A DNA stretch of 64,000 nucleotides, from assembly GCF_006363815.1 (NCBI RefSeq), contig NZ_RRYT01000006.1, forward strand, positions 216 through 64,215, in the 5' to 3' direction. The DNA is from Thermomonospora catenispora. Its GTDB lineage: Bacteria > Actinomycetota > Actinomycetes > Streptosporangiales > Streptosporangiaceae. A program made the position numbers and the translations under genes. Shown here piece after piece: positions 1 through 64,000 of the stretch (its first letter is position 1; each line of letters opens with the position of its first letter). Under the pieces are notes generated by a model, which worked only from the letters and a program-made list of their open reading frames with translations, did not search any database and was not told where the DNA came from.

Positions 1-58
1 ACAAAGAGGGTCGCCTCACACGCACTGGCTTTTAACGCACTGTTGAGTTCTCAAGAAA
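1..58 (-). promoter_or_regulatory. rRNA operon leader (16S precursor, boxA-like region)
   Basis: Read on the minus strand this is the conserved actinobacterial rrn leader: the block TTGAGAACTCAACAGTG is followed by a G/T-rich stretch leading toward 16S rRNA, which must start just left of the window. Such leaders carry the antitermination and RNase III processing signals of the precursor. The match is from memory of the family pattern, and the 16S gene itself is not in view. Confidence 0.8.
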
Positions 59-116
59 CGGACACCCACCCCAGAACTCCACCACACCGGCAGAGCCCTG
101 CAGGGGCAACCCTTCC

Positions 117-144
117 AACTTACCTGATCTAGGACCAGCGTCAA
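117..144 (-). promoter_or_regulatory. rRNA promoter, proximal
   Basis: On the minus strand TTGACG (139-144) and TAAGTT (117-122) are separated by 16 bases, a good housekeeping-sigma promoter. It lies about 60 bases upstream of the conserved rrn leader and reads into it. Confidence 0.7.
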
Positions 145-301
145 GTTTCCTGACGGAAATCTCGTCGCGGGATCCTCGACCAGGTACCGCGCACCACGAC
201 AATCTGCAGGCTGACACCTGCTGACTCATCGGGCTCGCGGGTTCGCCCTAGGGCCGGCCGCCTTACTCGGCGTCCTGCATCCCCTTCGGGCTGGCCTTCC
301 C

Positions 302-331
302 AGCATACCGCGCCGGACCCTGTGATCCGAA
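302..331 (-). promoter_or_regulatory. rRNA promoter, middle (weak match)
   Basis: On the minus strand TTCGGA (326-331) and TATGCT (302-307) are 18 bases apart. The sequence just downstream, a GC-rich block around GGGGATGC, resembles the one downstream of the distal promoter at 403-431, so the two look like duplicated promoter units. The -35 match is poor. Confidence 0.4.
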
Positions 332-402
332 CGCTTCTTGCGGGACGGTGTCCCCGGGGCCGACCGCCTCGCGGCGTTCCGCATCCCCTCGGGGCACGGA
401 AG

Positions 403-431
403 ACTGTAGACAGCCGGAGGGAAGGCGTCAA
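403..431 (-). promoter_or_regulatory. rRNA promoter, distal
   Basis: On the minus strand TTGACG (426-431) and TACAGT (403-408) are spaced by 17 bases, close to consensus. This is the outermost of the tandem promoters feeding the leftward rRNA operon. Confidence 0.65.
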
Positions 432-1804
432 ATCGAAATCGTCGACCTCTACAGAACCGCTGGTCACAGGGCTCCCATGGCGGAACGCCACGCATCGCCG
501 GCGTCGTCCGCCGATGCGCATCGCTCCGCTCCCGGGAGCCTCAAGGCCGCTGCGGACGGAGCTCACGCGACATCGGGGCAGCGGCCTCGCATGATCGACG
601 CGCTCCTCTCCCGCGCCCGTCCAGGTCCTCGATCGAGCACGGAGCGGCAGGCCGATGGTCCCTGGGGCTCAAGCTCCGGACATCGTCCGATCACGGGCCG
701 CTCGCGGTGCGGCGTCATGCCCGGCTGCGTTCCGGAACGACGTCATATGGCAGGCCATGACACCGAAGCCGTTCAGTGAGCTCGAATCACGGTCGGCGTC
801 CAGCGCACGGCACGGCCGCAGAGGACCGACCGTCCTGCAGCAGCCGAAGCCGGGTGAGCCCGAACCCGACGATCGGAACCGACCGGCCCCCATCGGTCGA
901 AGCGGCCCACCGGTCGAGGCGCCCGGCGGGCCGCTGAAACCGCCTGTCCGGGGCCGCGCGCCCTGACCTGCGCCGGGCGTGATCTTCGCCGCCGTCCACG
1001 GCGCCTGAGCGGCTTCTCCGTCTCTTCCTCAGGGGCGTGCCGCGGAGAAGAGCCGGACGGGGGAAGGAGGGAGGCTCCCCTCGCCGAGGGGGCGGGCTCA
1101 TGTCGCACTCAGCGGAAGGCGAGGGCGGCCGGAAGTCCATGTCGGACGTCCGACGGTGCGGCCCCAAGCCCGACCGGGGAACGGCAAACCGAGATCTGCC
1201 GCGCGAGTTCGAGTGTTCCCGCAGTGCTCGCACGGGGCTCGTACGGGCTCGTACGGTGCCCGCGCGGCCGGTGTCGACCTCCGCCCCCGCCGCACCGCGC
1301 CCCTCTGACGCACACCGGCCGGTCGGTCCGGCTCACCGACGGCGCCCCTGAGCGCCGAAGAAAGACCCGACGAATGATCCTTCAAAAACACCGGCGGAGC
1401 CGGGGAAATCACGCCGATCGCATGCATCGATCCGGTCTCTTCGGTGCGCGTCCCTCATCGCCCGTCATTCGATCAGCAAGATCAAGACCGCGGCCCGCTC
1501 CGTCGGGCCCTGTCATTCCTTCCGTCCCGGCGGCGGACGGAACGGGTGATGAAATCTCGCGAACCGTCGGGATGCGGTCGGTCGTCCGCCCATCGGGCTC
1601 ATCGCGCATGACGCCCATGCGATCGCCCCAGCGGCTCCCGGGCCGCGCCATGGCGTCGCCGGGGCGATGCCCGAGGACGTTCGAGCGCAGAGCACCGGAT
1701 CGAGGCACAGGGCGCCGAAAAGTCGACCGGAACGCCGGACCGTCGAGGTGCGGGGCGCGTGCCCGACCGCGCGACGAACGGCGATCGGGTTCCCCACCGT
1801 GTCG
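432..1804. other. Long stretch without a convincing gene
   Basis: About 1.4 kb between the rrn promoters and the RlmA-type gene. Open frames exist on both strands, but their products are Arg/Pro/Ser-rich and resemble no family, as expected from GC-rich noncoding DNA. I see no tRNA or further clear promoter. It may be upstream activating DNA of the rRNA operon or decayed sequence. Confidence 0.5.
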
Positions 1805-2689
1805 TCACGACGATCTCGCGCGACGGTCCCGTGCGTCGTCACGACGAGGGTGCCGGGCGGGGCGGTAGGTCGCGAGGGAGACCGAGAGGGGGACCCGGAT
1901 CGGGGCGGGGAGCTCGGCCAGCCTGGCGTGCAGCCGGGGGGCGGAGACGTGGCGGGCGCTGGGGCCCATGGCGACGAGGGTGAGGACCTCGTCGCGATCG
2001 AGGACGGCCTCGGTCTCCACCGTCGTGGTGGCGACGTGGACGAAGTGGGCGCCCAGGGCCCGATCGAGGCGTTCGCGTTTGCGGCCGTCGACCGTGAGCA
2101 GGCCCAGTTCCGGGATGAGGCGCCCCAGGTGGCGGGAGGTCGGGGTGACCACGTGGAGGAGGCCGTCGGGGGTGAGGACGCGGCGGTACTCGGGGCCGTT
2201 GCGGGGCGCGAAGACGTTGATGATCGCATCGACGGCGGCCGTCCGGACCGGGAGGGGCCGCCACAGGTCGGCGACGACCGCTCCGATGCGCGGGTGGGCG
2301 CGGGCGGCGCGACGGATGGCGTGTTTGGAGGCGTCGACGGCGAGGCCGACCGCGCCGGGGGCCCGGTCGAGCAGGCGGGCCAGGTAGTAGCCCGTTCCGG
2401 CGCCGGCGTCGAGGATGCGCCCGGCGGGCGGCAGTGCCTCCGCCGCCTGCGCGGCGAGCGCATCCGCCAGGGGTGCGAAGTGGCCCGCGCCCAAGAACGC
2501 CTCTCGGGCGCGGATCATCTCCGGGGTGTCGGCCGTGCCCGGCCGGGCGTCACCGGTGAGCAGGTTGACGTAGCCCTGACGGGCGATGTCGAAGGCGTGC
2601 CCCGACGCGCAGCGCAGGGCCCGTTCCTCCGGCGCCAGCCCCGCCCCGCAGACGGGGCAGGCCAGCAGGTCCAGCACGTCGGTCAGCAC
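1805..2689 (-). CDS. rlmA: RlmA/TlrB-type 23S rRNA (guanine-N1)-methyltransferase
   Basis: A 294-residue SAM-dependent methyltransferase. The N-terminal zinc knuckle is CPVC (11-14) followed by C..GH near 27-31, as in the RlmA/TlrB family, which methylates G745 or G748 in 23S rRNA helix 35. The SAM-binding motif DAGAGTGYY lies near residue 95, and the ASKHAIRRAARAHP stretch is also typical of this family. The start is the GTG at 2689, just upstream of the zinc knuckle. It lies 30 bases downstream of the thioredoxin gene on the same strand, so co-transcription is likely. The rRNA operon it may act on begins about 1.4 kb downstream. Whether it targets G745 or G748, and whether it gives macrolide resistance, cannot be told here. 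Confidence 0.85.
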   Translation of the reverse strand: MLTDVLDLLACPVCGAGLAPEERALRCASGHAFDIARQGYVNLLTGDARPGTADTPEMIRAREAFLGAGHFAPLADALAAQAAEALPPAGRILDAGAGTGYYLARLLDRAPGAVGLAVDASKHAIRRAARAHPRIGAVVADLWRPLPVRTAAVDAIINVFAPRNGPEYRRVLTPDGLLHVVTPTSRHLGRLIPELGLLTVDGRKRERLDRALGAHFVHVATTTVETEAVLDRDEVLTLVAMGPSARHVSAPRLHARLAELPAPIRVPLSVSLATYRPARHPRRDDARDRRARSS

Positions 2690-2719
2690 GGGACCCCATT
2701 GTGCCGCCGGCCCGGCCGG

Positions 2720-3073
2720 TCAGGACTTCAGGCGCTCGCGGACCTCGTCCATGTCCAGGGCGCGGACCTGTTCGATGATGCTCTCCAGCATCGGGGCCGG
2801 GAGCGCACCGGGCTCGGCGTACACGATCACGCCGTCGCGAATGGCCATGAGGGTGGGGATCGAGGTGATGCCGAAGCGCTCGGCCAGTTCCGGCTCGGCG
2901 TCGGTGTCCACCTTGGCGAACACGATGTCGGGGTGCTGCTCGGAGGCCTCCTCGAAGATCGGGGCGAACCGCCGGCAGGGGGCGCACCAGGACGCCCAGA
3001 AGTCGACCAGAACGATGCCGTCGGCCTGGGCGGTGACGTCGAAATCCTTCGCGGTCAGTGTGACCGTCGCCAT
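2720..3073 (-). CDS. trxA: Thioredoxin
   Basis: A 117-residue thioredoxin, full length for the family. The redox site is WCAPC within DFWASWCAPCRRFAP, and the cis-proline loop appears as SIPTLM. It reduces protein disulfides in the cytoplasm, normally recharged by thioredoxin reductase, which is not in the window. An ATG 36 bases further upstream is in frame, but GGAAGG sits 8 bases before the ATG at 3073, and the predicted divergent promoter places the transcript start near the upstream ATG, so the shorter start is chosen. The upstream region carries a SigR-type promoter motif, which fits a thiol-stress gene. RlmA follows 30 bases downstream. Confidence 0.92.
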   Translation of the reverse strand: MATVTLTAKDFDVTAQADGIVLVDFWASWCAPCRRFAPIFEEASEQHPDIVFAKVDTDAEPELAERFGITSIPTLMAIRDGVIVYAEPGALPAPMLESIIEQVRALDMDEVRERLKS

Positions 3074-3110
3074 GTCGCTGCCTTCCTCGATACGGGTATC
3101 AGTCAGCACA

Positions 3111-3168
3111 AGCCGCGCGGTGGCCTGCGGTATTCCCGCTCGGGAATCACAGAGCCGTAATTAGCGTT
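3111..3168. promoter_or_regulatory. Back-to-back SigR-like promoters sharing a palindromic -35
   Basis: A perfect palindrome, ATTCCCGCTCGGGAAT (3132-3147), supplies a GGGAAT -35 element on each strand. Rightward, GGGAAT (3142-3147) is followed after exactly 18 bases by GTT (3166-3168), the consensus of the actinobacterial thiol-stress sigma factor SigR. Leftward, GGGAAT (3132-3137) is followed after 18 bases by GCT (3111-3113), one mismatch from GTT. The flanking genes, a thioredoxin and a group-2 sigma factor, are the kinds of gene SigR controls in Streptomyces (trx genes and hrdD). The motif is seen directly; the regulator is inferred. Confidence 0.7.
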
Positions 3169-3203
3169 GAATGAGCAGGGAGTTCGACCGGAGAAGGGTC
3201 AGG

Positions 3204-4256
3204 ATGGCTGAAACCCGCACCAAGGGCGAGAGTGTCGAGGCGCAGGACAAGGATCTGGTCGGTGCGTACCTCGACAGGATCGGCCGTACTCACCTGCTCG
3301 ACGCGCAGGAGGAGGTCGACCTGGCGAAGGCCATCGAGGGGGGCCTGTACGCCGAGCGGCTGCTGGAGGAGAACCGGATCCCGCCCGGGGTGAGCCGGGC
3401 GGAGCTGGAGGAGCTCGTGGCCGACGGGCTGCGCGCCAAACAGCGTTTCGTCGAGGCGAACCTCCGGCTGGTCGTGTCGATCGCGCGCAAGTACCCCACG
3501 GACGCCCTGCCGCTGATCGATCTCATCCAGGAGGGGAACCTGGGGCTGATGCGGGCGGTGGAGAAGTTCGACTACCGGCGCGGCTTCAAGTTCTCCACTT
3601 ACGCCACCTGGTGGATCCGCCAGGCCATCGGGCGCGGGCTCAGCCACACCGCCCGGACCATCCGGCTCCCGGTGCACGTGGAGGAGGAGCTGTCGCGGCT
3701 GCGGAGGGCCGAGCGGCAGCTGGGCCGTGAGCTGGGGCGGGAGCCGACCCGTGAGGAGCTGGCGCAGGCGCTGGGCGCCGAGCCCGAGCACGTGGACGAG
3801 CTGATGCGGTGGCGGCGGGATCCGGCGAGCCTGGACGCCGCGGTGGACGACGACGGCGAGACCCCGATGGGCGACCTGCTGGAGGACCCCGAGGGCGTCA
3901 GCCCGGAGGCCGAGGTGCTGGCGCTGGACGACATCGCGGGCCTGGGCAGGCTGCTGGAGCGGCTGCCGGAGCGCGAGTCGGCGATCCTGCGGGCGCGGTT
4001 CGGCATGGAGGACGGGCAGCCGCTCTCATACGCGCAGATCGGGGCGCGGTACGGGCTGAGCCACAACCGGGTGCGGCAGATCACCGACCGGTCGCTGCGG
4101 CGGCTGCGTCAGCTGGCGGCCGAGTCCGACCGGGTCGAGCACGTGACCGGGCACCGGGCGCGGTCCTCGTCTCCGTCGCAGCCCAAGCCGCTGGGCCATG
4201 GGCCGCACAGGCCGCGCCGCAAGCTGTCCCCGCCCGTTCCCACCAAGGCCGCCTAG
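3204..4256 (+). CDS. Group-2 RNA polymerase sigma factor (HrdD-like)
   Basis: A 350-residue sigma-70 family protein. Region 2 is intact: NLRLVVSIARKY, then DLIQEGNLGLMRAVEKFD and FSTYATWWIRQAI. Region 3 and region 4 follow, with the helix-turn-helix YAQIGARYGLSHNRVRQI and a final RSLRRLRQLA. It lacks the long acidic N-terminus of a principal sigma factor, which makes it group 2. An upstream in-frame ATG at 3171 falls at the predicted transcript start, so the ATG at 3204 with GAGAAGGG before it is preferred. The SigR-like promoter and the divergent thioredoxin argue for an HrdD-type role in stress transcription; this assignment is inference. Confidence 0.9.
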   Translation: MAETRTKGESVEAQDKDLVGAYLDRIGRTHLLDAQEEVDLAKAIEGGLYAERLLEENRIPPGVSRAELEELVADGLRAKQRFVEANLRLVVSIARKYPTDALPLIDLIQEGNLGLMRAVEKFDYRRGFKFSTYATWWIRQAIGRGLSHTARTIRLPVHVEEELSRLRRAERQLGRELGREPTREELAQALGAEPEHVDELMRWRRDPASLDAAVDDDGETPMGDLLEDPEGVSPEAEVLALDDIAGLGRLLERLPERESAILRARFGMEDGQPLSYAQIGARYGLSHNRVRQITDRSLRRLRQLAAESDRVEHVTGHRARSSSPSQPKPLGHGPHRPRRKLSPPVPTKAA

Positions 4257-4319
4257 GGCCGCCGCGATACCGCCGGGGGCGTGATGTCGCGGCCGGACCG
4301 GTGACCTAGCCTTGGGGTC

Positions 4320-5669
4320 GTGGATACCACGACCGCCGCAGGGGAGCTCGACGCCTGGCGCGACCTCCCCGCCGCACAGCAGCCGGAATGGGACGACCCG
4401 GACGAGGTCCGGGCGGTGGCCGAGGAACTGTCGAAAGCCCCGCCGCTGGTGTTCGCCGGCGAGTGCGACCAGCTCAAGGACAGGCTCGCCGACGTGGTCC
4501 GCGGCGAGGCGTTCGTGCTGCAGGGCGGCGACTGCGCCGAGACGTTCGCCGGTTCGACCGCGGACGCGGTGCGCAACAAGCTCAAGACGCTGCTGCAGAT
4601 GGCGGTGGTGCTCACCTATGCCGGCAGCGTCCCGGTGGTGAAGATCGGGCGGATGGCGGGGCAGTTCGCCAAGCCGCGGTCCAAACCCACCGAGACCCGC
4701 GACGGAGTGACGCTGCCGGCGTATCGGGGCGACGCGGTGAACGGGATCGAGTTCACCCCGGAGGCGCGGCGCAGCGATCCGCGGCGGCTGCTGCAGGCCT
4801 ATCACTGTTCGGCGGTGACGCTGAACCTGTGCCGGGCGTTCACCAAGGGCGGGTACGCGGACCTGCGGCAGGTTCACGCGTGGAACCAGGACTTCGTGGC
4901 GGCCAGCCCGGCCGGACAGCGGTACGAGCGGCTGGCCGGGGAGATCGACCGGGCGCTGGCGTTCATGAAGGCCTGCGGGGCCGACCCGGAGGAGTTCCAC
5001 GGGGTGGAGTTCTACTCCAGCCACGAGGCGCTGCTGCTGGAGTACGAGCGGGCGCTGACCCGGATCGACTCGCGCAGCGGGCTGCCGTACGACGTGTCGG
5101 CGCATTTCGTGTGGATCGGCGAGCGGACCCGGCAGCTGGACGGGGCGCATGTGGAGTTCGCCAGCCGGATCCGCAACCCGATCGGGGTGAAGCTGGGGCC
5201 GACCACCACGCCCGATGACGCGCTGGCGCTGATCGAGCGGCTGAACCCGGAGGGGGAGCCGGGCCGGCTGACGTTCATCACCCGGATGGGGGCGGGCCGG
5301 ATCCGCGAGGTGCTGCCGCCGCTGGTGGAGAAGGTGACGCAGAGCGGGGCGCCGGTGGCGTGGATCTGCGATCCGATGCACGGCAACACCTTCGAGGCGC
5401 CCAGCGGGCACAAGACCCGCCGGTTCGACGACGTGCTGGACGAGGTGGCGGGGTTCTTCGAGGTGCATCGGTCGCTGGGCACCCACCCGGGCGGCATCCA
5501 CATCGAGTTCACCGGCGACGATGTGACCGAGTGCGTGGGCGGCGGGGCCGCGATCGTGGAGGACGACCTGCACCAGCGGTACGAGACGGCCTGCGACCCG
5601 CGGCTGAACCGCAGTCAGTCGCTGGATCTGGCGTTCATGGTCGCGGAGATGTACCGCGACGTTCACTGA
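4320..5669 (+). CDS. Class II 3-deoxy-D-arabino-heptulosonate 7-phosphate (DAHP) synthase
   Basis: A 449-residue enzyme that condenses phosphoenolpyruvate and erythrose 4-phosphate, the first step of the shikimate pathway. Class II signatures are present: QGGDCAETF near residue 68, GRMAGQFAKPRS, the substrate-binding NPIGVKLGPTT, and the metal-site HGNTF, GGIHIEFTGDDVTEC segments near the C-terminus. Length matches the plant/actinobacterial class II family. The start is GTG at 4320, preceded by TAGCCT and only a few bases, so it is probably a leaderless message. It stands alone, with the sigma gene 63 bases upstream and no other aro gene nearby. Confidence 0.95.
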   Translation: MDTTTAAGELDAWRDLPAAQQPEWDDPDEVRAVAEELSKAPPLVFAGECDQLKDRLADVVRGEAFVLQGGDCAETFAGSTADAVRNKLKTLLQMAVVLTYAGSVPVVKIGRMAGQFAKPRSKPTETRDGVTLPAYRGDAVNGIEFTPEARRSDPRRLLQAYHCSAVTLNLCRAFTKGGYADLRQVHAWNQDFVAASPAGQRYERLAGEIDRALAFMKACGADPEEFHGVEFYSSHEALLLEYERALTRIDSRSGLPYDVSAHFVWIGERTRQLDGAHVEFASRIRNPIGVKLGPTTTPDDALALIERLNPEGEPGRLTFITRMGAGRIREVLPPLVEKVTQSGAPVAWICDPMHGNTFEAPSGHKTRRFDDVLDEVAGFFEVHRSLGTHPGGIHIEFTGDDVTECVGGGAAIVEDDLHQRYETACDPRLNRSQSLDLAFMVAEMYRDVH

Positions 5670-5805
5670 GACGCGCGCCGAGCGGCTCGCCGATACGGCG
5701 GGGCGGGCCCCGGGGCGCGGACGCCGCCCGCTCCGGGTCCGTCCCGTTCCGGGTCCGCCGTCTCCCGCCGGAGCGGACGTCCGGCGGCGGCCGCGGCCTG
5801 GACGG

Positions 5806-6174
5806 TCAGGTGGCGACCTCGGCCCAGACGACCTTGCCGCCGGTGACGGGGACGGCGCCCCAGGAGGTGGCGAAGCGGTCGACGATGAACAGGCCGCGGT
5901 GGCCCTCGTCGAGGGGGGCGGGCACCGTCATCTTCGGCATGGCGGGGGCGCGGTCGCGGACTTCGACGCGGACGGCGTCGGGGCGGCGCAGCAGCCGCAG
6001 TTCCAGCACGGTGCCGGCGTGCCGGACGGCGTTGGCGACGAGTTCGGCGACGATCGCGGTGACCTGTTCTTCACGCTCCAGCAGGGACCAGGTCCGCATG
6101 GTGCGGGCGGCGAGCCGACGGGCCAGCTCCACCGCCTCGCTCTGCGGGGCGGCGCGGAGGGTCGTCTCGGGCAT
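5806..6174 (-). CDS. RsbW-like anti-sigma ATP-binding protein
   Basis: A 122-residue HATPase_c_2 domain protein related to the anti-sigma kinases RsbW and SpoIIAB. The N-box is EQVTAIVAELVANAVRHAG, and the G-boxes appear as DEGHRGLFIVDRFATSWG. Members bind a sigma factor or phosphorylate a STAS-domain antagonist. The start ATG at 6174 follows GAAGGG and lies 4 bases after the stop of the STAS gene, so the two are translationally linked. Together with the PP2C phosphatase upstream it forms a partner-switching operon. Many actinomycete paralogues have lost kinase activity; I cannot tell for this one. Confidence 0.85.
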   Translation of the reverse strand: MPETTLRAAPQSEAVELARRLAARTMRTWSLLEREEQVTAIVAELVANAVRHAGTVLELRLLRRPDAVRVEVRDRAPAMPKMTVPAPLDEGHRGLFIVDRFATSWGAVPVTGGKVVWAEVAT

Positions 6175-6178
6175 CGGC

Positions 6179-6505
6179 TCACCCTTCGCGGGGAGCACCG
6201 ATGAGGAACCGATCGAGCCCGGTGGTGTGCAGAACGTTCTCGACTCTGCCATAGGCGCCGGTCACGGAGAAGGAGGCGTTGCGGTCGCGGGCGTTCTTGT
6301 AGGCGCGGACGAGCACGTTGAGACCGGAGGAGTCGCAGAAGTCGACCGCGGTCAGGTCGACGACGATCTCCTTGTGGCCCGCCTCCGCCAGCGCCTCGAG
6401 CCGCTGCCGCAGCTCGTCGGAGGAGTGCAGGTCGATGGAGCCGCGCGCCGTCACGACCACGCGGTCACCTTGTCGCGTCGTATGCAAAGCGAGACCCATC
6501 GCCAC
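6179..6505 (-). CDS. STAS-domain anti-sigma factor antagonist
   Basis: A 108-residue single STAS domain of RsbV/SpoIIAA type. The conserved phospho-acceptor segment is VDFCDSSGLNVLV, with the serine pair near residue 60; phosphorylation there normally blocks binding to the RsbW-like partner. The start is GTG at 6505, with an ATG two codons later also possible. It lies between the phosphatase gene (63 bases upstream) and the kinase-like gene (4 bases downstream), which gives the full kinase, antagonist and phosphatase set of a partner switch. Confidence 0.88.
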   Translation of the reverse strand: MAMGLALHTTRQGDRVVVTARGSIDLHSSDELRQRLEALAEAGHKEIVVDLTAVDFCDSSGLNVLVRAYKNARDRNASFSVTGAYGRVENVLHTTGLDRFLIGAPREG

Positions 6506-6568
6506 TCACGATAGAACATCGCGTGACCTCGAACACGCCGGTCGGCCGATCGGGGCAGCCCGCTCCGG

Positions 6569-8698
6569 TCACGATGCGCGCAGCACGATCAACGCGACGT
6601 CGTCGTTGGAGGGCTCGGGCCCGAAGTCGCGGACCGCGCGTTGGATCCGGGCCGCGACCGCCCCGGCGGACAGGCCGCGGCAGCCGGACAGCAGGTTCTC
6701 CAGGCCGCGGCCGTCGCCCAGCAGCCGGTCGCCGGAACGGCGTTCGGTCACCCCGTCGGTGACGCACAGCATCACCTGGCCGCGTCGCAGCTCCATGGTC
6801 TGCGCGGTGAACTCGACGTCGTCGAACGCCCCCAGCAGCGGCTGGGCCTCGGCGGCCTCGTGCACGCCGCCGTCGGGGTCCAGCACCAGCGGCAACGGGT
6901 GCCCGGCGCTGACCAGGTCGATGCGGACCCCGTCGCGGCCGGGGCGGCGGGTGATCTCGCCGTGCAGCAGGGTGAGCAGCCGGGCGCGCGGCCCCTCGGC
7001 CAGGATCAGCCGGTTGAGCCGGGCCAGCACGTCGGGCACCGGCATGTCCTCGGCCGCCAGGATGCGCAGCGCGTGCCGGGCCAGCCCGGTGACGGCCGCC
7101 GCCTCCGGACCGGTGCCGCACACGTCGCCGATGGCGAACCGCCATCGGGCGGCGGGAACGGCGCCGGTCGGGTCGGCGCCGCATTCGAACACGTCGTAGA
7201 AGTCGCCGCCGACCTCGCTGCCCTCCCCCGCCGGCTGGTAGACCACCTCGACCTCCAGGCCGGGGATCTTGGGGATGCCCGGCGGCAGCAGGCTGCGCTG
7301 CAGAGCGCGGCTGGTGGCGGTCTGCGCGGTGTAGAGACGGGCGTTGTCGATGGCCAGCGCGGCCCGCCGGGACAGCTCCTCGGCCAGGTCGATGGCGCTC
7401 TGCGGGAAGCGGTCCCCGGCGGGCCGGCCGATGACCAGGACGCCCATCCGGCGGCCGCGGGCGATGAGCGGGAACGCATAGGCCAGGTCGTCGGCGGTGG
7501 ACCCGGCCGCGGCGCGGGCGTCCCCGGGCGCGGCGGTGTGGCCGTTCCAGGCGCCGGAGGAGTCCAGCGGGGGCTGGGGCGCGGCGGTGAGCAGCTCGCG
7601 CAGGCCGTCCGCACGGGTCTCGTCGGCGTGCCAGACGTAGGCGGGGCGGGCGGTCTTGGTCTCGTCGACGGTGTAGACGGCGCACCAGGTGGCCAGCCGG
7701 GGCACGACCAGCTGAGCGACCAGGGCCATGGTGCGCTCCTGGTCGAGGGTGCCGGCCAGCAGGTCGCTGGCCTCGGCGACGAAGCTGAGCCAGCCGCGCC
7801 AGGAGCGTTCCAGCTCGCTGATGCGGGCGCGTTCCATGGACAGCGCCATCTCCTCGGCGATGCGGCCGAGCCGCTTGCCGACGGCCTCGTCGAACCGGCC
7901 CCGTTCGCCGGCGACGGCCACCAGCACGCCGGTCAGCCGCCCCTGCACCTGGAGCGGGGCGGCGACCAGGGAACGGGCCGCCAGGGCGGCGGCGACCGGG
8001 TCGGTGGGGTCGTCGGTCGTCCAGGGGGCGCCGACCCGGGCGTGCGGGCCGAGGCTGGCGACGGTGAGCCGGGCGAGGGGCGGGTCGGGGATCCGCCCGG
8101 TGGAGGCGCCGAGCACCAGGTCGCCTCCGCGGTCGGTGAGCAGCACCGCCACGCCGTCGGCCGAGAGCATGTCGCGGACCGTCTCGACCGCGCCGTCCAG
8201 GGACTCCTCCCCCGGCCGCAGGTCCAGCACCCGATCGGAGGGCAGGGAGAGGCCGGCGGTGTCGTCGATCGCCAGGGAGGGGACGCTGAGGGCGGGGGCG
8301 GCGGGGCGTTCGCCGGTCCGGGCGCCGGGCCTGTCCAGCCGGAACCACACGCCCTTGGTCAGGCCGTTGTAGGTGATGCCCCAGGAGGAGGCCAGCCGGT
8401 CGACGGAGGGGAGCCCGCGTCCGCTGGTGGCCTCGATCTCCGGCATGGCGATGTGCCGGGCGGGGTGCCGGTCCAGCACCTCGATCCGCACTCCGCCGTC
8501 CTCCAGCGTGCAGCGGACCTCGAACTCGGTGCCGGCGTAGGTGACGGCGTTGGTGGCCAGTTCGCTGGTGGCCAGCAGCGCGTCGTCGGCGACCTGTGTC
8601 AGGTCCCACTCGTTCAGGGTCCGACGCACGAAGCGCCGCGCGGCCGCCACCGACGTGGCCGCCGGCGGGAATGTGGCCGACGTCGACCGTCGTTCCAC
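6569..8698 (-). CDS. Multidomain PP2C (SpoIIE/RsbU-type) phosphatase with HATPase and GAF domains
   Basis: About 709 residues. In order: an N-terminal HATPase_c_2 domain (DALLATSELATNAVTYAG, then SGRGLPSVDRLASSWG), a first GAF-like domain, a second GAF-like domain ending in ELSRRAALAIDNARLY, and a C-terminal PP2C-type serine phosphatase with metal-binding motifs GGDFYDVFE, GDVCGTG, TDGVTERRSGD and SNDDVALIVLR. It probably dephosphorylates the downstream STAS protein in response to signals sensed by the GAF domains. The start chosen is the GTG at 8698 behind GGGGGGAG; an in-frame start at 8767 would add 23 residues. It is divergent from the HAMP-array kinase. Confidence 0.88.
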   Translation of the reverse strand: MERRSTSATFPPAATSVAAARRFVRRTLNEWDLTQVADDALLATSELATNAVTYAGTEFEVRCTLEDGGVRIEVLDRHPARHIAMPEIEATSGRGLPSVDRLASSWGITYNGLTKGVWFRLDRPGARTGERPAAPALSVPSLAIDDTAGLSLPSDRVLDLRPGEESLDGAVETVRDMLSADGVAVLLTDRGGDLVLGASTGRIPDPPLARLTVASLGPHARVGAPWTTDDPTDPVAAALAARSLVAAPLQVQGRLTGVLVAVAGERGRFDEAVGKRLGRIAEEMALSMERARISELERSWRGWLSFVAEASDLLAGTLDQERTMALVAQLVVPRLATWCAVYTVDETKTARPAYVWHADETRADGLRELLTAAPQPPLDSSGAWNGHTAAPGDARAAAGSTADDLAYAFPLIARGRRMGVLVIGRPAGDRFPQSAIDLAEELSRRAALAIDNARLYTAQTATSRALQRSLLPPGIPKIPGLEVEVVYQPAGEGSEVGGDFYDVFECGADPTGAVPAARWRFAIGDVCGTGPEAAAVTGLARHALRILAAEDMPVPDVLARLNRLILAEGPRARLLTLLHGEITRRPGRDGVRIDLVSAGHPLPLVLDPDGGVHEAAEAQPLLGAFDDVEFTAQTMELRRGQVMLCVTDGVTERRSGDRLLGDGRGLENLLSGCRGLSAGAVAARIQRAVRDFGPEPSNDDVALIVLRAS

Positions 8699-8820
8699 GC
8701 GCTCCCCCCGGGTGAAGAGGTGATACCGATCCCGGTCATCGTGACAGACTGCAAATGTACGGCCCAACGGGTGTGTCCGCAGATCCCGGACCGGTGAACC
8801 GGGCCAGGAGGATAAAGACT

Positions 8821-11800
8821 ATGCCGCGAACCGCGTCCCGCATGAGGCAGCAGCCGAAGTCACAGCGTGACACCACGCCGCGGTACAGCGACGCCGACCT
8901 CGCACCGCTGTTGAAGGCGCTGATCGCCGTGCGCGACGGGAAGTTCGACGCCGACCTGGACCTGCCCGCGGAGGGGGCGGTCGCCGACGGGCTGGCGATC
9001 GTGCAGGAGATCCGCGACAACGGCGCGCATCTGAGCGGCGAGCTGTCGCGGGTGCGCCGGGAGCTGGGCCGCGAGGGGCATCTGCGGGAGCGGCTGGCGC
9101 CCCCGGTGGCGCGCGGCGGATGGGCCGCCGCGGTGGAGGACGCCAACGCGATCATCGACAAGCTGACCGACCTGTCCACCGGGATGGCCCGTGTGGTGGA
9201 GGCGGTGGCCGCGGGCGATCTGAGCCAGCGGGTGGAGCTGCAGCTGCGCGGGCGGCCGATGCGCGGCGAGGTGCTGCGGATGGCCCGGTCGGTGAACCGG
9301 ATGGTCGAGCAGCTGGACAAGTTCACCTGGGAGGTCACCCAGGTGGCCCGGGAGGTCGGCGTGGAGGGCCGGCTGGGCGGGCAGGCGTCGTTGCGCGGCC
9401 AGACGGGCCGGTGGCGTGAGGTGACCAGCGCGGTGAACCTGATGGCGGGCCGGCTGACCGCGCAGGTGCGGGACATCGCGGTGGTGACCACGGCGGTCGC
9501 CAAGGGCGATCTGACCCGGAAGGTCACCGTGGAGGCGGTGGGCGAGCTGCAGGAGCTGAAGCTCACCGTGAACACGATGGTGGATCAGCTGTCGGCGTTC
9601 GCCGACGAGGTCACCCGGGTGGCCCGCGAGGTCGGCACCGAAGGACGCCTCGGCGGACAGGCGCGGGTGCGGGGCGTGTCAGGGGTCTGGAAGGACCTCA
9701 CCAACAACGTCAACGGCATGGCCTCCAACCTCACCTACCAGGTCCGCAACATCGCCCAGGTGGCCACCGCCGTCGCCAACGGCGACCTCTCCAAGAAGAT
9801 CACCGTCGACGCCCAAGGCGAGATCGCGGACCTGAAGGACACCCTCAACACCATGGTCGACCGCCTGTCGGCCTTCGCCGACGAGGTCACCCGGGTGGCC
9901 CGCGAGGTCGGCACCGAAGGACGCCTCGGCGGACAGGCGCGGGTGCGGGGCGTGTCAGGGGTCTGGAAGGACCTCACCAACAACGTCAACGGCATGGCCT
10001 CCAACCTCACCTACCAGGTCCGCAACATCGCCCAGGTGGCCACCGCCGTCGCCAACGGCGACCTCTCCAAGAAGATCACCGTCGACGCCCAAGGCGAGAT
10101 CGCGGACCTGAAGGACACCCTCAACACCATGGTCGACCGCCTGTCGGCCTTCGCCGACGAGGTCACCCGGGTGGCCCGCGAGGTCGGCACCGAAGGACGC
10201 CTCGGCGGACAGGCGCAGGTGCGGGGCGTGTCAGGGGTCTGGAAGGACCTCACCAACAACGTCAACGGCATGGCCTCCAACCTCACCTACCAGGTCCGCA
10301 ACATCGCCCAGGTGGCCACCGCCGTCGCCAACGGCGACCTCTCCAAGAAGATCACCGTCGACGCCCAAGGCGAGATCCTGGACCTGAAGGACACCCTCAA
10401 CACCATGGTCGACCGCCTGTCGGCCTTCGCCGACGAGGTCACCCGAGTGGCCCGCGAGGTCGGCACCGAAGGACGCCTCGGCGGACAGGCCCAAGTCCAC
10501 GGCGTGTCGGGAGTCTGGAAAGACCTCACCGACAACGTCAACGGCATGGCCTCCAACCTCACCTACCAGGTCCGCAACATCGCCCAGGTGACCACCGCCG
10601 TCGCCAACGGGGATCTGACCAAGAAGATCGACGTCGACGCGCACGGGGAGATCCTGGAGCTGAAGACGACGATCAACACGATGGTGGACACGCTGTCGGC
10701 GTTCGCCTCCGAGGTCACCCGAGTGGCCCGCGAGGTCGGCAGCGAAGGGCGCCTCGGCGGACAGGCCAAGGTCGAGGGCGTGCACGGCACCTGGAAGCAG
10801 CTGACCGAGAGCGTCAACGAGCTGGCCGGGAACCTGACCACTCAGGTGCGCGCGATCGCCGAGGTCGCCAGCGCGGTCGCCAGCGGCGACCTGAGCAGGG
10901 AGATCACGGTCCAGGCCGCCGGCGAGGTCGCCGAGCTGAAGGACAACATCAACCTGATGGTGCGGACCCTGCGCGAGACCACGCAGGCCTACCAGGAGCA
11001 GAACTGGCTGAAGTCCAACCTGGCCCGCATCGGCGGCCTCATGCAGGGGCACCGCGACATCGTGCAGGTGGCGCAGCTGATCATGAGCGAGCTGACGCCG
11101 ATCGCCTCGGCCAGTCACGGCGCGTTCTACCTGGCGCGGACCGCCGACGACGGGGAGCTCGAGCTGAAGATGATCGCCGGGTACGGGGTGCGGCCCGAGC
11201 CCGACGCGGTGTTCCGGCTGGGCGAAGGACTGATCGGGCAGGCCGCGCTGGAACGCCGCATGATCAGGCTGGACGACGCGCCGGGCGACTACGTGCGGGT
11301 CCGCTCGGGGCTGGGCCAGGCCTCGGCCACCCATGTGATCGTGCTGCCGATCCTGTTCGAGGACCAGGTGCTGGGGGCGATCGAGCTGGCCTCCTTCAGC
11401 CCGTTCACCGACACCCATCTGGCGTTCTTCGACCAGTTCGCCGAGAGCATCGGGGTGACGATCAACGCGATCAGCGCCAACTCGCGCACCGAGGCGCTGC
11501 TGGCCGAGTCCCAGCGGCTGGCCCAGGAGCTGCAGGAGCGCTCCGACGAGCTGCAGCGCCAGCAGGCCGAGCTGCGCCGCTCCAACGCCGAGCTGGAGGA
11601 GAAGGCGGCGCTGCTGGCCAAGCAGAACCGGGCCATCGAGATGCAGAACTTCCAGATCGAGCAGGCCCGCCGGACGCTGGAGGAGCGGGCCGAGCAGCTG
11701 GCGCTGTCGTCGCGGTACAAGTCGGAGTTCCTGGCGAACATGTCGCACGAGCTGCGCACCCCGCTCAACAGCCTGCTCGTGCTGGCCAAGCTGCTGTCGG

Positions 11801-13029
11801 AGAACCCCGAGGGCAACCTGACCCCCAAGCAGGTGGAGTTCGCCAAGACCATCCACGACTCGGGCACCGACCTGCTGCAGCTGATCAACGACATCCTCGA
11901 CCTGTCGAAGGTGGAGGCCGGCAAGATGGAGGTCCATCCGCAGCCGCTGCCGTTCACCAAGCTGGTCGACTATGTGGACGCCACGTTCCGGCCGATGGCG
12001 GTGGACAAGGGGCTGGCGTTCACGGTCGAGGTGTCGCCGGAGGTGCCGGAGCTGCTGTACGCCGACGAACAGCGGCTGCAGCAGGTGCTGCGCAACCTGT
12101 TGTCGAACGCGGTGAAGTTCACCTCCGAGGGCGAGGTGCGGCTGACCATCGCCCCGGCGCCGGAGGACGCGGAGTTCACCTCGCCGGCGCTGCGGGAGGC
12201 CTCCACGGTGATCGCCTTCACGGTCAGCGACACCGGGATCGGCATCAGCGAGGACAAGCTGCACGTGATCTTCGAGGCGTTCCAGCAGGCCGACGGGACC
12301 ACCAGCCGCCGGTACGGGGGCACCGGGCTGGGCCTGTCGATCAGCCGGAACATCGCGCACCTGCTGGGCGGGGAGATCCACGCCGAGAGCGCGGTGGGCG
12401 AGGGCAGCAGGTTCACCCTGTACCTGCCGTCGCAGTACCGCGAGGGCCCGGCCGCCCAACCGGAGGCGGCGGCCGAGCAGGGCGCCGCCGCCCCCGCGGA
12501 GCCGAGCACGCCGAGCGCGCCCGGTGCGCCGAGCACGGCGGGCGCGCCGAGTGCGCCCGCCGCCGAGCCGGTGCTCCGGGCTCCGGAGCCGGTACCGGCC
12601 GGGGAGCCGGAGGAGCCGCCCGCCGATCACCTGGACGCGGTGCTGTCGGGGCGCAAGGTGCTGATCGTCGACGACGATGTGCGCAACGTGTTCGCCCTCG
12701 CCAGCGTGCTCGAGGGCTACGGCATGGAGGTGCTGTACGCCGAGGACGGCCAGGCGGGCATCGACCTGCTGCAGCGCAACCCGGACGTCTCGCTGGTGCT
12801 GATGGACGTGATGATGCCCGGTCTGGACGGGTACGCCACCACCGAGGCCATCCGCGGCATGCCGCAGTTCACCGATCTGCCGATCATCGTGATCACGGCC
12901 AAGGTGATGAAGGGCGACCGGGAGAAGAGCCTGGCCGCGGGCGCCTCGGACTATGTGCCCAAACCGGTGAACGTGGATCACCTGCTGGATGTCATGCGAA
13001 CCTGGTTGCAGCGTGCCGCGGTGCGCTGA
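8821..13029 (+). CDS. Cytoplasmic HAMP-array hybrid sensor histidine kinase
   Basis: About 1402 residues with no membrane segment. After a short N-terminal domain comes a tandem array of HAMP-type modules (about residues 110-720), then a GAF domain (about 745-890), a coiled coil rich in Glu/Gln (about 900-960), HisKA with the phospho-acceptor His near 976 in [12 protein letters not shown], HATPase_c ([17 protein letters not shown]), a Pro/Ala linker and a C-terminal receiver whose phospho-acceptor Asp is near 1329 in [15 protein letters not shown] sits 9 bases before the ATG at 8821, so this start is preferred over in-frame codons upstream. A stand-alone response regulator follows at 13095 and a partner-switch operon is divergent, suggesting a stress-signalling unit. 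Confidence 0.93.
9599..10702 (+). repeat. Tandem 276-bp repeats encoding HAMP modules
   Basis: Four consecutive 276-bp units (starting near 9599, 9875, 10151, 10427), each coding for 92 residues. The first three are nearly identical at DNA level: the second differs from the third by a change of GCGCGG to GCGCAG and of GAGATCGCG to GAGATCCTG, and few others. The fourth has diverged further. Identity at synonymous sites points to recent duplication or gene conversion. Confidence 0.9.
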
Positions 13030-13094
13030 GCGGCCGGCCGGGACGGGACGCGGCCGGCGGCCCGTCCGACGATCACGATCAGGAGACACCGGGC

Positions 13095-13742
13095 GTGGAC
13101 GACGACAAGGCCAAGATCCTTCTGGTGGACGACCGTGAGGAGAACCTCGTCGCGCTGGAGGCGATCCTCAGCTCCCTGGATCAGGACCTGGTGCGGGCCC
13201 GGTCCGGCGAGGAGGCGCTCAAGGCGCTGCTCACCGACGAGTACGCGGTCATCCTGCTGGACGTGGTGATGCCCGGGATGGACGGGTTCGAGACGGCCCG
13301 GGACATCAAGCGCCGCAAGAAGACCCGGGACGTGCCGATCATCTTCCTGACGGCGGCCGACGGCGACCCCGACTACGCGTTCCGCGGATACGCGGCCGGG
13401 GCGGTGGACTTCATCGCCAAGCCCTTCGACCCGTGGGTGCTGCGCGCCAAGGTGTCGGTGTTCGTGGAGCTGCACCGCAAGAACCGGCAGCTGCGGGAGC
13501 AGGCGGCCCTGCTGCGCGATCAGGCCGCGTTGCTGCGGGCCCGGTCCGAGGGGCCGGGGGCGCCGCGGTCGGGCGAGCTGACCGCCCGGTTCGATCAGGT
13601 GCGCGAGCAGGTGGAGACGGTGCTGGAGCGATCCCCGGCGGACCTGCGGCCGGCGGTGGAGGAGCTGTCCCGGCGGGTGGAGGAGCTGCACGCGGCGCTG
13701 GAGGGTCTGCGCGGCCCCGCGGCGTCCCCCACGACACCGTGA
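13095..13742 (+). CDS. Response regulator with receiver domain and C-terminal coiled coil
   Basis: A 215-residue protein. The receiver domain (about residues 6-125) has the acidic pair VDD, the phospho-acceptor Asp in ILLDVVMPGMDGF, the conserved Thr in FLTA and Lys in AKPF. The remainder is a heptad-rich region (HRKNRQLREQAALL and further) with no DNA-binding domain. The GTG at 13095 follows AGGAGA. It lies 65 bases after the hybrid kinase and is its likely phosphorelay partner; output would be through protein contact rather than DNA. Confidence 0.88.
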   Translation: MDDDKAKILLVDDREENLVALEAILSSLDQDLVRARSGEEALKALLTDEYAVILLDVVMPGMDGFETARDIKRRKKTRDVPIIFLTAADGDPDYAFRGYAAGAVDFIAKPFDPWVLRAKVSVFVELHRKNRQLREQAALLRDQAALLRARSEGPGAPRSGELTARFDQVREQVETVLERSPADLRPAVEELSRRVEELHAALEGLRGPAASPTTP

Positions 13743-13917
13743 CCGCCCCCGTGCATCCGGGTCCCCGGTAAGGGTTCTCCCGGATCTTGACTCCTTTCAG
13801 GACAGGCCTGATACCGGATTTCCCCGGATGCCGAACACTCGGCGCGAAAGCCATGATGACGGGCGTCCGGGCACGGGGCGCACAACGCCCCGCCGTACAC
13901 GATGTCCTGGAGGGACT

Positions 13918-14409
13918 GTGCGCAAGATCCTCACCACCATCGCGACGGGCGTCATGACACTCGGTGCCCTGGGGGCCATGGCGCCCGCCGCTCATGCGCG
14001 GGCGGACGCGTACCCCTGCGGCCCGCAGTGGTGGCACTCGGGGCAGCAGCTTTACGTGCAGACCTGCCCCGACTGGGCTCCGAACAACTCGATCCCGGTC
14101 CACGAGTACAACGACCACACCTCCCGGGTGGTCGGGTACATCTACGCGCCGGGCGACGACTGGTACGTCTGCGGGTGGACCGGCAGCCGGCAGACCGCTC
14201 ACGGCGCCACCAACTACTGGTGGGCGCTGACGGTCGCCGACAACGGCCAGGCCGGCTGGGTCAACCAGATCTACTTCCGGGGCGGGAGCGACAACGAGCC
14301 CGACGGCGGCCTGGTGATCTGCCCGTTCTACACCGCGAAGAGCACCGCCGACGCGGACCGGATCTCCGGAGCCGACGCCCTGAAGGCGGTCACGGCGAAC
14401 GCCCGGTGA
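13918..14409 (+). CDS. Small secreted protein
   Basis: A 163-residue protein with a clear Sec signal peptide: VRKILTT, a hydrophobic core TLGALGAMAPA and a cleavage site near AHARA. The mature part is Trp/Tyr-rich with four Cys (in YPCGPQWW, QTCPDW, YVCGWT, VICPFY), likely two disulfides. It resembles small secreted SH3-like proteins of actinomycetes, but I cannot assign a function. The start is GTG at 13918 with GGAGGGAC before it; an in-frame upstream ATG at 13828 would hide the signal peptide. A hairpin terminator follows at 14438. Confidence 0.75.
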   Translation: MRKILTTIATGVMTLGALGAMAPAAHARADAYPCGPQWWHSGQQLYVQTCPDWAPNNSIPVHEYNDHTSRVVGYIYAPGDDWYVCGWTGSRQTAHGATNYWWALTVADNGQAGWVNQIYFRGGSDNEPDGGLVICPFYTAKSTADADRISGADALKAVTANAR

Positions 14410-14437
14410 CCCCTTCGTCCCCCTCCTGGTGAAGAAC

Positions 14438-14465
14438 GCCGTCCCGGCCGATCGGCCGGGACGGC
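14438..14465. terminator. Bidirectional hairpin terminator
   Basis: Perfect inverted repeat with 12-bp arms (14438-14449 and 14454-14465) around the loop GATC. It lies between the 3' ends of the convergent secreted-protein and gltX genes. There is no U-tract, as is usual in actinomycetes. Confidence 0.75.
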
Positions 14466-14490
14466 TCCGTCGCAGGCCGCGAGGCCGCGA

Positions 14491-15882
14491 TCAGCCGGCG
14501 AGGCGGGCGCGGGCGGCGGCGATGCGGGCCAGGGTGGCGTCGCGGCCGAGGACCTCCAGGGACTCGAACAGCGGCAGGCCCACGGTGCGGCCGGTGACGG
14601 CGACCCGGACGGGGGCCTGGGCCTTGCCGAGCTTGAGGCCGAAGCCGGCGCCGACCCGCTCCAGACGGGTCTTGAGCTCGTCGGCGTTCCAGGGGGCGTC
14701 GCGGTAGGCCTCCTCGGCGGCGGCGAGGATCTCCGCGGCCGGCTCCTTCATGGCCTTCTTCCAGGACGCCTCGTCGAAGACCGGCTCGTCCAGGAACGCG
14801 AAGTCGACCATCGGGACGATCTCCGACAGCACCGCCACCCGGGTCTGCGCCAGCCCGGCCAGGCGGGCGAAGACGTCCATGTCGACCGTGAAGGGCGCCT
14901 TCTCCAGGAACGGCCGGCATTCGGCGATGAACTCCTCCACCGACAACGCCCGGATGTAGTCGCCGTTGATCGCCCGCAGCTTCTTGACGTCGAAGAAGGC
15001 CGGGGAGGCGTTGACCTCTTCGATGCGGAACTCGCGTTCGATGACCTCCCAGGGCACCACCTCGCGGTCCCCCGAGGGGGCCCAGCCCAGCAGCATCAGG
15101 TAGTTGCGCATCGCGGCGGCCAGGTAGCCCTCGGCCTGGTAGTCCTCCAGGGCCACCTTGTCGCGGCGCTTGGACAGCTTCTGCCGCTTCTCGTTGACGA
15201 TGACCGGGACGTGCGCCCACACCGGCGGCTCGTGCCCCAGCGCCTCCCACAGCAGCTGCTGCTTGGGGGTGTTGGACAGGTGCTCCTCGCCGCGCACCAC
15301 GTGGGTGATGCCCTGGGTGATGTCGTCGACGACGTTGGCGAGCAGGAACGGCACCGACCCGTCGGAGCGGGCGATGACGAAGTCCTCCAGCACCTTGTTC
15401 TCGAACGTGGGGGTGCCGCGGATCAGGTCGACCACGGTGGTCGTCCCCTCGTCGGGCGTGCGGAACCGGACCGCGCGCCCCTCCCCGGGGCCGAGGTCGC
15501 GGTCGCGGCAGTGCCCGTCGTAGCCCTTGTTGGGGTCGCCGGTGCGGGCGACCACGTCCTGGCGGGTGCAGTCGCAGTAGTAGGCGCGGCCCTGCTCGAG
15601 GAGGGTCTTCAGCGCCTCCTGGTGCTTGTCCAGGTTGGCGGACTGGAAGTACGGCCCCTCGTACTGGTCGCCGTCGATGCCGAGCCAGGCCAGGGCCCGG
15701 ATGATGCCTTCGGTCCACTCCGGTTTGTTGCGGGAGGCGTCGGTGTCCTCGATCCGCAACACCAGCGTCCCACCGGACTGTCGAGCCATCACCCAGTTGA
15801 ACAGTGCGGAACGGGCCCCGCCGACGTGGAACATGCCGGTCGGAGACGGTGCGAAGCGTACACGGAGCGAAGACGAAGACAT
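14491..15882 (-). CDS. gltX: Glutamyl-tRNA synthetase
   Basis: A 463-residue class I aminoacyl-tRNA synthetase that charges tRNA-Glu, and in actinobacteria usually also tRNA-Gln as the non-discriminating enzyme feeding GatCAB. The HIGH-like motif appears in [22 protein letters not shown] and the KMSKS-like motif as [11 protein letters not shown]. The start chosen is the ATG at 15882. TAGGCT lies 7 bases upstream, so the mRNA is probably leaderless; the in-frame ATG further upstream would lie before the transcript start. Convergent with the secreted-protein gene. Confidence 0.96.
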
Positions 15883-15924
15883 GGGCACAAGCCTAGAGCT
15901 TTCCGGGCCCGGCGCCGGCACGCC

Positions 15925-16506
15925 TCAGGGGGTCCAGTGCGGGTCGCGGCCGGCCAGGCCGAGGGCGCGATCCAGCAGCGGCGCCGACTCGGGCACCGGC
16001 ACCTCGGGGCCGAAGACGCCGTTGTCGCGGGCGAACGGGGCCATGGTCTGCAGGTGCTCCCACAGTGCCTGGACCACCCGGTCGTCATAGGAGGGCTTCT
16101 GCCCGGTGGCCGCGGCCAGGTCCCAGCCGTGCACGGTGAACTCGACGAACATGATCCCGCCGATGACCGCGGCGGGCATCTCCCCCTTGGCGGTGAGCGC
16201 GGTGACGCCCTCCCAGGCGGCCGGGTCGGACCAGGCGGCGGCGGTGCGGCGGGCGCGTTCGGCGTAGCGGGCGGCCCAGCCGGCCTCGGCGGTCAGATCC
16301 TCCTGAGGGCCCCGCCCGTCGTCGAGCGGGGTCTTGCGGGCGGCGGCCTCGCCCCGTTCGCCGGTCCAGTGGGCGAGGTGGCTGATCAGGGCGCGGACGT
16401 CGAAGTCCGGGCACGGGGTGGGGTCGCCCAGCCGTGACTCCTCGACGCCCTCCACGATCGCGATCAGGGCCTCGGCGGCGGGGATCAGCTGCGTTCTCAG
16501 CTCCAT
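15925..16506 (-). CDS. DinB/mycothiol maleylpyruvate isomerase-type metal-binding protein (TIGR03086-like)
   Basis: A 193-residue protein of the actinobacterial maleylpyruvate isomerase N-terminal/DinB superfamily. Features include [19 protein letters not shown], where His is a predicted metal ligand, and [16 protein letters not shown], which supplies a further His. Family members use a divalent metal and mycothiol in isomerase or transferase reactions, but most have no known substrate. GAGGAGAG stands before the ATG at 16506, favouring this over an upstream in-frame start. It is divergent from an AraC-type regulator and 42 bases upstream of gltX on the same strand. Confidence 0.78.
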
Positions 16507-16588
16507 GGGCCTCTCCTCCTCGGCGGTGTCTCGCATGCGCGGCACAGCATAGGAACACACGTTCGAGCGGTCTTGAACAAACGCGACA

Positions 16589-17410
16589 ATGGAGCCCGTG
16601 ACGGACTCGACCAGGGGCATCCTGCGGGCCGCCGCCGGGCTGCGGCGTTTCCGGATGCACCGGACCGCTCCTTCCCCGGGCCTGTCGCCCTATGTCGAGC
16701 ATCACTGGATCCTGCACTGGGATCTACGCGAGCCGCACGCACAGCGGGTGCTCACCCATCCGACGGTGCACCTGACGTTCACCACCGGCGGCCGGGCGCG
16801 GGTGGTGGGGATCGTGCGCGGGGCGTTCGACGAGACGATCGCCGGACGCGGCCGGGTGGTGGGGGTCCGGTTCCGGCCGGGCGGCTTCCGGCCGCTGCTG
16901 GACGGACCGGTGTCATCGCTCACCGACCGGCGCGTGCCGGTGGAGGAGGTCTTCGGGCCGCCGGGCCGGGCCCTGGCGGAGGCGGTCCTCGCCGAGGGGT
17001 GCGACGAGGCGGCGGTGGCGCTGGTGGAGCGGTTCCTGCGGGCGCGCCTCCCGGACCGCCCCGACCCGTTGATCGCGGAGGTGGCGGCGATCGTGGCGCG
17101 GATCGCCGAGGACCCCTCCATCAGCCGGGTGGACCGGCTGGCCGCCGAGGCGGGCGTGGGGACGCGGTCGCTGCAGCGCCGGTTCGCCGAGTACGTGGGG
17201 GTCGGGCCGAAGTGGGTGATCCGGCGGTGCCGGATGCAGGAGGCGGCCGAGCGGGCGGAGGCCGAGGAGGAGGTGGACTGGGCGGGGCTGGCGGCCCGGC
17301 TCGGCTACGCCGACCAGGCCCATTTCGTCCGCGACTTCACCGCGACGGTGGGCGTTCCCCCGGCCCGGTACGCCCGCCGGTGCGCCGCCGACGCCGCGGG
17401 CGGGACCTGA
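16589..17410 (+). CDS. AraC-family transcriptional regulator
   Basis: A 273-residue protein. The N-terminal part ([27 protein letters not shown]) matches the small sensory domain common in actinobacterial AraC regulators. The C-terminal half holds two helix-turn-helix units: [21 protein letters not shown] and [20 protein letters not shown], the latter typical of HTH_18. It is divergent from the mycothiol-type gene, with only 82 bases between start codons, which suggests it controls that gene and itself. The Nudix gene follows 12 bases downstream and is probably co-transcribed. Confidence 0.88.
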
Positions 17411-17422
17411 GACCATCGAGGG

Positions 17423-18046
17423 ATGCGACCTCCCATGGATCTGGCGGCGTTCACCGAACTGGCCCGCCGTCGGCTGGCCGCGCACCGGCACACCGAGATC
17501 GACGGCGAGCGGGGCATGCGGCGGGCGGCGGTCTCGCTGTGCGTGACCGAGCACACCGGCGAGCCCGCGGTCATCGTGATCAAGCGGGCCGACCGGGGAC
17601 GCAATCCGGGGCAGTGGGGGCTGCCGGGCGGGCGGCTGGACGAGGGCGAGACCGCCGAGCAGGCGGCCCTGCGGGAGCTGCACGAGGAGGTGGGGCTGCG
17701 GGCGGACCCGGAGCATGTGCTGGGCCGGCTGGACGACTTCCCCGCCTCCTCCGGCTTCATCATCACCCCGCTGGTGCTGGCGCTGCCCGATCCGGGGCCG
17801 GTGCGAGCCAACCCCGGCGAGGTCCGGTCGGTGCACCACGTGACGTTGACCCGGCTGGTCGCCGACGACGCGGTCCGCTGGGTGCCCCAGCTGGACGGGG
17901 GGCGTCTGCTGCAGATGACGCTCGGGCCGCGGATGACGATCCACGCCCCGACCGGGGCGTTGCTGTGGCAGTTCCGCGAGGTGGTGCTGCTGGGCCGCAC
18001 CGCCCGGGTGGCGGACTTCCTGCAGCCGGACTGGACGCGCCGCTAG
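17423..18046 (+). CDS. Nudix hydrolase
   Basis: A 207-residue Nudix protein. The Nudix box is complete: GGRLDEGETAEQAALRELHE followed by EVGL, giving all metal-binding glutamates. The WGLPGG segment and the flanking region resemble the CoA-pyrophosphatase (NudL-like) branch, though the substrate cannot be read from sequence alone. It starts 12 bases after the AraC-type gene and probably forms an operon with it. It ends 34 bases before the 3' end of the broken HAD-type gene on the opposite strand. Confidence 0.88.
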   Translation: MRPPMDLAAFTELARRRLAAHRHTEIDGERGMRRAAVSLCVTEHTGEPAVIVIKRADRGRNPGQWGLPGGRLDEGETAEQAALRELHEEVGLRADPEHVLGRLDDFPASSGFIITPLVLALPDPGPVRANPGEVRSVHHVTLTRLVADDAVRWVPQLDGGRLLQMTLGPRMTIHAPTGALLWQFREVVLLGRTARVADFLQPDWTRR

Positions 18047-18080
18047 GCGGGGCCCGGCCGTTCCCGCCGGGGCGCACCGG

Positions 18081-18594
18081 TCAGGAGGCGTCCTCGGCGG
18101 CGTCGAGGTGCTCGAGCCACAGGCGGGCGCGCTCCAGGTGCTCCTCCTGCAGGCCCTCCCACGGGTCGACGGGGATCAGCAGGTGCGAGTCCCATGCCAG
18201 GTGGTCCAGCAGACGCTCGGCCGCGTCCGGCTCGTCCTCGAACCACACGAACGGCCGCCCGCCGGCCCAGGAGGCCACGTGCCGGGCCTTCCAGGCGTCG
18301 AGCGAGACCGCCTCGGGGGTGCCGGGGAAGCGGGGAACGGGGACGAACGGCAGCTCCGGCAGCCCGATGCGGGGCGCGATCCACTCGTTGGCCCCTCCGC
18401 ACCAATAGCCGGCCCAGGCCGGCTCGGCGCCGGTCGACTCCGCCAGCTCCACCAGCAGGGGGCCATGCGGTTCAGCCAGATCTGGACGGGGGCTCCGTCC
18501 GGGGCCACCCGATGGCGGCGATAACCGATGGCCGGCCGCCGAAAGGGGGGGTGAGGACCCCGTCGACGTCCAGCAGTATCAGCGGCCTTCTCAT
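18081..18594 (-). pseudogene. HAD-type hydrolase gene with two frameshifts
   Basis: The reading frame begins with ATG at 18594 and MRRPLILLDVDGVLTPPF, the phosphatase motif I (DxDGV) of the HAD superfamily. It continues after a shift as RRHRVAPDGAPVQIWLNR, and after a second shift as LLVELAESTGAEPAW, ANEWIAPRIGLPELP and GRPFVWFEDEPD to the stop at 18081. Pieced together it is a normal 170-residue member of a small actinobacterial family. Adding one base in the run of seven G (18545-18551) and one near 18464-18468 would restore it. Both losses are single bases, so sequencing error is as likely as a true pseudogene. Confidence 0.8.
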
Positions 18595-18718
18595 GCCCCG
18601 ACGGTGACGCCGCCGCGGGGCGGGGCGGCGGAAAACGGGCACCGGCGCGACAAGCGGCCCGATCACCTGCACAATGCTGTGCCGACAACGGAACAGAAGG
18701 CGGATCGAGATCGTGACG

Positions 18719-21073
18719 ATGTCCCAGACCGGGACCCACAGCGGTTCCGGCAATGCGCTGTACCTGCGGATCGCCGAGGAGCTCGGGGTGCGCGAGCACC
18801 AAGTCCGGGCGGCCGCGGAACTGCTGGACGGCGGCGCCACGGTGCCGTTCATCGCCCGCTACCGCAAGGAGGCCACCGGCGCGCTGGACGACACCCAGCT
18901 GCGCAGGCTTGAGGAGCGGCTGCACTACCTGCGCGAGCTGGAGGAACGCAAAGAGGCGGTCCTGGAGTCGATCCGCTCCCAGGGCAAGCTGACCGAGGCC
19001 CTGGAGAAGCAGATCCGCGAGGCCGACTCCAAGGCCCGGGTGGAGGACATCTATCTGCCCTACAAGCCCAAGCGGCGCACCAAGGCGCAGATCGCCCGGG
19101 AGGCGGGACTGGAGCCGCTGGCCGACGCCCTGCTGACCGATCCCGCCCAGGACCCGCAGGCGGCCGCCGCGGCGTTCGTCGATCCCGACAAGGGGGTGGC
19201 GGACGCGGCCGCGGCGCTGGAGGGGGCCCGGGCGATCCTGGTGGAGCGGTTCTCCGAGCACGCCGACCTGATCGGGGCGCTGCGGGAGCGGATGTGGTCG
19301 CACGGCCGGCTGATCTCGCGGGTGCGGGAGGGCAAGGAGGAGGCCGGCGCCAAGTTCGCCGACTACTTCGACTTCTCCGAGCCGTTCACCGAGCTGCCCT
19401 CGCACCGGATCCTGGCGATGTTCCGCGGGGAGAAGGAGGAGGTCCTCGACCTGGAGCTGTCGCCGGAGGCCGATGACGAGGCCGCCGCCGCCCCCGGCCC
19501 GTCCTGGTACGAGCGCAAGATCGCCGAGACGTTCGGCATCGCCGACCGGGGCCGGCCCGCCGACCGGTGGCTGCTGGAGACGGTGCGCTGGGCCTGGCGC
19601 ACCCGGATCCTGGTGCATCTGGGCATCGACCTGCGGACCCGGCTGCGCACCGAGGCCGAGGAGGAGGCGGTGCGGGTGTTCGCCGCCAACCTGCGGGACC
19701 TGCTGCTGGCCGCGCCCGCCGGCACCCGCCCCACCATGGGGCTGGACCCGGGGCTGCGCACCGGGGTGAAGGTGGCGGTGGTGGACGGCACCGGCAAGGT
19801 GGTCGACACCGCGACGATCTACCCGCACGAGCCGCAGCGCCGCTGGGACGAGTCGATCGCGGTGCTGGCCGCCCTGGCCAGGAAGCACGCGGTGGAGCTG
19901 GTGGCGATCGGCAACGGCACCGCCTCCCGGGAGACCGACCGGCTGGCCGGGGATCTGCTCAAGCGGCACCCGGAGCTGAAGCTGACCAAGGTCGTGGTGT
20001 CGGAGGCGGGGGCGTCGGTGTACTCGGCGTCGGAGTACGCCGCGCAGGAGCTGCCGGATCTGGACGTCTCGTTGCGCGGGGCGGTGTCGATCGCGCGGCG
20101 ACTGCAGGATCCGCTGGCCGAGCTGGTCAAGATCGATCCCAAGTCGATCGGGGTCGGGCAGTACCAGCACGACGTGTCACAGGTGAAGCTGTCGCGGTCG
20201 CTGGACGCGGTGGTGGAGGACTGCGTGAACGCCGTCGGGGTGGACGTCAACACCGCCTCGGTGCCGCTGCTGACCCGGGTGTCGGGCATCGGGGAGAGCC
20301 TGGCGGCGAGCATCGTGGCCTATCGGGAGGCCAACGGCCCGTTCCGCACCCGGCAGGCGCTCAAGAAGGTGCCGCGGCTGGGACCCAAGGCGTTCGAGCA
20401 GTGCGCCGGGTTCCTGCGGATCCCCGGCGGGGACGATCCGTTGGACGCCTCGGCGGTGCACCCGGAGGCGTATCCGGTGGTACGGCGGATCCTGGACGCC
20501 ACCGGCACCGACATCCGGTCGCTGATCGGCAACGCCAAGGTGCTGCGGTCGCTCAAGCCCGCCGATTTCGTCGACGACACCTTCGGGCTGCCCACGGTGA
20601 CCGACATCCTCTCGGAGCTGGAGAAGCCCGGGCGGGACCCGCGGCCGGCGTTCAAGACGGCGGCGTTCGCCGACGGGGTGGAGACGCTGGAGGACCTCAA
20701 GCCCGGGATGGTGCTGGAGGGCGTGGTCACGAACGTGGCCGCGTTCGGGGCGTTCGTGGACGTGGGGGTGCATCAGGACGGGCTGGTGCACATCTCGGCG
20801 ATGTCGAAGGAGTACGTCGAGGATCCGCGGGACGTGGTCAAGCCCGGCGACATCGTCAAGGTCCGGGTGCTGGAGGTGGACATCCCCCGGAGGCGGATCT
20901 CGCTGACCCTGCGGCTGGACGACGATCCGGCCGACCGGCGCTCGGGGCGGGGCCGGCGGGGCGGCGGCCGGCCCCAGCGCGGTCGTCGCGGCGAGAGCTG
21001 GGGCAACGGCGCCCTCGCGGACGCGCTGCGCCGCGCCGGGCTGGACAAGGGGTTGCCGGGCCGCCTGAACTGA
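18719..21073 (+). CDS. tex: Tex-family RNA-binding transcription accessory protein
   Basis: A 784-residue cytoplasmic protein. The N-terminal Tex helical region contains [18 protein letters not shown], the RNase H-fold (YqgF-like) domain begins near [19 protein letters not shown], the helix-hairpin-helix segment includes [19 protein letters not shown], and a C-terminal S1 domain covers [20 protein letters not shown]. Tex is a conserved nucleic-acid-binding factor affecting transcription and stress tolerance. The tail after the S1 domain is Arg/Gly-rich. The ATG at 18719 or the GTG six bases upstream may be the start. It is divergent from the HAD-type pseudogene. Confidence 0.95.
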
Positions 21074-21190
21074 CGTCGCCGGCCCGGGGACGGCGGACGA
21101 GGAGGTCCCATGCCGTCGCCCCGGGCCGCCCCTCGCGCGGAGACGGCGGAACGCCCCGGGCGGTCGGCCCCTTCGACGACCGCCTCTCAC

Positions 21191-21225
21191 ACGGGCGTGC
21201 ACGAGCGCGCACGGGCGTGCACGAG
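21191..21225 (+). repeat. Direct repeat of 15 bp, 20-bp period
   Basis: ACGGGCGTGCACGAG occurs at 21191-21205 and again at 21211-21225, between the 3' ends of tex and the PHD-like gene. The 20-bp spacing places both copies on roughly the same face of the helix. No partner gene start lies next to it, so its role is unclear. Confidence 0.6.
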
Positions 21226-21250
21226 GTCGCCGGGTCGTCCCGGGGGCCGG

Positions 21251-21772
21251 TCAGGAGAGGTTCTCGTCCAGGTCGAGGCCGACGACCGAGGAGCAGTTGG
21301 TGCAGATCCACTCGGCGATGACGGCCTCGGCCCGCATGTCGCGGGTGCGGTAGGGGCGGGGGACGCGGCGGCGGCGCATGCCGTGGCCGCAGGCCGCGTG
21401 CAGCAGCCGCCCGCACATGCGGCACGGCCACACGTCCTCACCGTGCCGATGGCAGCCGGGGCAGGCGTGCGGGCCGGTGTAGGGGCCGGGCGCCGGCTCC
21501 TCGCCGGCGGCGTCGAACTCGGCCAGCCACTGCCGTTCCAGGTCCAGATACTCGTCATGGGGCCAGTGGCGGTCGGCCAGCCAGGCCAGGTACTCCTCGG
21601 CGTCCGGTTCGAGGACCTCGGTCATCGACTCGGGGTATCCGCCCTCGCCCTCGGTCTTCCGCACACCGGGCCGCAGCGCCCTCGCCAGCGACCAGGCCGC
21701 CAGCAGCATCAGGCACATGCACAGCACGATCATGTTCTCACGCCCGACGGCGCCCTTTCTCGTTCTGGTCAT
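21251..21772 (-). CDS. Membrane-anchored PHD-finger-like zinc protein
   Basis: A 173-residue protein of unknown function. Residues 14-33 (MIVLCMCLMLLAAWSLARAL) form one membrane anchor, followed by an acidic linker rich in Trp and Glu. The C-terminal part has Cys/His in PHD order: C104-x2-C107-x9-C117-x2-C120-x4-H125-x2-C128-x28-C157-x2-C160, with Trp155 two residues before the last Cys pair, as in eukaryotic PHD fingers. The C-terminal end is acidic. An alternative start at 21733 would begin directly at the membrane helix. No neighbour explains its role. The zinc fold is inferred from spacing only. Confidence 0.7.
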   Translation of the reverse strand: MTRTRKGAVGRENMIVLCMCLMLLAAWSLARALRPGVRKTEGEGGYPESMTEVLEPDAEEYLAWLADRHWPHDEYLDLERQWLAEFDAAGEEPAPGPYTGPHACPGCHRHGEDVWPCRMCGRLLHAACGHGMRRRRVPRPYRTRDMRAEAVIAEWICTNCSSVVGLDLDENLS

Positions 21773-21842
21773 CTGCGCCTATCCGGCGCGCAGTAGCTCG
21801 GAGCGCTCGAACGCTACAAGAAAGAACCCGAAGGGAAAAGTC

Positions 21843-21857
21843 GATCAATAATTGATC
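21843..21857. promoter_or_regulatory. AT-rich palindrome upstream of the PHD-like gene
   Basis: GATCAATAATTGATC is a perfect inverted repeat with 7-bp arms around one base, about 70 bases before the start of the PHD-like gene. It stands out in GC-rich DNA and could be an operator overlapping the promoter. No regulator is identified. Confidence 0.45.
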
Positions 21858-21872
21858 TACCTGGACGTGACA

Positions 21873-21900
21873 GATCCCGGGCCCGTCCGGGCCCGGGATC
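21873..21900. terminator. Strong hairpin terminator
   Basis: Perfect 12-bp arms (21873-21884 and 21889-21900) around the loop GTCC. On the minus strand it lies 27 bases after the stop of the open frame at 21928, so it would end transcription there before the PHD-like gene's promoter region. Confidence 0.75.
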
Positions 21901-21927
21901 GGTGGAGTCGATCGATCGCGCCGAGCA

Positions 21928-22320
21928 TCAGCGCAGACCACCGCGGACGGCGGTGACCGGTTCGCCGTCGACGGTGCCGCCGCTCAGCCCCCAGAAGAAC
22001 GCGCCGCCCGATCCCCGGTCATCGGCGGTCATCGACGGCCATCGGCGCAGGCCGTTTCGTCGCCATGGCGGCGGGGCGTCGTGGTCCCGCCACCGGTCGC
22101 CGCAGGGGGCGCAGGCGGCGCCGTTCACCGGGCGGCCGGAGATCCGGCCGCCGCCGGCGTCGAAGCCGAAGGTCGCCGAGGCGCCGGGGCCGGCGTCCCG
22201 TTCTCCAGCCGGCGTCCGTGGACGCGCGGCGGTCTCCGGAGGAGGTGCGCACGGCGTCCCAACGGGCGGCCGCTCCCCGGTCGAGGCGGAGGCCGCGCGG
22301 ACCCGGCCGACGGGGCGCGG
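21928..22320 (-). pseudogene. Possible remnant gene without a start codon
   Basis: A 393-base minus-strand frame with strong G/C third positions, ending at a TGA followed by a hairpin terminator. The C-terminal part reads as plausible protein, for example FGFDAGGGRISGRPVNGAAC and GGAFFWGLSGGTVDGEPV. The only start codon in the open frame is a GTG at 22128, in the middle of the plausible coding part. It is therefore either a truncated gene or a 66-residue protein from that GTG. I do not recognise the family. Confidence 0.35.
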
Positions 22321-22365
22321 TCACGGGAGATCCGCACCCGTGCCCAGACTGCTACGCTCCGTCAC

Positions 22366-23427
22366 GTGAGCGCGCAGATCGATCCGCACACGGTGGACTT
22401 CACGGTGCTGGCCGCCTGGATGGACCAGCAGGGGCTGCCGGGCGGACCGATCGAAGACGTCCGGCCGCTGACCGGCGGCACCCAGAACATCCTGGTGCGG
22501 TTCCGTCGCGGCGGGCGCTCGTACGTGCTGCGGCGCGGCCCGGAGCATCTGCGGGCGCGCACCAACGAGGCGCTGCGCCGGGAGGCCCGGGTGCTGTCGG
22601 CGCTGGACGGCACCGACGTGCCCGCCCCGCGGCTCATCGCCGCCTGCCTCGACGAGCGGGTGATGAACGGCTCGGTGTTCTATCTGATGACGCCGGTGGA
22701 GGGGTTCAACGCCACCACGACGCTGCCCGAGCCGCACGCCTCGGACGCCTCGATGCGGCACGCGATGGGCCTGTCGGCGGCCCGCGCGTTGGCCACGCTC
22801 GGCGCGGTGGACCACGAGGCGGTGGGGCTGGCCGATTTCGGCCGGCCCGAGGGGTTCTTGGAACGTCAGGTCAGCCGTTGGCTGTCGGAGCTGGAGTCGT
22901 ACTCGGCGCTGGAGGGCTACCCGGGACCGGACATCCCCGGCCTGGAGCGGGTCGCCGACTGGCTGGAGGCCAACCGGCCGCGCACCTGGCGGCCGGGCGT
23001 CATGCACGGCGACTACCACCTGGCCAACCTGATGTTCTCCTTCGACGGCCCGCAGGTGGCGGCGATCGTGGACTGGGAGATGTGCACGATCGGCGACCCG
23101 CTGCTGGACCTGGGGTGGCTGCTGGCGACCTGGCCGGGCGAGGACGCCGAGAGCGCGGCGGTCGCCGGGCCGCTGGGGCGGGCCGGCGGGCTGCCTCGGC
23201 CCGAGGAGCTGGTGGCCGCCTATGCGCAGCGGCCGGAGGCGACGGCCGGGCGCGAGCTGGACGCCGTCGACTGGTACACGGTGCTGGCCTGTTTCAAGCT
23301 CGGGATCGTGCTGGAGGGCACGCACGCCCGGGCCTGTGCGGGCAAGGCGCCCCGGCAGACCGGCGATCTGCTGCACTCCATCACCCTCGCCCTGTTCCGC
23401 CGCGCCCGCCGGATCAGCGGGGCGTGA
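22366..23427 (+). CDS. Phosphotransferase-family protein (APH fold, ACAD10/11-like kinase branch)
   Basis: A 353-residue protein with an aminoglycoside-phosphotransferase/choline-kinase fold. The nucleotide-binding Gly loop is PLTGGTQNILVRF, the catalytic loop VMHGDYHLANLMF has the HGDxxxxN motif, and the metal-binding Asp lies in AIVDWEMCTIGDPLLDLGW. The last motif is typical of the branch fused to or found near acyl-CoA dehydrogenases, whose substrate is probably a hydroxyacyl compound. The GTG at 22366 follows TACGCT by 7 bases, so the message is probably leaderless. Upstream in-frame starts would lie before that transcript start. Antibiotic modification is less likely. Confidence 0.88.
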   Translation: MSAQIDPHTVDFTVLAAWMDQQGLPGGPIEDVRPLTGGTQNILVRFRRGGRSYVLRRGPEHLRARTNEALRREARVLSALDGTDVPAPRLIAACLDERVMNGSVFYLMTPVEGFNATTTLPEPHASDASMRHAMGLSAARALATLGAVDHEAVGLADFGRPEGFLERQVSRWLSELESYSALEGYPGPDIPGLERVADWLEANRPRTWRPGVMHGDYHLANLMFSFDGPQVAAIVDWEMCTIGDPLLDLGWLLATWPGEDAESAAVAGPLGRAGGLPRPEELVAAYAQRPEATAGRELDAVDWYTVLACFKLGIVLEGTHARACAGKAPRQTGDLLHSITLALFRRARRISGA

Positions 23428-23518
23428 CCGGGGGGCGGAGCGGCGGCCCGGACGCCGCTCCACCGGATCGGCGCCCGGGGAGGCGCAGCGCGGACGCGCC
23501 GGCCCGCGCGGCGACCGC

Positions 23519-24853
23519 TCAGGTGGACAGCGCGTAGGACGGCGGAGCGGCGGCCCGGGCGGCGACGATCGATTCGATGATCTCCCCGACCCGCAGCGCG
23601 GTGGTGGACAGCAGGGTCGCGGTGAGGCCGTGGGTGTGCTCGGTGGGGCCCTGCAGGTAGATGCCGCACCGCACGCGTTCGGTGGTGGCGATCCGGTAGT
23701 CGCGCTCCACCCGCAGTCCGCCGTCGGGCAGCCGCAGGCAGTGCTCTGCCACCTCGCCCAGCAGCGCGGTCGGGTCGCCGATCCGGTAGCCGGTGGCGTA
23801 GACGACCGCGTCGGCCTCCAGCACGGTGCGCTCCCCGGTCGGGAGGAACTCCACCACCGCGCGGACGCCCGCGGAGTCGGTGCGCAGTTCGGCGATCCGG
23901 GAGGCGTTGAGGATGCGCAGTCGCCGTTCGCCGGTCACCTTCTCCTGATAGACCCGTCGGTACAGCTCGTCGATGAGCTCCAGGTCCACCACCGAGTAGT
24001 TGGTGGAGCGGTGGTAGTCCAGCAGCATCCGCTTGACGTCCTCGGGGGCGGTGTAGAAGTGGTCCACCGCCTCGGGGTCGAAGATCCGGTTGGCGAACGG
24101 GCTGTCGTCCGCGGGCGTGTACCCGTACTTGGTGAAGACGGCGCAGATCTCGGCGGAGGGGAACCTGCGGTGCAGGTACTCGGTGACCTCGGCGCCGCTC
24201 TGCCCGGCCCCCACCACCAGCAGGCGGCGGGGCTCGTGCAGCCGGTCGATGCGGTGCAGCAGCTCGTGGCTGTGCCAGACGCGTTCCCCGGCGGTCACGC
24301 CGGGCGGGAGCACCGGCTCCAGCCCGGTGGCGATCACCACGTTGCGGGCCCGGTGGGCGACCAGCTCATCGGAGCGGCCGGCGTGGCGGACGACGATCTC
24401 GAGGGCCTCGACCGGCCCGTCACCGGGCACCGGCCGGACCGTGACCACCTCGGCGCCGTAGTGCACCTGGTCGGTGAAGTGCCCGGCGGCCCACTCCAGG
24501 TAGTCGTGGAACTCCATCCGCGTCGGGAACAGGGTCTTGTGGTTGATGAAGTCCACCAGCCTGCCGCGGGCCTTGAGGTACTGCAGGAAGGTGAACTCGC
24601 TGGCCGGGTTGCGCATCGTCGCCAGGTCCTTGAGGAAGGACACCTGCATGGTGGCGCCGTCGATGAGCATGCCCCGGTGCCACCCGAACGCGGGCTGCTT
24701 CTCGAAGAAGACCGCGTCCAGCCGGTCCCCCTCGGCCGCCGTCGCGTTGTGCTCGCGCAGCGCGACGGCCAGGGCGAGGTTGGAGGGACCGAAACCGATG
24801 CCCGCCAGATCGTGCACGCGATCGGCGGGGCCGTTGGTCGGGGGGAGGGGCAT
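23519..24853 (-). CDS. L-lysine/L-ornithine N-hydroxylase (siderophore biosynthesis)
   Basis: A 444-residue FAD- and NADPH-dependent N-hydroxylating monooxygenase of the SidA/IucD/PvdA family, making hydroxylamine groups for hydroxamate siderophores. FAD binding: GIGFGPSNLALAVA. NADPH binding: VVGAGQSGAEVTEYL. Family C-terminal motifs ATGYRIG and HGLTATLLS are present. GGAAAGGA precedes the ATG at 24853. Two iron-box motifs lie 45-83 bases upstream, so repression by a DmdR/IdeR-type regulator under iron sufficiency is expected. No siderophore synthetase gene is adjacent. Whether the substrate is lysine or ornithine is not clear. Confidence 0.92.
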   Translation of the reverse strand: MPLPPTNGPADRVHDLAGIGFGPSNLALAVALREHNATAAEGDRLDAVFFEKQPAFGWHRGMLIDGATMQVSFLKDLATMRNPASEFTFLQYLKARGRLVDFINHKTLFPTRMEFHDYLEWAAGHFTDQVHYGAEVVTVRPVPGDGPVEALEIVVRHAGRSDELVAHRARNVVIATGLEPVLPPGVTAGERVWHSHELLHRIDRLHEPRRLLVVGAGQSGAEVTEYLHRRFPSAEICAVFTKYGYTPADDSPFANRIFDPEAVDHFYTAPEDVKRMLLDYHRSTNYSVVDLELIDELYRRVYQEKVTGERRLRILNASRIAELRTDSAGVRAVVEFLPTGERTVLEADAVVYATGYRIGDPTALLGEVAEHCLRLPDGGLRVERDYRIATTERVRCGIYLQGPTEHTHGLTATLLSTTALRVGEIIESIVAARAAAPPSYALST

Positions 24854-24897
24854 GGGTGTCCTTTCCGCGGCCTCGGGAACGAACGTTGCGACACCAG

Positions 24898-24936
24898 TTA
24901 GGTTAGGCTCGCCTTCGTTAGGCGAGCCTAACCTCA
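24898..24936. promoter_or_regulatory. Two facing iron boxes (DmdR/IdeR-type operators)
   Basis: TTAGGTTAGGCTCGCCTTC (24898-24916) is followed by a second box whose minus-strand reading is TGAGGTTAGGCTCGCCTAA (24918-24936). Both match the actinobacterial iron-box pattern TTAGGTTAGGCTNNCCTAA. They form a 14-bp inverted repeat (24900-24913 and 24921-24934) with a 7-base centre, just upstream of the N-hydroxylase. Confidence 0.88.
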
Positions 24937-25081
24937 TGATGGTCGCACCACAAGGCCGGGGCGGGCGCACCGTGGGCAAGATCATGCTCCGCCGCCCCGT
25001 CACGCCGCGGCCGGGCGACCCTCGTCGGATCGCCCGGCCGGGTCGACGGTCGGGAGCGGCCGGTGGACCGCCGGGAGGACC

Positions 25082-25111
25082 GGCGGGGAAGGCCTCGGGG
25101 CCTCCCCCGCC
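25082..25111. terminator. Hairpin terminator after the RlpA-like gene
   Basis: Inverted repeat 25082-25094 with 25099-25111, one mismatch, loop TCGG. It lies just beyond the stop of the minus-strand RlpA-like gene at 25121. Confidence 0.65.
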
Positions 25112-25120
25112 GAGGAGGGG

Positions 25121-25702
25121 TCAGGAGCCGAACGGCTTGGGGTGCCCCCGGTCGCCGCGGCCCGGCCCCCACTCCAGGACCTCGTAGGTGACGCCCTTGA
25201 GGTGGCCCATGCCGCCGCCGGCGTCGTACTTGCTCTTGGGCCGGCCGCCGTCCTGCAGGTAGCGGAACGAGTAGGTGTCCAGGTCCAGCATGATGCCGCG
25301 GTGCGAGGGCTCGCCGGGGCCGCGGTCGCCGATGAACCCGGTCACGCTGCGCCCCTTGTAGGTGACCCTGACCTTGGTCAGCATCGGCCAGCTCGGGCTG
25401 GCGAACATGCCCTTCTGCATGGGCCTGCCGCTGGCGGGGGCGCCGGTGTCGCCGCGAACGCCGGAGCCGTCGTCCCAGAAGTAGGACGCGGTGGTGGTGC
25501 CGGTGAGCAGGACCTCGGTCCGCTCGGCCTTCGCCTGGGCCCGCGCCTCGCCCTTCGCCCGGTCCTGCGCGGCTCCGGCCGGGGCGCGCCGCTCGGCGGT
25601 GGACTCGGCGCCGGCGTCGGCGGTCATCCCGGCGGTGATGCCGGCGACCAGGACCGCTCCGGCGAACCCGGTGACGGCGGCGTTCTTGGCGTGCTGGCGC
25701 AT
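25121..25702 (-). CDS. Secreted RlpA-like double-psi beta-barrel protein
   Basis: A 193-residue exported protein: MRQHAKNAAVTG, a hydrophobic core AVLVAGITAGM and probable cleavage around ADAGA, then a charged Ala-rich linker. The C-terminal domain reads TTTASYFWDDG, MQKGMFASPSWPMLTKVRV and GFIGDRGPGEPSHRGIMLDL, which follows the RlpA/3D pattern of a barrel with a catalytic-type Asp in DRG. Such proteins act on the cell wall. GGAAAGGAG precedes the ATG at 25702. The upstream 250 bases are free of genes and could carry a structured leader. Confidence 0.75.
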   Translation of the reverse strand: MRQHAKNAAVTGFAGAVLVAGITAGMTADAGAESTAERRAPAGAAQDRAKGEARAQAKAERTEVLLTGTTTASYFWDDGSGVRGDTGAPASGRPMQKGMFASPSWPMLTKVRVTYKGRSVTGFIGDRGPGEPSHRGIMLDLDTYSFRYLQDGGRPKSKYDAGGGMGHLKGVTYEVLEWGPGRGDRGHPKPFGS

Positions 25703-26076
25703 GGGTCTCCTTTCCGCGGGGGCCGTGGGCGCGACGGGCTCGCCGCGGGTCCGGAACGCGGGCACGCGGCCGCCGGCCTTGGAGGCCCGAAGAAGAAGCG
25801 AGGGGACACCGGCGCGGGGCGGAACGCCCGAGAGATCGCCGCGGATCGGCGGCGGGGCCGGCGTCGGCGAACCCCGCCTGGCGGGCGGGGCGCCACCGTT
25901 ATTCGGTCTGGGCTGTCGTCATCCTGCTTGACGGTCGGTTGACCGTCGCCGTACCTCGAGGATGCATACGACTACCAAGAACGGACCAAACCCACGCTTT
26001 TATTCACCCACGCAGGTAGATCTTTTGAGAATGGAGACCGGAAGGGGCGCCGGGGCGAGCGGGCGCGGGCAGCACG
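25703..26076. other. Gene-free region with hairpins upstream of the RlpA-like gene
   Basis: About 370 bases. It contains the inverted repeat GACGGTC-GGTT-GACCGTC (25930-25947), a strong GC hairpin near 25871-25890 and an AT-rich patch near 25960-26030. On the minus strand CAGGAT near 25920 could be a -10 element, giving a leader of about 200 bases. Actinobacterial cell-wall hydrolase genes often have c-di-AMP riboswitches, but I could not find the conserved motifs here. Confidence 0.4.
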
Positions 26077-26103
26077 AAGGCCGGCGCGCGACGCGCCGGC
26101 CTT
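26077..26103. terminator. Hairpin terminator
   Basis: AAGGCCGGCGCG (26077-26088) pairs perfectly with CGCGCCGGCCTT (26092-26103), loop CGA. On the minus strand it lies about 50 bases after the stop of the small gene at 26155. Confidence 0.75.
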
Positions 26104-26154
26104 GCGAGGACCCTCGCCGAGGGCGAGGAGGACGAGCCTGGATTCAGCGGCGGT

Positions 26155-26517
26155 TCACAGATGCTGATGAGCGACCGGCCGGGGGCCCGGGAAGACGTGC
26201 GAGCCGTCGTCGCGGCGGGGCGCGGCGGTCGGAGGCATCGGCGCGGCCGGAGGCATCGGCGCGGGCGGCGCCGCGGGGGCGGGGGGCGCGGCGGGCGCCA
26301 CGGCGCCCCGCTGCTCGCCCATGATCAGCGAGAGGGCCCGCGCGGCGTCGGCGTCCATCCGGACGATGACGCTGGGTCGCCCGGCGGAGTCCACGAAGGG
26401 TGACACGCCGGGAGCGCTGGTCACCCCTCTCCGCTCGAGCGCCTGTCGCAGCTCCTCACGGAGCTCGTGCGCGATCCACAGGGCTTCACGATCGCTGTCG
26501 GACAGGTGTGCGTTCAT
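26155..26517 (-). CDS. Small hypothetical protein with Pro/Ala-rich tail
   Basis: A 120-residue protein I do not recognise. Residues 1-70 look folded (REALWIAHELREELRQALER, then PFVDSAGRPSVIVRMDADAA), and residues 71-100 are a low-complexity Ala/Pro/Met stretch. The ATG at 26517 follows CGGAGA. A possible promoter (TTGCAC, 17 bases, CAGGAT on the minus strand) and a palindrome lie upstream, and a hairpin terminator follows, so it is probably a single-gene transcript. Confidence 0.6.
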   Translation of the reverse strand: MNAHLSDSDREALWIAHELREELRQALERRGVTSAPGVSPFVDSAGRPSVIVRMDADAARALSLIMGEQRGAVAPAAPPAPAAPPAPMPPAAPMPPTAAPRRDDGSHVFPGPRPVAHQHL

Positions 26518-26549
26518 CGCGATCTCCGGGGGGTCACGCCTGGGGGCCT

Positions 26550-26604
26550 GCGGGCTATCCTGCTCCGTACATTGTGCAGGTGCAAGGTCTAATGCACGTG
26601 CATT
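26550..26604 (-). promoter_or_regulatory. Promoter with upstream palindromic operator candidate
   Basis: AATGCACGTGCATT (26591-26604) is a perfect 14-bp palindrome. On the minus strand it is followed by TTGCAC, and 17 bases later CAGGAT, a plausible promoter for the small gene at 26155-26517. A second GTGCA-rich motif overlaps the spacer. This arrangement suggests a dimeric regulator. Confidence 0.5.
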
Positions 26605-26885
26605 TCAGGAAAAGATCACCCGTAACCTTCCCGGCCGACGCTCGTTGCCCCCTCGCCTTCGACGCATCGCGCACAGATGATCACCGAAAGCGCCGATCGG
26701 GCCTCCGCCCCTCTCCGGCGCCGCCCGTCTTCGGCCCCCTCGTGCACTGACATGACCTGACATGCCGGCCCTGTCTGTGCAGAACGGTTGAAGATTTCAA
26801 CGATCGTGCGCAAGCTGTCCCCTGTGCGCGAAGGTCGGGGGCCACAGCGCCTTCGCGTCGACCCCGACGTGACAGGACACCGTTG

Positions 26886-27155
26886 ATGTTCCAGATATGG
26901 GAGAGCGGCGAACCGGCCCGGTTCGTCAGCGACGCCGACACTCTCCGGGGAGCGCTGGACAAGGTCGACACCATGTGCCGGCTGCGGTACGACCAGGCGG
27001 CCGCCGACCTCGAACAACCCGAGGACGGCTACCGCTTCGAGATCCGCGACGAGCACGGCACTCCGCTGGCCAGCCTGACCTATCGGCCCGACCCCAGCCG
27101 CCCCTACCAGAGTGTGCTGACAGAGGAGCTGCTGCGACAGCACGAGGACTCCTGA
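26886..27155 (+). CDS. Small hypothetical acidic protein
   Basis: An 89-residue acidic protein (MFQIWESGEPARFV to LTEELLRQHEDS) that I cannot assign. It has no membrane segment or Cys. The pattern YRFEIRDEHGTPLASLTYRPD suggests two beta strands. The ATG at 26886 is chosen over the TTG three bases earlier because GACAGGA lies just upstream. A strong hairpin terminator follows directly, shared with the convergent HPF-like gene. Confidence 0.65.
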   Translation: MFQIWESGEPARFVSDADTLRGALDKVDTMCRLRYDQAAADLEQPEDGYRFEIRDEHGTPLASLTYRPDPSRPYQSVLTEELLRQHEDS

Positions 27156-27157
27156 GC

Positions 27158-27190
27158 GGTGGCGGCGCGTCCCGGGGACGCGCCGCCACC
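27158..27190. terminator. Bidirectional hairpin terminator
   Basis: Perfect inverted repeat with 15-bp arms (27158-27172 and 27176-27190). It fills the 36-base gap between two convergent stop codons. Confidence 0.8.
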
Positions 27191-27191
27191 G

Positions 27192-27488
27192 TCAGGCGGT
27201 CCGACGGGTCAGCCGCTCCCGCATCAGATCGATCGCCTCCGGCAGGCTGGGCGCGGCCGCCTGAGCGCGCACCCTGCGGCCCTGCAGATCCACCACGGCC
27301 TGGGCCAGAGCCGGGCGGGGCGCCGCGTTCCGCAGCATCGTGAGCGTCACCTGAGCCGACGACACCCGGTCCCGCACACCGGTCAGCGCCGCGCGCACCG
27401 CGCGCTCGGCCATCGCCACGTGGTCCCCGGTGACCTTGCCGGACGTCACCGTCCGCACCGGCGGTGCGGCGTCGACGGTGTCGTTCAT
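27192..27488 (-). CDS. HPF/RaiA-like ribosome-binding domain protein (short)
   Basis: A 98-residue protein resembling the N-terminal domain of ribosome hibernation factors: AERAVRAALTGVRDRVSSAQVTLT, then QAVVDLQGRRVRAQAAAPSL and PEAIDLMRERLTRR, where the AID.....L pattern matches the last helix of the HPF fold. The long-form C-terminal dimerisation domain is absent, so it would resemble short HPF or YfiA. Assignment rests on weak pattern similarity. It is convergent with the small acidic gene; about 300 gene-free bases separate it from the next gene. Confidence 0.5.
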   Translation of the reverse strand: MNDTVDAAPPVRTVTSGKVTGDHVAMAERAVRAALTGVRDRVSSAQVTLTMLRNAAPRPALAQAVVDLQGRRVRAQAAAPSLPEAIDLMRERLTRRTA

Positions 27489-27786
27489 CCGACCTCCTCT
27501 CCGCGCGTCTTTCCGGACCTCTCCGGATCTCGCTTCGGACTCCCTGCGACCTCGTGCGGACGCCGCGCGGCCGAACGCGCGCGACGCCGCCCCATCCGGC
27601 TAGACAGCCGTGACCGTCGGTGCGTTCCCGCCGACGGCGTAAGGTGCATCACGCCCCTCGACGGCGGCGCGCGGCGCGTCACGTCCGGCGATGCGACGGG
27701 CTTTCGCCGCGACGGACCGCGCGGTAGCGTCGTGCGCTGAACATCAGTTCGAGGACCCCGTCAGCGCAACGCCTGGTGAGGCTGAC

Positions 27787-28851
27787 ATGGAGCCCGGGAT
27801 GCCGTCCGACACCGAGTCGTCCGCACCGCCCGCACCGCGCCTGCTGCGCCGCTGGGACCTGGGCGACGCGCACCGGATAGCACCGCTGCCGCAGGACGGG
27901 CCGCATCGCGCCTGGCGGGTGGAGACCGCCGCGGGCGTCGTGCTGCTCAAACGGTACGAGGCCGGCGCCGACCGGCGACGGGTGCTGTTCGAGCACTCGG
28001 TGCGGACGGCGCTGGACGAGGCCGGACTCCCGGTGCCCGCTCCGGTGCCCGCCCGGGACGGCCGCACGCTGGTGCGGGCCGACGGGCAGGGCCATGCGGT
28101 GTTCCCGTGGACGGACGGCACCCGCCGTGGAGGGCTGGAGCTGTCGCTGCGCCAGTGCCATGAGCTCGGGCGGCTGCTGGGGCGGCTGCACGCCGAGTTG
28201 GACCGGCTGACCCCGCCGGTGCAGCAGAGCCTGCTGGTGCCCACCAGCCGCGCCGCCGACGCCGTGGCCGCCCTGGACGGGCTGCTGGCCGCCCTGCCGC
28301 AGGACGGCGACGACTTCGCCGCGCTGGCCCGGCGGCGGCTGGCCGAGCGACGGGCGCTGCTGGTGGAGCTGGCCGACCACCAGCCGCCGGAGGCCGAGGC
28401 GTTCGCGGTCGGCTACGTCCACGGCGCCTTCGACGCCCGCAACGTGCTGTACGGCCGCACCCGGCAGGTCGCCGCCGTCGTCGGATGGGGCGGGCTGCGG
28501 ATCGCCCCGTTCGCCGAGGACCTGGTGCGCGCGGCGGCGGCGCTCTTCGCCGGGCACGGGGAGGAGCGCGGGCTGGACCTGGACCGGGCCCAGGCGTTCG
28601 TGGCCGGTCATCGCACCGCGTTCCCCCTGGACCCGGGTCAGATCTGCTCGGCGGTGCACCGGCTGTGGTGGGAGCGCCTGTGCGACCTGGGCCCGTTGCG
28701 ACGGCACTATCTGGAACGCCGCGATCCGGCGGGCGCGGCGGACGCGGCGCTGGTGTCCTGGTGGACGCAGAACCTGGACCGCACCCTGGAGACGTTCGCC
28801 GCCCCCTACCGCGTCCCCGCCGGTCAGGCCGAGCGGCTGGACGTCCCGTGA
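27787..28851 (+). CDS. Homoserine-kinase-like/APH-fold protein, probable pseudokinase
   Basis: A 354-residue protein with the phosphotransferase fold. The start of the N-lobe reads HRAWRVETAAGVVLLKRYE, keeping the lysine. The catalytic loop reads GYVHGAFDARNVLYG, with Ala where the catalytic Asp of HGDxxxxN should be, and the metal site reads AVVGWGGLRIAPFAED, with Gly where the Asp of DW is expected. Loss of both acidic residues predicts an inactive kinase or a binding protein. GGTGAGG precedes the ATG at 27787; a second ATG is 12 bases on. The VOC gene follows 20 bases downstream. Confidence 0.78.
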   Translation: MEPGMPSDTESSAPPAPRLLRRWDLGDAHRIAPLPQDGPHRAWRVETAAGVVLLKRYEAGADRRRVLFEHSVRTALDEAGLPVPAPVPARDGRTLVRADGQGHAVFPWTDGTRRGGLELSLRQCHELGRLLGRLHAELDRLTPPVQQSLLVPTSRAADAVAALDGLLAALPQDGDDFAALARRRLAERRALLVELADHQPPEAEAFAVGYVHGAFDARNVLYGRTRQVAAVVGWGGLRIAPFAEDLVRAAAALFAGHGEERGLDLDRAQAFVAGHRTAFPLDPGQICSAVHRLWWERLCDLGPLRRHYLERRDPAGAADAALVSWWTQNLDRTLETFAAPYRVPAGQAERLDVP

Positions 28852-28871
28852 CGGGCCGATAGGGTCCGGTC

Positions 28872-29267
28872 ATGGACGTGCTCAGCAGTCGCATCCTGCT
28901 GCGCCCGGTCGATCCGGCGCGCAGCCACCGCTTCTACCGGGACGTCCTGGGCCTGGCCGTGTACCGCGAGTTCGGGCCGCCCGAGGAGCCCGGGGCGGTC
29001 TACTTCCTCGGGCAGGGCCTGCTGGAGGTCTCCGGCCGCTCCGACGGCGCGCCGCCGGGCCCGCTGATGCTCTGGCTCCAGGTGCGCGACGTGGCGGCCG
29101 AGCACCGCAGGCTGCGCGAGGCGGGGGTCACGGTGCTGCGCGAACCCCGGCAGGAGCCGTGGGGCCTGATCGAGATGTGGATCGCCGACCCCGACGGGGT
29201 GCGGATCGTCCTGGTGGAGGTGCCGCCCGACCATCCGCTCCGCCGCGACCAACGGCCCCTGCCGTGA
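28872..29267 (+). CDS. VOC (glyoxalase/bleomycin-resistance fold) family protein
   Basis: A 131-residue protein of the vicinal oxygen chelate superfamily, with the two beta-alpha-beta modules: RILLRPVDPARSHRFYRDVL and, in the second half, LQVRDVAAEHRRLREAGVTV and WIADPDGVRIVLVE, where the last Glu is a usual metal ligand. Members bind metal and act as isomerases, dioxygenases or drug binders. The substrate is unknown. It starts 20 bases after the pseudokinase and probably shares its transcript. Confidence 0.85.
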   Translation: MDVLSSRILLRPVDPARSHRFYRDVLGLAVYREFGPPEEPGAVYFLGQGLLEVSGRSDGAPPGPLMLWLQVRDVAAEHRRLREAGVTVLREPRQEPWGLIEMWIADPDGVRIVLVEVPPDHPLRRDQRPLP

Positions 29268-29280
29268 GGCCGCACGTCCG

Positions 29281-30735
29281 TCAGGGCCGGGCGTACAACG
29301 GGTCCTCCCGGTTCTCGTCGCCGTCCCGCCGCCCGGACTCGCCGCCGGTCCGCTGGCCGGTCTGCTGGTCGGCGGAGTAGGCGGGGGCGCGGGAGGGCAC
29401 CGACGATCCGCCGGCGGTGTCGGGGACGGTGGCCGCCGGGAACGGTCCCGTCCCGCTCATCGCGTTCCCTCCGGGAACGGGGATCCCGCCGGTCGCCTTC
29501 CCCGTCGTCACCCCGGGCAGCACGCCGGCCTGCCGCTGGCTGAGGAGGGTGTCGACCTGGCGGCGGGCGCGGTCGGCCTCGGCGCGGGCCGCGTCCCGTT
29601 CGGCCGCCAGCGCCGACATCGCCGCCTGCAGCTCGGCCACCGACTGGGCCAGGTGCTGGATCTGGGCGGACTGCTCGGCGGCGCGCGCGTTGGCCTGATC
29701 GCGTTCGGCGATCGCCTGCTGCGCCTGGGCCAGCGCGGCGTCGCGCTCGCCGACCGCCTCGGTCCGCTGGGCGGAGGCCCGCTGCGCCTCGGCCTCGGCC
29801 TCGGCCTGGGCGCGGCGCGCGGCGCTGCGCTCCTCCTCGGCCTTGGCGGCGGCCTGCAACGCCTGCTGCCGTGCGGCCTCGGCCTCCTTGACGACGGCAC
29901 GCAGCTCTTCGACGGTCTTCCGGGCGGCCTCGGTCTCGGCCCGCTGCGCCTCCACCGCCGCCTCGGCCTCGGCCAGGCGGGAGTGCAGCGACACCAGCTC
30001 GGCGCGGCTGGACTCCAGCGCGGCCAGCAGCTCGCTCTCCCGGGCGGCGACCCGGTCGCGCTCGGACTCGGCCGCCTGTTTGGCCGCCACCGCCTGCTGA
30101 GCCAGCTGCTGGGCCTCCTTCCAGGCCTGCTGGGCGGCGTCCCGCTTGGCGGTGGCAGTCTTGGCCTCCTGGCGGGCGCGGCGCGCCTCCTCCTCGGCGG
30201 CCTCCATCCGCCGGCGGGCCTGGGCGGCCTCGTTCCGGGCCTCCTCGGCCTGCTGCAGGGAGATCTCGCGTTCGCTCTGCGCCACGGCCAGTTCGCGGGC
30301 CGCCTCGGCGCGGATCTCGGCGATCCGCCGCTCCACCCCCGCCACGCTCAGCTCGGAGGTCAGCGACTCGGCCAGCCCGTCGGCCACCTTCTCCAGCCGT
30401 TCGACGATCTCCCAGGTCCAGGCGACCTGTCCGGTCAGCCCCGGGGCGTCGCGGTTGCGTTCGCGGCGGCTGCGGGCCTCGCGGGCGCAGGCGCCGTCGT
30501 TGTCCTGGCAGTACCGGATGGTGCGGACGCCGCCGACCGGCTGGGGCACCGGGCGGCCGCAGTTGGCGCAGGGCCACACGGCGACGGGGTCCCCCACCCG
30601 GGCCACCCCCGTCCGGGCACCGGTCTCCGCGTCGGTCGTGTCGGGGCGGGTCGCAGCGTCCCCCTGAACGCCTCGCTCGCCGGAGCGCGCGACCAGGTCC
30701 GTGCTCTCGGCGCCGGGCTCCTCGCTGTTCGACAT
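29281..30735 (-). CDS. Long coiled-coil protein with N-terminal zinc-binding motif
   Basis: A 484-residue protein. Residues 1-50 are disordered and acidic. A CxxC motif (WPCANCGRPV) and a further Cys pair (RYCQDNDGAC) near 55-85 may form a small zinc site next to a basic stretch ARSRRERNRD. Residues about 130-400 are an unbroken Ala/Glu/Arg coiled coil, and the last 80 are Gly/Pro/Ser-rich. The layout recalls KfrA-type or cytoskeletal coiled-coil proteins, but no close match is recognised. The ATG at 30735 follows TAAGGT by 7 bases, so the mRNA is probably leaderless. It is convergent with the VOC gene. Confidence 0.75.
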   Translation of the reverse strand: MSNSEEPGAESTDLVARSGERGVQGDAATRPDTTDAETGARTGVARVGDPVAVWPCANCGRPVPQPVGGVRTIRYCQDNDGACAREARSRRERNRDAPGLTGQVAWTWEIVERLEKVADGLAESLTSELSVAGVERRIAEIRAEAARELAVAQSEREISLQQAEEARNEAAQARRRMEAAEEEARRARQEAKTATAKRDAAQQAWKEAQQLAQQAVAAKQAAESERDRVAARESELLAALESSRAELVSLHSRLAEAEAAVEAQRAETEAARKTVEELRAVVKEAEAARQQALQAAAKAEEERSAARRAQAEAEAEAQRASAQRTEAVGERDAALAQAQQAIAERDQANARAAEQSAQIQHLAQSVAELQAAMSALAAERDAARAEADRARRQVDTLLSQRQAGVLPGVTTGKATGGIPVPGGNAMSGTGPFPAATVPDTAGGSSVPSRAPAYSADQQTGQRTGGESGRRDGDENREDPLYARP

Positions 30736-30867
30736 GTTCTGAACCTTACGCAGTCGACCGACGAGGCTGCAGCGACTTGTGCGCACTTGCGGTGAATCGT
30801 CCCTGATCGGGGCATATGTGGGGTGATCCAGGTCGGTTCTCCGGCCCGCCCGTCCTATACTCCGACC

Positions 30868-31590
30868 GTGCCGACGGCCCGCCGGGACGATTCCGCCGTC
30901 CCCACCGCCGAGGCGCTGGCCGACGTCGCCGCCCTCGGCCCGTTCTTCGCCGTCTCCATCGACCCGGCCGAGGCGGCCGACCCGTCGTGGCGGCCGTTCC
31001 CCGACGGCGTCGAGCGCCTGATCGAGACGACCGCGGCCCGCCTGGGCGCCGTCGAGCCCCGGGTCGCCGCCTCCACGGCGCAGCTGTCCCTGGCCGCCCG
31101 CCTGTGGTCCCCGGTGCTGGGCTGCGCGCTGCTGCACGGCGTCGTGCCCGACCTGACGCCGCTGCGGCATCGGGCCGCCGAGGACGGCGTCGTCCCATTG
31201 TGGCTGGAGCGGGTGCGGGGCCGGCGTTGCGCAGGGGCGCAGGAGCTGGCCGAGGCCGCGTATCGCGCGGTGGCGGAGGGGCGGCTCCAGGCGATCAACG
31301 CCGCCGTGCGGGAACGGGTCCCCCTCGCCGAGGGCCTGCTGTGGGGGAACGCCGCCTCGGCCCTGATCGGGACGCTCCGGGTCATCGTCGCGGCCCGTCC
31401 CGCCCACGCCGACGCCGCCCGCGACCTGGCCGTCCGCCTGCTGGGCATGGGCCGTCTGCGGGGCGGCGGGGTGCTGCGCGGTCCCGGCCTGCTCTTCCGC
31501 CGCCGCAGCTGCTGCCTGTACTACCGGGTCCCCGGCGGGGGCCTGTGCGGCGACTGCTGTCTGGAGGAGCCGCCCGCCGGGCGCCGCTGA
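30868..31590 (+). CDS. FhuF-like 2Fe-2S protein (putative ferric reductase)
   Basis: A 240-residue protein whose C-terminus has the FhuF-type iron-sulfur signature C-C-x10-C-x2-C: SCCLYYRVPGGGLCGDCC, near residue 215. FhuF reduces iron in hydroxamate siderophores to release it. The rest is all-helical, with AQLSLAARLWSPVLGCALL typical of the family. TATACT lies 6 bases before the GTG at 30868, predicting a leaderless transcript. It is divergent from the coiled-coil gene. No iron box was seen at this promoter, though the window also has an iron-regulated siderophore gene. Confidence 0.8.
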   Translation: MPTARRDDSAVPTAEALADVAALGPFFAVSIDPAEAADPSWRPFPDGVERLIETTAARLGAVEPRVAASTAQLSLAARLWSPVLGCALLHGVVPDLTPLRHRAAEDGVVPLWLERVRGRRCAGAQELAEAAYRAVAEGRLQAINAAVRERVPLAEGLLWGNAASALIGTLRVIVAARPAHADAARDLAVRLLGMGRLRGGGVLRGPGLLFRRRSCCLYYRVPGGGLCGDCCLEEPPAGRR

Positions 31591-31688
31591 GCCGCCCTCA
31601 TGCCGGGCTCGGGCGCTCCGCCGGCGCCCCGGATGCGCGCCTTCCCCGGCCCGCACCGGGCCGCGGGCCGGGACGCCTCGGCTCGGCG

Positions 31689-31728
31689 GGCCCGAGGGCG
31701 AGGGGTCCGGACCCCTCGCCCTCGGGCC
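31689..31728. terminator. Perfect 40-bp palindrome, probable bidirectional terminator
   Basis: Arms 31689-31708 and 31709-31728 are exact reverse complements with no spacer. It lies between the 3' ends of the FhuF-like gene and the FAD monooxygenase gene, so it can terminate both. Confidence 0.75.
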
Positions 31729-31752
31729 GGGAAGACGGATCGGGGAGGCCGG

Positions 31753-32888
31753 TCAGGGAGGCGTCGTCCAGGACAGGATGGGGGCCGGGGAACGCAGCAG
31801 GACGGACCCGGGGGTCAGGCGCATCAGGGCGTCGCGGAGGGCGACGGCCGGCGGCGAGCCCCACTGGGCCACGGCGCCCGCCAGGCGGGACCGGCGGGCG
31901 ATGCGCCGAGTGCGGGGACGGCGCGCGGCGTCATAGGCGGCGAGCGCCTCCGCGACGGTGGGGCGGGCGTCGAGGAGGGCGGCGAGGGTGACCGCGTCCT
32001 CGAGCGCCCGGCAGGCGCCCTGCCCCAGGTCGGGGGTCATGGCGTGGGCGGCGTCCCCGAGCAGCGCGACACGGCCGCGGACGAAGGTCGGCACCGGGGG
32101 CAGCCGTTCGATGTCGTGGCGCAGCACGTCCGCGGGCGACGCCGACTCCAGCAGGGCGGGGATGGGGTCGTGCCAGGCGCCGAAGCGGCGGCGCAGCTCG
32201 GCCAGCTCGCCGTCCGGGCTGCGTCCGCCGGGCGGCACGGTGGCGGCGGCGAAGCAGTAGACCCGGCCGTCGGCCAGCGGGGCCATCCCGAACCGGGCCC
32301 CCTCCCCCAGGTCTCCCCGCCGACGCCGATCGGCTCGGCGGGCCGGGTCAGCAGCCGCCAGGCGGTGTACCCGGCGTATCGGGGCGGTCGCGCCTCGGGC
32401 CACAGGCGGCGGCGGACGGCGCTGCGGACGCCGTCCGCGGCGACGAGGAGATCGGCGCGGGCGACGCCGCCGGCATGGACGACCTCGACCCCCTCGGGGT
32501 CGGTCCGCACGTCGGTGACCTCGGCGGACAGGACCAGGTCGGCGCGGGCGGCGGCCTGCCGCAGGGCGGCCAGCAGGTCGGCCCGATGCATCATCACCAG
32601 CGGCCCGTGGCGGCGGATCAGCTCGGCCACGTCGGTGCGGATCAGCCAACGGCCGGAGGGCGTGCGCATGCCGACCTCGGCCTGGGGGACGGCGCGGTCC
32701 CGCACCCGGTCGCCGACGCCGAGGGCGTCCAGGGCGCGCAGGGCGTTGGGCCACAGGGAGATCCCCGCGCCGACCTCGGTGAGCCCGGAGGAGCGTTCCA
32801 GCACCCGGACGCTCCAGCCGCGGGCGGTCAGCGCGGCCGCCGCCGCCAGCCCGCCGATCCCGCCTCCGGCCACCACCGCGGTCGGCAT
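31753..32888 (-). pseudogene. FAD-dependent aromatic monooxygenase gene with one frameshift
   Basis: A p-hydroxybenzoate-hydroxylase-type flavoprotein in two frames. The first part has the FAD fold VAGGGIGGLAAAAALTARGW, the Glu/Arg motif VRVLERS and LLVAADGVRSAVRR. After the frame break the second part begins GEGARFGMAPLADGRVYCF and contains GRVALLGDAAHAMTPDLGQG, the family's ribityl-binding GD motif. Adding one G to the run of five C's on the plus strand (32304-32308) restores a normal 378-residue protein. It could be a real pseudogene or a homopolymer sequencing error. The substrate is unknown. Confidence 0.85.
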
Positions 32889-33038
32889 GACCCGCCCCCT
32901 TCGCGCTCGAGGAGCACCGTTCCACTCTATGAGCGCGTCCCGACACGGCGGCGGGAGGGCCGCGGGGGGCCGCTCGCCGGCGACGCCGGGCGGGGCGACG
33001 CCGGCTCGAGGCGGTCGTCGCCCCGCCGCGGCCGTCCC

Positions 33039-36000
33039 TCACCCGGTGATCTGGGCGATGGCCTTGCGGATGCGCTTGTCGGAGACCGGGTAGCGGGTGC
33101 CCAGTCGCTGGGCGAACAGGCTGACCCGCAGCTCCTCGATCATCCAGCGGATCTGCCGGACGGCCTCCTCGTCGCGGCGGGCCGGGGGCAGCCGGCGCAG
33201 CAGGTCGTCGTACTCCTCCCGGATCCGGTGCACCTGCTGCATGAGCTGCCGGTCGCGGACGGGGTTCTCCGGCAGCTTGTCCAGCCTGGCCTCCATCGCC
33301 CGCAGGTAGCGCAGCAGGTCGGGCAGGCGCGCGCAGCCGGTGGCGGCGACGAAGCCCGGGGCGATCAGCTCGTCGAGCTGGGCGCGCAGATCCGTCAGCG
33401 ACGGCACCAGGGCGAGGCCGGCGGCGCCGCGCAGCCGCCGATCGACCTCGTGGGCGACCCGCAGGATCCGTTCGACCTGGCCCACGACGGCCGCGGTGGC
33501 GTCGACGAGCTCGGCGCGGACGTGGTCGTGGAGCTTGGCGAAGCCCTCCTCGTCCCAGGCCGGGCCTCCGGCGTCGGCCATCAGCCTGTCGGCGGCGGCG
33601 GTGACGCAGTCGTCGAACAGGGCGGCGACCGAGCCGTGCGGGTTGCGGCTGAGCACGAGCCTGGCCTGGCCGCTCAGGCCGTCGTGCACGAGTTTGACCG
33701 GGGAGGGGGAGTTCAACAACAGCAGCCGGCGGGTGCCGCGCCACATGGCCTGCCGTTGCTCGGCGGGCGTCTCGTACAGGCGGACGGCCACGCTGTCGCC
33801 CTCGTCGGTGAGCGCGGGGAACGCCTTGACCGCATAACCGTCCCGCCTGCGCTCGTACACCCGGGGGAGCTCGCCGATGCTCCAGGTCCTCAGGCCGCGG
33901 CGTTCGACGCCGTCCTTGCGCGCCGCGGCCTGCAGGGTGCCGCGCATCCTGCTCTTGAGCCGGCGTTTGAGCTCCTCCAGGTCCTTGCCCTCGGCGACGG
34001 TGCGGTCCCGCTCGTCGACCACCCGGAAGGTCATCTTCAGATGGTCGGGGACGCGGGAGAGGTCCCAGGCGTCGCGGGGGACGGTGACGCCGGTCATGGC
34101 GCGCAGCTCCCGCTCCAGCGCCTCCAGCAGCGGCCCCTCCTGCGGCGTCATCCGCTGCAGCGCCCTGCGGGCCACGTCGGGGGCGGGCACGAAGTTCACC
34201 CGCAGCCGCTTGGGCAGCGAGCGGATCAGCTCGGTGACCAGCTCGGCCCGCAGCCCGGGGATCTGCCAGTCGAACCCCTCCGGCGAGACCTGGTTGAGCA
34301 GCTGGAGCGGGATGTGGACGGTCACGCCGTCGGAGCCGGCGGCGTCCTCGCCCGGTTCGAACAGGTACGTCAGGCGGAGCCGCAGCGGCCCCTGGCGCCA
34401 CTCGTCGGGATAGTCGTCCTCGCTGATCTGGCCCGCGCCCTCGTTGATCAGCATCTGCTTGGTGAAGTTCAGCAGGTCGGGGCGGGTGCGGCGGGCCTTC
34501 TTCCACCAGGCGTCGAAGTGCCGGACCGAGACCACCTCGGCGGGGATCCGCCGGTCGTAGAAGTCGAACAGGGTCTCGTCGTCGACGAGGATGTCGCGGC
34601 GGCGGGCCCGGTGCTCCAGGTCCTCCACCTCTTCGAGCAGGGCCCGGTTCTCGTGGAAGAACGCATGGTGGGTGTTCCACTCGCCGCCGACGAGGGCGTG
34701 CCGGATGAACAGCTCCCGCGACAGCTCCGGATCGATGCGGCCGTAGTTGACGCGCCGGCGGGGCACGATCGGGATGCCGTACAGGGTGACCCGCTCGTAC
34801 GCCATCGCCGCGCCCTGCTTGGCGGACCAGTGCGGCTCGCTGTAGGTGCGCTTGACCAGGTGCTGGGCCAGCGGCTCGATCCACTCCGGCTCGATCCTGG
34901 CGTTGACCCGGGCCCACAGCCGGGAGGTCTCCACCAGCTCGGCCGACATCACCCACCGCGGCGGCTTCTTGAACAGCCCCGACCCCGGGAAGATCGCGAA
35001 GCGGGCGTTGCGGGCGCCGAGGTAGTCGCGTTTCTCCGGGTCCATCAGCCCCACGTGCGACAACAGCCCGGCCAGCAGCGAGCGGTGGATCGCCTCGGGC
35101 GCGGCGTCGGCGGTGTTGGGGGTGAGGCCGAGGCCGCGGGCGATCTGGGTGAGCTGGCCGTGCAGGTCCTGCCATTCGCGCACGCGCAGGTAGTGCAGGA
35201 ACTCGTTCCGGCACATCCGGCGGAACTGGCCGCCGGACAGCTCTTTTTGCCTGTCCTGCAGGTAGTTCCACAGGTTGAGGTAGGCCAGGAAGTCCGAGGA
35301 GGGGTCGGCGAAGCGGCGGTGCTTCTCGTCGGCCGCCTGCTGCTTGTCGGCGGGGCGCTCGCGGGGGTCCTGGATGGACAGGGCGGAGACGATGACCAGC
35401 ACCTCGCGCAGGCAGCCGTTCTTGTCGGCCTCCAGCACCATCCGTCCCAGCCGCGGGTCGATGGGCAGCTGGGCCAGCTTGCGGCCCAGCGGGGTGAGCC
35501 GCCGGCGCCGCCCCTGACCGTCCGGCTCGAAGGCGCCCAGCTCGTGCAGCAGGTTGACGCCGTCTTTGATGTTGCGGCGGTCCGGCGGGTCCACGAACGG
35601 GAACTCGGTGATCTCGCCCAGGCCCAGGTGGGTCATCTGCAGGATGACCGACGCCAGGTTGGTGCGCAGGATCTCCGGGTCGGTGAAGCGGGGCCGGGAG
35701 GCGAAGTCCTCCTCGGAGTACAGCCGGATGCAGATGCCCTCGCTGGTGCGTCCGCAGCGGCCCTTGCGCTGGTCGGCCGAGGCCTGGGAGATCGGCTCGA
35801 TCGGCAGCCGCTGCACCTTGAGGCGGTGGCTGTAGCGGGAGATCCGGGCGGTGCCGGGGTCGATGACGTATTTGATGCCCGGCACCGTCAGGGAGGTCTC
35901 GGCGACGTTGGTGGCCAGCACGATCCGGCGGCCCCGGTGCGGCTGGAACACCCGGTGCTGCTCGGCCGCCGACAGCCGCGCGTACAGCGGCAGGATCTCG

Positions 36001-36950
36001 GTGTCGGGCAGGTTCCGTTTGGCCAGCGCGTCGGCGGTGTCGCGGATCTCCCGCTCGCCGGAGAGGAACACCAGGATGTCGCCCGGCCCCTCGGCGCGCA
36101 GCTCGTCGACGGCGTCGCAGATCGCCTGGACCTGGTCGCGATCGGGGTCGGCGTCGGGGTCGTCGGGGTCGACGATCGGCCGGTAGCGGACCTCGACCGG
36201 GTAGGTGCGGCCGGAGACCTCCACGATCGGGGCATCGCCGAAGTGCCGGGAGAACCGCTCGGGGTCGATGGTCGCCGAGGTGATGATCACCTTCAGGTCG
36301 GGCCGGCGCGGCAGGATCTCCTTGAGGTAGCCGAGCAGGAAGTCGATGTTGAGGCTGCGCTCGTGCGCCTCGTCGATGATGATCGTGTCGTAGGCGCGCA
36401 GCAGCCGGTCGCCGGCGATCTCCGCCAGGAGGATGCCGTCGGTCATCAGCTTGACCAGCGTGTCCTCACCGGAGGTGTCGGTGAACCGCACCTTGTAGCC
36501 GACGATCTCACCGAGCCGGCTGTCCAGCTCCTGGGCGATCCGGTCGGCGACCGTGCGGGCCGCCAGCCGCCGCGGCTGGGTGTGCCCGATGGTCCCGAGC
36601 ACGCCCCGGCCCAGCTCCAGGCAGATCTTGGGCAGCTGGGTGGTCTTGCCCGATCCGGTCTCCCCCGCCACGACCACGACCTGGTGGTCGCGGATCGCCG
36701 CGGCGATCTCGTCCTTCTTCTGGCTGACCGGCAGCTCGGCCGGGTAGGTGATGGGCGGCACGGCGGCGCGCCGGCGCGCCACCCGGGCCTCGGCCCGCTC
36801 CAGGTCGGCCGTGATCTGCCTGATCACCTCGGCGAGCCGGGCCTCGTCGCGCAGTCCCCGGGCCCCGTCGATGCGGCGGCGCAGCCGGTGCCGATCGCGC
36901 ACCATCAGCTCGGGCAGCCGTTGCCGAAGTTCGCCCAGCGGCGATCTCAC
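33039..36950 (-). CDS. hrpA: ATP-dependent RNA helicase HrpA
   Basis: A 1303-residue DEAH-box helicase, full length for HrpA. Walker A is GETGSGKTTQ, motif II DEAH occurs in IIDEAHERSLNIDFLLGYL, motif III is SATI and motif VI QRKGRCGR. The long C-terminal region with the OB fold and the DUF3418 domain is present to the end. In bacteria HrpA acts on stalled ribosomes and RNA structures. The GTG at 36950 follows GAGGGAAC, preferred to the in-frame start at 37139, since the residues in between show no conservation pattern. Single gene. Confidence 0.95.
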   Translation of the reverse strand: MRSPLGELRQRLPELMVRDRHRLRRRIDGARGLRDEARLAEVIRQITADLERAEARVARRRAAVPPITYPAELPVSQKKDEIAAAIRDHQVVVVAGETGSGKTTQLPKICLELGRGVLGTIGHTQPRRLAARTVADRIAQELDSRLGEIVGYKVRFTDTSGEDTLVKLMTDGILLAEIAGDRLLRAYDTIIIDEAHERSLNIDFLLGYLKEILPRRPDLKVIITSATIDPERFSRHFGDAPIVEVSGRTYPVEVRYRPIVDPDDPDADPDRDQVQAICDAVDELRAEGPGDILVFLSGEREIRDTADALAKRNLPDTEILPLYARLSAAEQHRVFQPHRGRRIVLATNVAETSLTVPGIKYVIDPGTARISRYSHRLKVQRLPIEPISQASADQRKGRCGRTSEGICIRLYSEEDFASRPRFTDPEILRTNLASVILQMTHLGLGEITEFPFVDPPDRRNIKDGVNLLHELGAFEPDGQGRRRRLTPLGRKLAQLPIDPRLGRMVLEADKNGCLREVLVIVSALSIQDPRERPADKQQAADEKHRRFADPSSDFLAYLNLWNYLQDRQKELSGGQFRRMCRNEFLHYLRVREWQDLHGQLTQIARGLGLTPNTADAAPEAIHRSLLAGLLSHVGLMDPEKRDYLGARNARFAIFPGSGLFKKPPRWVMSAELVETSRLWARVNARIEPEWIEPLAQHLVKRTYSEPHWSAKQGAAMAYERVTLYGIPIVPRRRVNYGRIDPELSRELFIRHALVGGEWNTHHAFFHENRALLEEVEDLEHRARRRDILVDDETLFDFYDRRIPAEVVSVRHFDAWWKKARRTRPDLLNFTKQMLINEGAGQISEDDYPDEWRQGPLRLRLTYLFEPGEDAAGSDGVTVHIPLQLLNQVSPEGFDWQIPGLRAELVTELIRSLPKRLRVNFVPAPDVARRALQRMTPQEGPLLEALERELRAMTGVTVPRDAWDLSRVPDHLKMTFRVVDERDRTVAEGKDLEELKRRLKSRMRGTLQAAARKDGVERRGLRTWSIGELPRVYERRRDGYAVKAFPALTDEGDSVAVRLYETPAEQRQAMWRGTRRLLLLNSPSPVKLVHDGLSGQARLVLSRNPHGSVAALFDDCVTAAADRLMADAGGPAWDEEGFAKLHDHVRAELVDATAAVVGQVERILRVAHEVDRRLRGAAGLALVPSLTDLRAQLDELIAPGFVAATGCARLPDLLRYLRAMEARLDKLPENPVRDRQLMQQVHRIREEYDDLLRRLPPARRDEEAVRQIRWMIEELRVSLFAQRLGTRYPVSDKRIRKAIAQITG

Positions 36951-37197
36951 GCGTTCCCTCACCCTCGTCGCGCTCGTCGAACCGGCGGGTATGACCTGCC
37001 TGACCTGGATGACCGTAGCCGTCCCGCGGTCAGGCGGCGAACCGTTTTCGTCCGGCGCTGCAAACGCGCCCGTCCCGCCGGGCATTCCCATGGCCGACAC
37101 CGGCCTGCGCCGTACGGCGTATCGGGATTTATCCACCAATGCACCCGTGCAATCGTGATCAAATCACCTTTCCTGTGTCACAGACCGAGGAGGTTCC

Positions 37198-37674
37198 GTG
37201 CAGAGCGCCCCGGCGGGATCGCCATCGCAGAGCCTTCGTCGGCGACGCGAGGCCGTCGTCCGCGCGCACATGCAGGCCGAGAACGACAGGGACTTCGACC
37301 GGGCCCTGGACGCCTTCGACCATCCACGGTACGAGCTGGTGGCCACCGGCCAGGTCTACGACGGCCCCGAGGAGGTCAGAGAGTACTACCGCGCCACCCG
37401 GACCGCCTTCCCCGACCAGCGCAACGAGAACGTGGTGCTGCACCACGCCGACGACGCGGTCATCGCCGAGTTCGACCTCAAGGGCACCCACCTGGGGCCG
37501 TTCCTGGGCCTGGAGCCGACCGGCCGGACCTTCAGCTGCCGCATGGCGGCGGTCTTCGAGTTCGACGGCGACCGGATCGCCTGCGAGCGGGTGTACTTCG
37601 ACCTGGCCACGATCGCCGGGCAGCTGGGGCTGCTGGACCGGCTGGCCGGACCGGACGCCCGGAGGCCCGGATAA
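37198..37674 (+). CDS. SnoaL-like/NTF2-fold protein
   Basis: A 158-residue protein of the SnoaL-like ester cyclase type: REAVVRAHMQAENDRDFDRAL, then DGPEEVREYYRATRTAFPD, VIAEFDLKGTHLG and FEFDGDRIACERVYFD. These give the conical alpha+beta barrel; the acidic and His residues that could serve catalysis are only partly conserved. The function may be cyclisation, isomerisation or ligand binding. The GTG at 37198 follows GAGGAGG. It is followed after 10 bases by the nitronate monooxygenase gene, which however seems to have its own leaderless start. Confidence 0.75.
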   Translation: MQSAPAGSPSQSLRRRREAVVRAHMQAENDRDFDRALDAFDHPRYELVATGQVYDGPEEVREYYRATRTAFPDQRNENVVLHHADDAVIAEFDLKGTHLGPFLGLEPTGRTFSCRMAAVFEFDGDRIACERVYFDLATIAGQLGLLDRLAGPDARRPG

Positions 37675-37684
37675 GCTCCCCCCG

Positions 37685-38752
37685 ATGGCCACGACACGAG
37701 GCGACCTGCGCGACCTGATCCGTCATCCGATCATCGCCGCCCCCATGGCCGGCGGGGTCAGCGGTCCCGCCCTGGCCGCGGCGGTCTCCCGGGCCGGCGG
37801 ACTGGGCTTCCTGGCCGGCGGATACAAGGACGCCGCCCGACTGCGAGAGGAGATCACCCGACTCCGGGCGACGACCGAGGCGTTCGGGGTGAACCTGTTC
37901 GTGCCCGGCGCGTGCGCGGCCGACCCGGCGGCGCTCGAGGCCTACCGCGAGCGGCTCAGGCCCGAGGCCTCCCGGCTCGGCGTCGAGCCGGGCGAACCGC
38001 GGGCGGGGGACGACGACTGGGACGCCAAGATCGAGGACCTGCTGGCCGACCCGGTGCCGGTGGTGAGCTTCACCTTCGGCTGCCCCTCCCGGGAGGTGAT
38101 CGAGGCGTTCCGCGCCCGGGGGACGCTGGTGATGGTGACCGTGACCACCCCGCAGGAGGCCCGCCGCGTCCCCGCCGCCGACGCCCTGTGCGTGCAGGGC
38201 GGCGAGGCCGGCGGACATCGCGGCTCGTTCGCCGGAGCGGAGGACCCGCCCGCCTACGGGGTGCGGGAGCTGGTGACGGCGGTGCGCGAGGTCACCGACG
38301 TTCCGCTGGTGGCCGCCGGCGGGCTGGCCACCGGCGAGGACGTGGCGGAGGTGCTGGCGCGCGGGGCGATCGCCGCCCAGGTCGGCACCGCGTTCCTGCG
38401 CACCCCCGAGAGCGGGGCGCCGCCGGCCCACAAGGCGGCGCTGGTCGACGCGCGGTTCGCCGCCACCGCGGTCACCCGGGCGTTCACCGGGCGGCCCGCC
38501 CGCGGGCTGGTCAACCGCTTCATGTCCGAGCACGGCCCGCACGCCCCCGCCGCCTATCCGCACGTGCACCACATCACCGCTCCGCTGCGGCGGGCGGCGG
38601 CGCAGCGGGGCGAGGCGGACGCGATGGCGTTGTGGGCGGGCACGGGCCACCGGCTGGCCGCGGAGCTGCCCGCGGAGCAGGTGCTGGAGAGGCTGCTGCC
38701 GCCGGGACGGCGCCCTCCCCGCCGGCGGTCCCTCGACAGCGGTCCTCAGTAG
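37685..38752 (+). CDS. Nitronate monooxygenase (NPD family)
   Basis: A 355-residue FMN-binding TIM-barrel protein that oxidises nitronates such as propionate 3-nitronate. Motifs: HPIIAAPMAGGVSGPALAAA, SFTFGCPS, CVQGGEAGGHRGSF with the catalytic-type His, and the phosphate-binding VPLVAAGGLATGEDV and AAQVGTAFL. TAAGCT lies 7 bases before the ATG at 37685, consistent with a leaderless transcript. Its last 7 bases overlap the 3' end of the convergent aldo/keto reductase gene. Confidence 0.92.
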   Translation: MATTRGDLRDLIRHPIIAAPMAGGVSGPALAAAVSRAGGLGFLAGGYKDAARLREEITRLRATTEAFGVNLFVPGACAADPAALEAYRERLRPEASRLGVEPGEPRAGDDDWDAKIEDLLADPVPVVSFTFGCPSREVIEAFRARGTLVMVTVTTPQEARRVPAADALCVQGGEAGGHRGSFAGAEDPPAYGVRELVTAVREVTDVPLVAAGGLATGEDVAEVLARGAIAAQVGTAFLRTPESGAPPAHKAALVDARFAATAVTRAFTGRPARGLVNRFMSEHGPHAPAAYPHVHHITAPLRRAAAQRGEADAMALWAGTGHRLAAELPAEQVLERLLPPGRRPPRRRSLDSGPQ

Positions 38753-39750
38753 CGTCCGCCCACCGGCGGCGGCACCGCGTCCAGCTCGGCCAGGTCCTCC
38801 TCCGTCAGCTCCAGGTCCGCCGCCGCGGCGTTCTCCCGCAGATAGCGGAGCTTCTTGGTGCCGGGGATGGGGATGACGTGCTCGCCCTGGGCCAGCAGCC
38901 AGGCGATCGCCACCTGGGCGGGCGTGGCGCCGTGCCGCTCGGCGACCCGGCGGACGACCTCCACGATCCGCAGGTTCTGCCGCAGCGCCTCCTCCCGGAA
39001 CCGCGGGCTGCGGCTGCGCACGTCCGCGTCATCGAAGTCCGCCGAGGTGATGGTGCCGGTGAGGAACCCCCGGCCCAGCGGAGAGAACGGCACGAACACG
39101 GCGCCGTGCGCCGCGCACCAGCCGACCACGTCGCCGGGGCCGTGGGCGGCCAGCTCGCCCGCGCCGAGCGAGCCTCCGGCGGTGCCGCCGGGGACGCCCA
39201 TCGGGTCGCGGGTCCACAGCGACATCTCCGACTGGATCGCCGCGACCGGGTGGACGGCGTGCGCCTCCTCGGCCTGGGCGACGGTGACCTCCGACAGCCC
39301 CAGACGGCGGACCTTGCCCTCGGCGACCAGCTCGGCCATCGCGCCCCAGGTGTCGACCAACGGCACCGCGGGGTCGACCCGGTGCAGGTAGTACAGGTCG
39401 ATCACGTCGGTGCCCAGCCGCCGCAGGCTCTCCTCCACGGCGGCGCGGATGTGCTCGGGACGGCCGTCGCGTCCCAACCGACCGTCCGCCTCCGGCCGCA
39501 GCCCCGCCTTGGTGGCCAGCACCACCCGGTCGCGCAGCCCCGACAGCGCCCGCCCCAGCAGCGTCTCGTTGTGGCCCAGCCCGTAGACGTCGGCGGTGTC
39601 CAGGAACGTCACGCCCAGCTCCACCGCCTCGCGGATCAGCGCGACCGACGCCTCATCATCGCGTTCGGCCGGAGTGTAGGCCCAGCTCATCGGCATGCAC
39701 CCGAGCCCCACCGCACCGACGGGCCTCCCCGCGAACGTCCGTGTCCTCAT
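38746..39750 (-). CDS. Aldo/keto reductase
   Basis: A 334-residue NADPH-dependent (alpha/beta)8 oxidoreductase. The catalytic tetrad is seen as FLDTADVYG (Asp, Tyr), TKAG (Lys) and YYLHRVD (His), and the nucleotide end is IPIPGTKKLRYLRENAAAA. It resembles the AKR11/13 group. It starts 25 bases after the ROK regulator and is on the same strand, so it may be the last gene of the sugar locus; reduction of a sugar is possible but not shown. The 3' end overlaps the nitronate monooxygenase gene by 7 bases. Confidence 0.9.
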   Translation of the reverse strand: MRTRTFAGRPVGAVGLGCMPMSWAYTPAERDDEASVALIREAVELGVTFLDTADVYGLGHNETLLGRALSGLRDRVVLATKAGLRPEADGRLGRDGRPEHIRAAVEESLRRLGTDVIDLYYLHRVDPAVPLVDTWGAMAELVAEGKVRRLGLSEVTVAQAEEAHAVHPVAAIQSEMSLWTRDPMGVPGGTAGGSLGAGELAAHGPGDVVGWCAAHGAVFVPFSPLGRGFLTGTITSADFDDADVRSRSPRFREEALRQNLRIVEVVRRVAERHGATPAQVAIAWLLAQGEHVIPIPGTKKLRYLRENAAAADLELTEEDLAELDAVPPPVGGRY

Positions 39751-39775
39751 CCTCTCCCCCTTCGCCGCGGTCGCC

Positions 39776-41041
39776 TCAGACCCTGCTGCCGCTGCGGTCC
39801 CGCAGCGGGCGCCCGGCCGCCGCCCCGGTGCGCAGCCGGGCCAGCACCTCCAGCGGATCGTTCAGCACCTCGGAGAACGCCAGCTCGGCGGCGCCGACCA
39901 AGGTGGTGTCCTCGCCCAGCTCGGCGGTGCGCAGCCGGACCCGTTCCCGGGAGGCGGCCATCGCACCGGTCGCCAGCCGGCTGCGGACCTGGGCGGCCGC
40001 CCCCAGGTAGATGTCGCGCAACGTGCCGCCGAAGATCACCATCTCCGGGTTGAAGACGTTGACCAGGTTGGCCACGCCCAGCCCCAGCCAGTCCCCCACC
40101 CGGTGCAGGGCCTCCCGGGCGGCCGAATCGCCCCGGTCGGCGGCCTCCAGCACCGCCTGCACCGCCTCCCGGCCGCCCAGCTCGGCCACCGCGTCCTCCC
40201 GGCCGGCGTGCGCCAGCAGCGCCAGCTCGCCGACCTCGGCCTCCAGGCAGCCGCGGGAACCGCAGCCGCAGCGCCGCCCCGCCGGGTTGACCACCATGTG
40301 CCCGACCTCGCCGCCGTAGCCGTCGGCGCCCTCCAGCAGCCGGCCGCCGACGATGATGCCGCCGCCGACCCCGACGTCCGCGTGCAGGTACAGCAGGTTC
40401 TGGCAGCCGACCCCGACACCGCGGCGATGCTCGGCCAACGCCCCCAGATTGGCGTTGTTGGCGATGGCGACGGTCAGCCCCAGCCCCAGCCGCCGCGACA
40501 GCATCTCCCCCAGCGACACGTCGACCGCGCCGATGTTGGGCCCGTAGCGGACCATCCCGTCGGAGCTGCGGACCATGCCGGAGAACGCCGCCCCCGCGCC
40601 CACGCACACCGCGTCCGGATCGGCCCGGCGCACCAGCTGGCGGGTGAACGACGCCAACACGCCGACGATCTCATCGGGATCGAACGGTCCACGCGGCCGG
40701 GTCGTCTCCCGCCGATCCAAGATCACCCCGCCCAGCCCCACCCGGGCCGCCACCAGGCGATGCACGCCGATCTGGAACGCCAGCACGTACACCCGGGTGG
40801 ACTCGGGCCGCACCACCAGCGACGGACGGCCCGCCCGCCGGCCGGTGCTGCGCGGCAGCTCCTCGCGCACCACGCCGGCGGCGGTCAGCTCACTGGTCAG
40901 CGCCATGATGGTGCTGCGGTTCAACCCCATGCCCTCGGCCAGCTCGGCCCGCGAGGCCGACCCCCGCAGATGGATGTGGCGCAGCAGGGTGCCCAGGTTG
41001 TGCCGGCGGACCTCCTCGGGAGACGGTGCGGCGCGCATCAT
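39776..41041 (-). CDS. ROK-family transcriptional regulator (Rok7B7/XylR-like)
   Basis: A 421-residue repressor-type ROK protein. The N-terminal winged helix-turn-helix is RAELAEGMGLNRSTIMALTSEL. The C-terminal sugar-kinase-like domain has the ROK signature GHMVVNPAGRRCGCGSRGCLE, whose Cys residues bind zinc. The ATP loop is not conserved (AFQIGVHRL), so it is not a kinase. The start ATG overlaps the stop of the preceding ATPase gene (ATGA), implying translational coupling. In Streptomyces coelicolor rok7B7 sits next to xylFGH, and the same order here suggests the same role: controlling xylose uptake. Confidence 0.9.
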   Translation of the reverse strand: MMRAAPSPEEVRRHNLGTLLRHIHLRGSASRAELAEGMGLNRSTIMALTSELTAAGVVREELPRSTGRRAGRPSLVVRPESTRVYVLAFQIGVHRLVAARVGLGGVILDRRETTRPRGPFDPDEIVGVLASFTRQLVRRADPDAVCVGAGAAFSGMVRSSDGMVRYGPNIGAVDVSLGEMLSRRLGLGLTVAIANNANLGALAEHRRGVGVGCQNLLYLHADVGVGGGIIVGGRLLEGADGYGGEVGHMVVNPAGRRCGCGSRGCLEAEVGELALLAHAGREDAVAELGGREAVQAVLEAADRGDSAAREALHRVGDWLGLGVANLVNVFNPEMVIFGGTLRDIYLGAAAQVRSRLATGAMAASRERVRLRTAELGEDTTLVGAAELAFSEVLNDPLEVLARLRTGAAAGRPLRDRSGSRV

Positions 41042-41853
41042 CCCCGACCGGCCCCGCCGCCCGGCCCCGTCCCACGGCCGTGCACCGGCACGGGCCGCCC
41101 CGCCTCCACGCCGTCCCCGCTGCGACCGGAGGTGATCAACTCGACGACCTGGGCGTGGGTGACGTCGCTGGCGCGGACCTGCGCGACGGTCCGGCCGAGG
41201 AACATCACGCAGATCCGGTCCGCCACGGCGAACACGTCGTTCATGTTGTGCGAGACCAGCACCACGGCCCGCCCCCTGTCGGCCAGCCGCCGCACCACCT
41301 CCAGCACCTGACGGCTCTGCGCCACGCCCAGCGCCGAGGTCGGCTCGTCCAGCACCACGACCTTGCTGTCCCACAGCATGGCGCGGGCGATGGCCACGCT
41401 CTGCCGCTGCCCGCCCGACAGCGACGAGATCGGCTGCCGCACCGACTTGATGGTGCGCACCGACAGACCGGTCAGGGTGCGGGCGGCCATCTCCTCCATC
41501 GCCGCCTCGTCCAGCACCATGCCGCTGCGCCGCTCCCGGCCCAGGAACATGTTCTGCACCACGTCGAGGTTCTCGCACAGCGCCAGGTCCTGGTGGACGA
41601 TCTCTATCCCCAGCGCGGCGGCCTCACGGGGAGAGCCCACCCGGACCGGCCGGCCCTCGAACAGATACTCGCCGCCGTCCATCGGCAGCATCCCGCCCAG
41701 ACACTTGATCAGCGTGGACTTGCCGGCCCCGTTGTCGCCGACCAGGGCGGTCACCTCACCGGCGTACGCCGACAGGGCGGCGCCGTGCAGCACCTGCACG
41801 GGGCCGAAGCTCTTGTCGACACCGCGCAGATCGAGAACAGGCGTCACGGACAT
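41038..41853 (-). CDS. Second sugar ABC transporter ATP-binding protein
   Basis: A 271-residue single nucleotide-binding domain. Walker A GDNGAGKST, signature LSGGQRQ, Walker B VVVLDEPTSALG and the switch His in LVSHNMNDVF are all intact, so it should be active. It is a clear paralogue of the ATPase at 43310, including the segments FLGRERR and LDEA, but with a longer, Gly-rich C-terminus. The ATG at 41853 matches the start of its paralogue; a GTG at 41889 would add 12 residues. A hairpin and a possible -10 (TAGGCT near 41916) precede it, so it may also have its own promoter. Confidence 0.88.
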   Translation of the reverse strand: MSVTPVLDLRGVDKSFGPVQVLHGAALSAYAGEVTALVGDNGAGKSTLIKCLGGMLPMDGGEYLFEGRPVRVGSPREAAALGIEIVHQDLALCENLDVVQNMFLGRERRSGMVLDEAAMEEMAARTLTGLSVRTIKSVRQPISSLSGGQRQSVAIARAMLWDSKVVVLDEPTSALGVAQSRQVLEVVRRLADRGRAVVLVSHNMNDVFAVADRICVMFLGRTVAQVRASDVTHAQVVELITSGRSGDGVEAGRPVPVHGRGTGPGGGAGRG

Positions 41854-41932
41854 CTCGTCGAGGGGCTCCCACTGGCGCGCCTTCGCCACGGCGGGCGAGA
41901 CGGTCCCACGCCGGAGCCTATCAGCCGGGACC

Positions 41933-41971
41933 CGTCGGGCCGGGGCCGAAGATCCAGGCCCCGGCCCGACG
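41933..41971 (-). terminator. Hairpin between permease and second ATPase gene
   Basis: Perfect 15-bp arms (41933-41947 and 41957-41971) with a 9-base loop. It lies 49 bases after the permease stop in the direction of transcription and may end or weaken read-through into the second ATPase and ROK genes. Confidence 0.7.
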
Positions 41972-42019
41972 ACGGGGCGCGACGCCCCCTTGAGGCTCCT
42001 TCGACGCTCCCCGGCCGGC

Positions 42020-43297
42020 TCACCGCCCGGTGGCCGCCTGACGGCGGCGCGCCAACGCGTCGATGCTCGCCGCCAGCAGCAGCACCCCTCCGGTGATCAG
42101 CATCTGCATGTACGCCGGCGAACCCAGCAGCCCCAGCCCGTTGATGATCACCGTCACCACCAGGCCGCCCAGCACCGCGTCCCGGGCCCGGCCCTTGCCG
42201 CCGAACAGGCTGGTGCCGCCGATCACCGCGGCGCCCACCGCGTACAGCAGCACGTTGCCGGCGCCGGCGTCGGGAGTGACCGAGTTGAGCCGGGAGGCGT
42301 CCACCATCCCCGCCACCGCGGCCAGCGTGGAGGCGATCATGAACACCGACATCCGGATCGCGGTCACGTGGATGCCGGCCCGGCGGGCGGCCTCGGCGTT
42401 CCCGCCGACCGCGTACACGTGCCGCCCGTAGACGGTGCGGTTGAGCACGAACGTCGCCGTGATCACCAGCACGCCCACCAGCGGCACGCCCCAGGGGACG
42501 CCGTTGAGCACGATCGCCGGGCTGGGGGCGCGGTCCAGGCCCATCAGGAACGTGAGGCCCAGCAGCGCCGCCCCCACCACCGCGATCTGCGCGAGCACCA
42601 GCCCCAGCGGCCGGCGGGCCAGGCCCCGCCGCCTCTGCCGCCGCCAGCGCAGCAGCTGGGAGGCGGCGAACCAGGCGGTGCACAGCACCGCCAGCGTCCA
42701 CCCCAGCCAGATCGGCATGTTGTCGTTGGCCAGCGCCACGATCACCTCGTCCCGCACCGGGACGGTGCCGCCCTCGCCGATCAGCCGCAGCGTGACGCCC
42801 TGCAGGCCGAGGAACAACGCCAAGGTCACCACGAACGAGGGGATCCGCACCACCGCCACCAGCAGCCCGATGCAGGTGCCGATGACCAGCCCGGTGAGCA
42901 GCGCGGCCGGCACGGTGACGTACCAGGGCTGCCCGGCCTCGGTCATCAGCTTGGCCATCACCGCGGCGCACACCCCGCTGGTCACCCCGGCCGACAGGTC
43001 GATCTCGCCCAGCAGCAGCACGAACACCAGGCCCAGCGCCAGGATCGTCACCGACATCGCCTGCACGAACAGGTTGGCGATGTTGCGCTCGGACAGGAAC
43101 GTCTCCGGCCGCAACGCGGTGAACAAGATGACCAGCGAGGCCAGGCTGAAGATCGACGGCAGTGCGCCCAGCTCCCCGCCCCGCACCCGCGCCCAGTAGT
43201 CGCGGACCGCCGAGGTGACGGTCTGCTCGCGCCGGTCCAGCGCGAAGTCCGCGTCAGCCACCTTCACGGCGGCCTCCTTGAGGTCGTATGTTGACAT
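42020..43297 (-). CDS. xylH: Xylose-type ABC transporter permease
   Basis: A 425-residue inner-membrane protein with about ten hydrophobic segments, of the RbsC/XylH branch. It keeps the family motif LLLGEIDLSAGVTSGV and the VYAVGGNAEAARRAGI loop that contacts the ATPase, followed by VGAAVIGGTSLFGGKGR. The length is above RbsC (about 320) and near XylH (about 390-425). It begins 12 bases after the first ATPase gene and forms the core of the transporter with that gene and the binding protein. Confidence 0.92.
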   Translation of the reverse strand: MSTYDLKEAAVKVADADFALDRREQTVTSAVRDYWARVRGGELGALPSIFSLASLVILFTALRPETFLSERNIANLFVQAMSVTILALGLVFVLLLGEIDLSAGVTSGVCAAVMAKLMTEAGQPWYVTVPAALLTGLVIGTCIGLLVAVVRIPSFVVTLALFLGLQGVTLRLIGEGGTVPVRDEVIVALANDNMPIWLGWTLAVLCTAWFAASQLLRWRRQRRRGLARRPLGLVLAQIAVVGAALLGLTFLMGLDRAPSPAIVLNGVPWGVPLVGVLVITATFVLNRTVYGRHVYAVGGNAEAARRAGIHVTAIRMSVFMIASTLAAVAGMVDASRLNSVTPDAGAGNVLLYAVGAAVIGGTSLFGGKGRARDAVLGGLVVTVIINGLGLLGSPAYMQMLITGGVLLLAASIDALARRRQAATGR

Positions 43298-43309
43298 GAC
43301 GGGCCCCGT

Positions 43310-44098
43310 TCACATGCTCTCGGCGGTCGAGGCGAGGCCCAGGTCGCCCGACCGGCCGGCGGTGATGAGCTCGACCACCTGGGTCGAGGTGACCTCCTCG
43401 CGCGCCACGTCCGCGGCCACCCGCCCCAGGTACAGGGCGGTGATCCGGTCGGCCACCTCGAACACGTCGTTCATGTTGTGCGAGATCAGCACCACGGCGT
43501 GCCCGGTGTCGGCCAGCCGCCGCACCAGCTCCAGCACCTGCCGGGTCTGCGCCACGCCCAGCGCGGCGGTCGGCTCGTCCAGGATCACCACCTTGGACTC
43601 CCACAGCACCGCCTTGGCGATGGCGACGGTCTGCCGTTGCCCGCCCGACAGGCTGGACACCAGCTGCCGCACCGACTTGACGGTGCGCACCGACAGCTTG
43701 CTGAGGGTCTGCCGCGCCGACTCCTCCATCGACGCCTCGTCCAGCACCAGGCCCCGGCGGCGCTCCCGCCCCAGGAACATGTTCTGCACGATGTCGAGGT
43801 TGTCGGCCAGCGCGAGATCCTGGTAGACGACCTCGATGCCGAGCGCGGCCGCGTCACGGGGGGTGCTGATGCTGACCGGACGCCCCTCGAAGTAGAACTG
43901 GCCGGAGTCGATCGGGTGGATGCCGGCGATGCACTTGATCAGGGTGGACTTGCCCGCCCCGTTGTCGCCGACCAGTGCGGTCACCTTCCCCCGGTAGACC
44001 GCGAAGTCCACATCGTGCAGGACCTTGACCGCACCGAAGCTCTTGTTGACTCCGGCCAGCCGCAGCACCGGGGTCTTCTCATCGGCTACGTCAGCCAC
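43310..44098 (-). CDS. xylG: Xylose-type ABC transporter ATP-binding protein
   Basis: A 262-residue single nucleotide-binding domain; Escherichia coli XylG and RbsA carry two fused domains of about 500 residues, so this form must dimerise. Walker A GDNGAGKSTLIKC, signature LSGGQRQTVAIA, Walker B ILDEPTAALG and the switch His in LISHNMNDVF are complete. The GTG at 44098 follows GGAAGGAA. It lies between the binding-protein gene and the permease gene. A paralogue sits downstream at 41038, so either homodimers or a heterodimer could power transport. Confidence 0.92.
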   Translation of the reverse strand: MADVADEKTPVLRLAGVNKSFGAVKVLHDVDFAVYRGKVTALVGDNGAGKSTLIKCIAGIHPIDSGQFYFEGRPVSISTPRDAAALGIEVVYQDLALADNLDIVQNMFLGRERRRGLVLDEASMEESARQTLSKLSVRTVKSVRQLVSSLSGGQRQTVAIAKAVLWESKVVILDEPTAALGVAQTRQVLELVRRLADTGHAVVLISHNMNDVFEVADRITALYLGRVAADVAREEVTSTQVVELITAGRSGDLGLASTAESM

Positions 44099-44117
44099 GT
44101 CGTTCCTTCCCGACGGC

Positions 44118-44154
44118 GCGGGACGCCCGGGCCGGGCGGGCGCGGGCGTCCCGC
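44118..44154 (-). terminator. Intra-operon hairpin after the binding-protein gene
   Basis: Perfect 12-bp arms (44118-44129 and 44143-44154) around 13 bases, just after the binding-protein stop. Such hairpins commonly raise binding-protein mRNA levels over the membrane components by partial termination or 3' protection; that role here is inference. Confidence 0.65.
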
Positions 44155-44162
44155 GGCGGCCG

Positions 44163-45242
44163 TCACTGGATGCCGGCTTCCTTGCACTTGTCGGCGTAGG
44201 AGCCCGCGCAGAGCTCCTCCTTCTTGACGAACCCGTCGTCGACGACCTGCTTGACGTTGTCCTTGTAGATCCCGATCGGGGTGAGCAGCACCGACGGCAC
44301 GTCCCGGTTGCCCTCGGGGTCCTTGGTGGTGCCGTTGGTCTCGGCCTTCTCACCCTTCAGCAGCGAGATCGCCAGCTTGGCCGCGGCCTCGGCCTGCTGC
44401 TTGATCGGCTTGTAGACGGTCATGCACTGGGTGCCGTCCAGGATGTTCTGCAGACCCTGCAGGGTGGCGTCCTGACCGGTGACGGCGACCTTCCCGGCGG
44501 CCTTGTTCTTCTTCAGGATGGACACCGCGGCGTTGCCGAGCCCGTCGTTGGCGGCCAGCACGCCATCGATCTGGCCGTTGTGCTGGGTCCACATCTGCTC
44601 GAAGATCGTGGCGGCGCGCTGGTTGTCCCAGTCCGGGACCGCCTGCTCGGCGACCTTCTTGTAGCCGGACACCTTGTCGAGCACCGAGTGGGCGCCCTGG
44701 GCGAACAGGGTGGCGTTGTTGTCGGTGGGGGCGCCGTTGAGGTAGACGATGTTGGCCTGCTTGTCGCCCAGGCACTTCTGCAGGCCCTTGCCCAGCTCCT
44801 CGCCGACCTTCACGTTGTCGAAGGAGACGTAGTAGTCCGACACGCCGCCCAGCGTCAGCCGGTCGTAGTCGATGGTCTTGACGCCCTGCTGCTGGGCCTT
44901 GCGAGTCACCGCGGCGGCCGAGTTGGAGTCGATGCCGTCGATCAGCAGCACGGTCACGCCGCTGGTGAGCATCTGGTCGGCGATGGTCTGGAAGCGCTGG
45001 GCGGAGCCCTCGGCGTTCTGGATGTCGTACTCCACGCCGGCGGCCTTGAACGCCTGCTCCAGGTAGGGGCGGTCGAAGCTCTCGTAGCGGACCGAGGACT
45101 TGGTGTCGGGGAGGATCACCCCGACCTTGCCCTTGACCTCGCCGGAGGCGGAGTCGCCTCCGGAGGACTCCTCGCCGCAGGCGGTGAGGGTGAGGGCGGC
45201 GGCCGTGGTGAGGGCGGCCAGGCCCAGGAAGCCCTTGCGCAT
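44163..45242 (-). CDS. xylF: Xylose-type ABC transporter substrate-binding lipoprotein
   Basis: A 359-residue exported lipoprotein: MRKGFLGLAALTTAAALT followed by the lipobox LTAC with Cys near residue 22. The mature part is a periplasmic-binding-protein type 1 sugar receptor: GVILPDTKSSVRYESFDRPY, LIDGIDSNSAAAVTRKAQQQ, YVSFDNVKVGEELGKGLQ, GVLAANDGLGNAAV and AVTGQDATLQGLQNILDGTQ, a pattern characteristic of XylF. The ATG at 45242 follows AAAGGA at suitable distance. Two similar 17-bp inverted repeats lie upstream and probably bind the ROK regulator. First gene of the sugar locus. Confidence 0.93.
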   Translation of the reverse strand: MRKGFLGLAALTTAAALTLTACGEESSGGDSASGEVKGKVGVILPDTKSSVRYESFDRPYLEQAFKAAGVEYDIQNAEGSAQRFQTIADQMLTSGVTVLLIDGIDSNSAAAVTRKAQQQGVKTIDYDRLTLGGVSDYYVSFDNVKVGEELGKGLQKCLGDKQANIVYLNGAPTDNNATLFAQGAHSVLDKVSGYKKVAEQAVPDWDNQRAATIFEQMWTQHNGQIDGVLAANDGLGNAAVSILKKNKAAGKVAVTGQDATLQGLQNILDGTQCMTVYKPIKQQAEAAAKLAISLLKGEKAETNGTTKDPEGNRDVPSVLLTPIGIYKDNVKQVVDDGFVKKEELCAGSYADKCKEAGIQ

Positions 45243-45355
45243 CTGCACGGGTCCTTTCTCGCGTAGCGGCCGCGGATGGCGGCCTCGGGGTGTCGCGGAT
45301 GATGCGGCAACGCGCGTCGCCCGGCGGGGTCCGGGTCGCGGCCCCGCCGCACGAA

Positions 45356-45434
45356 TGTTGTGCACCGCAACATATGTCGCCGCGACCAGCAGCGCCAGGG
45401 GGGAGAGGGCACACATTTGTTGCGAGCGATAACA
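45356..45434. promoter_or_regulatory. Two operator-like inverted repeats upstream of xylF
   Basis: TGTTGTGCACCGCAACA (45356-45372) has 5-bp inverted ends, and TGTTGCGAGCGATAACA (45418-45434) shares the TGTTG start and AACA end at the same 17-bp length. Centres are 62 bases apart, about six helical turns. They are good candidates for ROK-regulator sites, allowing looping. On the other side they are also upstream of nothing on the plus strand. Confidence 0.55.
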
Positions 45435-45497
45435 ATCAAGCAACAGCGGCGAAACAACCGCCGACCACCCGGACCCGCCACCGGACCCCGGTGATCG

Positions 45498-46457
45498 TCA
45501 GCGGGTCCCCGCCCGGTGCACCTGACGAGTCAGCGCGGTGATCCGCGACGCCGCCGCCGCGAACGACGTCCCCGGCGGCGACAACGTCCACACCGCCACC
45601 ACCCAGCGGTCCCCCTCCCCCACCGTCCCCGTCGTGTGCAGCACCGGCCGCCCCACCCCCAGCGTCGGCGCCGCCACCGCCACCGGCCGCACCCCCGCGA
45701 CGTCGCCCCGCGCCGCCCCGCACGGCTCCGACGGAACGAGCCCGAACCCCGACCACCCCTGCTTGACCGCCCATGGCCTCGGCACCGCCCGAGGAATCCC
45801 GAAGTACTGATCGAACCCGTCCCGGCCGCACCGGGTGGCCCTGCGCAGCTCCCCCAGCACCAGCCCCCGCACCCGGGCGTCGGCCCGCTCCAGCAGGTAG
45901 CGGTAGACCTCCACCACATCGGCCGCGCTGAGCGCCGTGTACCCCCAATACCCCGGCCTGGACGCCGGCGGTGGAGCCGTGTCCCGCAACCCCATCCGCC
46001 GCGCCGTCCGCGACACGATGGCCCCACGACCCCCGCGGTTCCACAGCACCGTCGCCGCCCGATCGTCACTGGACCGCAGCATCCCCCGCAGCAGAGCCCG
46101 ATCCCGGGCCGAGACCGCCCGGTTCCGCTCCAGGAAGTCCACGGCGATCAGCAGCTTCACCACCGACGCCGACCGCACCGTCCCGTGCGCGTCCCGGCTG
46201 ACGGTCACCCGCCCCGCCGCCCGGTCGAACACCACGAACCCCGCCCGAGTCCCCGCCGGAACCCGCACCGCCGGCGGCGCGGCGCTCGCGGAAGGTCCCG
46301 CGGAGGGCGTCGAGGGCCGCACCCCCGGGCTCCTCCGCGTCTCCTGCCCCCGCGGCTCCCCCGAAGCGCACCCGGCGATCCCGAGCGCGAGCGCGATGAC
46401 CAGCGCTCCCGTCCCCGCCGCGCGCCCTCTCACGCAGTCCACCCCGCTCTTCCCCAC
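45498..46457 (-). CDS. Beta-lactamase-fold serine hydrolase lipoprotein
   Basis: A 319-residue exported lipoprotein: hydrophobic segment ALVIALALGIAGC gives a lipobox with Cys near residue 30, followed by a disordered Ser/Pro linker. The C-terminal domain resembles class A beta-lactamase-like proteins: SxxK is seen in SASVVKLLI, an SDN-like motif in RSSDDRAATVL and a KTG-like motif in VKQGWSGFG. The variations from SDN and KTG, and the lack of an E166-type loop that I can recognise, argue against true beta-lactamase activity. It may bind penicillin or process wall peptides. The gene stands alone. Confidence 0.75.
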   Translation of the reverse strand: MGKSGVDCVRGRAAGTGALVIALALGIAGCASGEPRGQETRRSPGVRPSTPSAGPSASAAPPAVRVPAGTRAGFVVFDRAAGRVTVSRDAHGTVRSASVVKLLIAVDFLERNRAVSARDRALLRGMLRSSDDRAATVLWNRGGRGAIVSRTARRMGLRDTAPPPASRPGYWGYTALSAADVVEVYRYLLERADARVRGLVLGELRRATRCGRDGFDQYFGIPRAVPRPWAVKQGWSGFGLVPSEPCGAARGDVAGVRPVAVAAPTLGVGRPVLHTTGTVGEGDRWVVAVWTLSPPGTSFAAAASRITALTRQVHRAGTR

Positions 46458-46555
46458 CGGCCCTCCCGCCCCCGCTCGGACCGTCTTGCCGGAAACCCGG
46501 TACGCACTACTCCTCCGACTGCGCTAAGGTAAGTCACGCCTGCTGCGACAGGCAT

Positions 46556-46629
<74 letters not shown>

Positions 46630-46646
46630 CGCGAAACGCCAGGTCA

Positions 46647-46679
46647 GAGGCCTGATCATCACCTCGATGATCAGGCCTC
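46647..46679 (+). terminator. tRNA-Pro terminator
   Basis: Perfect 14-bp arms GAGGCCTGATCATC (46647-46660) and its complement (46666-46679) with loop ACCTC, followed by TTGATCGTTT. It lies 17 bases after the tRNA. Confidence 0.8.
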
Positions 46680-47328
46680 TTGATCGTTTGACCGTCGTTC
46701 GACCGTGGCCGACGACCTGCCGTCCCGTCCTGACCGGTGTCGCAGCATCCCTTGCCTCACCAGGGCTTCCACGGTCACAGCAGCCCACCGACCGACCGTG
46801 TTCAAACGAAGTTCTTCACCGACCACACCAAACAGGACATATCGACCGTCTCCCCGGGCGGGCCGCCGCTCATCGGCAAAAGCTCCGGGCCCAGAGGAGC
46901 AATCGAGGCTCTGCCTCAGACCCACTCGGGTCTACCGAAGTACGCCTGTGATCAACATCGCCAGCTCGCCGTCAGCTTTGGGGGAGATCGCCGTTGCAGC
47001 ATCCGGCGGCGGAGGCCGGCTCCAAAGAGGCTGAGCCACAGCACGCCCGCCCCCTGCCTCCTGGGCTCTGGCGACCGTGCGGACCGTCCGGCGGGCAGGC
47101 CGCGGTGAAGGTGGTCGCGGTCCACTCGGCGTCGGTCACGTTGAGACAGCACGCAGGCAGGGGCCGTAGAGCCGGGATCGATGCAGCCAAATGAACTCAA
47201 ACAGCCGGCGAGTCCTTACCAACGAAAGTCACCGTCAAGCGCTGCTCTGGAACCAGAGCGGCTTGCTCGATGGTGTCGACGCAGCAAGGCTCACGGCGTA
47301 TTCCGTAAGACGTGTCGACGCCGACTGG
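46680..47328. other. Gene-poor stretch after tRNA-Pro
   Basis: About 650 bases without a convincing gene. Open frames on both strands give Arg/Pro/Cys-rich products with mixed third-base composition. A short minus-strand piece near 47120 (LNVTDAEW) recalls the beginning of IS5-type transposases but does not continue. No copy of the tRNA 3' end or integrase gene was noticed. The base composition is lower in GC than the core region. Confidence 0.4.
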
Positions 47329-48600
47329 TCAATCTTGTGCTCCCCTATGACCCACTAGCTCTTCTCGTTTGTCAAAAATAGCAGACTTATCCGGGGATGT
47401 TCGAAACCGCCGCACCTGAGGTGCGCATATCGCCATGGCGGTCGCGGTGAAGATGAGCAGCCCGCAGGTGATCGCGGTGTTGCGTGCACCGATCGTGGTG
47501 ATGATGGGACCGGCCGCCAGCAGGGTGATGGGGGTGAGGGCAAAGTTTCCCAGCAGGCCCCAGCTGTTGATGCGAGCCAGCACCTGAGGCTGGAAGTGAT
47601 GCTGGACGGTCGTGGACCACAACACGAAATAAATCGTCTGACACACCCCGGGAATCAACATCGCCACCGCTAACACCGGCCAGGGAGCGCCGCCGCCCAA
47701 CAGCAGCATGGGACCTGCCGCCGAGGCCGGAAGCAGCGCAGTGACCAAGAGAGGGCGGGACGGGCTGCAGCGCGCGGCCACGAACGCGCCCATCAGGGCA
47801 CCGAAAGCCTCACAGCCGGCCACGATGCCCCAGGCCCGGGCTCCGCCGTGGTCTTGACTCATGTGGGTTGGACCGGCCACGCCCATGAAGGCGCTGACCG
47901 CGACGGCCACCGCCGTGAACTGGGCGGTGAGGACCCACGCCCACTGGCAGGAGATGAACTCCCGCCAGCCGGCCCGCAGATCGCCGAGCAGTCCGTGCCG
48001 TTCCCCTCCCCAGGCCGAGGTGTTGAGACGGATCAGCGACAGCACACCGATGATTCCGGATGCGGCCTTCAAGGCCGCGGCCCATCCGGACCCCACAGCG
48101 GCGACCACGATCCCGGACAGGGCCAACCCGAGGAGCAGCCCGGCCGCATCGGCTTGGCCCAGCAGTGCGTTGGCGCGCTGGCGGTCTTCGCCGGGGACCA
48201 GGTCGACCACGATGCTGCGCAGGGTAGGCATGAACAGCGGCCGTTCCAGTCCTGAGATTCCGGCCAGCACGCACAACAGCGCCAAGGGTGCTGTTCCCCA
48301 GAGGAAGCACAGCGCTAAAGCGGCCCAGATCACCGCGGCGAGCGCTTCGGCACCGGCCAGCACCGCGTGCCGTCGGAACCGGTCGCCCAGAGCTCCTCCA
48401 GCGAGCACCAGCAATGCCGGCACCGCCCGGCACGCCAGGACGAGCGCAAGACCACCTGGCCCGTAACCGAGCTGCAAAGTCCCCCAGGCAAGGGCGATCT
48501 GACCAAAACCGTCACCGGCGCTGGAACTCAGTCAAGCCGTCGCCAGGAAGGCGACTGAGCGGCTCTTGAGCAAAGCGAGGAGGGAGGGTTTATCGGACAT
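47329..48600 (-). pseudogene. MFS transporter gene interrupted by an in-frame stop
   Basis: The frame starts with ATG at 48600 and MSDKPSLLALLKSRSVAFLA, meets TGA at codon 23 (48532-48534), and continues in the same frame as LSSSAGDGFGQIALAWGTLQ through about twelve hydrophobic segments, including LAGGALGDRFRRHAVLAGAE, the family's motif A loop, to the stop at 47329. The total, 423 codons, fits an MFS exporter. Without read-through only a shortened protein from a TTG at 48477 could be made, lacking the first helix. Probable recent pseudogene. It follows the S9 peptidase on the same strand. Confidence 0.82.
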
Positions 48601-48710
48601 AGCCCGGAACGTTACCGCTTCACTATTTTCCGCACACCGACTGCGCGGCCAGCACTATCGACAAATCAACTTCGTCATACAAGTCGTTGACCAAAGACCG
48701 TTCAGACGGT

Positions 48711-50504
48711 TCAGCGAAGCTGCGATACCAGGAAGTCCGCGATCTCGCCATAGGCTTTGATCTCGTTGTCCCGGTTGGTGAAGCCGTGGCCTTCGTCGGG
48801 GTAGGTGTCGTAGCGGACGTTCACACCGCGTGCGCGGAGGCGGTGGACCAGCTGGTCGGCTTCGGCTTGGGGGACGCGGGGGTCTTGGGCGCCTTGGATG
48901 ACATACAGCGGGGCGGTGATGTTGTCGGCGTGGGTGACCGGTGAGCGCGCCAAGAGCCGTTCGGCCTCGGTGTCGGGGTCGCCGAGGACGGTGGCCACGA
49001 AGGTCTTCCAGGTGGGCGGTGAGGCTTGGGCGAGGGTGAGCAGGTTGGCCGGGCCGCAGATGGAAACGCCGGCGGCCCACTGGTAAGGGAGGCGGGCCAG
49101 GCAGGACAGGGCGGCGAAACCGCCGTAGGAGGCTCCGGCGACGGCGATGCGGTCGGGGTCGACCCAGCCCAAGGTGTGCAGGTAGCGGACGGCGTGGTCC
49201 AGGTCGTGCAGGTCGATGCCGCCCCAGTCGCGGTAGATGAGCCTTTGGTGGGCGGTGCCATAGCCGGTGGAGCCGGCGATGTTGGGGGCGAAGACGGCGA
49301 TGCCCCGGGCGAGGAGGTACTGGTAAAGGCCCGCGCGGACGTAGGTGGGGCGCTCTTGGGCCTCTGGGCCGCCGTGGATGGACAACAGCACCGGATGCGG
49401 CCCCTCCCCCGAAGGGCGGTAAAGCAAGGCATGAATATGGCGGCCGTCCCCTGCGGGGTAGGTGACCATCTCAGGTTCGGTCGGCTCGATGGTCTGCAGG
49501 GCCGGGGGCCGGGTGTCGGTGAGGTAGCGGAACCGACACCCTTCCAGGTCGAGGACGGCGATCTCGGCAGGGCGGGTGGCCGCGTCGATCAGCACCGCCG
49601 CGATCGACCCGTCACAGGCCACATCACACGCGGTGATGACCCCTGAGGGAAGGGTGGGCAAAGCCACCGGGGTGCCGTTGCGGTGGGCGTGCAGAACGGA
49701 GCGTCCGGCCTGGTTGACCGACCACATCAACGTGTCTGCGCCGGCGTCGAGGAGCTCGACGTCCCACTCCGGCCGAGCGACAGGGGTCAAGGTTCCTTCG
49801 GTCAGGGAGTAGAAGGCCACCGCGGTGAACTCACCCCACGCATCGGTGAGCAGATAGAACCCGGTGGAGTCCGGCGCCCAGGCACAAGGGTCGGACACCC
49901 CACCACCACGCCCGGCCCTCACGCACACCGGCTCGGGCCTCGGGTCGCTCAGGTCGATCAGGTAGCAGTCGATGTCCGTGTGCGAACGGAATCCGGCAGA
50001 CAGCAGCCACCGCCCGTCCGGAGAGAACCCCACCGGCTCAAACGCCACACCGGGCGCGGGGATGAAGCGACGCTCTGTCCCCTCCTGCAGATCCAGCACC
50101 ACAAGATCCTGAACATGCCGGTCACGGTCGTTGGCGGCGTACGCCAGAAGCCGGCCGGTGGCGTCGAACGGAGCAGCCGGCAAAATGCGCTGGCAGTCAC
50201 CGCCGGAGGAGATCTCGGTCGGCTCACCGCCTTCGGCCGGCACGCGGTACAGCCGGTACTGCTCATCCCCGCCCCGGTCGGCGGAGAACACCAGCTCCTT
50301 GCCATCAGGCGTCCAGGCCATCTGCCGCACCGCACCACCGGGCAGTCCTGCGACCTTGCGCGGCTCGCCGCCGTGGACGGGGACGACCCACAGCTCATAG
50401 CTCCCGGAGACGTTGCTCGAATACGCCACGGCGGTGGCGTCCGGCGACAGGGCCAGGGTCGGCTGGAACCGGTGGCGGGGGACGAAGTCCACGTACTCGG
50501 GCAC
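48711..50504 (-). CDS. S9-family serine peptidase (acylaminoacyl/dipeptidyl peptidase type)
   Basis: A 597-residue cytoplasmic enzyme without signal peptide. The N-terminal two thirds is a beta-propeller with WD-like repeats such as FSPDGRWLLSAGF and WTPDGKELVFSAD. The C-terminal alpha/beta hydrolase domain has HGGPEAQERP (oxyanion part), the nucleophile Ser459 in GASYGG, Asp541 in GAQDPR and His573 in DEGHGF. It removes short peptides or modified N-terminal residues. It starts 34 bases after the LuxR-type regulator on the same strand. Context with an MFS gene suggests peptide or antibiotic self-protection, but this is speculative. Confidence 0.9.
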   Translation of the reverse strand: MPEYVDFVPRHRFQPTLALSPDATAVAYSSNVSGSYELWVVPVHGGEPRKVAGLPGGAVRQMAWTPDGKELVFSADRGGDEQYRLYRVPAEGGEPTEISSGGDCQRILPAAPFDATGRLLAYAANDRDRHVQDLVVLDLQEGTERRFIPAPGVAFEPVGFSPDGRWLLSAGFRSHTDIDCYLIDLSDPRPEPVCVRAGRGGGVSDPCAWAPDSTGFYLLTDAWGEFTAVAFYSLTEGTLTPVARPEWDVELLDAGADTLMWSVNQAGRSVLHAHRNGTPVALPTLPSGVITACDVACDGSIAAVLIDAATRPAEIAVLDLEGCRFRYLTDTRPPALQTIEPTEPEMVTYPAGDGRHIHALLYRPSGEGPHPVLLSIHGGPEAQERPTYVRAGLYQYLLARGIAVFAPNIAGSTGYGTAHQRLIYRDWGGIDLHDLDHAVRYLHTLGWVDPDRIAVAGASYGGFAALSCLARLPYQWAAGVSICGPANLLTLAQASPPTWKTFVATVLGDPDTEAERLLARSPVTHADNITAPLYVIQGAQDPRVPQAEADQLVHRLRARGVNVRYDTYPDEGHGFTNRDNEIKAYGEIADFLVSQLR

Positions 50505-50538
50505 GGGGCCGCTCTCCCAACATCAACAACATCAAGGG

Positions 50539-51543
50539 TCATTGGATCCAGCCGCGGCGGACTGCTGCGGCCCCGGCGGCGAAACGGGTCTCCACACCGA
50601 GCGCCTCCCGGATGGCGGTGATATGACGCCGCACCGTGCTCAGACTCAGATTCATCCGGCGGCTGATCACCTCATCCGACAGTCCCTGGGCGAGCATCTG
50701 CAACACAGCCGCCTGGACATCGGTCAGCGGCGCCTCGGCCGAGGCGCCGCCGAAGGGGATGGCGCGTTCCCACAGCAGCTCGAAGTACTCCCGCAACGCG
50801 CCCACGATGACCGGTGACCGAACGAGCAGCGCACCCGACATGCCTGTGGGCGTGAGCGGCAGCAGCGCCACGGCCTCATCGGCCAGCTTCATCTTCATGC
50901 CGATGCGCGGCAGCAGCCGGGCCTGTTCTCCGGCCTGGACGGCGGCTTCGATGGTCTTCACCCCGATGGGATGCTCGGCGCACCTGGTCTCATAGATCGC
51001 CCGGCAGGTCACCTCACCGTCAAAGACCGGCAGCGGAGCAAAACCGGTGCTCTCCTCAACCGGTGTCTCCAGCACATAGTTGTCGAGGGTGAGCCAGTCA
51101 CGGCGGGCGGCGTTGATCAGCGAGTACGACAGGCGGCTGATCTCGGCCCGATCGGTCACGATCTCCACCAGGCGATCCGGCAGCCCGTCGGCGTCCGCCG
51201 TGGGAGCCCGATGCGCTTCGCTCAGCCGGCGATGCCCGGTCAGCAGACGTTCCTGGTCGGTGACCAGGCGCCGTCCCAGCTCAGCAAGCACACCCTGCAG
51301 GGCCAGGTCAGGGGGCGCGGGCACCAGTTTCGGCGGGGCCACCGGCCCGTCCGGGCGGATGTGCGCCATGCCGCGGCGGGTCAACGCCTCGACCGCCTCG
51401 GGGCCGCCTAAGAAAGAAACCGCCTCGGGCTGCGGGCAACCGTCCTCGGCGAGGAGCTTGATATACACCGCCAGCAGCTCGTCGGGGATGACGCCTTCCA
51501 GCAGCCGCCGGGCGCTCTGTTCGTCCCACCCGCTCACAGACAC
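50539..51543 (-). CDS. LuxR-type helix-turn-helix regulator with TrmB-like N-terminus
   Basis: A 334-residue DNA-binding protein. The N-terminal region (LLAVYIKLLAEDGCPQPEAV, LTRRGMAHIRPDGPV) resembles a TrmB-like winged helix, the central part (RAIYETRCAEHPIGVKTIEA) resembles a phospholipase-D-like sensor common to these regulators, and the C-terminal LuxR HTH is LTDVQAAVLQMLAQGLSDEV then RRMNLSLSTVRRHI. Such proteins are frequent in actinomycetes. It lies 34 bases upstream of the S9 peptidase and probably controls it. Confidence 0.85.
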   Translation of the reverse strand: MSVSGWDEQSARRLLEGVIPDELLAVYIKLLAEDGCPQPEAVSFLGGPEAVEALTRRGMAHIRPDGPVAPPKLVPAPPDLALQGVLAELGRRLVTDQERLLTGHRRLSEAHRAPTADADGLPDRLVEIVTDRAEISRLSYSLINAARRDWLTLDNYVLETPVEESTGFAPLPVFDGEVTCRAIYETRCAEHPIGVKTIEAAVQAGEQARLLPRIGMKMKLADEAVALLPLTPTGMSGALLVRSPVIVGALREYFELLWERAIPFGGASAEAPLTDVQAAVLQMLAQGLSDEVISRRMNLSLSTVRRHITAIREALGVETRFAAGAAAVRRGWIQ

Positions 51544-51861
51544 CTCCGCGACAGAGAGTAGCGTCTCGTGTGAGAACTGCTACCGAAGCGCGCGGCGGGT
51601 TCTCTCTTCTCTTGCGTCCGCACGGTCACCGAACGCAACGAGGTGAGCACTTCCTCGCCTTGGTGAGTTGTCGCCATCCGGTCACCCGGCGCCTCGGTCG
51701 GCCCGGTCCATCGGTGAACAGGGAGTTCCGGCATGTGGCCGGGCCAGACTCCTGCTTCTTCGGTGGCCTCTTGTCGTTGCTGAGCGTTTCACGCCTTGGT
51801 TCCTGCAGTCGTGCACGAGTTCCATAGCCGCCCGACAAGCGTCACTGAACGGGGGGTTGGC

Positions 51862-52122
51862 ATGGGACGAGACAGCACCAGGAGAACGCGGACGGTGCCG
51901 GTGAGTCCGTCGGTGCTGAGACGAAGCGCCGTCGGAGCGATGCTCTCAGGTGGCGTGTGCGCCATGGCGCTCGCGCTGGCCCCGTTGGCCTCACCGTCTC
52001 CCCTGACGAGCCGACGAGCCCGCGCTGGGTTGCCGTCGCCGTGCACAAGCCGCACTGCCGGATACAGCAGTCACCGGTGGCCAGGAGTGTCGTGGACGCG
52101 CGCCGGCTCTGCCGCCGGATAG
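51862..52122 (+). CDS. Possible small membrane/secreted protein (uncertain)
   Basis: An 86-residue frame beginning MGRDSTRRTRTVPVSPS with a basic N-terminus and a hydrophobic stretch SAVGAMLSGGVCAMALALAP, like a membrane anchor, then a Ser/Arg-rich tail. GGGGGG precedes the ATG. It may be a decayed N-terminus of the larger membrane protein that follows in another frame at 52260, as those proteins usually have two N-terminal helices. The rest of the stretch 51544-52259 shows nothing clear. Confidence 0.3.
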   Translation: MGRDSTRRTRTVPVSPSVLRRSAVGAMLSGGVCAMALALAPLASPSPLTSRRARAGLPSPCTSRTAGYSSHRWPGVSWTRAGSAAG

Positions 52123-52259
52123 TCTCCGGTCTCCGCACCGAACGGTTCTCGCTCGGTCAGCGCGTCCATCCGACCAAGCCGAGCAAGAAAGCCTTCGCCG
52201 TCCGGCGTCCTAGAGCGGCGACTTCACAAAACCCCCGCACCCGAGTGGCCAGAGGGCCC

Positions 52260-53294
52260 ATGTCCGGGAACCGGCCGCACAGGGAACGTCTGACCAAGCG
52301 GGGCAACCACCGGCGAGTGTCCCCTGGCCGCCCCTCCCCCACCGCGGCCGCACCTGCCACGGCGTCGTCCTCGACTGCGGACGAGAGCGCTCCCGTCCGC
52401 GGTCCCGCAGAGCTCCGGTCACCGCTTCCTCCCGCAGTGAGCGCCGACAGCCGGGGGAAGCCGACCTCCGATGTCGCGCACCAGGGCCCGGGCCCGCTCA
52501 AACCGGCCGATGTCGGCACCGTCGCGATTCTGATCATGGCGTTGTCCTCGGGCTTCCTCATCGCGTGCGCAGCGACGAGCCTCCGGCGAAGGCCGGCGCG
52601 AACAACGCCTCGCGCACTCCAGCCGAAGCCGGAGTTTCATCCAGCACATCACCTCGACCGATCCGCTTTGGGCCTGTGGTCGGATCCCGTCGAGCCTCCG
52701 GTACTGGCCGATCCCATGGTCCTGGGGTGGGAGCTCGGTCATCCCCTCGGCGCAGGCATCACCGGCCCGGGAGCCCATGACTTCCTACGCGCCGTCCTGG
52801 TCGAGCTGCTCACCGCGGATTCGGCGCGGATCCAGGTGATCATCACTCGTAAAGAGCTGGAGCTGCTGTTCGAAGGGGCCTTCGACGCCGCCTTGCAGCA
52901 GGCGTTCTCTCCGAACCTCCATGTGTTCGACCTGTTGGAGGACGCCATCACCCATCTGCAGCTGGAGATCACCCTCGCCGACGCCGAGCGAGCAAATCCG
53001 GACATCACATGCGGCGTCCCACGAACTGACGTCTTCACCTATTGGTTCGCCACTCCGGGAGCCGACGCCGACGTCGTCCACCCGGTCATGCAACGCGCGG
53101 AAGAGCACCGCATCGCCGGGCTGATGCTCGGCCCCTGGCCCCACGGCCGCATTTGCGTCCTGGAGACCGCCGATCGCATCGCCCGAGTACGGACGGCCAG
53201 CGGAACCTACCGGGCCGTCGAGACCGCCGCTCCGGCGGAAGCCGTCGCCACCCTGCGTTCCCACGCGGCCAAGATACGGAGAGACCTGCCATGA
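52260..53294 (+). CDS. Membrane protein resembling BTAD/LysM-type proteins of actinomycete integrative elements
   Basis: A 344-residue frame (upstream in-frame starts to 51957 exist). A Ser/Pro/Arg-rich leader is followed by one membrane helix, VGTVAILIMALSSGFLIACA, a short basic loop and a soluble domain: VLGWELGHPLGAGITGPGAH, RAVLVELLTADSARIQVII, NLHVFDLLEDAITHLQLEIT and TYWFATPGADADVVHPVM. The domain order recalls the middle part of large LysM plus bacterial-transcriptional-activator proteins in actinomycete mobile elements; LysM and BTAD parts are not seen, so it may be a truncated remnant. Assignment is from pattern memory. MobC-like and relaxase genes follow. Confidence 0.5.
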   Translation: MSGNRPHRERLTKRGNHRRVSPGRPSPTAAAPATASSSTADESAPVRGPAELRSPLPPAVSADSRGKPTSDVAHQGPGPLKPADVGTVAILIMALSSGFLIACAATSLRRRPARTTPRALQPKPEFHPAHHLDRSALGLWSDPVEPPVLADPMVLGWELGHPLGAGITGPGAHDFLRAVLVELLTADSARIQVIITRKELELLFEGAFDAALQQAFSPNLHVFDLLEDAITHLQLEITLADAERANPDITCGVPRTDVFTYWFATPGADADVVHPVMQRAEEHRIAGLMLGPWPHGRICVLETADRIARVRTASGTYRAVETAAPAEAVATLRSHAAKIRRDLP

Positions 53295-53501
53295 TCACAC
53301 GCTTCCCGCGTGTGGGTGAAGGCCCGTCGTGGCGCCGAGCTCAGCCTGTGGGCAAGGACCTGCCGCGACGCAGAGCAAGTAATGCCCTTAATGGTCGATG
53401 CGTCCCTGGACCGACGCGGTCCAGAGCCGTGGGCATCTCCTCGCTCCGGCCGGAGCGAGGAGATGGACCGGGCGCGGTCCGTCCCCATGGCAGGGGCGCC
53501 G

Positions 53502-53912
53502 ATGACGGCACGGCACGGCGGCACGGGTCGTCAAGGGCACCGGCGGCGTCGGCACAAAGGAGGGCGTTCCCGCGGAGTGCGGGTCTCGCTCACCGAGGCC
53601 GAGTACGCGGCGGTGCGCGCAGCCGCCGCACAGCAGCAGATGGCGGTGGCCGCCTATGCAGGCCAAGTGCTGGTCGCGGTGGCCGAACGCACCGATCCAC
53701 CCGAATGGACGCCGCTGCGGGAGCTGCTGGGCCAGTTGCTTCGGGCCTCAGCTCAGGTCCGCCGGATCGGCAACAACCTCAACCAGGCGGTGACCGCGCT
53801 GCACGCCCTCGGCTACCCCACCGAGGCTCTTCAGGGGTATGCGCGAGTGGCCTCGGCGACCGTGGAGAACTTGGACGACTTGGCCGAAGAGATCCGAGAG
53901 CGTCTGCGGTGA
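53502..53912 (+). CDS. MobC-like relaxosome accessory protein
   Basis: A 136-residue protein. A basic N-terminus (GRQGHRRRRHKGGRSRG) precedes a ribbon-helix-helix motif VRVSLTEAEYAAVRAAAAQQ, and the C-terminal part has the MobC hallmark SAQVRRIGNNLNQAVTALHA. MobC proteins help open plasmid or element DNA at oriT for the relaxase. The start is uncertain: ATG 53502 has AGGGG at good spacing, but in-frame ATGs at 53463 and 53487 exist. Its stop overlaps the start of the next small frame (GTGA). Confidence 0.78.
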   Translation: MTARHGGTGRQGHRRRRHKGGRSRGVRVSLTEAEYAAVRAAAAQQQMAVAAYAGQVLVAVAERTDPPEWTPLRELLGQLLRASAQVRRIGNNLNQAVTALHALGYPTEALQGYARVASATVENLDDLAEEIRERLR

Positions 53913-54175
53913 CCGGATCGACCCGGCGAGCAGCCGATGCGGCCATGTTGCTCGAGTCTCCGCTCGGCCCGAGTGAGAGCGAACGGCTTGAAAGCCCGCA
54001 GCCGACTTGCGGATATCCGGCTCTCTCCTCGGAACCGTTCACCAAGCCGACAGCCCGTGCCGGGTTCACCTGCTCGGCCCTCGGGGACCGGCATCAGCTG
54101 CGGGGCCATCGGCTCAGCTTCCTGGACGGGCGCCACCCGGGCCACGAAAGCCCGGACAGCCCGACGGTACGGTGA
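53909..54175 (+). CDS. Small hypothetical protein between mobC and relaxase
   Basis: An 88-residue frame that begins with a GTGA overlap on the MobC stop and ends with a GTGA overlap on the relaxase start, so all three would be translationally coupled. The product (AADAAMLLESPLGPSESERL and a Ser/Pro/His-rich rest) matches no family I know. Coupling at both ends is the main evidence; composition is neutral. Confidence 0.4.
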   Translation: MTGSTRRAADAAMLLESPLGPSESERLESPQPTCGYPALSSEPFTKPTARAGFTCSALGDRHQLRGHRLSFLDGRHPGHESPDSPTVR

Positions 54176-55988
54176 TCGCCAAGGTACTGCGCGGGCGTCG
54201 CGTCCAAGGACTGATCCGCTACCTGTACGGGCCGGGCCGGTTCAACGAGCACCGCAACCCGCGCATCGTCGCCGGTTTCGATGCCCCGGCTGCGCTGGAG
54301 CCCGTGCTGCGGCCAGACGGCAGCCGTGATTTCCGACGGCTGGATGCGCTGCTCACCCAGCCGCTGGTCCTGCTCGGGGAACGGAACTATGCGCGACCGG
54401 TGTGGCATCTGCCGGTCCGTGCCCACCCCGACGACCCGATCCTGTCGGACGACCAGTGGGGCGAGATCGCCCGCCAGATCATGGACCACGTCGGCCTGGC
54501 CCCGCAGGGAGACAGCGAGGCGGTCCGGTGGATCGCGGTGCGGCATGCCGACGACCACATCCACATCGTGGCCACCCTTGCCCGCCTGGACGGTACTCGC
54601 CCGAAGGTCTGGAACGACGGCTACCGCATCCGCGCAGCCTGCCGGGCCGTCGAGGAGCGTTACGGTCTGTTCCGCACCGCGCCGGCGGACCGAACCGCCG
54701 CCCGCCGGCCCAAACGCGGCGAGAGTGAAAAGGCTCGCCGTCACGGCCACGCCGAACCCGCCCGCATCGTGCTGCGCCGCCACGTGCAGGCCGCCACGAT
54801 CCGAACCATCGGATCGGCTATGCGGTCGCCCTGCCCGGCAACGTCAACCAGGCAGGACAGCCCATCTGGTATGGCGGTGGAAAGCTCGCTCCCGACCTGA
54901 CCTTGCCCAAACTCCGCCGACGCTGGTCCGCCCGTCCGGCCCGCGGTCGGCGCACCAGTCCGCAATCCGCGCACTACGGCCCGATATCCGGACGGCACCT
55001 GTCCTCCCGGACCGTCCGGACCGTCCTGCGGACCATGGCCCGCCGAGCGGCGGCGCAGTCCCGGAGCATCGAGGAATTCCTCGACCACCTGCATCGAACC
55101 GGGATGCTCGTCCGTCTCCGCTACAGCACGCTCCACCCCGGCCAGATCACCGGCTATGCCCTCGCCCTCCCCGATCATGTCGGCCCTGACGGACAACCAC
55201 TCTGGTACAGCGGAAGTCGCCTGGCCGAGGACCTCACCATGCCCGCTCTGCGCCGCCGCTGGTCCTCTGATCCCGCCCCTCTCAACTGGCCGGGACTGAC
55301 CGCCGAAGAGCGGCAGGCGATCTACCAGGACGCCGCCCGCGCCGCCGCCTACGCCACCGCCCACCTTCGGCGTCATCTCGCCATCAACCCCTACGCGGCC
55401 GGCGACATCTGCTGGGCCGCCGCCGACCTCCTGCACACCGCGGCACGGGCCACCGGCAACCCCCACTTACGCAAAGCCGCTGACGCCTATGACCGCGCCG
55501 CCCGGACCCCTTACACCCCCGCCCCACCGCCCAGCCCGGCAGGCGTTGCTCTGCGTACCGCAGCCCGGGTTCTGGCTCTGACCACCCCCGGCAAGGACCG
55601 CACCGCCCACACGGCCCTGCTCTTGATCACCAGCCTCATCACGCTGGTGGACACCGTTGTTCGGCTCCGCCAAGCTCAGCATCACATCGCTCAGGCCATG
55701 GCCGCCCGTACCGCATACCACCACCTCAACCATCTGGGAGAGGCTCCTCAGGGCTCTGTCCCATGGTTCGTCATCTCCCGTCGCACCCCGACACCTGTTC
55801 AACTCGCCACAACCGACTTCCCGACATCGTGGACTCAATTCACCCCAACAAACAGCATTTCCCACCAAAACCAAGAATTGCCACCAAGACCAAACAAGCG
55901 ACATCACCAAACAGTTTCACGATACCCTCAAACACATTCTCAAAAATCGACCACAAGCAAACAGGGTCCTCATTCAGCAAAAAGATAG
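54172..55988 (+). pseudogene. Relaxase (MobA/VirD2 type), broken by internal deletion
   Basis: The N-terminal relaxase domain starts at GTG 54172 with LRGRRVQGLIRYLYGPGRFN, and has the metal-binding HADDHIHIVATLARLDG (H-x2-D-x-H-x-H). Near 54800, just after LRRHVQAATIR, the frame shifts: RIGYAVALPGNVNQAGQPIW continues in another frame. The frame at 54903 then holds a module SSRTVRTVLRTMARRAAAQS to GQITGYALALPDHVGPDGQP. The first of two such modules has lost its front half. The final 50 residues (Gln/Thr/Ser/His-rich) run into G-poor DNA and look foreign. The protein is probably not functional as one chain, although the N-terminal domain alone could be made. Confidence 0.8.
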
Positions 55989-56250
55989 CCCTACAACATT
56001 TCCCTAACAGGTTTGCCACCAGATAATGTCCAAACTAAGGCAATCTGGACAGCGAGGCCGATCTGGCCAGGGCCCAAAACAACCATCCTCAGGACATATA
56101 CTGGCGCACACACCGCCGAACCCTGTATCCAACCTCCGCGATTGAGCATCACCCAAATCTCAACCATAAGCCGACTCCATCACCGATAAAGCAACGGTCG
56201 CTTCTCCAGAACTGCTTGCAGTTATCGCCTTGGCGGCGACGACACCCTGG
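55840..56250. other. G-poor, A/C-rich stretch
   Basis: On the plus strand this 400-base region is rich in A and C and has very few G, in sharp contrast to its surroundings. It covers the 3' end of the relaxase frame and the space after it. No gene is evident beyond 55988. Such strand asymmetry can mark single-stranded transfer or replication origins, transcribed R-loop regions or foreign DNA. Confidence 0.6.
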
Positions 56251-56448
56251 CTGCTCCAGCTCATCGGTCATTCGGACCGTAGGCCACACAGCGCCCGTCC
56301 GGATCAGTACATCGTGTCGATCGCCGCGACGCTCGGATCCGCAGTGTCAGTTGCGTATTTTCTACCTCTTACAAGAGAGGCAGCGTGCTGTTGTTGCTGG
56401 TGAAAGACGTTTTCGACACTTCCGCTGTCGTCGAGCGTTCCGATCGTG

Positions 56449-58683
56449 ATGATGAGAGGTATGGCGGGGCAGAGCAGACCGGTGCGGGTGTGGCGGATGG
56501 CCGTGCTGGCGGCCGGGCTGGTCGGGGTGGCCGGGCTGCTGGCCTGGACGGTCCTGACCTGGATGACCAAGGGTCTGGAAGCGGCCGCATGGGTGGCCGG
56601 CATCGCCGCCGCGGTACTGGCGGTCCCGGCCGTGCTGGCATGGCTGGTGGGCTGGTGGCGAACAAGCACCGCCCCCCGACCGGCCCCCTCGGGCGAGGAG
56701 CTGGAACAGGCCGCGGCAAAGCTGGCCGAAGCGGTGGCCGAACAATGGCGTGAGGAGGCCGAGGCGCGGTCGCTGAACGACCCGGCCCCGATGCCGGTGC
56801 GCTGGCGGGCCACCGGACGGGCCGAGCTGGTGGACCATTCCGTCAACCGCACTCCCGGGGTGCTGGAGGAGGCGTGCAGTGATGACATCCCCGCCCTAGT
56901 GGAGCGGTTCCGAGCGCTGCGCAGGCGGCGGCTGGTCATCCTCGGCGCTCCGGGCAGCGGCAAGACCACGCTGGCGGTGCAGCTGCTGCGCAGCCTGCTG
57001 GAGTCCCGGCGGGAGGGAGAGGCGGTGCCGGTGCTGTTGTCGGCGGCCGACTGGGATGTCGACCGCCACCCCCGCCTGGCCGATTGGGTTGCCGCCGTGC
57101 TGGACCGGGACTACCCCTTGCTGCGCACCCCCGGCATGCCCCCGGGCGCAGCGGACCGGCTGGCCGAGCGCGGACGCATCCTGCCGATGCTGGACGGGCT
57201 GGATGAAATGCCCGTCCCCGCCCGGGCCAGCGTGCTCACCGCGTTGAACCGGTCGCTGGATGAGGGTGATCCGGTGGTGGTGACCTGCCGCACCGACGAA
57301 TACGCCCACACCGTCGCCACCGCGGGGGATGTGCTGACCTCGGCGGAAGTGCTGGAGGCCGAGCCGCTCACCCCCCGAGCCGCCGCCGACTACCTGCACC
57401 GCTGCCTTCCCCCACAACGCCTCCCGGCCTGGGAGCCGGTCCTCGCCCGGCTGCGCGCCGCATCCCCGCATTGGCCCGGAGCAGGCAGGGTGCTGGCCGA
57501 GGTCGCGGCCACCCCGCTGGGGTTGTGGCTGGTGCGCACCGTCTACATCGACCGCAACGCCGACCCAGCCCCGCTGCTGGATGAGCATCGCTTCCCCACC
57601 GCGGATACGCTGCGCGACCACCTGTTCGACCATCTCATCGACGTCCTTATCACCACCCGCCCACCCATCACCGACTCCGGGAAGCAGGACAAGCTGTTCC
57701 GTCCTCGTCGCCGCCACGATTCTGTCCGGGTCCGCGCCTGGCTGGGCTACCTGGCCGCCTTGTTGGACGGTCAGGGCACCCGTGATCTGGCCTGGTGGCG
57801 CCTGGCCGCCACCATCCCCACATTCCCGGCCACATTCAGGCTCACGGTTGGGCTCACAGCCGGGTTCATAGGCTGGCTTGCGTTCGGGCTCACGTATGGG
57901 CTCGCGAGTGGGCTCCTGTTCGGGCTGACATTCGGGCTCCTGGGCTGGCTTCGAGCGAGGCAAATTGCAGAATCTGCAATACGGGATCTCCCTGGGTATG
58001 CCGACCTACGGCTCCGCCACCGCTGGACTGACCTCATACACAAACTCGCGAGTAGGTTTACCTTCGGCCTCTTAGCCGGGCTCGCAGTCGGGATCGCGAG
58101 CGGACCCATGCACGGACTCGGGGCCAAACTCATAGGTGGGCTTATTGCCGGCTTCACGTTCGGGCTAATGACTATGCTCATGGGCGGACTCATGGAGTGG
58201 GCTGAGGCCCCAGCTTCCGCAGCTCGCGCTACAACACCGACGGCAAGCTGGAAAGCAGATCGAAATCTCAATCTACTCCGCATCGGAACTTCCATGCTCG
58301 CGATCGGACTTTCACTCGGACTCAACGTTGGATTTTTGTATGGTTTTTCAGCAGGACTTACCTCCGGGCTTACAGGAGGGATCTCAGGTGGACTCGCGCT
58401 CGGGCTCGCAGGCGGGCTCACAGTCGGCAACCACCGAGCCTGGCTCGCATATCTAGTTGCCACCTGCTGGCTGGCGTGGAAAAAGTTGCTACCACGAAAT
58501 ATGGTGGCGTTCCTGGATGACTGCCACCAGATTGGCTTGCTGCGCGCGATCGGCCCGCTCTATCAGTTCCGACATGCCGAGTTCCAGGACTACCTGGTAT
58601 CCAACTACCAGCGCACCTACGAAACCGGAGGCGGCAGGGGTCCTCAAAGGGAGCAAGTTGCTTCGAATACCGGAGAGCGGTAG
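56449..58683 (+). CDS. Membrane-bound NACHT-domain NTPase
   Basis: A 744-residue STAND-type ATPase (about 745 if the GTG at 56446 is used). Two N-terminal membrane helices (about 17-39 and 45-70) lead to a NACHT domain with Walker A GAPGSGKTTL (near 167-176) and Walker B ILPMLDGLDE (near 245-254). The C-terminal third has Gly/Leu-rich hydrophobic segments in two blocks (about 465-560 and 590-690), with motifs such as GLTYGLASGLLFGLTFGLLG. It ends with the NACHT-associated motif FRHAEFQDYL (near 708-717). Relatives take part in signalling and anti-phage defence; no effector domain such as TIR or nuclease is seen. It lies alone between mobile-element remnants. Confidence 0.85.
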   Translation: MMRGMAGQSRPVRVWRMAVLAAGLVGVAGLLAWTVLTWMTKGLEAAAWVAGIAAAVLAVPAVLAWLVGWWRTSTAPRPAPSGEELEQAAAKLAEAVAEQWREEAEARSLNDPAPMPVRWRATGRAELVDHSVNRTPGVLEEACSDDIPALVERFRALRRRRLVILGAPGSGKTTLAVQLLRSLLESRREGEAVPVLLSAADWDVDRHPRLADWVAAVLDRDYPLLRTPGMPPGAADRLAERGRILPMLDGLDEMPVPARASVLTALNRSLDEGDPVVVTCRTDEYAHTVATAGDVLTSAEVLEAEPLTPRAAADYLHRCLPPQRLPAWEPVLARLRAASPHWPGAGRVLAEVAATPLGLWLVRTVYIDRNADPAPLLDEHRFPTADTLRDHLFDHLIDVLITTRPPITDSGKQDKLFRPRRRHDSVRVRAWLGYLAALLDGQGTRDLAWWRLAATIPTFPATFRLTVGLTAGFIGWLAFGLTYGLASGLLFGLTFGLLGWLRARQIAESAIRDLPGYADLRLRHRWTDLIHKLASRFTFGLLAGLAVGIASGPMHGLGAKLIGGLIAGFTFGLMTMLMGGLMEWAEAPASAARATTPTASWKADRNLNLLRIGTSMLAIGLSLGLNVGFLYGFSAGLTSGLTGGISGGLALGLAGGLTVGNHRAWLAYLVATCWLAWKKLLPRNMVAFLDDCHQIGLLRAIGPLYQFRHAEFQDYLVSNYQRTYETGGGRGPQREQVASNTGER

Positions 58684-58803
58684 GACGTTCCAAATCTTCA
58701 CGCCCTGTGTCTGTCGCCGTCGCAAGCTTGGGGTCTTGTCGATGTTAGCTGCATGAGTGCGGCATCGGCTCGCACCTTCTGCCGCCTGTACCCCCGCCAC
58801 CCC

Positions 58804-59694
58804 AGTGAGGTTTTCAGTGGGCTTGAAAAGAAAACTGATCACAGGTTGAGCAACCGGACCTGAACATGACAAGACCCCTGGTAGATGGGATGCTTGCCAC
58901 CAACCACCCATCCATCCAGTGATCTCGTATTCTTTTTATCGCGCCTTCCTGCCATTGTCACGTCGAACACTGAGCCGCCTAACCAGGACGCTGTTTCGTC
59001 ACCGGTGCGCCATCGCCTCCTGCCAGCGGGTACTGACCTTTGGTCACCAAAGATCTGCTGGTTTTGATTCACCTGCGCACTGGCCAACCGTACGCACAGG
59101 TGGAAGCGAAGTTCGGGATATCGAACTCCACCGCCTGGCGGCACCTCCATGAGGTGATGGAATTTCTGGTCATCCACGCCTCTACGGTGTACCGAGCACT
59201 GCAGACCACACGAGTGCGTGGTGAGCAAGCGTTAGTGCTGGATGGCACGTTGATCCCCATCGCTCGGCTGGCGGCTGACCGGCCCTTTTATTCGGGCAAG
59301 CTCCGCTGGCATGGGGTGAATCTTTAAGTCATCGCCACGATATCAGGCGTCTTGGTGCAGATTTTAGGGCGTTGTCGGCAGCGCGCACGACCTGCGGGCC
59401 GCTCGGATCTGGGGCATCCTACACACCCTCCAGATAGCCGAGTTGTCAGTCCCGGCTGACAAGGGCTACCTCGGTACGAGAAATCCGCTGCTCACCCGCG
59501 ACAAGGGCCATGGCAAGTCTGCAGTGCTCACAGAGGCCAACTGGGCTCACTCCTTACTGAACAGGCCATCGCCCAGCTGAAACCTGGCGTATCCTACTCC
59601 GGTTGTACTGCCGCCAATACCGGGCCGGGCACATCGCCAAGGCTATCCTCGTCCTGCAGGCCCGCGAAACCCATGCCTACTGAAAAGGCTCACT
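58804..59694 (+). mobile_element. Degenerate IS5-family insertion sequence
   Basis: The ends form imperfect inverted repeats: AGTGAGGTTTTCAGTGGGCT at 58804 and, on the minus strand, AGTGAGCCTTTTCAGTAGGC from 59694, one indel and few mismatches. The 891-bp length and the enclosed transposase remnant fit IS5-group elements. No clear target-site duplication was found. Confidence 0.7.
59040..59682 (+). pseudogene. IS5-family DDE transposase remnant
   Basis: The first frame (from GTG 59040) reads LLVLIHLRTGQPYAQVEAKF, GISNSTAWRHLHEVMEFL and VLDGTLIPIARLAADRPFYS, then stops at 59327. Later frames contain ADKGYLG and TEQAIAQLK, the second Asp and the Glu of the DDE triad, and a typical C-terminus (AGHIAKAILVLQ). 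Several frameshifts and stops separate these, so the transposase is inactive. The true N-terminus probably began near 58960. Confidence 0.8.
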
Positions 59695-59717
59695 AGTTAA
59701 GCCAGATTCTTATGACC

Positions 59718-59936
59718 TCACGAACCTTCCTTTTGAGCTTTCCAGACACCGTCCGACCAGCGTGGCGGAGTGAGTCTTTCGAGCTCTCGACGGGCAGTTG
59801 CTACACGACGTGATGCCAGCCTACGTTCTGCCTCCTGCACCACAGGTGAGGTGAGCCATGGCTCATAGACGGCGATCACCGCTTGGAGGAATGCTGCGCG
59901 AACATGCAACTCGGCCAGAGGGTTCGGAGGATTCAT
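59718..59936 (-). CDS. Small hypothetical protein
   Basis: A 72-residue frame, MNPPNPLAELHVRAAFLQAV to TPPRWSDGVWKAQKEGS, rich in helix formers with a central ERRLASRRVATARRELERL that could be a coiled coil. An upstream in-frame start would add 21 residues. GAGACGG lies immediately before the ATG at 59936. It has no known family and is next to the insertion sequence, so it may be a remnant. Confidence 0.4.
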   Translation of the reverse strand: MNPPNPLAELHVRAAFLQAVIAVYEPWLTSPVVQEAERRLASRRVATARRELERLTPPRWSDGVWKAQKEGS

Positions 59937-60313
59937 CCGTCTCGATCCAGTGTTAAGGTTCGACGCGCCTCTCGTCATGCACTGAAGGCAGAAGGACACG
60001 CCTCTGAGGCCTCCGCGCTATACAGCGGCTATCTCGACGCAAGGAATGCAGTGATGTGCCGCAACGCAGCCACGACCTGCTGTCCTTCAAGAACAGCGAG
60101 CCTTACGTATCCGAATCCACATTCAGGCGGACGTGCAGTTGACCGCCATCACCGGCCAGTGCCGCGCCCATGCTCCGATTGAGCAGTCATCCCTCTCGGA
60201 AGAGGTCAGGAACAGTCGCTTGCAGTGATGCCGCTGACCCGAGCTTTCATCAGCCCAGCCGACTTTCACCAAGCGACGTCCCTCATTCCTGACTTCCTTG
60301 CCCTAAGAGGGCG
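59937..60313. other. No gene seen
   Basis: About 380 bases of moderate GC with only short overlapping frames of unlikely composition. No tRNA, terminator or repeat was recognised. Confidence 0.4.
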
Positions 60314-60778
60314 TCATGTCGTCCTGCTGAAGGACGCAGGCCGGATGTCCTCGCATGCACGCACGGCCTCGGCGAACACATCGCTCAACGGCTCTGAGAG
60401 GCCACCTGACATCCCCTCGCACGCCACCGCCACATCGGTAGTGCCTTCTACGACGGCCCGGGCGAGCAGGTCGGTGTACCAGTAGCCGTTTTCGATCAGG
60501 TCGAGCGTGACCTTGTGGAGCAGTCCGACTGCGCCGAGTGGAGAGTCCTGCAGCGCGTCCGCCAGCCTGTCGATGGCGCGTCCGAGGTCGTCGCAGGCGC
60601 CGACCGCTCCGAGTCCGGGCGGGTCGCCAAAGTTCTCAACGACGGTCCAGGAGAAGAGATCGCCGGCCGACCAGCTCGGGTGGATCGTCGAGCGGGATGT
60701 CCGGTCAAGACGTTCGGCGGCATCGGCTGCCTCTCGCAGCTGTGCGGCGATGCGCTGCGCCAAGGTTTGCTTCGGCAT
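60314..60778 (-). CDS. Hypothetical helical protein
   Basis: A 154-residue soluble protein predicted to be mostly helical: MPKQTLAQRIAAQLREAADA, DDLGRAIDRLADALQDSP, VGLLHKVTLDLIENGYWY and SEPLSDVFAEAVRACEDI. No family is recognised. GGAGG stands 7 bases before the ATG at 60778, which favours it over an in-frame ATG 24 bases upstream. It is divergent from the TPR-type regulator, with about 190 bases between, so the two may be linked in regulation. Confidence 0.65.
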   Translation of the reverse strand: MPKQTLAQRIAAQLREAADAAERLDRTSRSTIHPSWSAGDLFSWTVVENFGDPPGLGAVGACDDLGRAIDRLADALQDSPLGAVGLLHKVTLDLIENGYWYTDLLARAVVEGTTDVAVACEGMSGGLSEPLSDVFAEAVRACEDIRPASFSRTT

Positions 60779-60965
60779 TCGTTCCTCCGTCTCGATGCCC
60801 ATGCAACCGACTGCCGCTCCGGTCGCAGAAGGCGCGTATGAGGCGGTGGAGACGTGGATCGGGTGGTGGGGGTGTGCGCAGGGGGTGTGAATCACGAAGC
60901 GACAGCTCACGAAAAGTGACGTATGGCACACTCAACGCGTTCCCGGATTCGGAAGGGAGCCTGCG

Positions 60966-62357
60966 TTGGCACAGCAGCCGCAAGAGCCCAACCGCCGGCT
61001 CGACACGCTCATCATCGAAGCGGGTTTCTCCCGTAAGGGACTGGCTCGGAGGGTCGTCGACCTCGCCGTGGAGCGCGGATATCCGGCACCGCGATACGAT
61101 CACACCTCGGTACGGCGGTGGCTGCGCGGAGAAGAGCCGCGTCCGCCGGTACCGGCGCTGCTGGCGGAGATCTTCTCCAGCAGGCTCGGCCGTCCGATCA
61201 CCCCTGCCGATCTCGGGTTCGCGCCCAGGAAGATGCCCGAGCACTCCGTGCTTCGGATGCCGATGACTCCGGACGAGGCGGCCGACGCCCTCAACGATCT
61301 CGCGTGTGCGGACCTGAGAGGCCGGCGAACGCCGACCGAGTCCGATTTCGACTCTGTCGCCTACCCCTCGGCCGCCCTCCGCTGGCTGATCGCCCCCAGG
61401 ACGGCGCTGGGTCCAGGCGATGGCGCGCGTGAACTGGGCATGGAGGACGTGCGGGAGATCCGCGAAGCGGTGCATGCCTTCCGCGTGCTGGACAACCAGA
61501 TGGGCGCCCGCCGGATCCGCAGGACCGTCGTCGACTATCTCGGCACCGACATCGTCCCCTTGCTGCGGGACGCACGCTGCACCGAGCCCGTTCGCAGGCA
61601 GCTCTTTTCCGCAGCGGCAGAGCTGGTCCACCTGTGCGGATGGCAAGCCCACGACCTGGAGCTTCAAGGACTCGCCCAGTGGTATCTGGTGCAGGCCCTC
61701 TCACTGGCCCGTTTCGCCGAGGACTGCGGGCTCGGCGGCGAGATCCTCGCGGCGATGAGTCAGCAGGCCATCTACGTCATGCAGCCTGATCAGGCGATCG
61801 ACATGGCCCAGGCCGCGCAGGCCGCCGGCAGGCGGGCCGGCCTGACCGTTCTGGAGGCGGAAAGCCTGGTGCTGGAAGCCCACGCCCACGCGCTCCGCGC
61901 CGACACCGCTTCCTGCGCCCGCGCACTACGACGCGCCGAGTCGGCGTTCTGCCAGGCCCAAGACGACGACCTGCCGCCGTGGTTGTCCTACTTCGACGAG
62001 GCGTACTTCGCCGCCAAGATCGGGCACTGCTTCCGTGCACTCGGGCAAGGTGCCCAGACCGAGCGGCACGCCCTCCGCTCACTGCGCATGGATCCGCGGT
62101 TCATTCGCGGGAAGGCGCTCAACATCTCTTTGCTCGCCAGCGGCTATGCCGTGCAAGGCGAGGTGGAGCAGGCATGCAAGGCGGGCCAGCAGGCCGTCGA
62201 CCTGACCGCCGGCCTCGGCTCTGCCCGTGCGGTCACCTCCATCGGCAACCTGCTGCACGACCTGTCCCCTTACTCCGGCACCCGACAGGTGAAGGCACTC
62301 ACCTCGTACGCCGTGACGAGGCTGCCCGCTCTGCGACGGCGTGCAGTACTCCGATGA
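60966..62357 (+). CDS. XRE-type regulator with C-terminal TPR-like helices
   Basis: A 463-residue protein. The N-terminal part (RRLDTLIIEAGFSRKGLARR, then YDHTSVRRWLRGEEPRPPV) is the divergent HTH common in actinomycete regulators of this type, followed by about 300 residues of helical repeats resembling TPR (VLEAESLVLEAHAHALRADT, AAKIGHCFRALGQGAQTERH). Such proteins often govern development or secondary metabolism. The start is TTG at 60966 preceded by GGAAGGGAG. Its 3' end overlaps the convergent Nudix gene by 59 bases. Confidence 0.8.
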   Translation: MAQQPQEPNRRLDTLIIEAGFSRKGLARRVVDLAVERGYPAPRYDHTSVRRWLRGEEPRPPVPALLAEIFSSRLGRPITPADLGFAPRKMPEHSVLRMPMTPDEAADALNDLACADLRGRRTPTESDFDSVAYPSAALRWLIAPRTALGPGDGARELGMEDVREIREAVHAFRVLDNQMGARRIRRTVVDYLGTDIVPLLRDARCTEPVRRQLFSAAAELVHLCGWQAHDLELQGLAQWYLVQALSLARFAEDCGLGGEILAAMSQQAIYVMQPDQAIDMAQAAQAAGRRAGLTVLEAESLVLEAHAHALRADTASCARALRRAESAFCQAQDDDLPPWLSYFDEAYFAAKIGHCFRALGQGAQTERHALRSLRMDPRFIRGKALNISLLASGYAVQGEVEQACKAGQQAVDLTAGLGSARAVTSIGNLLHDLSPYSGTRQVKALTSYAVTRLPALRRRAVLR

Positions 62358-62880
62358 CGGTGGCCGCTCCCACGATCTCCCCACGGGTGATCATGGCCTG
62401 AGCCTCTTCGATGGGCACCCACCGCACCAACTCCGCCTCATCGGGCTCGGGCTCCCCGACCAGGTCGGCCCCCCGCGCCACATACAGGTCCTGGGGGGCG
62501 TCAGCGGACCCGACGGCGGGCTGATACGTCAGCAAGAACTTCACGTTGCGCGGCCGCCACCCGGTCTCCTCCTCGACCTCCCGGGCCGCCGCAACGGCCC
62601 CATCCTCACCGGCGTCCACGTAACCGCCGGGAATCTCCCAGTCCCACCGATCGAGGATGAACCGATGCCTCCAGATCAACAGGATCCGCTCCCCCGGCTC
62701 ATCCAGCACCAGCGTCATCGCGCATCGGGGAAGCCTGATCACGTACTGCTCGAAACGCACACCGTTCGGCAGCTCCACGTCAGCGACCGAGAGGCGGATA
62801 TGCCGGTTCTCATCGACGACCCGCTCACCGTGGACGATCCATCGGCTCCGTTCAGACCGCTCAGGATCCACATTGACCAC
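62299..62880 (-). CDS. Nudix hydrolase (ADP-ribose pyrophosphatase-like)
   Basis: A 193-residue Nudix enzyme. The Nudix box is complete: GGYVDAGEDGAVAAAREVEE then ETGW. The WRHRFILDRWDWEIPGG segment is characteristic of the ADP-ribose/NDP-sugar branch. The GTG at 62880 follows TAGCGT by 6 bases, predicting a leaderless mRNA. The last 59 bases overlap the 3' end of the convergent TPR-type regulator, so both genes are coding on opposite strands there. Confidence 0.88.
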   Translation of the reverse strand: MVNVDPERSERSRWIVHGERVVDENRHIRLSVADVELPNGVRFEQYVIRLPRCAMTLVLDEPGERILLIWRHRFILDRWDWEIPGGYVDAGEDGAVAAAREVEEETGWRPRNVKFLLTYQPAVGSADAPQDLYVARGADLVGEPEPDEAELVRWVPIEEAQAMITRGEIVGAATVIGVLHAVAERAASSRRTR

Positions 62881-63301
62881 GCAGGAACGCTACCGCCTGC
62901 CCCGAGCCGCCAGGCCGGCGAACAGATCAAGACAGCCGACGACGTTCACCGCCGCAAGAGCCGTCCCCGCATACGCGAGCGGCTGCCGGCATCCGGCAAG
63001 ACCAAAACCCCCTGCTCACATGAACGAAGAGAGCCGCCGGTGCGAGGGCCGATGGGAGCCAAGAGCCCTCCTCGCATCCCCGTGCGGCGTCCCCTTGATG
63101 GAGCCACTCCCCGCCACGCGGGGAAGAGGACCCGAAAGCGGAAGCGGCGACGGCCATGCTTCCCACCGGAACACGCAGTCGCCCAGTCCGATCCCACCGG
63201 ACGGCTCGGACCGCCACACTGTGACGGGTCTCCAAGCGACCTACGCCGGAGACGACCGAATGGACTTCGGGAGTTGCCGGGTCACTCGCTCACGGCGAGG
63301 T
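62881..63301. other. No gene seen
   Basis: A 420-base gap. Frames on both strands give low-complexity, Arg/Ser/Gly-rich products and none has a convincing start. It holds the promoter of the Nudix gene at its left end. Confidence 0.45.
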
Positions 63302-63526
63302 TCAAAGGTCGTGGTCGCCCCGCTTGATGGCGACGGCGGTCCGGCAGGCTGCGGCGAGGGACAGGATGAGGACGGGCCCGTGGGGGTCCTTGGAGTCGCG
63401 GACGGCCACGATGTCGGCAGCGCGGGCCACTTCGACGCAGTTGCCGGTGCTGCCCTGGCTGCGGCGCGCCTTGCGCCAGACGGCGCCGTCGAGGTTCGGG
63501 TGGAGGCTCGAGGACGAGTCGGTCAT
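63302..63526 (-). CDS. DUF397 protein
   Basis: A 74-residue DUF397 protein: NLDGAVWRKARRSQGSTGNC followed by VEVA, VAVRDSKDPHGPVLILS. These small proteins, common in Streptomyces and relatives, nearly always follow a DUF5753-type HTH gene, as here, and are thought to act with it like BldB/WhiJ-type partners. The ATG at 63526 has GTGAG before it; a GTG at 63535 overlapping the upstream stop is an alternative. Confidence 0.88.
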   Translation of the reverse strand: MTDSSSSLHPNLDGAVWRKARRSQGSTGNCVEVARAADIVAVRDSKDPHGPVLILSLAAACRTAVAIKRGDHDL

Positions 63527-63531
63527 GGTTC

Positions 63532-64000
63532 TCACTTCAGGTCGGCGAGCAGCCGCCGCAGGAACTCCGTGGTGGCGTCCTTGTCGAGGGCGGCGGCTTG
63601 GAGGTGCTGGAACCTCAGACTATGACTTTTGAGGTCTTCCGCCTTCTCCAGGTAGAGCGCGTGGCCGCCCATCTCGACGTAGACGATGGACGACTCGTCG
63701 GGATGGGCGTAGTCCAGCAGAGCGAATCCGCAGGCCAGTCCGGGGTGCATGCCGACGCTGAACGGGATGACCTGCACGGTGATGTGGTCGCTGTCGTTGG
63801 TGGCGATCAGGCGCTCGAGCTGCTCGATGCGGTCCTCGCGGGTGCCGAAGGGACGGTGGAGGGCTGCCTCGTCCACGATCGCCCACAGCATGGGCGGGTT
63901 GGGGGCGGTGAGGATGGCCTGACGCTTCATGCGCAGCGCCACGCGGCGTTCGACCTCCTCCGGGTCGCGGATCATGTCGCCGCGGATGACGGCGCGGGCG
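63532..64000 (-). CDS. XRE-family regulator with DUF5753 domain (5' end outside window)
   Basis: The visible 155 or so residues are the C-terminal DUF5753 domain: ARAVIRGDMIRDPEEVERRV, AILTAPNPPMLWAIVDEAAL, ITVQVIPFSVGMHPGLACGF and VYVEMGGHALYLEKAEDL. The N-terminal helix-turn-helix lies beyond the window edge. The stop overlaps or nearly touches the start of the DUF397 gene, the usual paired arrangement of WhiJ-type regulators in actinomycetes. Confidence 0.88.
   Translation of the reverse strand, partial: ARAVIRGDMIRDPEEVERRVALRMKRQAILTAPNPPMLWAIVDEAALHRPFGTREDRIEQLERLIATNDSDHITVQVIPFSVGMHPGLACGFALLDYAHPDESSIVYVEMGGHALYLEKAEDLKSHSLRFQHLQAAALDKDATTEFLRRLLADLK

Follow-up and report, generated by a model that had tools for sequence, protein, structure and literature searches.

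In the 64,000-nucleotide stretch of Thermomonospora catenispora DNA analysed here (the window), a thioredoxin gene (trx) on the minus strand and a sigma factor gene on the plus strand diverge from one another, with 130 bp between their start codons at 3073 and 3204, and this short intergenic stretch contains two outward-facing sequences that resemble promoters of the redox ECF sigma factor SigR. The elements are the following:

2720..3073, minus strand: thioredoxin gene, 117 aa, WCAPC active site; above the TIGR01068 cut-off, and the divergent partner in 43/43 loci
3111..3113, minus strand: leftward -10 GCT (putative trx promoter); GCT in 36/36 loci with a full leftward match
3132..3137, minus strand: leftward -35 GGGAAT (putative trx promoter); GGGAAT-N18/19-GCT in 36/43 loci
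3138..3141, no strand: gap of 4 bp separating the -35 elements; 4, 5, 10 or 152-257 bp in relatives
3142..3147, plus strand: rightward -35 GGGAAT (putative sigma gene promoter); identical in 43/43 loci
3148..3165, plus strand: rightward spacer, 18 bp, conserved, consensus CACAGAGCCGTAATTAGC from 15 representatives
3166..3168, plus strand: rightward -10 GTT; identical in 43/43 loci
3190..3198, plus strand: probable RBS of the sigma gene, GGAGAAGGG; a resembling stretch occurs in relatives
3204..4256, plus strand: group-2 type sigma factor gene, HrdD-like, 350 aa

The left flanking protein is a thioredoxin (TIGR01068, 101.3 bits against a cut-off of 96.8, with the WCxPC active site present), and the right one is a sigma factor of primary-like type, for which NCBIfam gives the SigB subfamily as best match, at 348.5 bits, under the cut-off of 464. 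The likely starts are the ATG at 3073 (minus strand) and the ATG at 3204 (plus strand), situated 37 and 35 nt past the respective -10 elements; of the alternative starts in the list of open reading frames, 3109 for trx and 3171 for the sigma gene lie within the promoters or immediately past them, and both were rejected in favor of 3073 and 3204, each of which has a likely RBS that recurs in relatives. Downstream of trx, the stretch 1805-2689 (minus strand) resembles the 23S rRNA (guanine-748-N1) methyltransferases of the MyrA/ChrB type, a resistance-type enzyme, with scores below the cut-offs.

Both promoters can be read directly in the DNA where the original prediction had placed them: the rightward one as GGGAAT at 3142-3147, N18 and GTT at 3166-3168, and the leftward one as GGGAAT at 3137-3132, N18 and GCT at 3113-3111. 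Two of its details did not hold, firstly, because positions 3132-3147, described as a perfect palindrome, read ATTCCCGCTCGGGAAT (ATTCCCG-CT-CGGGAAT) and are identical to their own reverse complement at 14/16 positions, forming a 7-bp inverted repeat that flanks an asymmetric CT, and secondly, because the two GGGAAT, said to overlap, are separated by 4 bp (3138-3141). When the 130-bp intergenic stretch was shuffled 100,000 times with its dinucleotides preserved, the rightward pattern appeared 40 times, the leftward pattern, loosened to G[CT]T after GCT had been seen, 92 times, and both together 0 times. The SigR consensus is given as GGAAT-N18-19-GTT (PMC9205884; also PMC2375139, PMC3489674); the leftward promoter agrees with the SigR/SigH class in its -35 GGAAT and in its N18-19 spacing, but not in the -10 GTT, and it is termed only SigR-like here because its -10 is GCT.

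At the level of the family, the sigma protein has a match with an E value of 1e-60 or better in 149 of 150 genomes; a close ortholog is found in 20 of the 150, the genome studied included (74-94% identity for the other 19), and in the whole order in 71/297 genomes and 7/62 genera. Family and order combined provide 72 genomes with an ortholog, from which 43 loci were read (our own and 42 orthologs, mostly from Actinomadura), 23 of them coming from additional members of a single genus, g38, which includes Actinomadura. The arrangement, whose presence in relatives the original prediction had proposed to look for, is conserved by direct observation: all 43 loci have a thioredoxin gene next to the sigma gene, in divergent orientation, and an exact rightward promoter, while the leftward promoter is present in 36/43, or in 38/43 when the first G is dropped from the pattern, and 5 to 7 of the loci have it in degraded form. 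Across 15 representatives with a similarity below 90% over 60 nt, neither the -35 nor the -10 of the rightward promoter varies, and the spacer 3148-3165, which is conserved between genera, averages 1.39 bits per column as against 0.73 for 33 downstream columns. Three named Actinomadura records carry the sigma ortholog at 84-87%; in Planobispora rosea and Nocardiopsis algeriensis no close ortholog was found, only sigmas at 48-51%.

The range of the trx promoter exceeds that of its pairing with the sigma gene. Among 30 genomes of the family that were chosen by hand and lack a close ortholog of the sigma, a trx ortholog is present in 29 (51-77% identity), and no sigma match was found near these genes in the surrounding DNA examined; since 28 of the 29 carry GGAA[TC]-N17-19-G[TC]T within 130 nt upstream, the trx promoter is probably older than the pairing.

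With regard to the sigma protein, its eight best named matches (L012-L019) all have GGAAT-N18-GTT upstream, whereas any GGAA[TC]-N17-19-GTT within 450 nt is found in 12 of the other 72 named matches, and no thioredoxin match lies beside the sigma gene in any of these 80 loci, the seven Streptomyces-type ones included. In a quick tree that comes with a warning about the meeting of long branches, a starred set (99) comprising 15 rows unites the window sigma with the seven Streptomyces-type proteins (one of whose records is labelled Streptosporangium), and it also takes in an Asanoa protein, the eighth of the named ones, and two members of the family at a greater distance. The seven, which were grouped after their promoters had been seen and are taken for HrdD by promoter and not by name, are probably HrdD; the window sigma would thus group with Streptomyces sigmas that have SigR-type promoters and are probably HrdD, and the label of HrdD-like that it first received is consistent with this tree. 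Of ten more distant family sigmas (48-56% identity), four (L130, L131, L132, L134) have GGAAC-N18-GTT and one (L139) has GGAAT-N18-GTT, always 59-74 nt upstream; the site lies further away in two and is absent in three.

The search for sigR and rsrA that had been suggested as a check located the pair in the genome (5.35 Mb, 109 contigs), where SigR stands above its curated cut-off on contig C21 (362.7 bits), RsrA, also above its cut-off, adjoins it, and a SigR-type site, GGGAAT-N18-GTT, ends about 215 nt before the sigR match. Two further sigma genes, without an adjoining RsrA, exceed the cut-off of the SigR model (C25:77937-78458 and C54:204242-204796), and no GGAA[TC]-GTT site indicative of autoregulation was seen for them with a pattern requiring C or G before the -10. 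The exact sequence GGGAAT-N18-GTT occurs 18 times in the genome, compared with 0 for the reversed-pattern control, while the enrichment of GGGAAT-N18-GCT is less clear (12 vs 3 in the control). Ten of the 18 exact sites precede family-matched genes, namely sigR, the window sigma, trxB, moeZ, relA/spoT, kgd, rho, hrpA, a MarR-type regulator and prfA (trxB, moeZ, relA/spoT, rho, hrpA and prfA above their cut-offs, kgd, which is cut short, and the MarR-type regulator below), the site at prfA being about 450 nt away from the gene. Two more precede genes that we take to be rbpA and an Rv2466c-like oxidoreductase, for which a family match is absent, and at least 2 of the 18 are intragenic, in genes that by eye look argS-like and nusA-like. 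The SigR targets of S. coelicolor named in PMC9205884 include hrdD, moeB, rbpA and trxB, hrdD being read by SigE too, and the premise that SigR/SigH controls thioredoxin genes and group-2 sigma genes in other bacteria agrees with what is reported in PMC9205884, PMC3489674 and PMC10012870.

The explanation that we consider probable is that of two separate divergent promoters within 130 bp, both of which would be recognised by SigR. From the sequences we infer that SigR reads both, together with the following logic of feedback and relay: (i) thiol oxidation would cause RsrA to release SigR, as is known in Streptomyces, where the release of SigR and the reduction of RsrA by thioredoxin are described (PMC5472188); (ii) SigR-RNA polymerase would transcribe the thioredoxin gene leftward, and thioredoxin would help to re-reduce RsrA; (iii) and it would transcribe the HrdD-like sigma gene rightward, relaying the stress signal to further genes. 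The near-palindrome would be a by-product of the back-to-back position of the -35 elements, whose closeness would be tolerated and not required, and the leftward promoter would be the weaker one owing to its GCT. Against this explanation weigh the fact that SigE also reads hrdD in S. coelicolor, and the two SigR-like paralogues without RsrA, by which either promoter might be shared or taken over.

Counting the 36 loci in which both promoters occur, a gap of 4 bp separates the -35 elements in 3, one of 5 bp in 23 and one of 10 bp in 6, and in the remaining 4 they are 152, 191, 235 and 257 bp apart; g1, g38 and g67 are the genera with 4-5 bp, g2, g17 and g49 those with 10 bp, and g21 and g51 those with more than 150 bp. 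Two holoenzymes at a gap of 4-5 bp would be crowded, given the footprints of the polymerase, and the original prediction had deduced a competition of the two outputs. As the point of the arrangement, it would mean that SigR polymerases at the close -35 elements exclude each other and that a trade-off between trx and sigma explains the layout. This agrees with the gap of 4 or 5 bp in 26 of the 36 loci, but those 26 come from only 3 of the 8 genera, the two promoters are kept at 10 bp in 6 loci of three genera and at 152-257 bp in 4 loci of two genera, and in the window there is no overlap between the -35 elements, so that we regard it as unlikely, and these sequences give no support to competition as a design that is kept. 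The pair is conserved as two promoters, which exist whether they are close or far apart, and mutual exclusion within the window itself, although possible, looks like a consequence of crowding. Hardly any credence can be given to a further alternative, in which the inverted repeat 3132-3147 would be the operator of a dimeric regulator and not a pair of -35 elements: its 7-bp arms would suit such a site, but where the gap is 10 bp or more than 150 bp each half-element retains its own -10 at N18/19, and the element and its -10 precede trx also where no sigma gene adjoins. The readings as a perfect palindrome and as an operator were discarded, the symmetry being incomplete and lost where the gap grows.

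As to the factor that reads the leftward promoter, the -10 is GCT and never GTT in the window and in the 36 matching loci. In genomes without the sigma, NTA follows the -10 of the trx promoter in 12/12 GCT sites (L202, L204, L208, L211, L217 and L220-L226) as against 2/17 GTT sites (Fisher p = 2e-6, for related sequences that are not independent), and in loci with the sigma it follows 34/38 GCT sites, the window (TGT) being among the four exceptions. These regularities, as well as the presence of the two additional SigR-like sigmas without RsrA, could be accommodated if the trx promoter were read by another factor, such as a SigR paralogue or a different ECF sigma preferring GCTNTA, and only the rightward one were SigR's; the GCT itself, the modest enrichment of GGGAAT-N18-GCT and the degradation in some loci also speak against SigR at the leftward promoter. 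However, the promoters of trx orthologs from other genera in the family carry an ordinary GTT at roughly the same position and with roughly the same spacing, and the pattern GGAAY-N18-GCTCTA, in 12 genomes mostly picked for their GCT-type trx promoter, gave 15 matches, 8 of them at trx, leaving 7 elsewhere, equal to the 7 of the control and unlike what a factor with its own regulon would leave; a separate GCTCTA regulon is thus not supported, and we hold the substitution of SigR by another factor to be quite improbable. It is conceivable, although doubtful, that the trx promoter of the family is often a distinct SigR-class variant in which GCTNTA replaces GTT, providing thioredoxin with its own setting while the rest of the regulon keeps GTT, and that the stretch is a split switch. 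In that case the setting could consist of a reduced output, of an additional sigma factor or of a regulator located on the -10, the changed second base of the -10 would be tied to the TA further on, and, together with a SigR-driven HrdD-like sigma, the split switch would combine a fast repair arm with a relay arm. Because in C. glutamicum SigH alone is associated with GGAAT, and both SigH and SigE with GGAAC (PMC10012870), the GGAAC/GCT variants may admit a second sigma factor. In seven trx promoters (L204, L217, L220-L223 and L226) a motif AGCGG-N6-CCGCT, detected by eye, surrounds the -10 and is a possible operator.

Bacterial divergent promoters in general place two outward-facing promoters in a short intergenic stretch, as in the window; the difference is that here both look like members of the same ECF class and the symmetry lies in the -35 elements, a combination for which the literature search, at the level of titles, found no example. 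Titles and abstracts on SigR, thioredoxin, hrdD and divergent promoters, with subscription journals mostly outside their scope, likewise gave no description of the trx/sigma SigR pair. As in the window, the SigR-dependent hrdD of S. coelicolor is a group-2 sigma gene behind a SigR promoter (PMC9205884), but the seven Streptomyces-type sigma genes lack a thioredoxin match beside them. In C. glutamicum, SigH, the counterpart of SigR, is reported to drive both a thioredoxin gene, trxB1 (GGAATA-N17-GTT), and the group-2 sigB, although these are separate genes (cg3299 and cg2102) with separate promoters, that of sigB having GGAAC and being SigE-dependent as well (PMC10012870, PMC3489674). The arrangement is a conserved case of SigR control of an apparently known kind. 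If SigR reads both promoters, a thioredoxin and a group-2 sigma would be under a single conserved control region in Actinomadura and neighboring genera, thioredoxin being what resets the SigR sensor in Streptomyces, and the link from SigR to HrdD would reach beyond Streptomyces. The gaps of 4, 5, 10 and more than 150 bp would then also constitute a natural series on possible interference between back-to-back promoters.

The back-to-back form ATTCCC-N0-12-GGGAAT-N18-GTT has 23 matches in 21 of the 150 family genomes and 0 in the control, 15 of them at the trx/sigma locus; the other 8 represent 7 places, two of the matches being alike in two genomes of one genus, and no gene pair common to these 7 places was seen when their reading frames were compared by eye. 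In one family genome (L182/L197, near 1501-1566) there is a further pair of back-to-back sites, each with GTT and separated by a gap of 12, at the start of a thioredoxin-like frame, which adjoins reading frames that by eye are sigma-like and anti-sigma-like.
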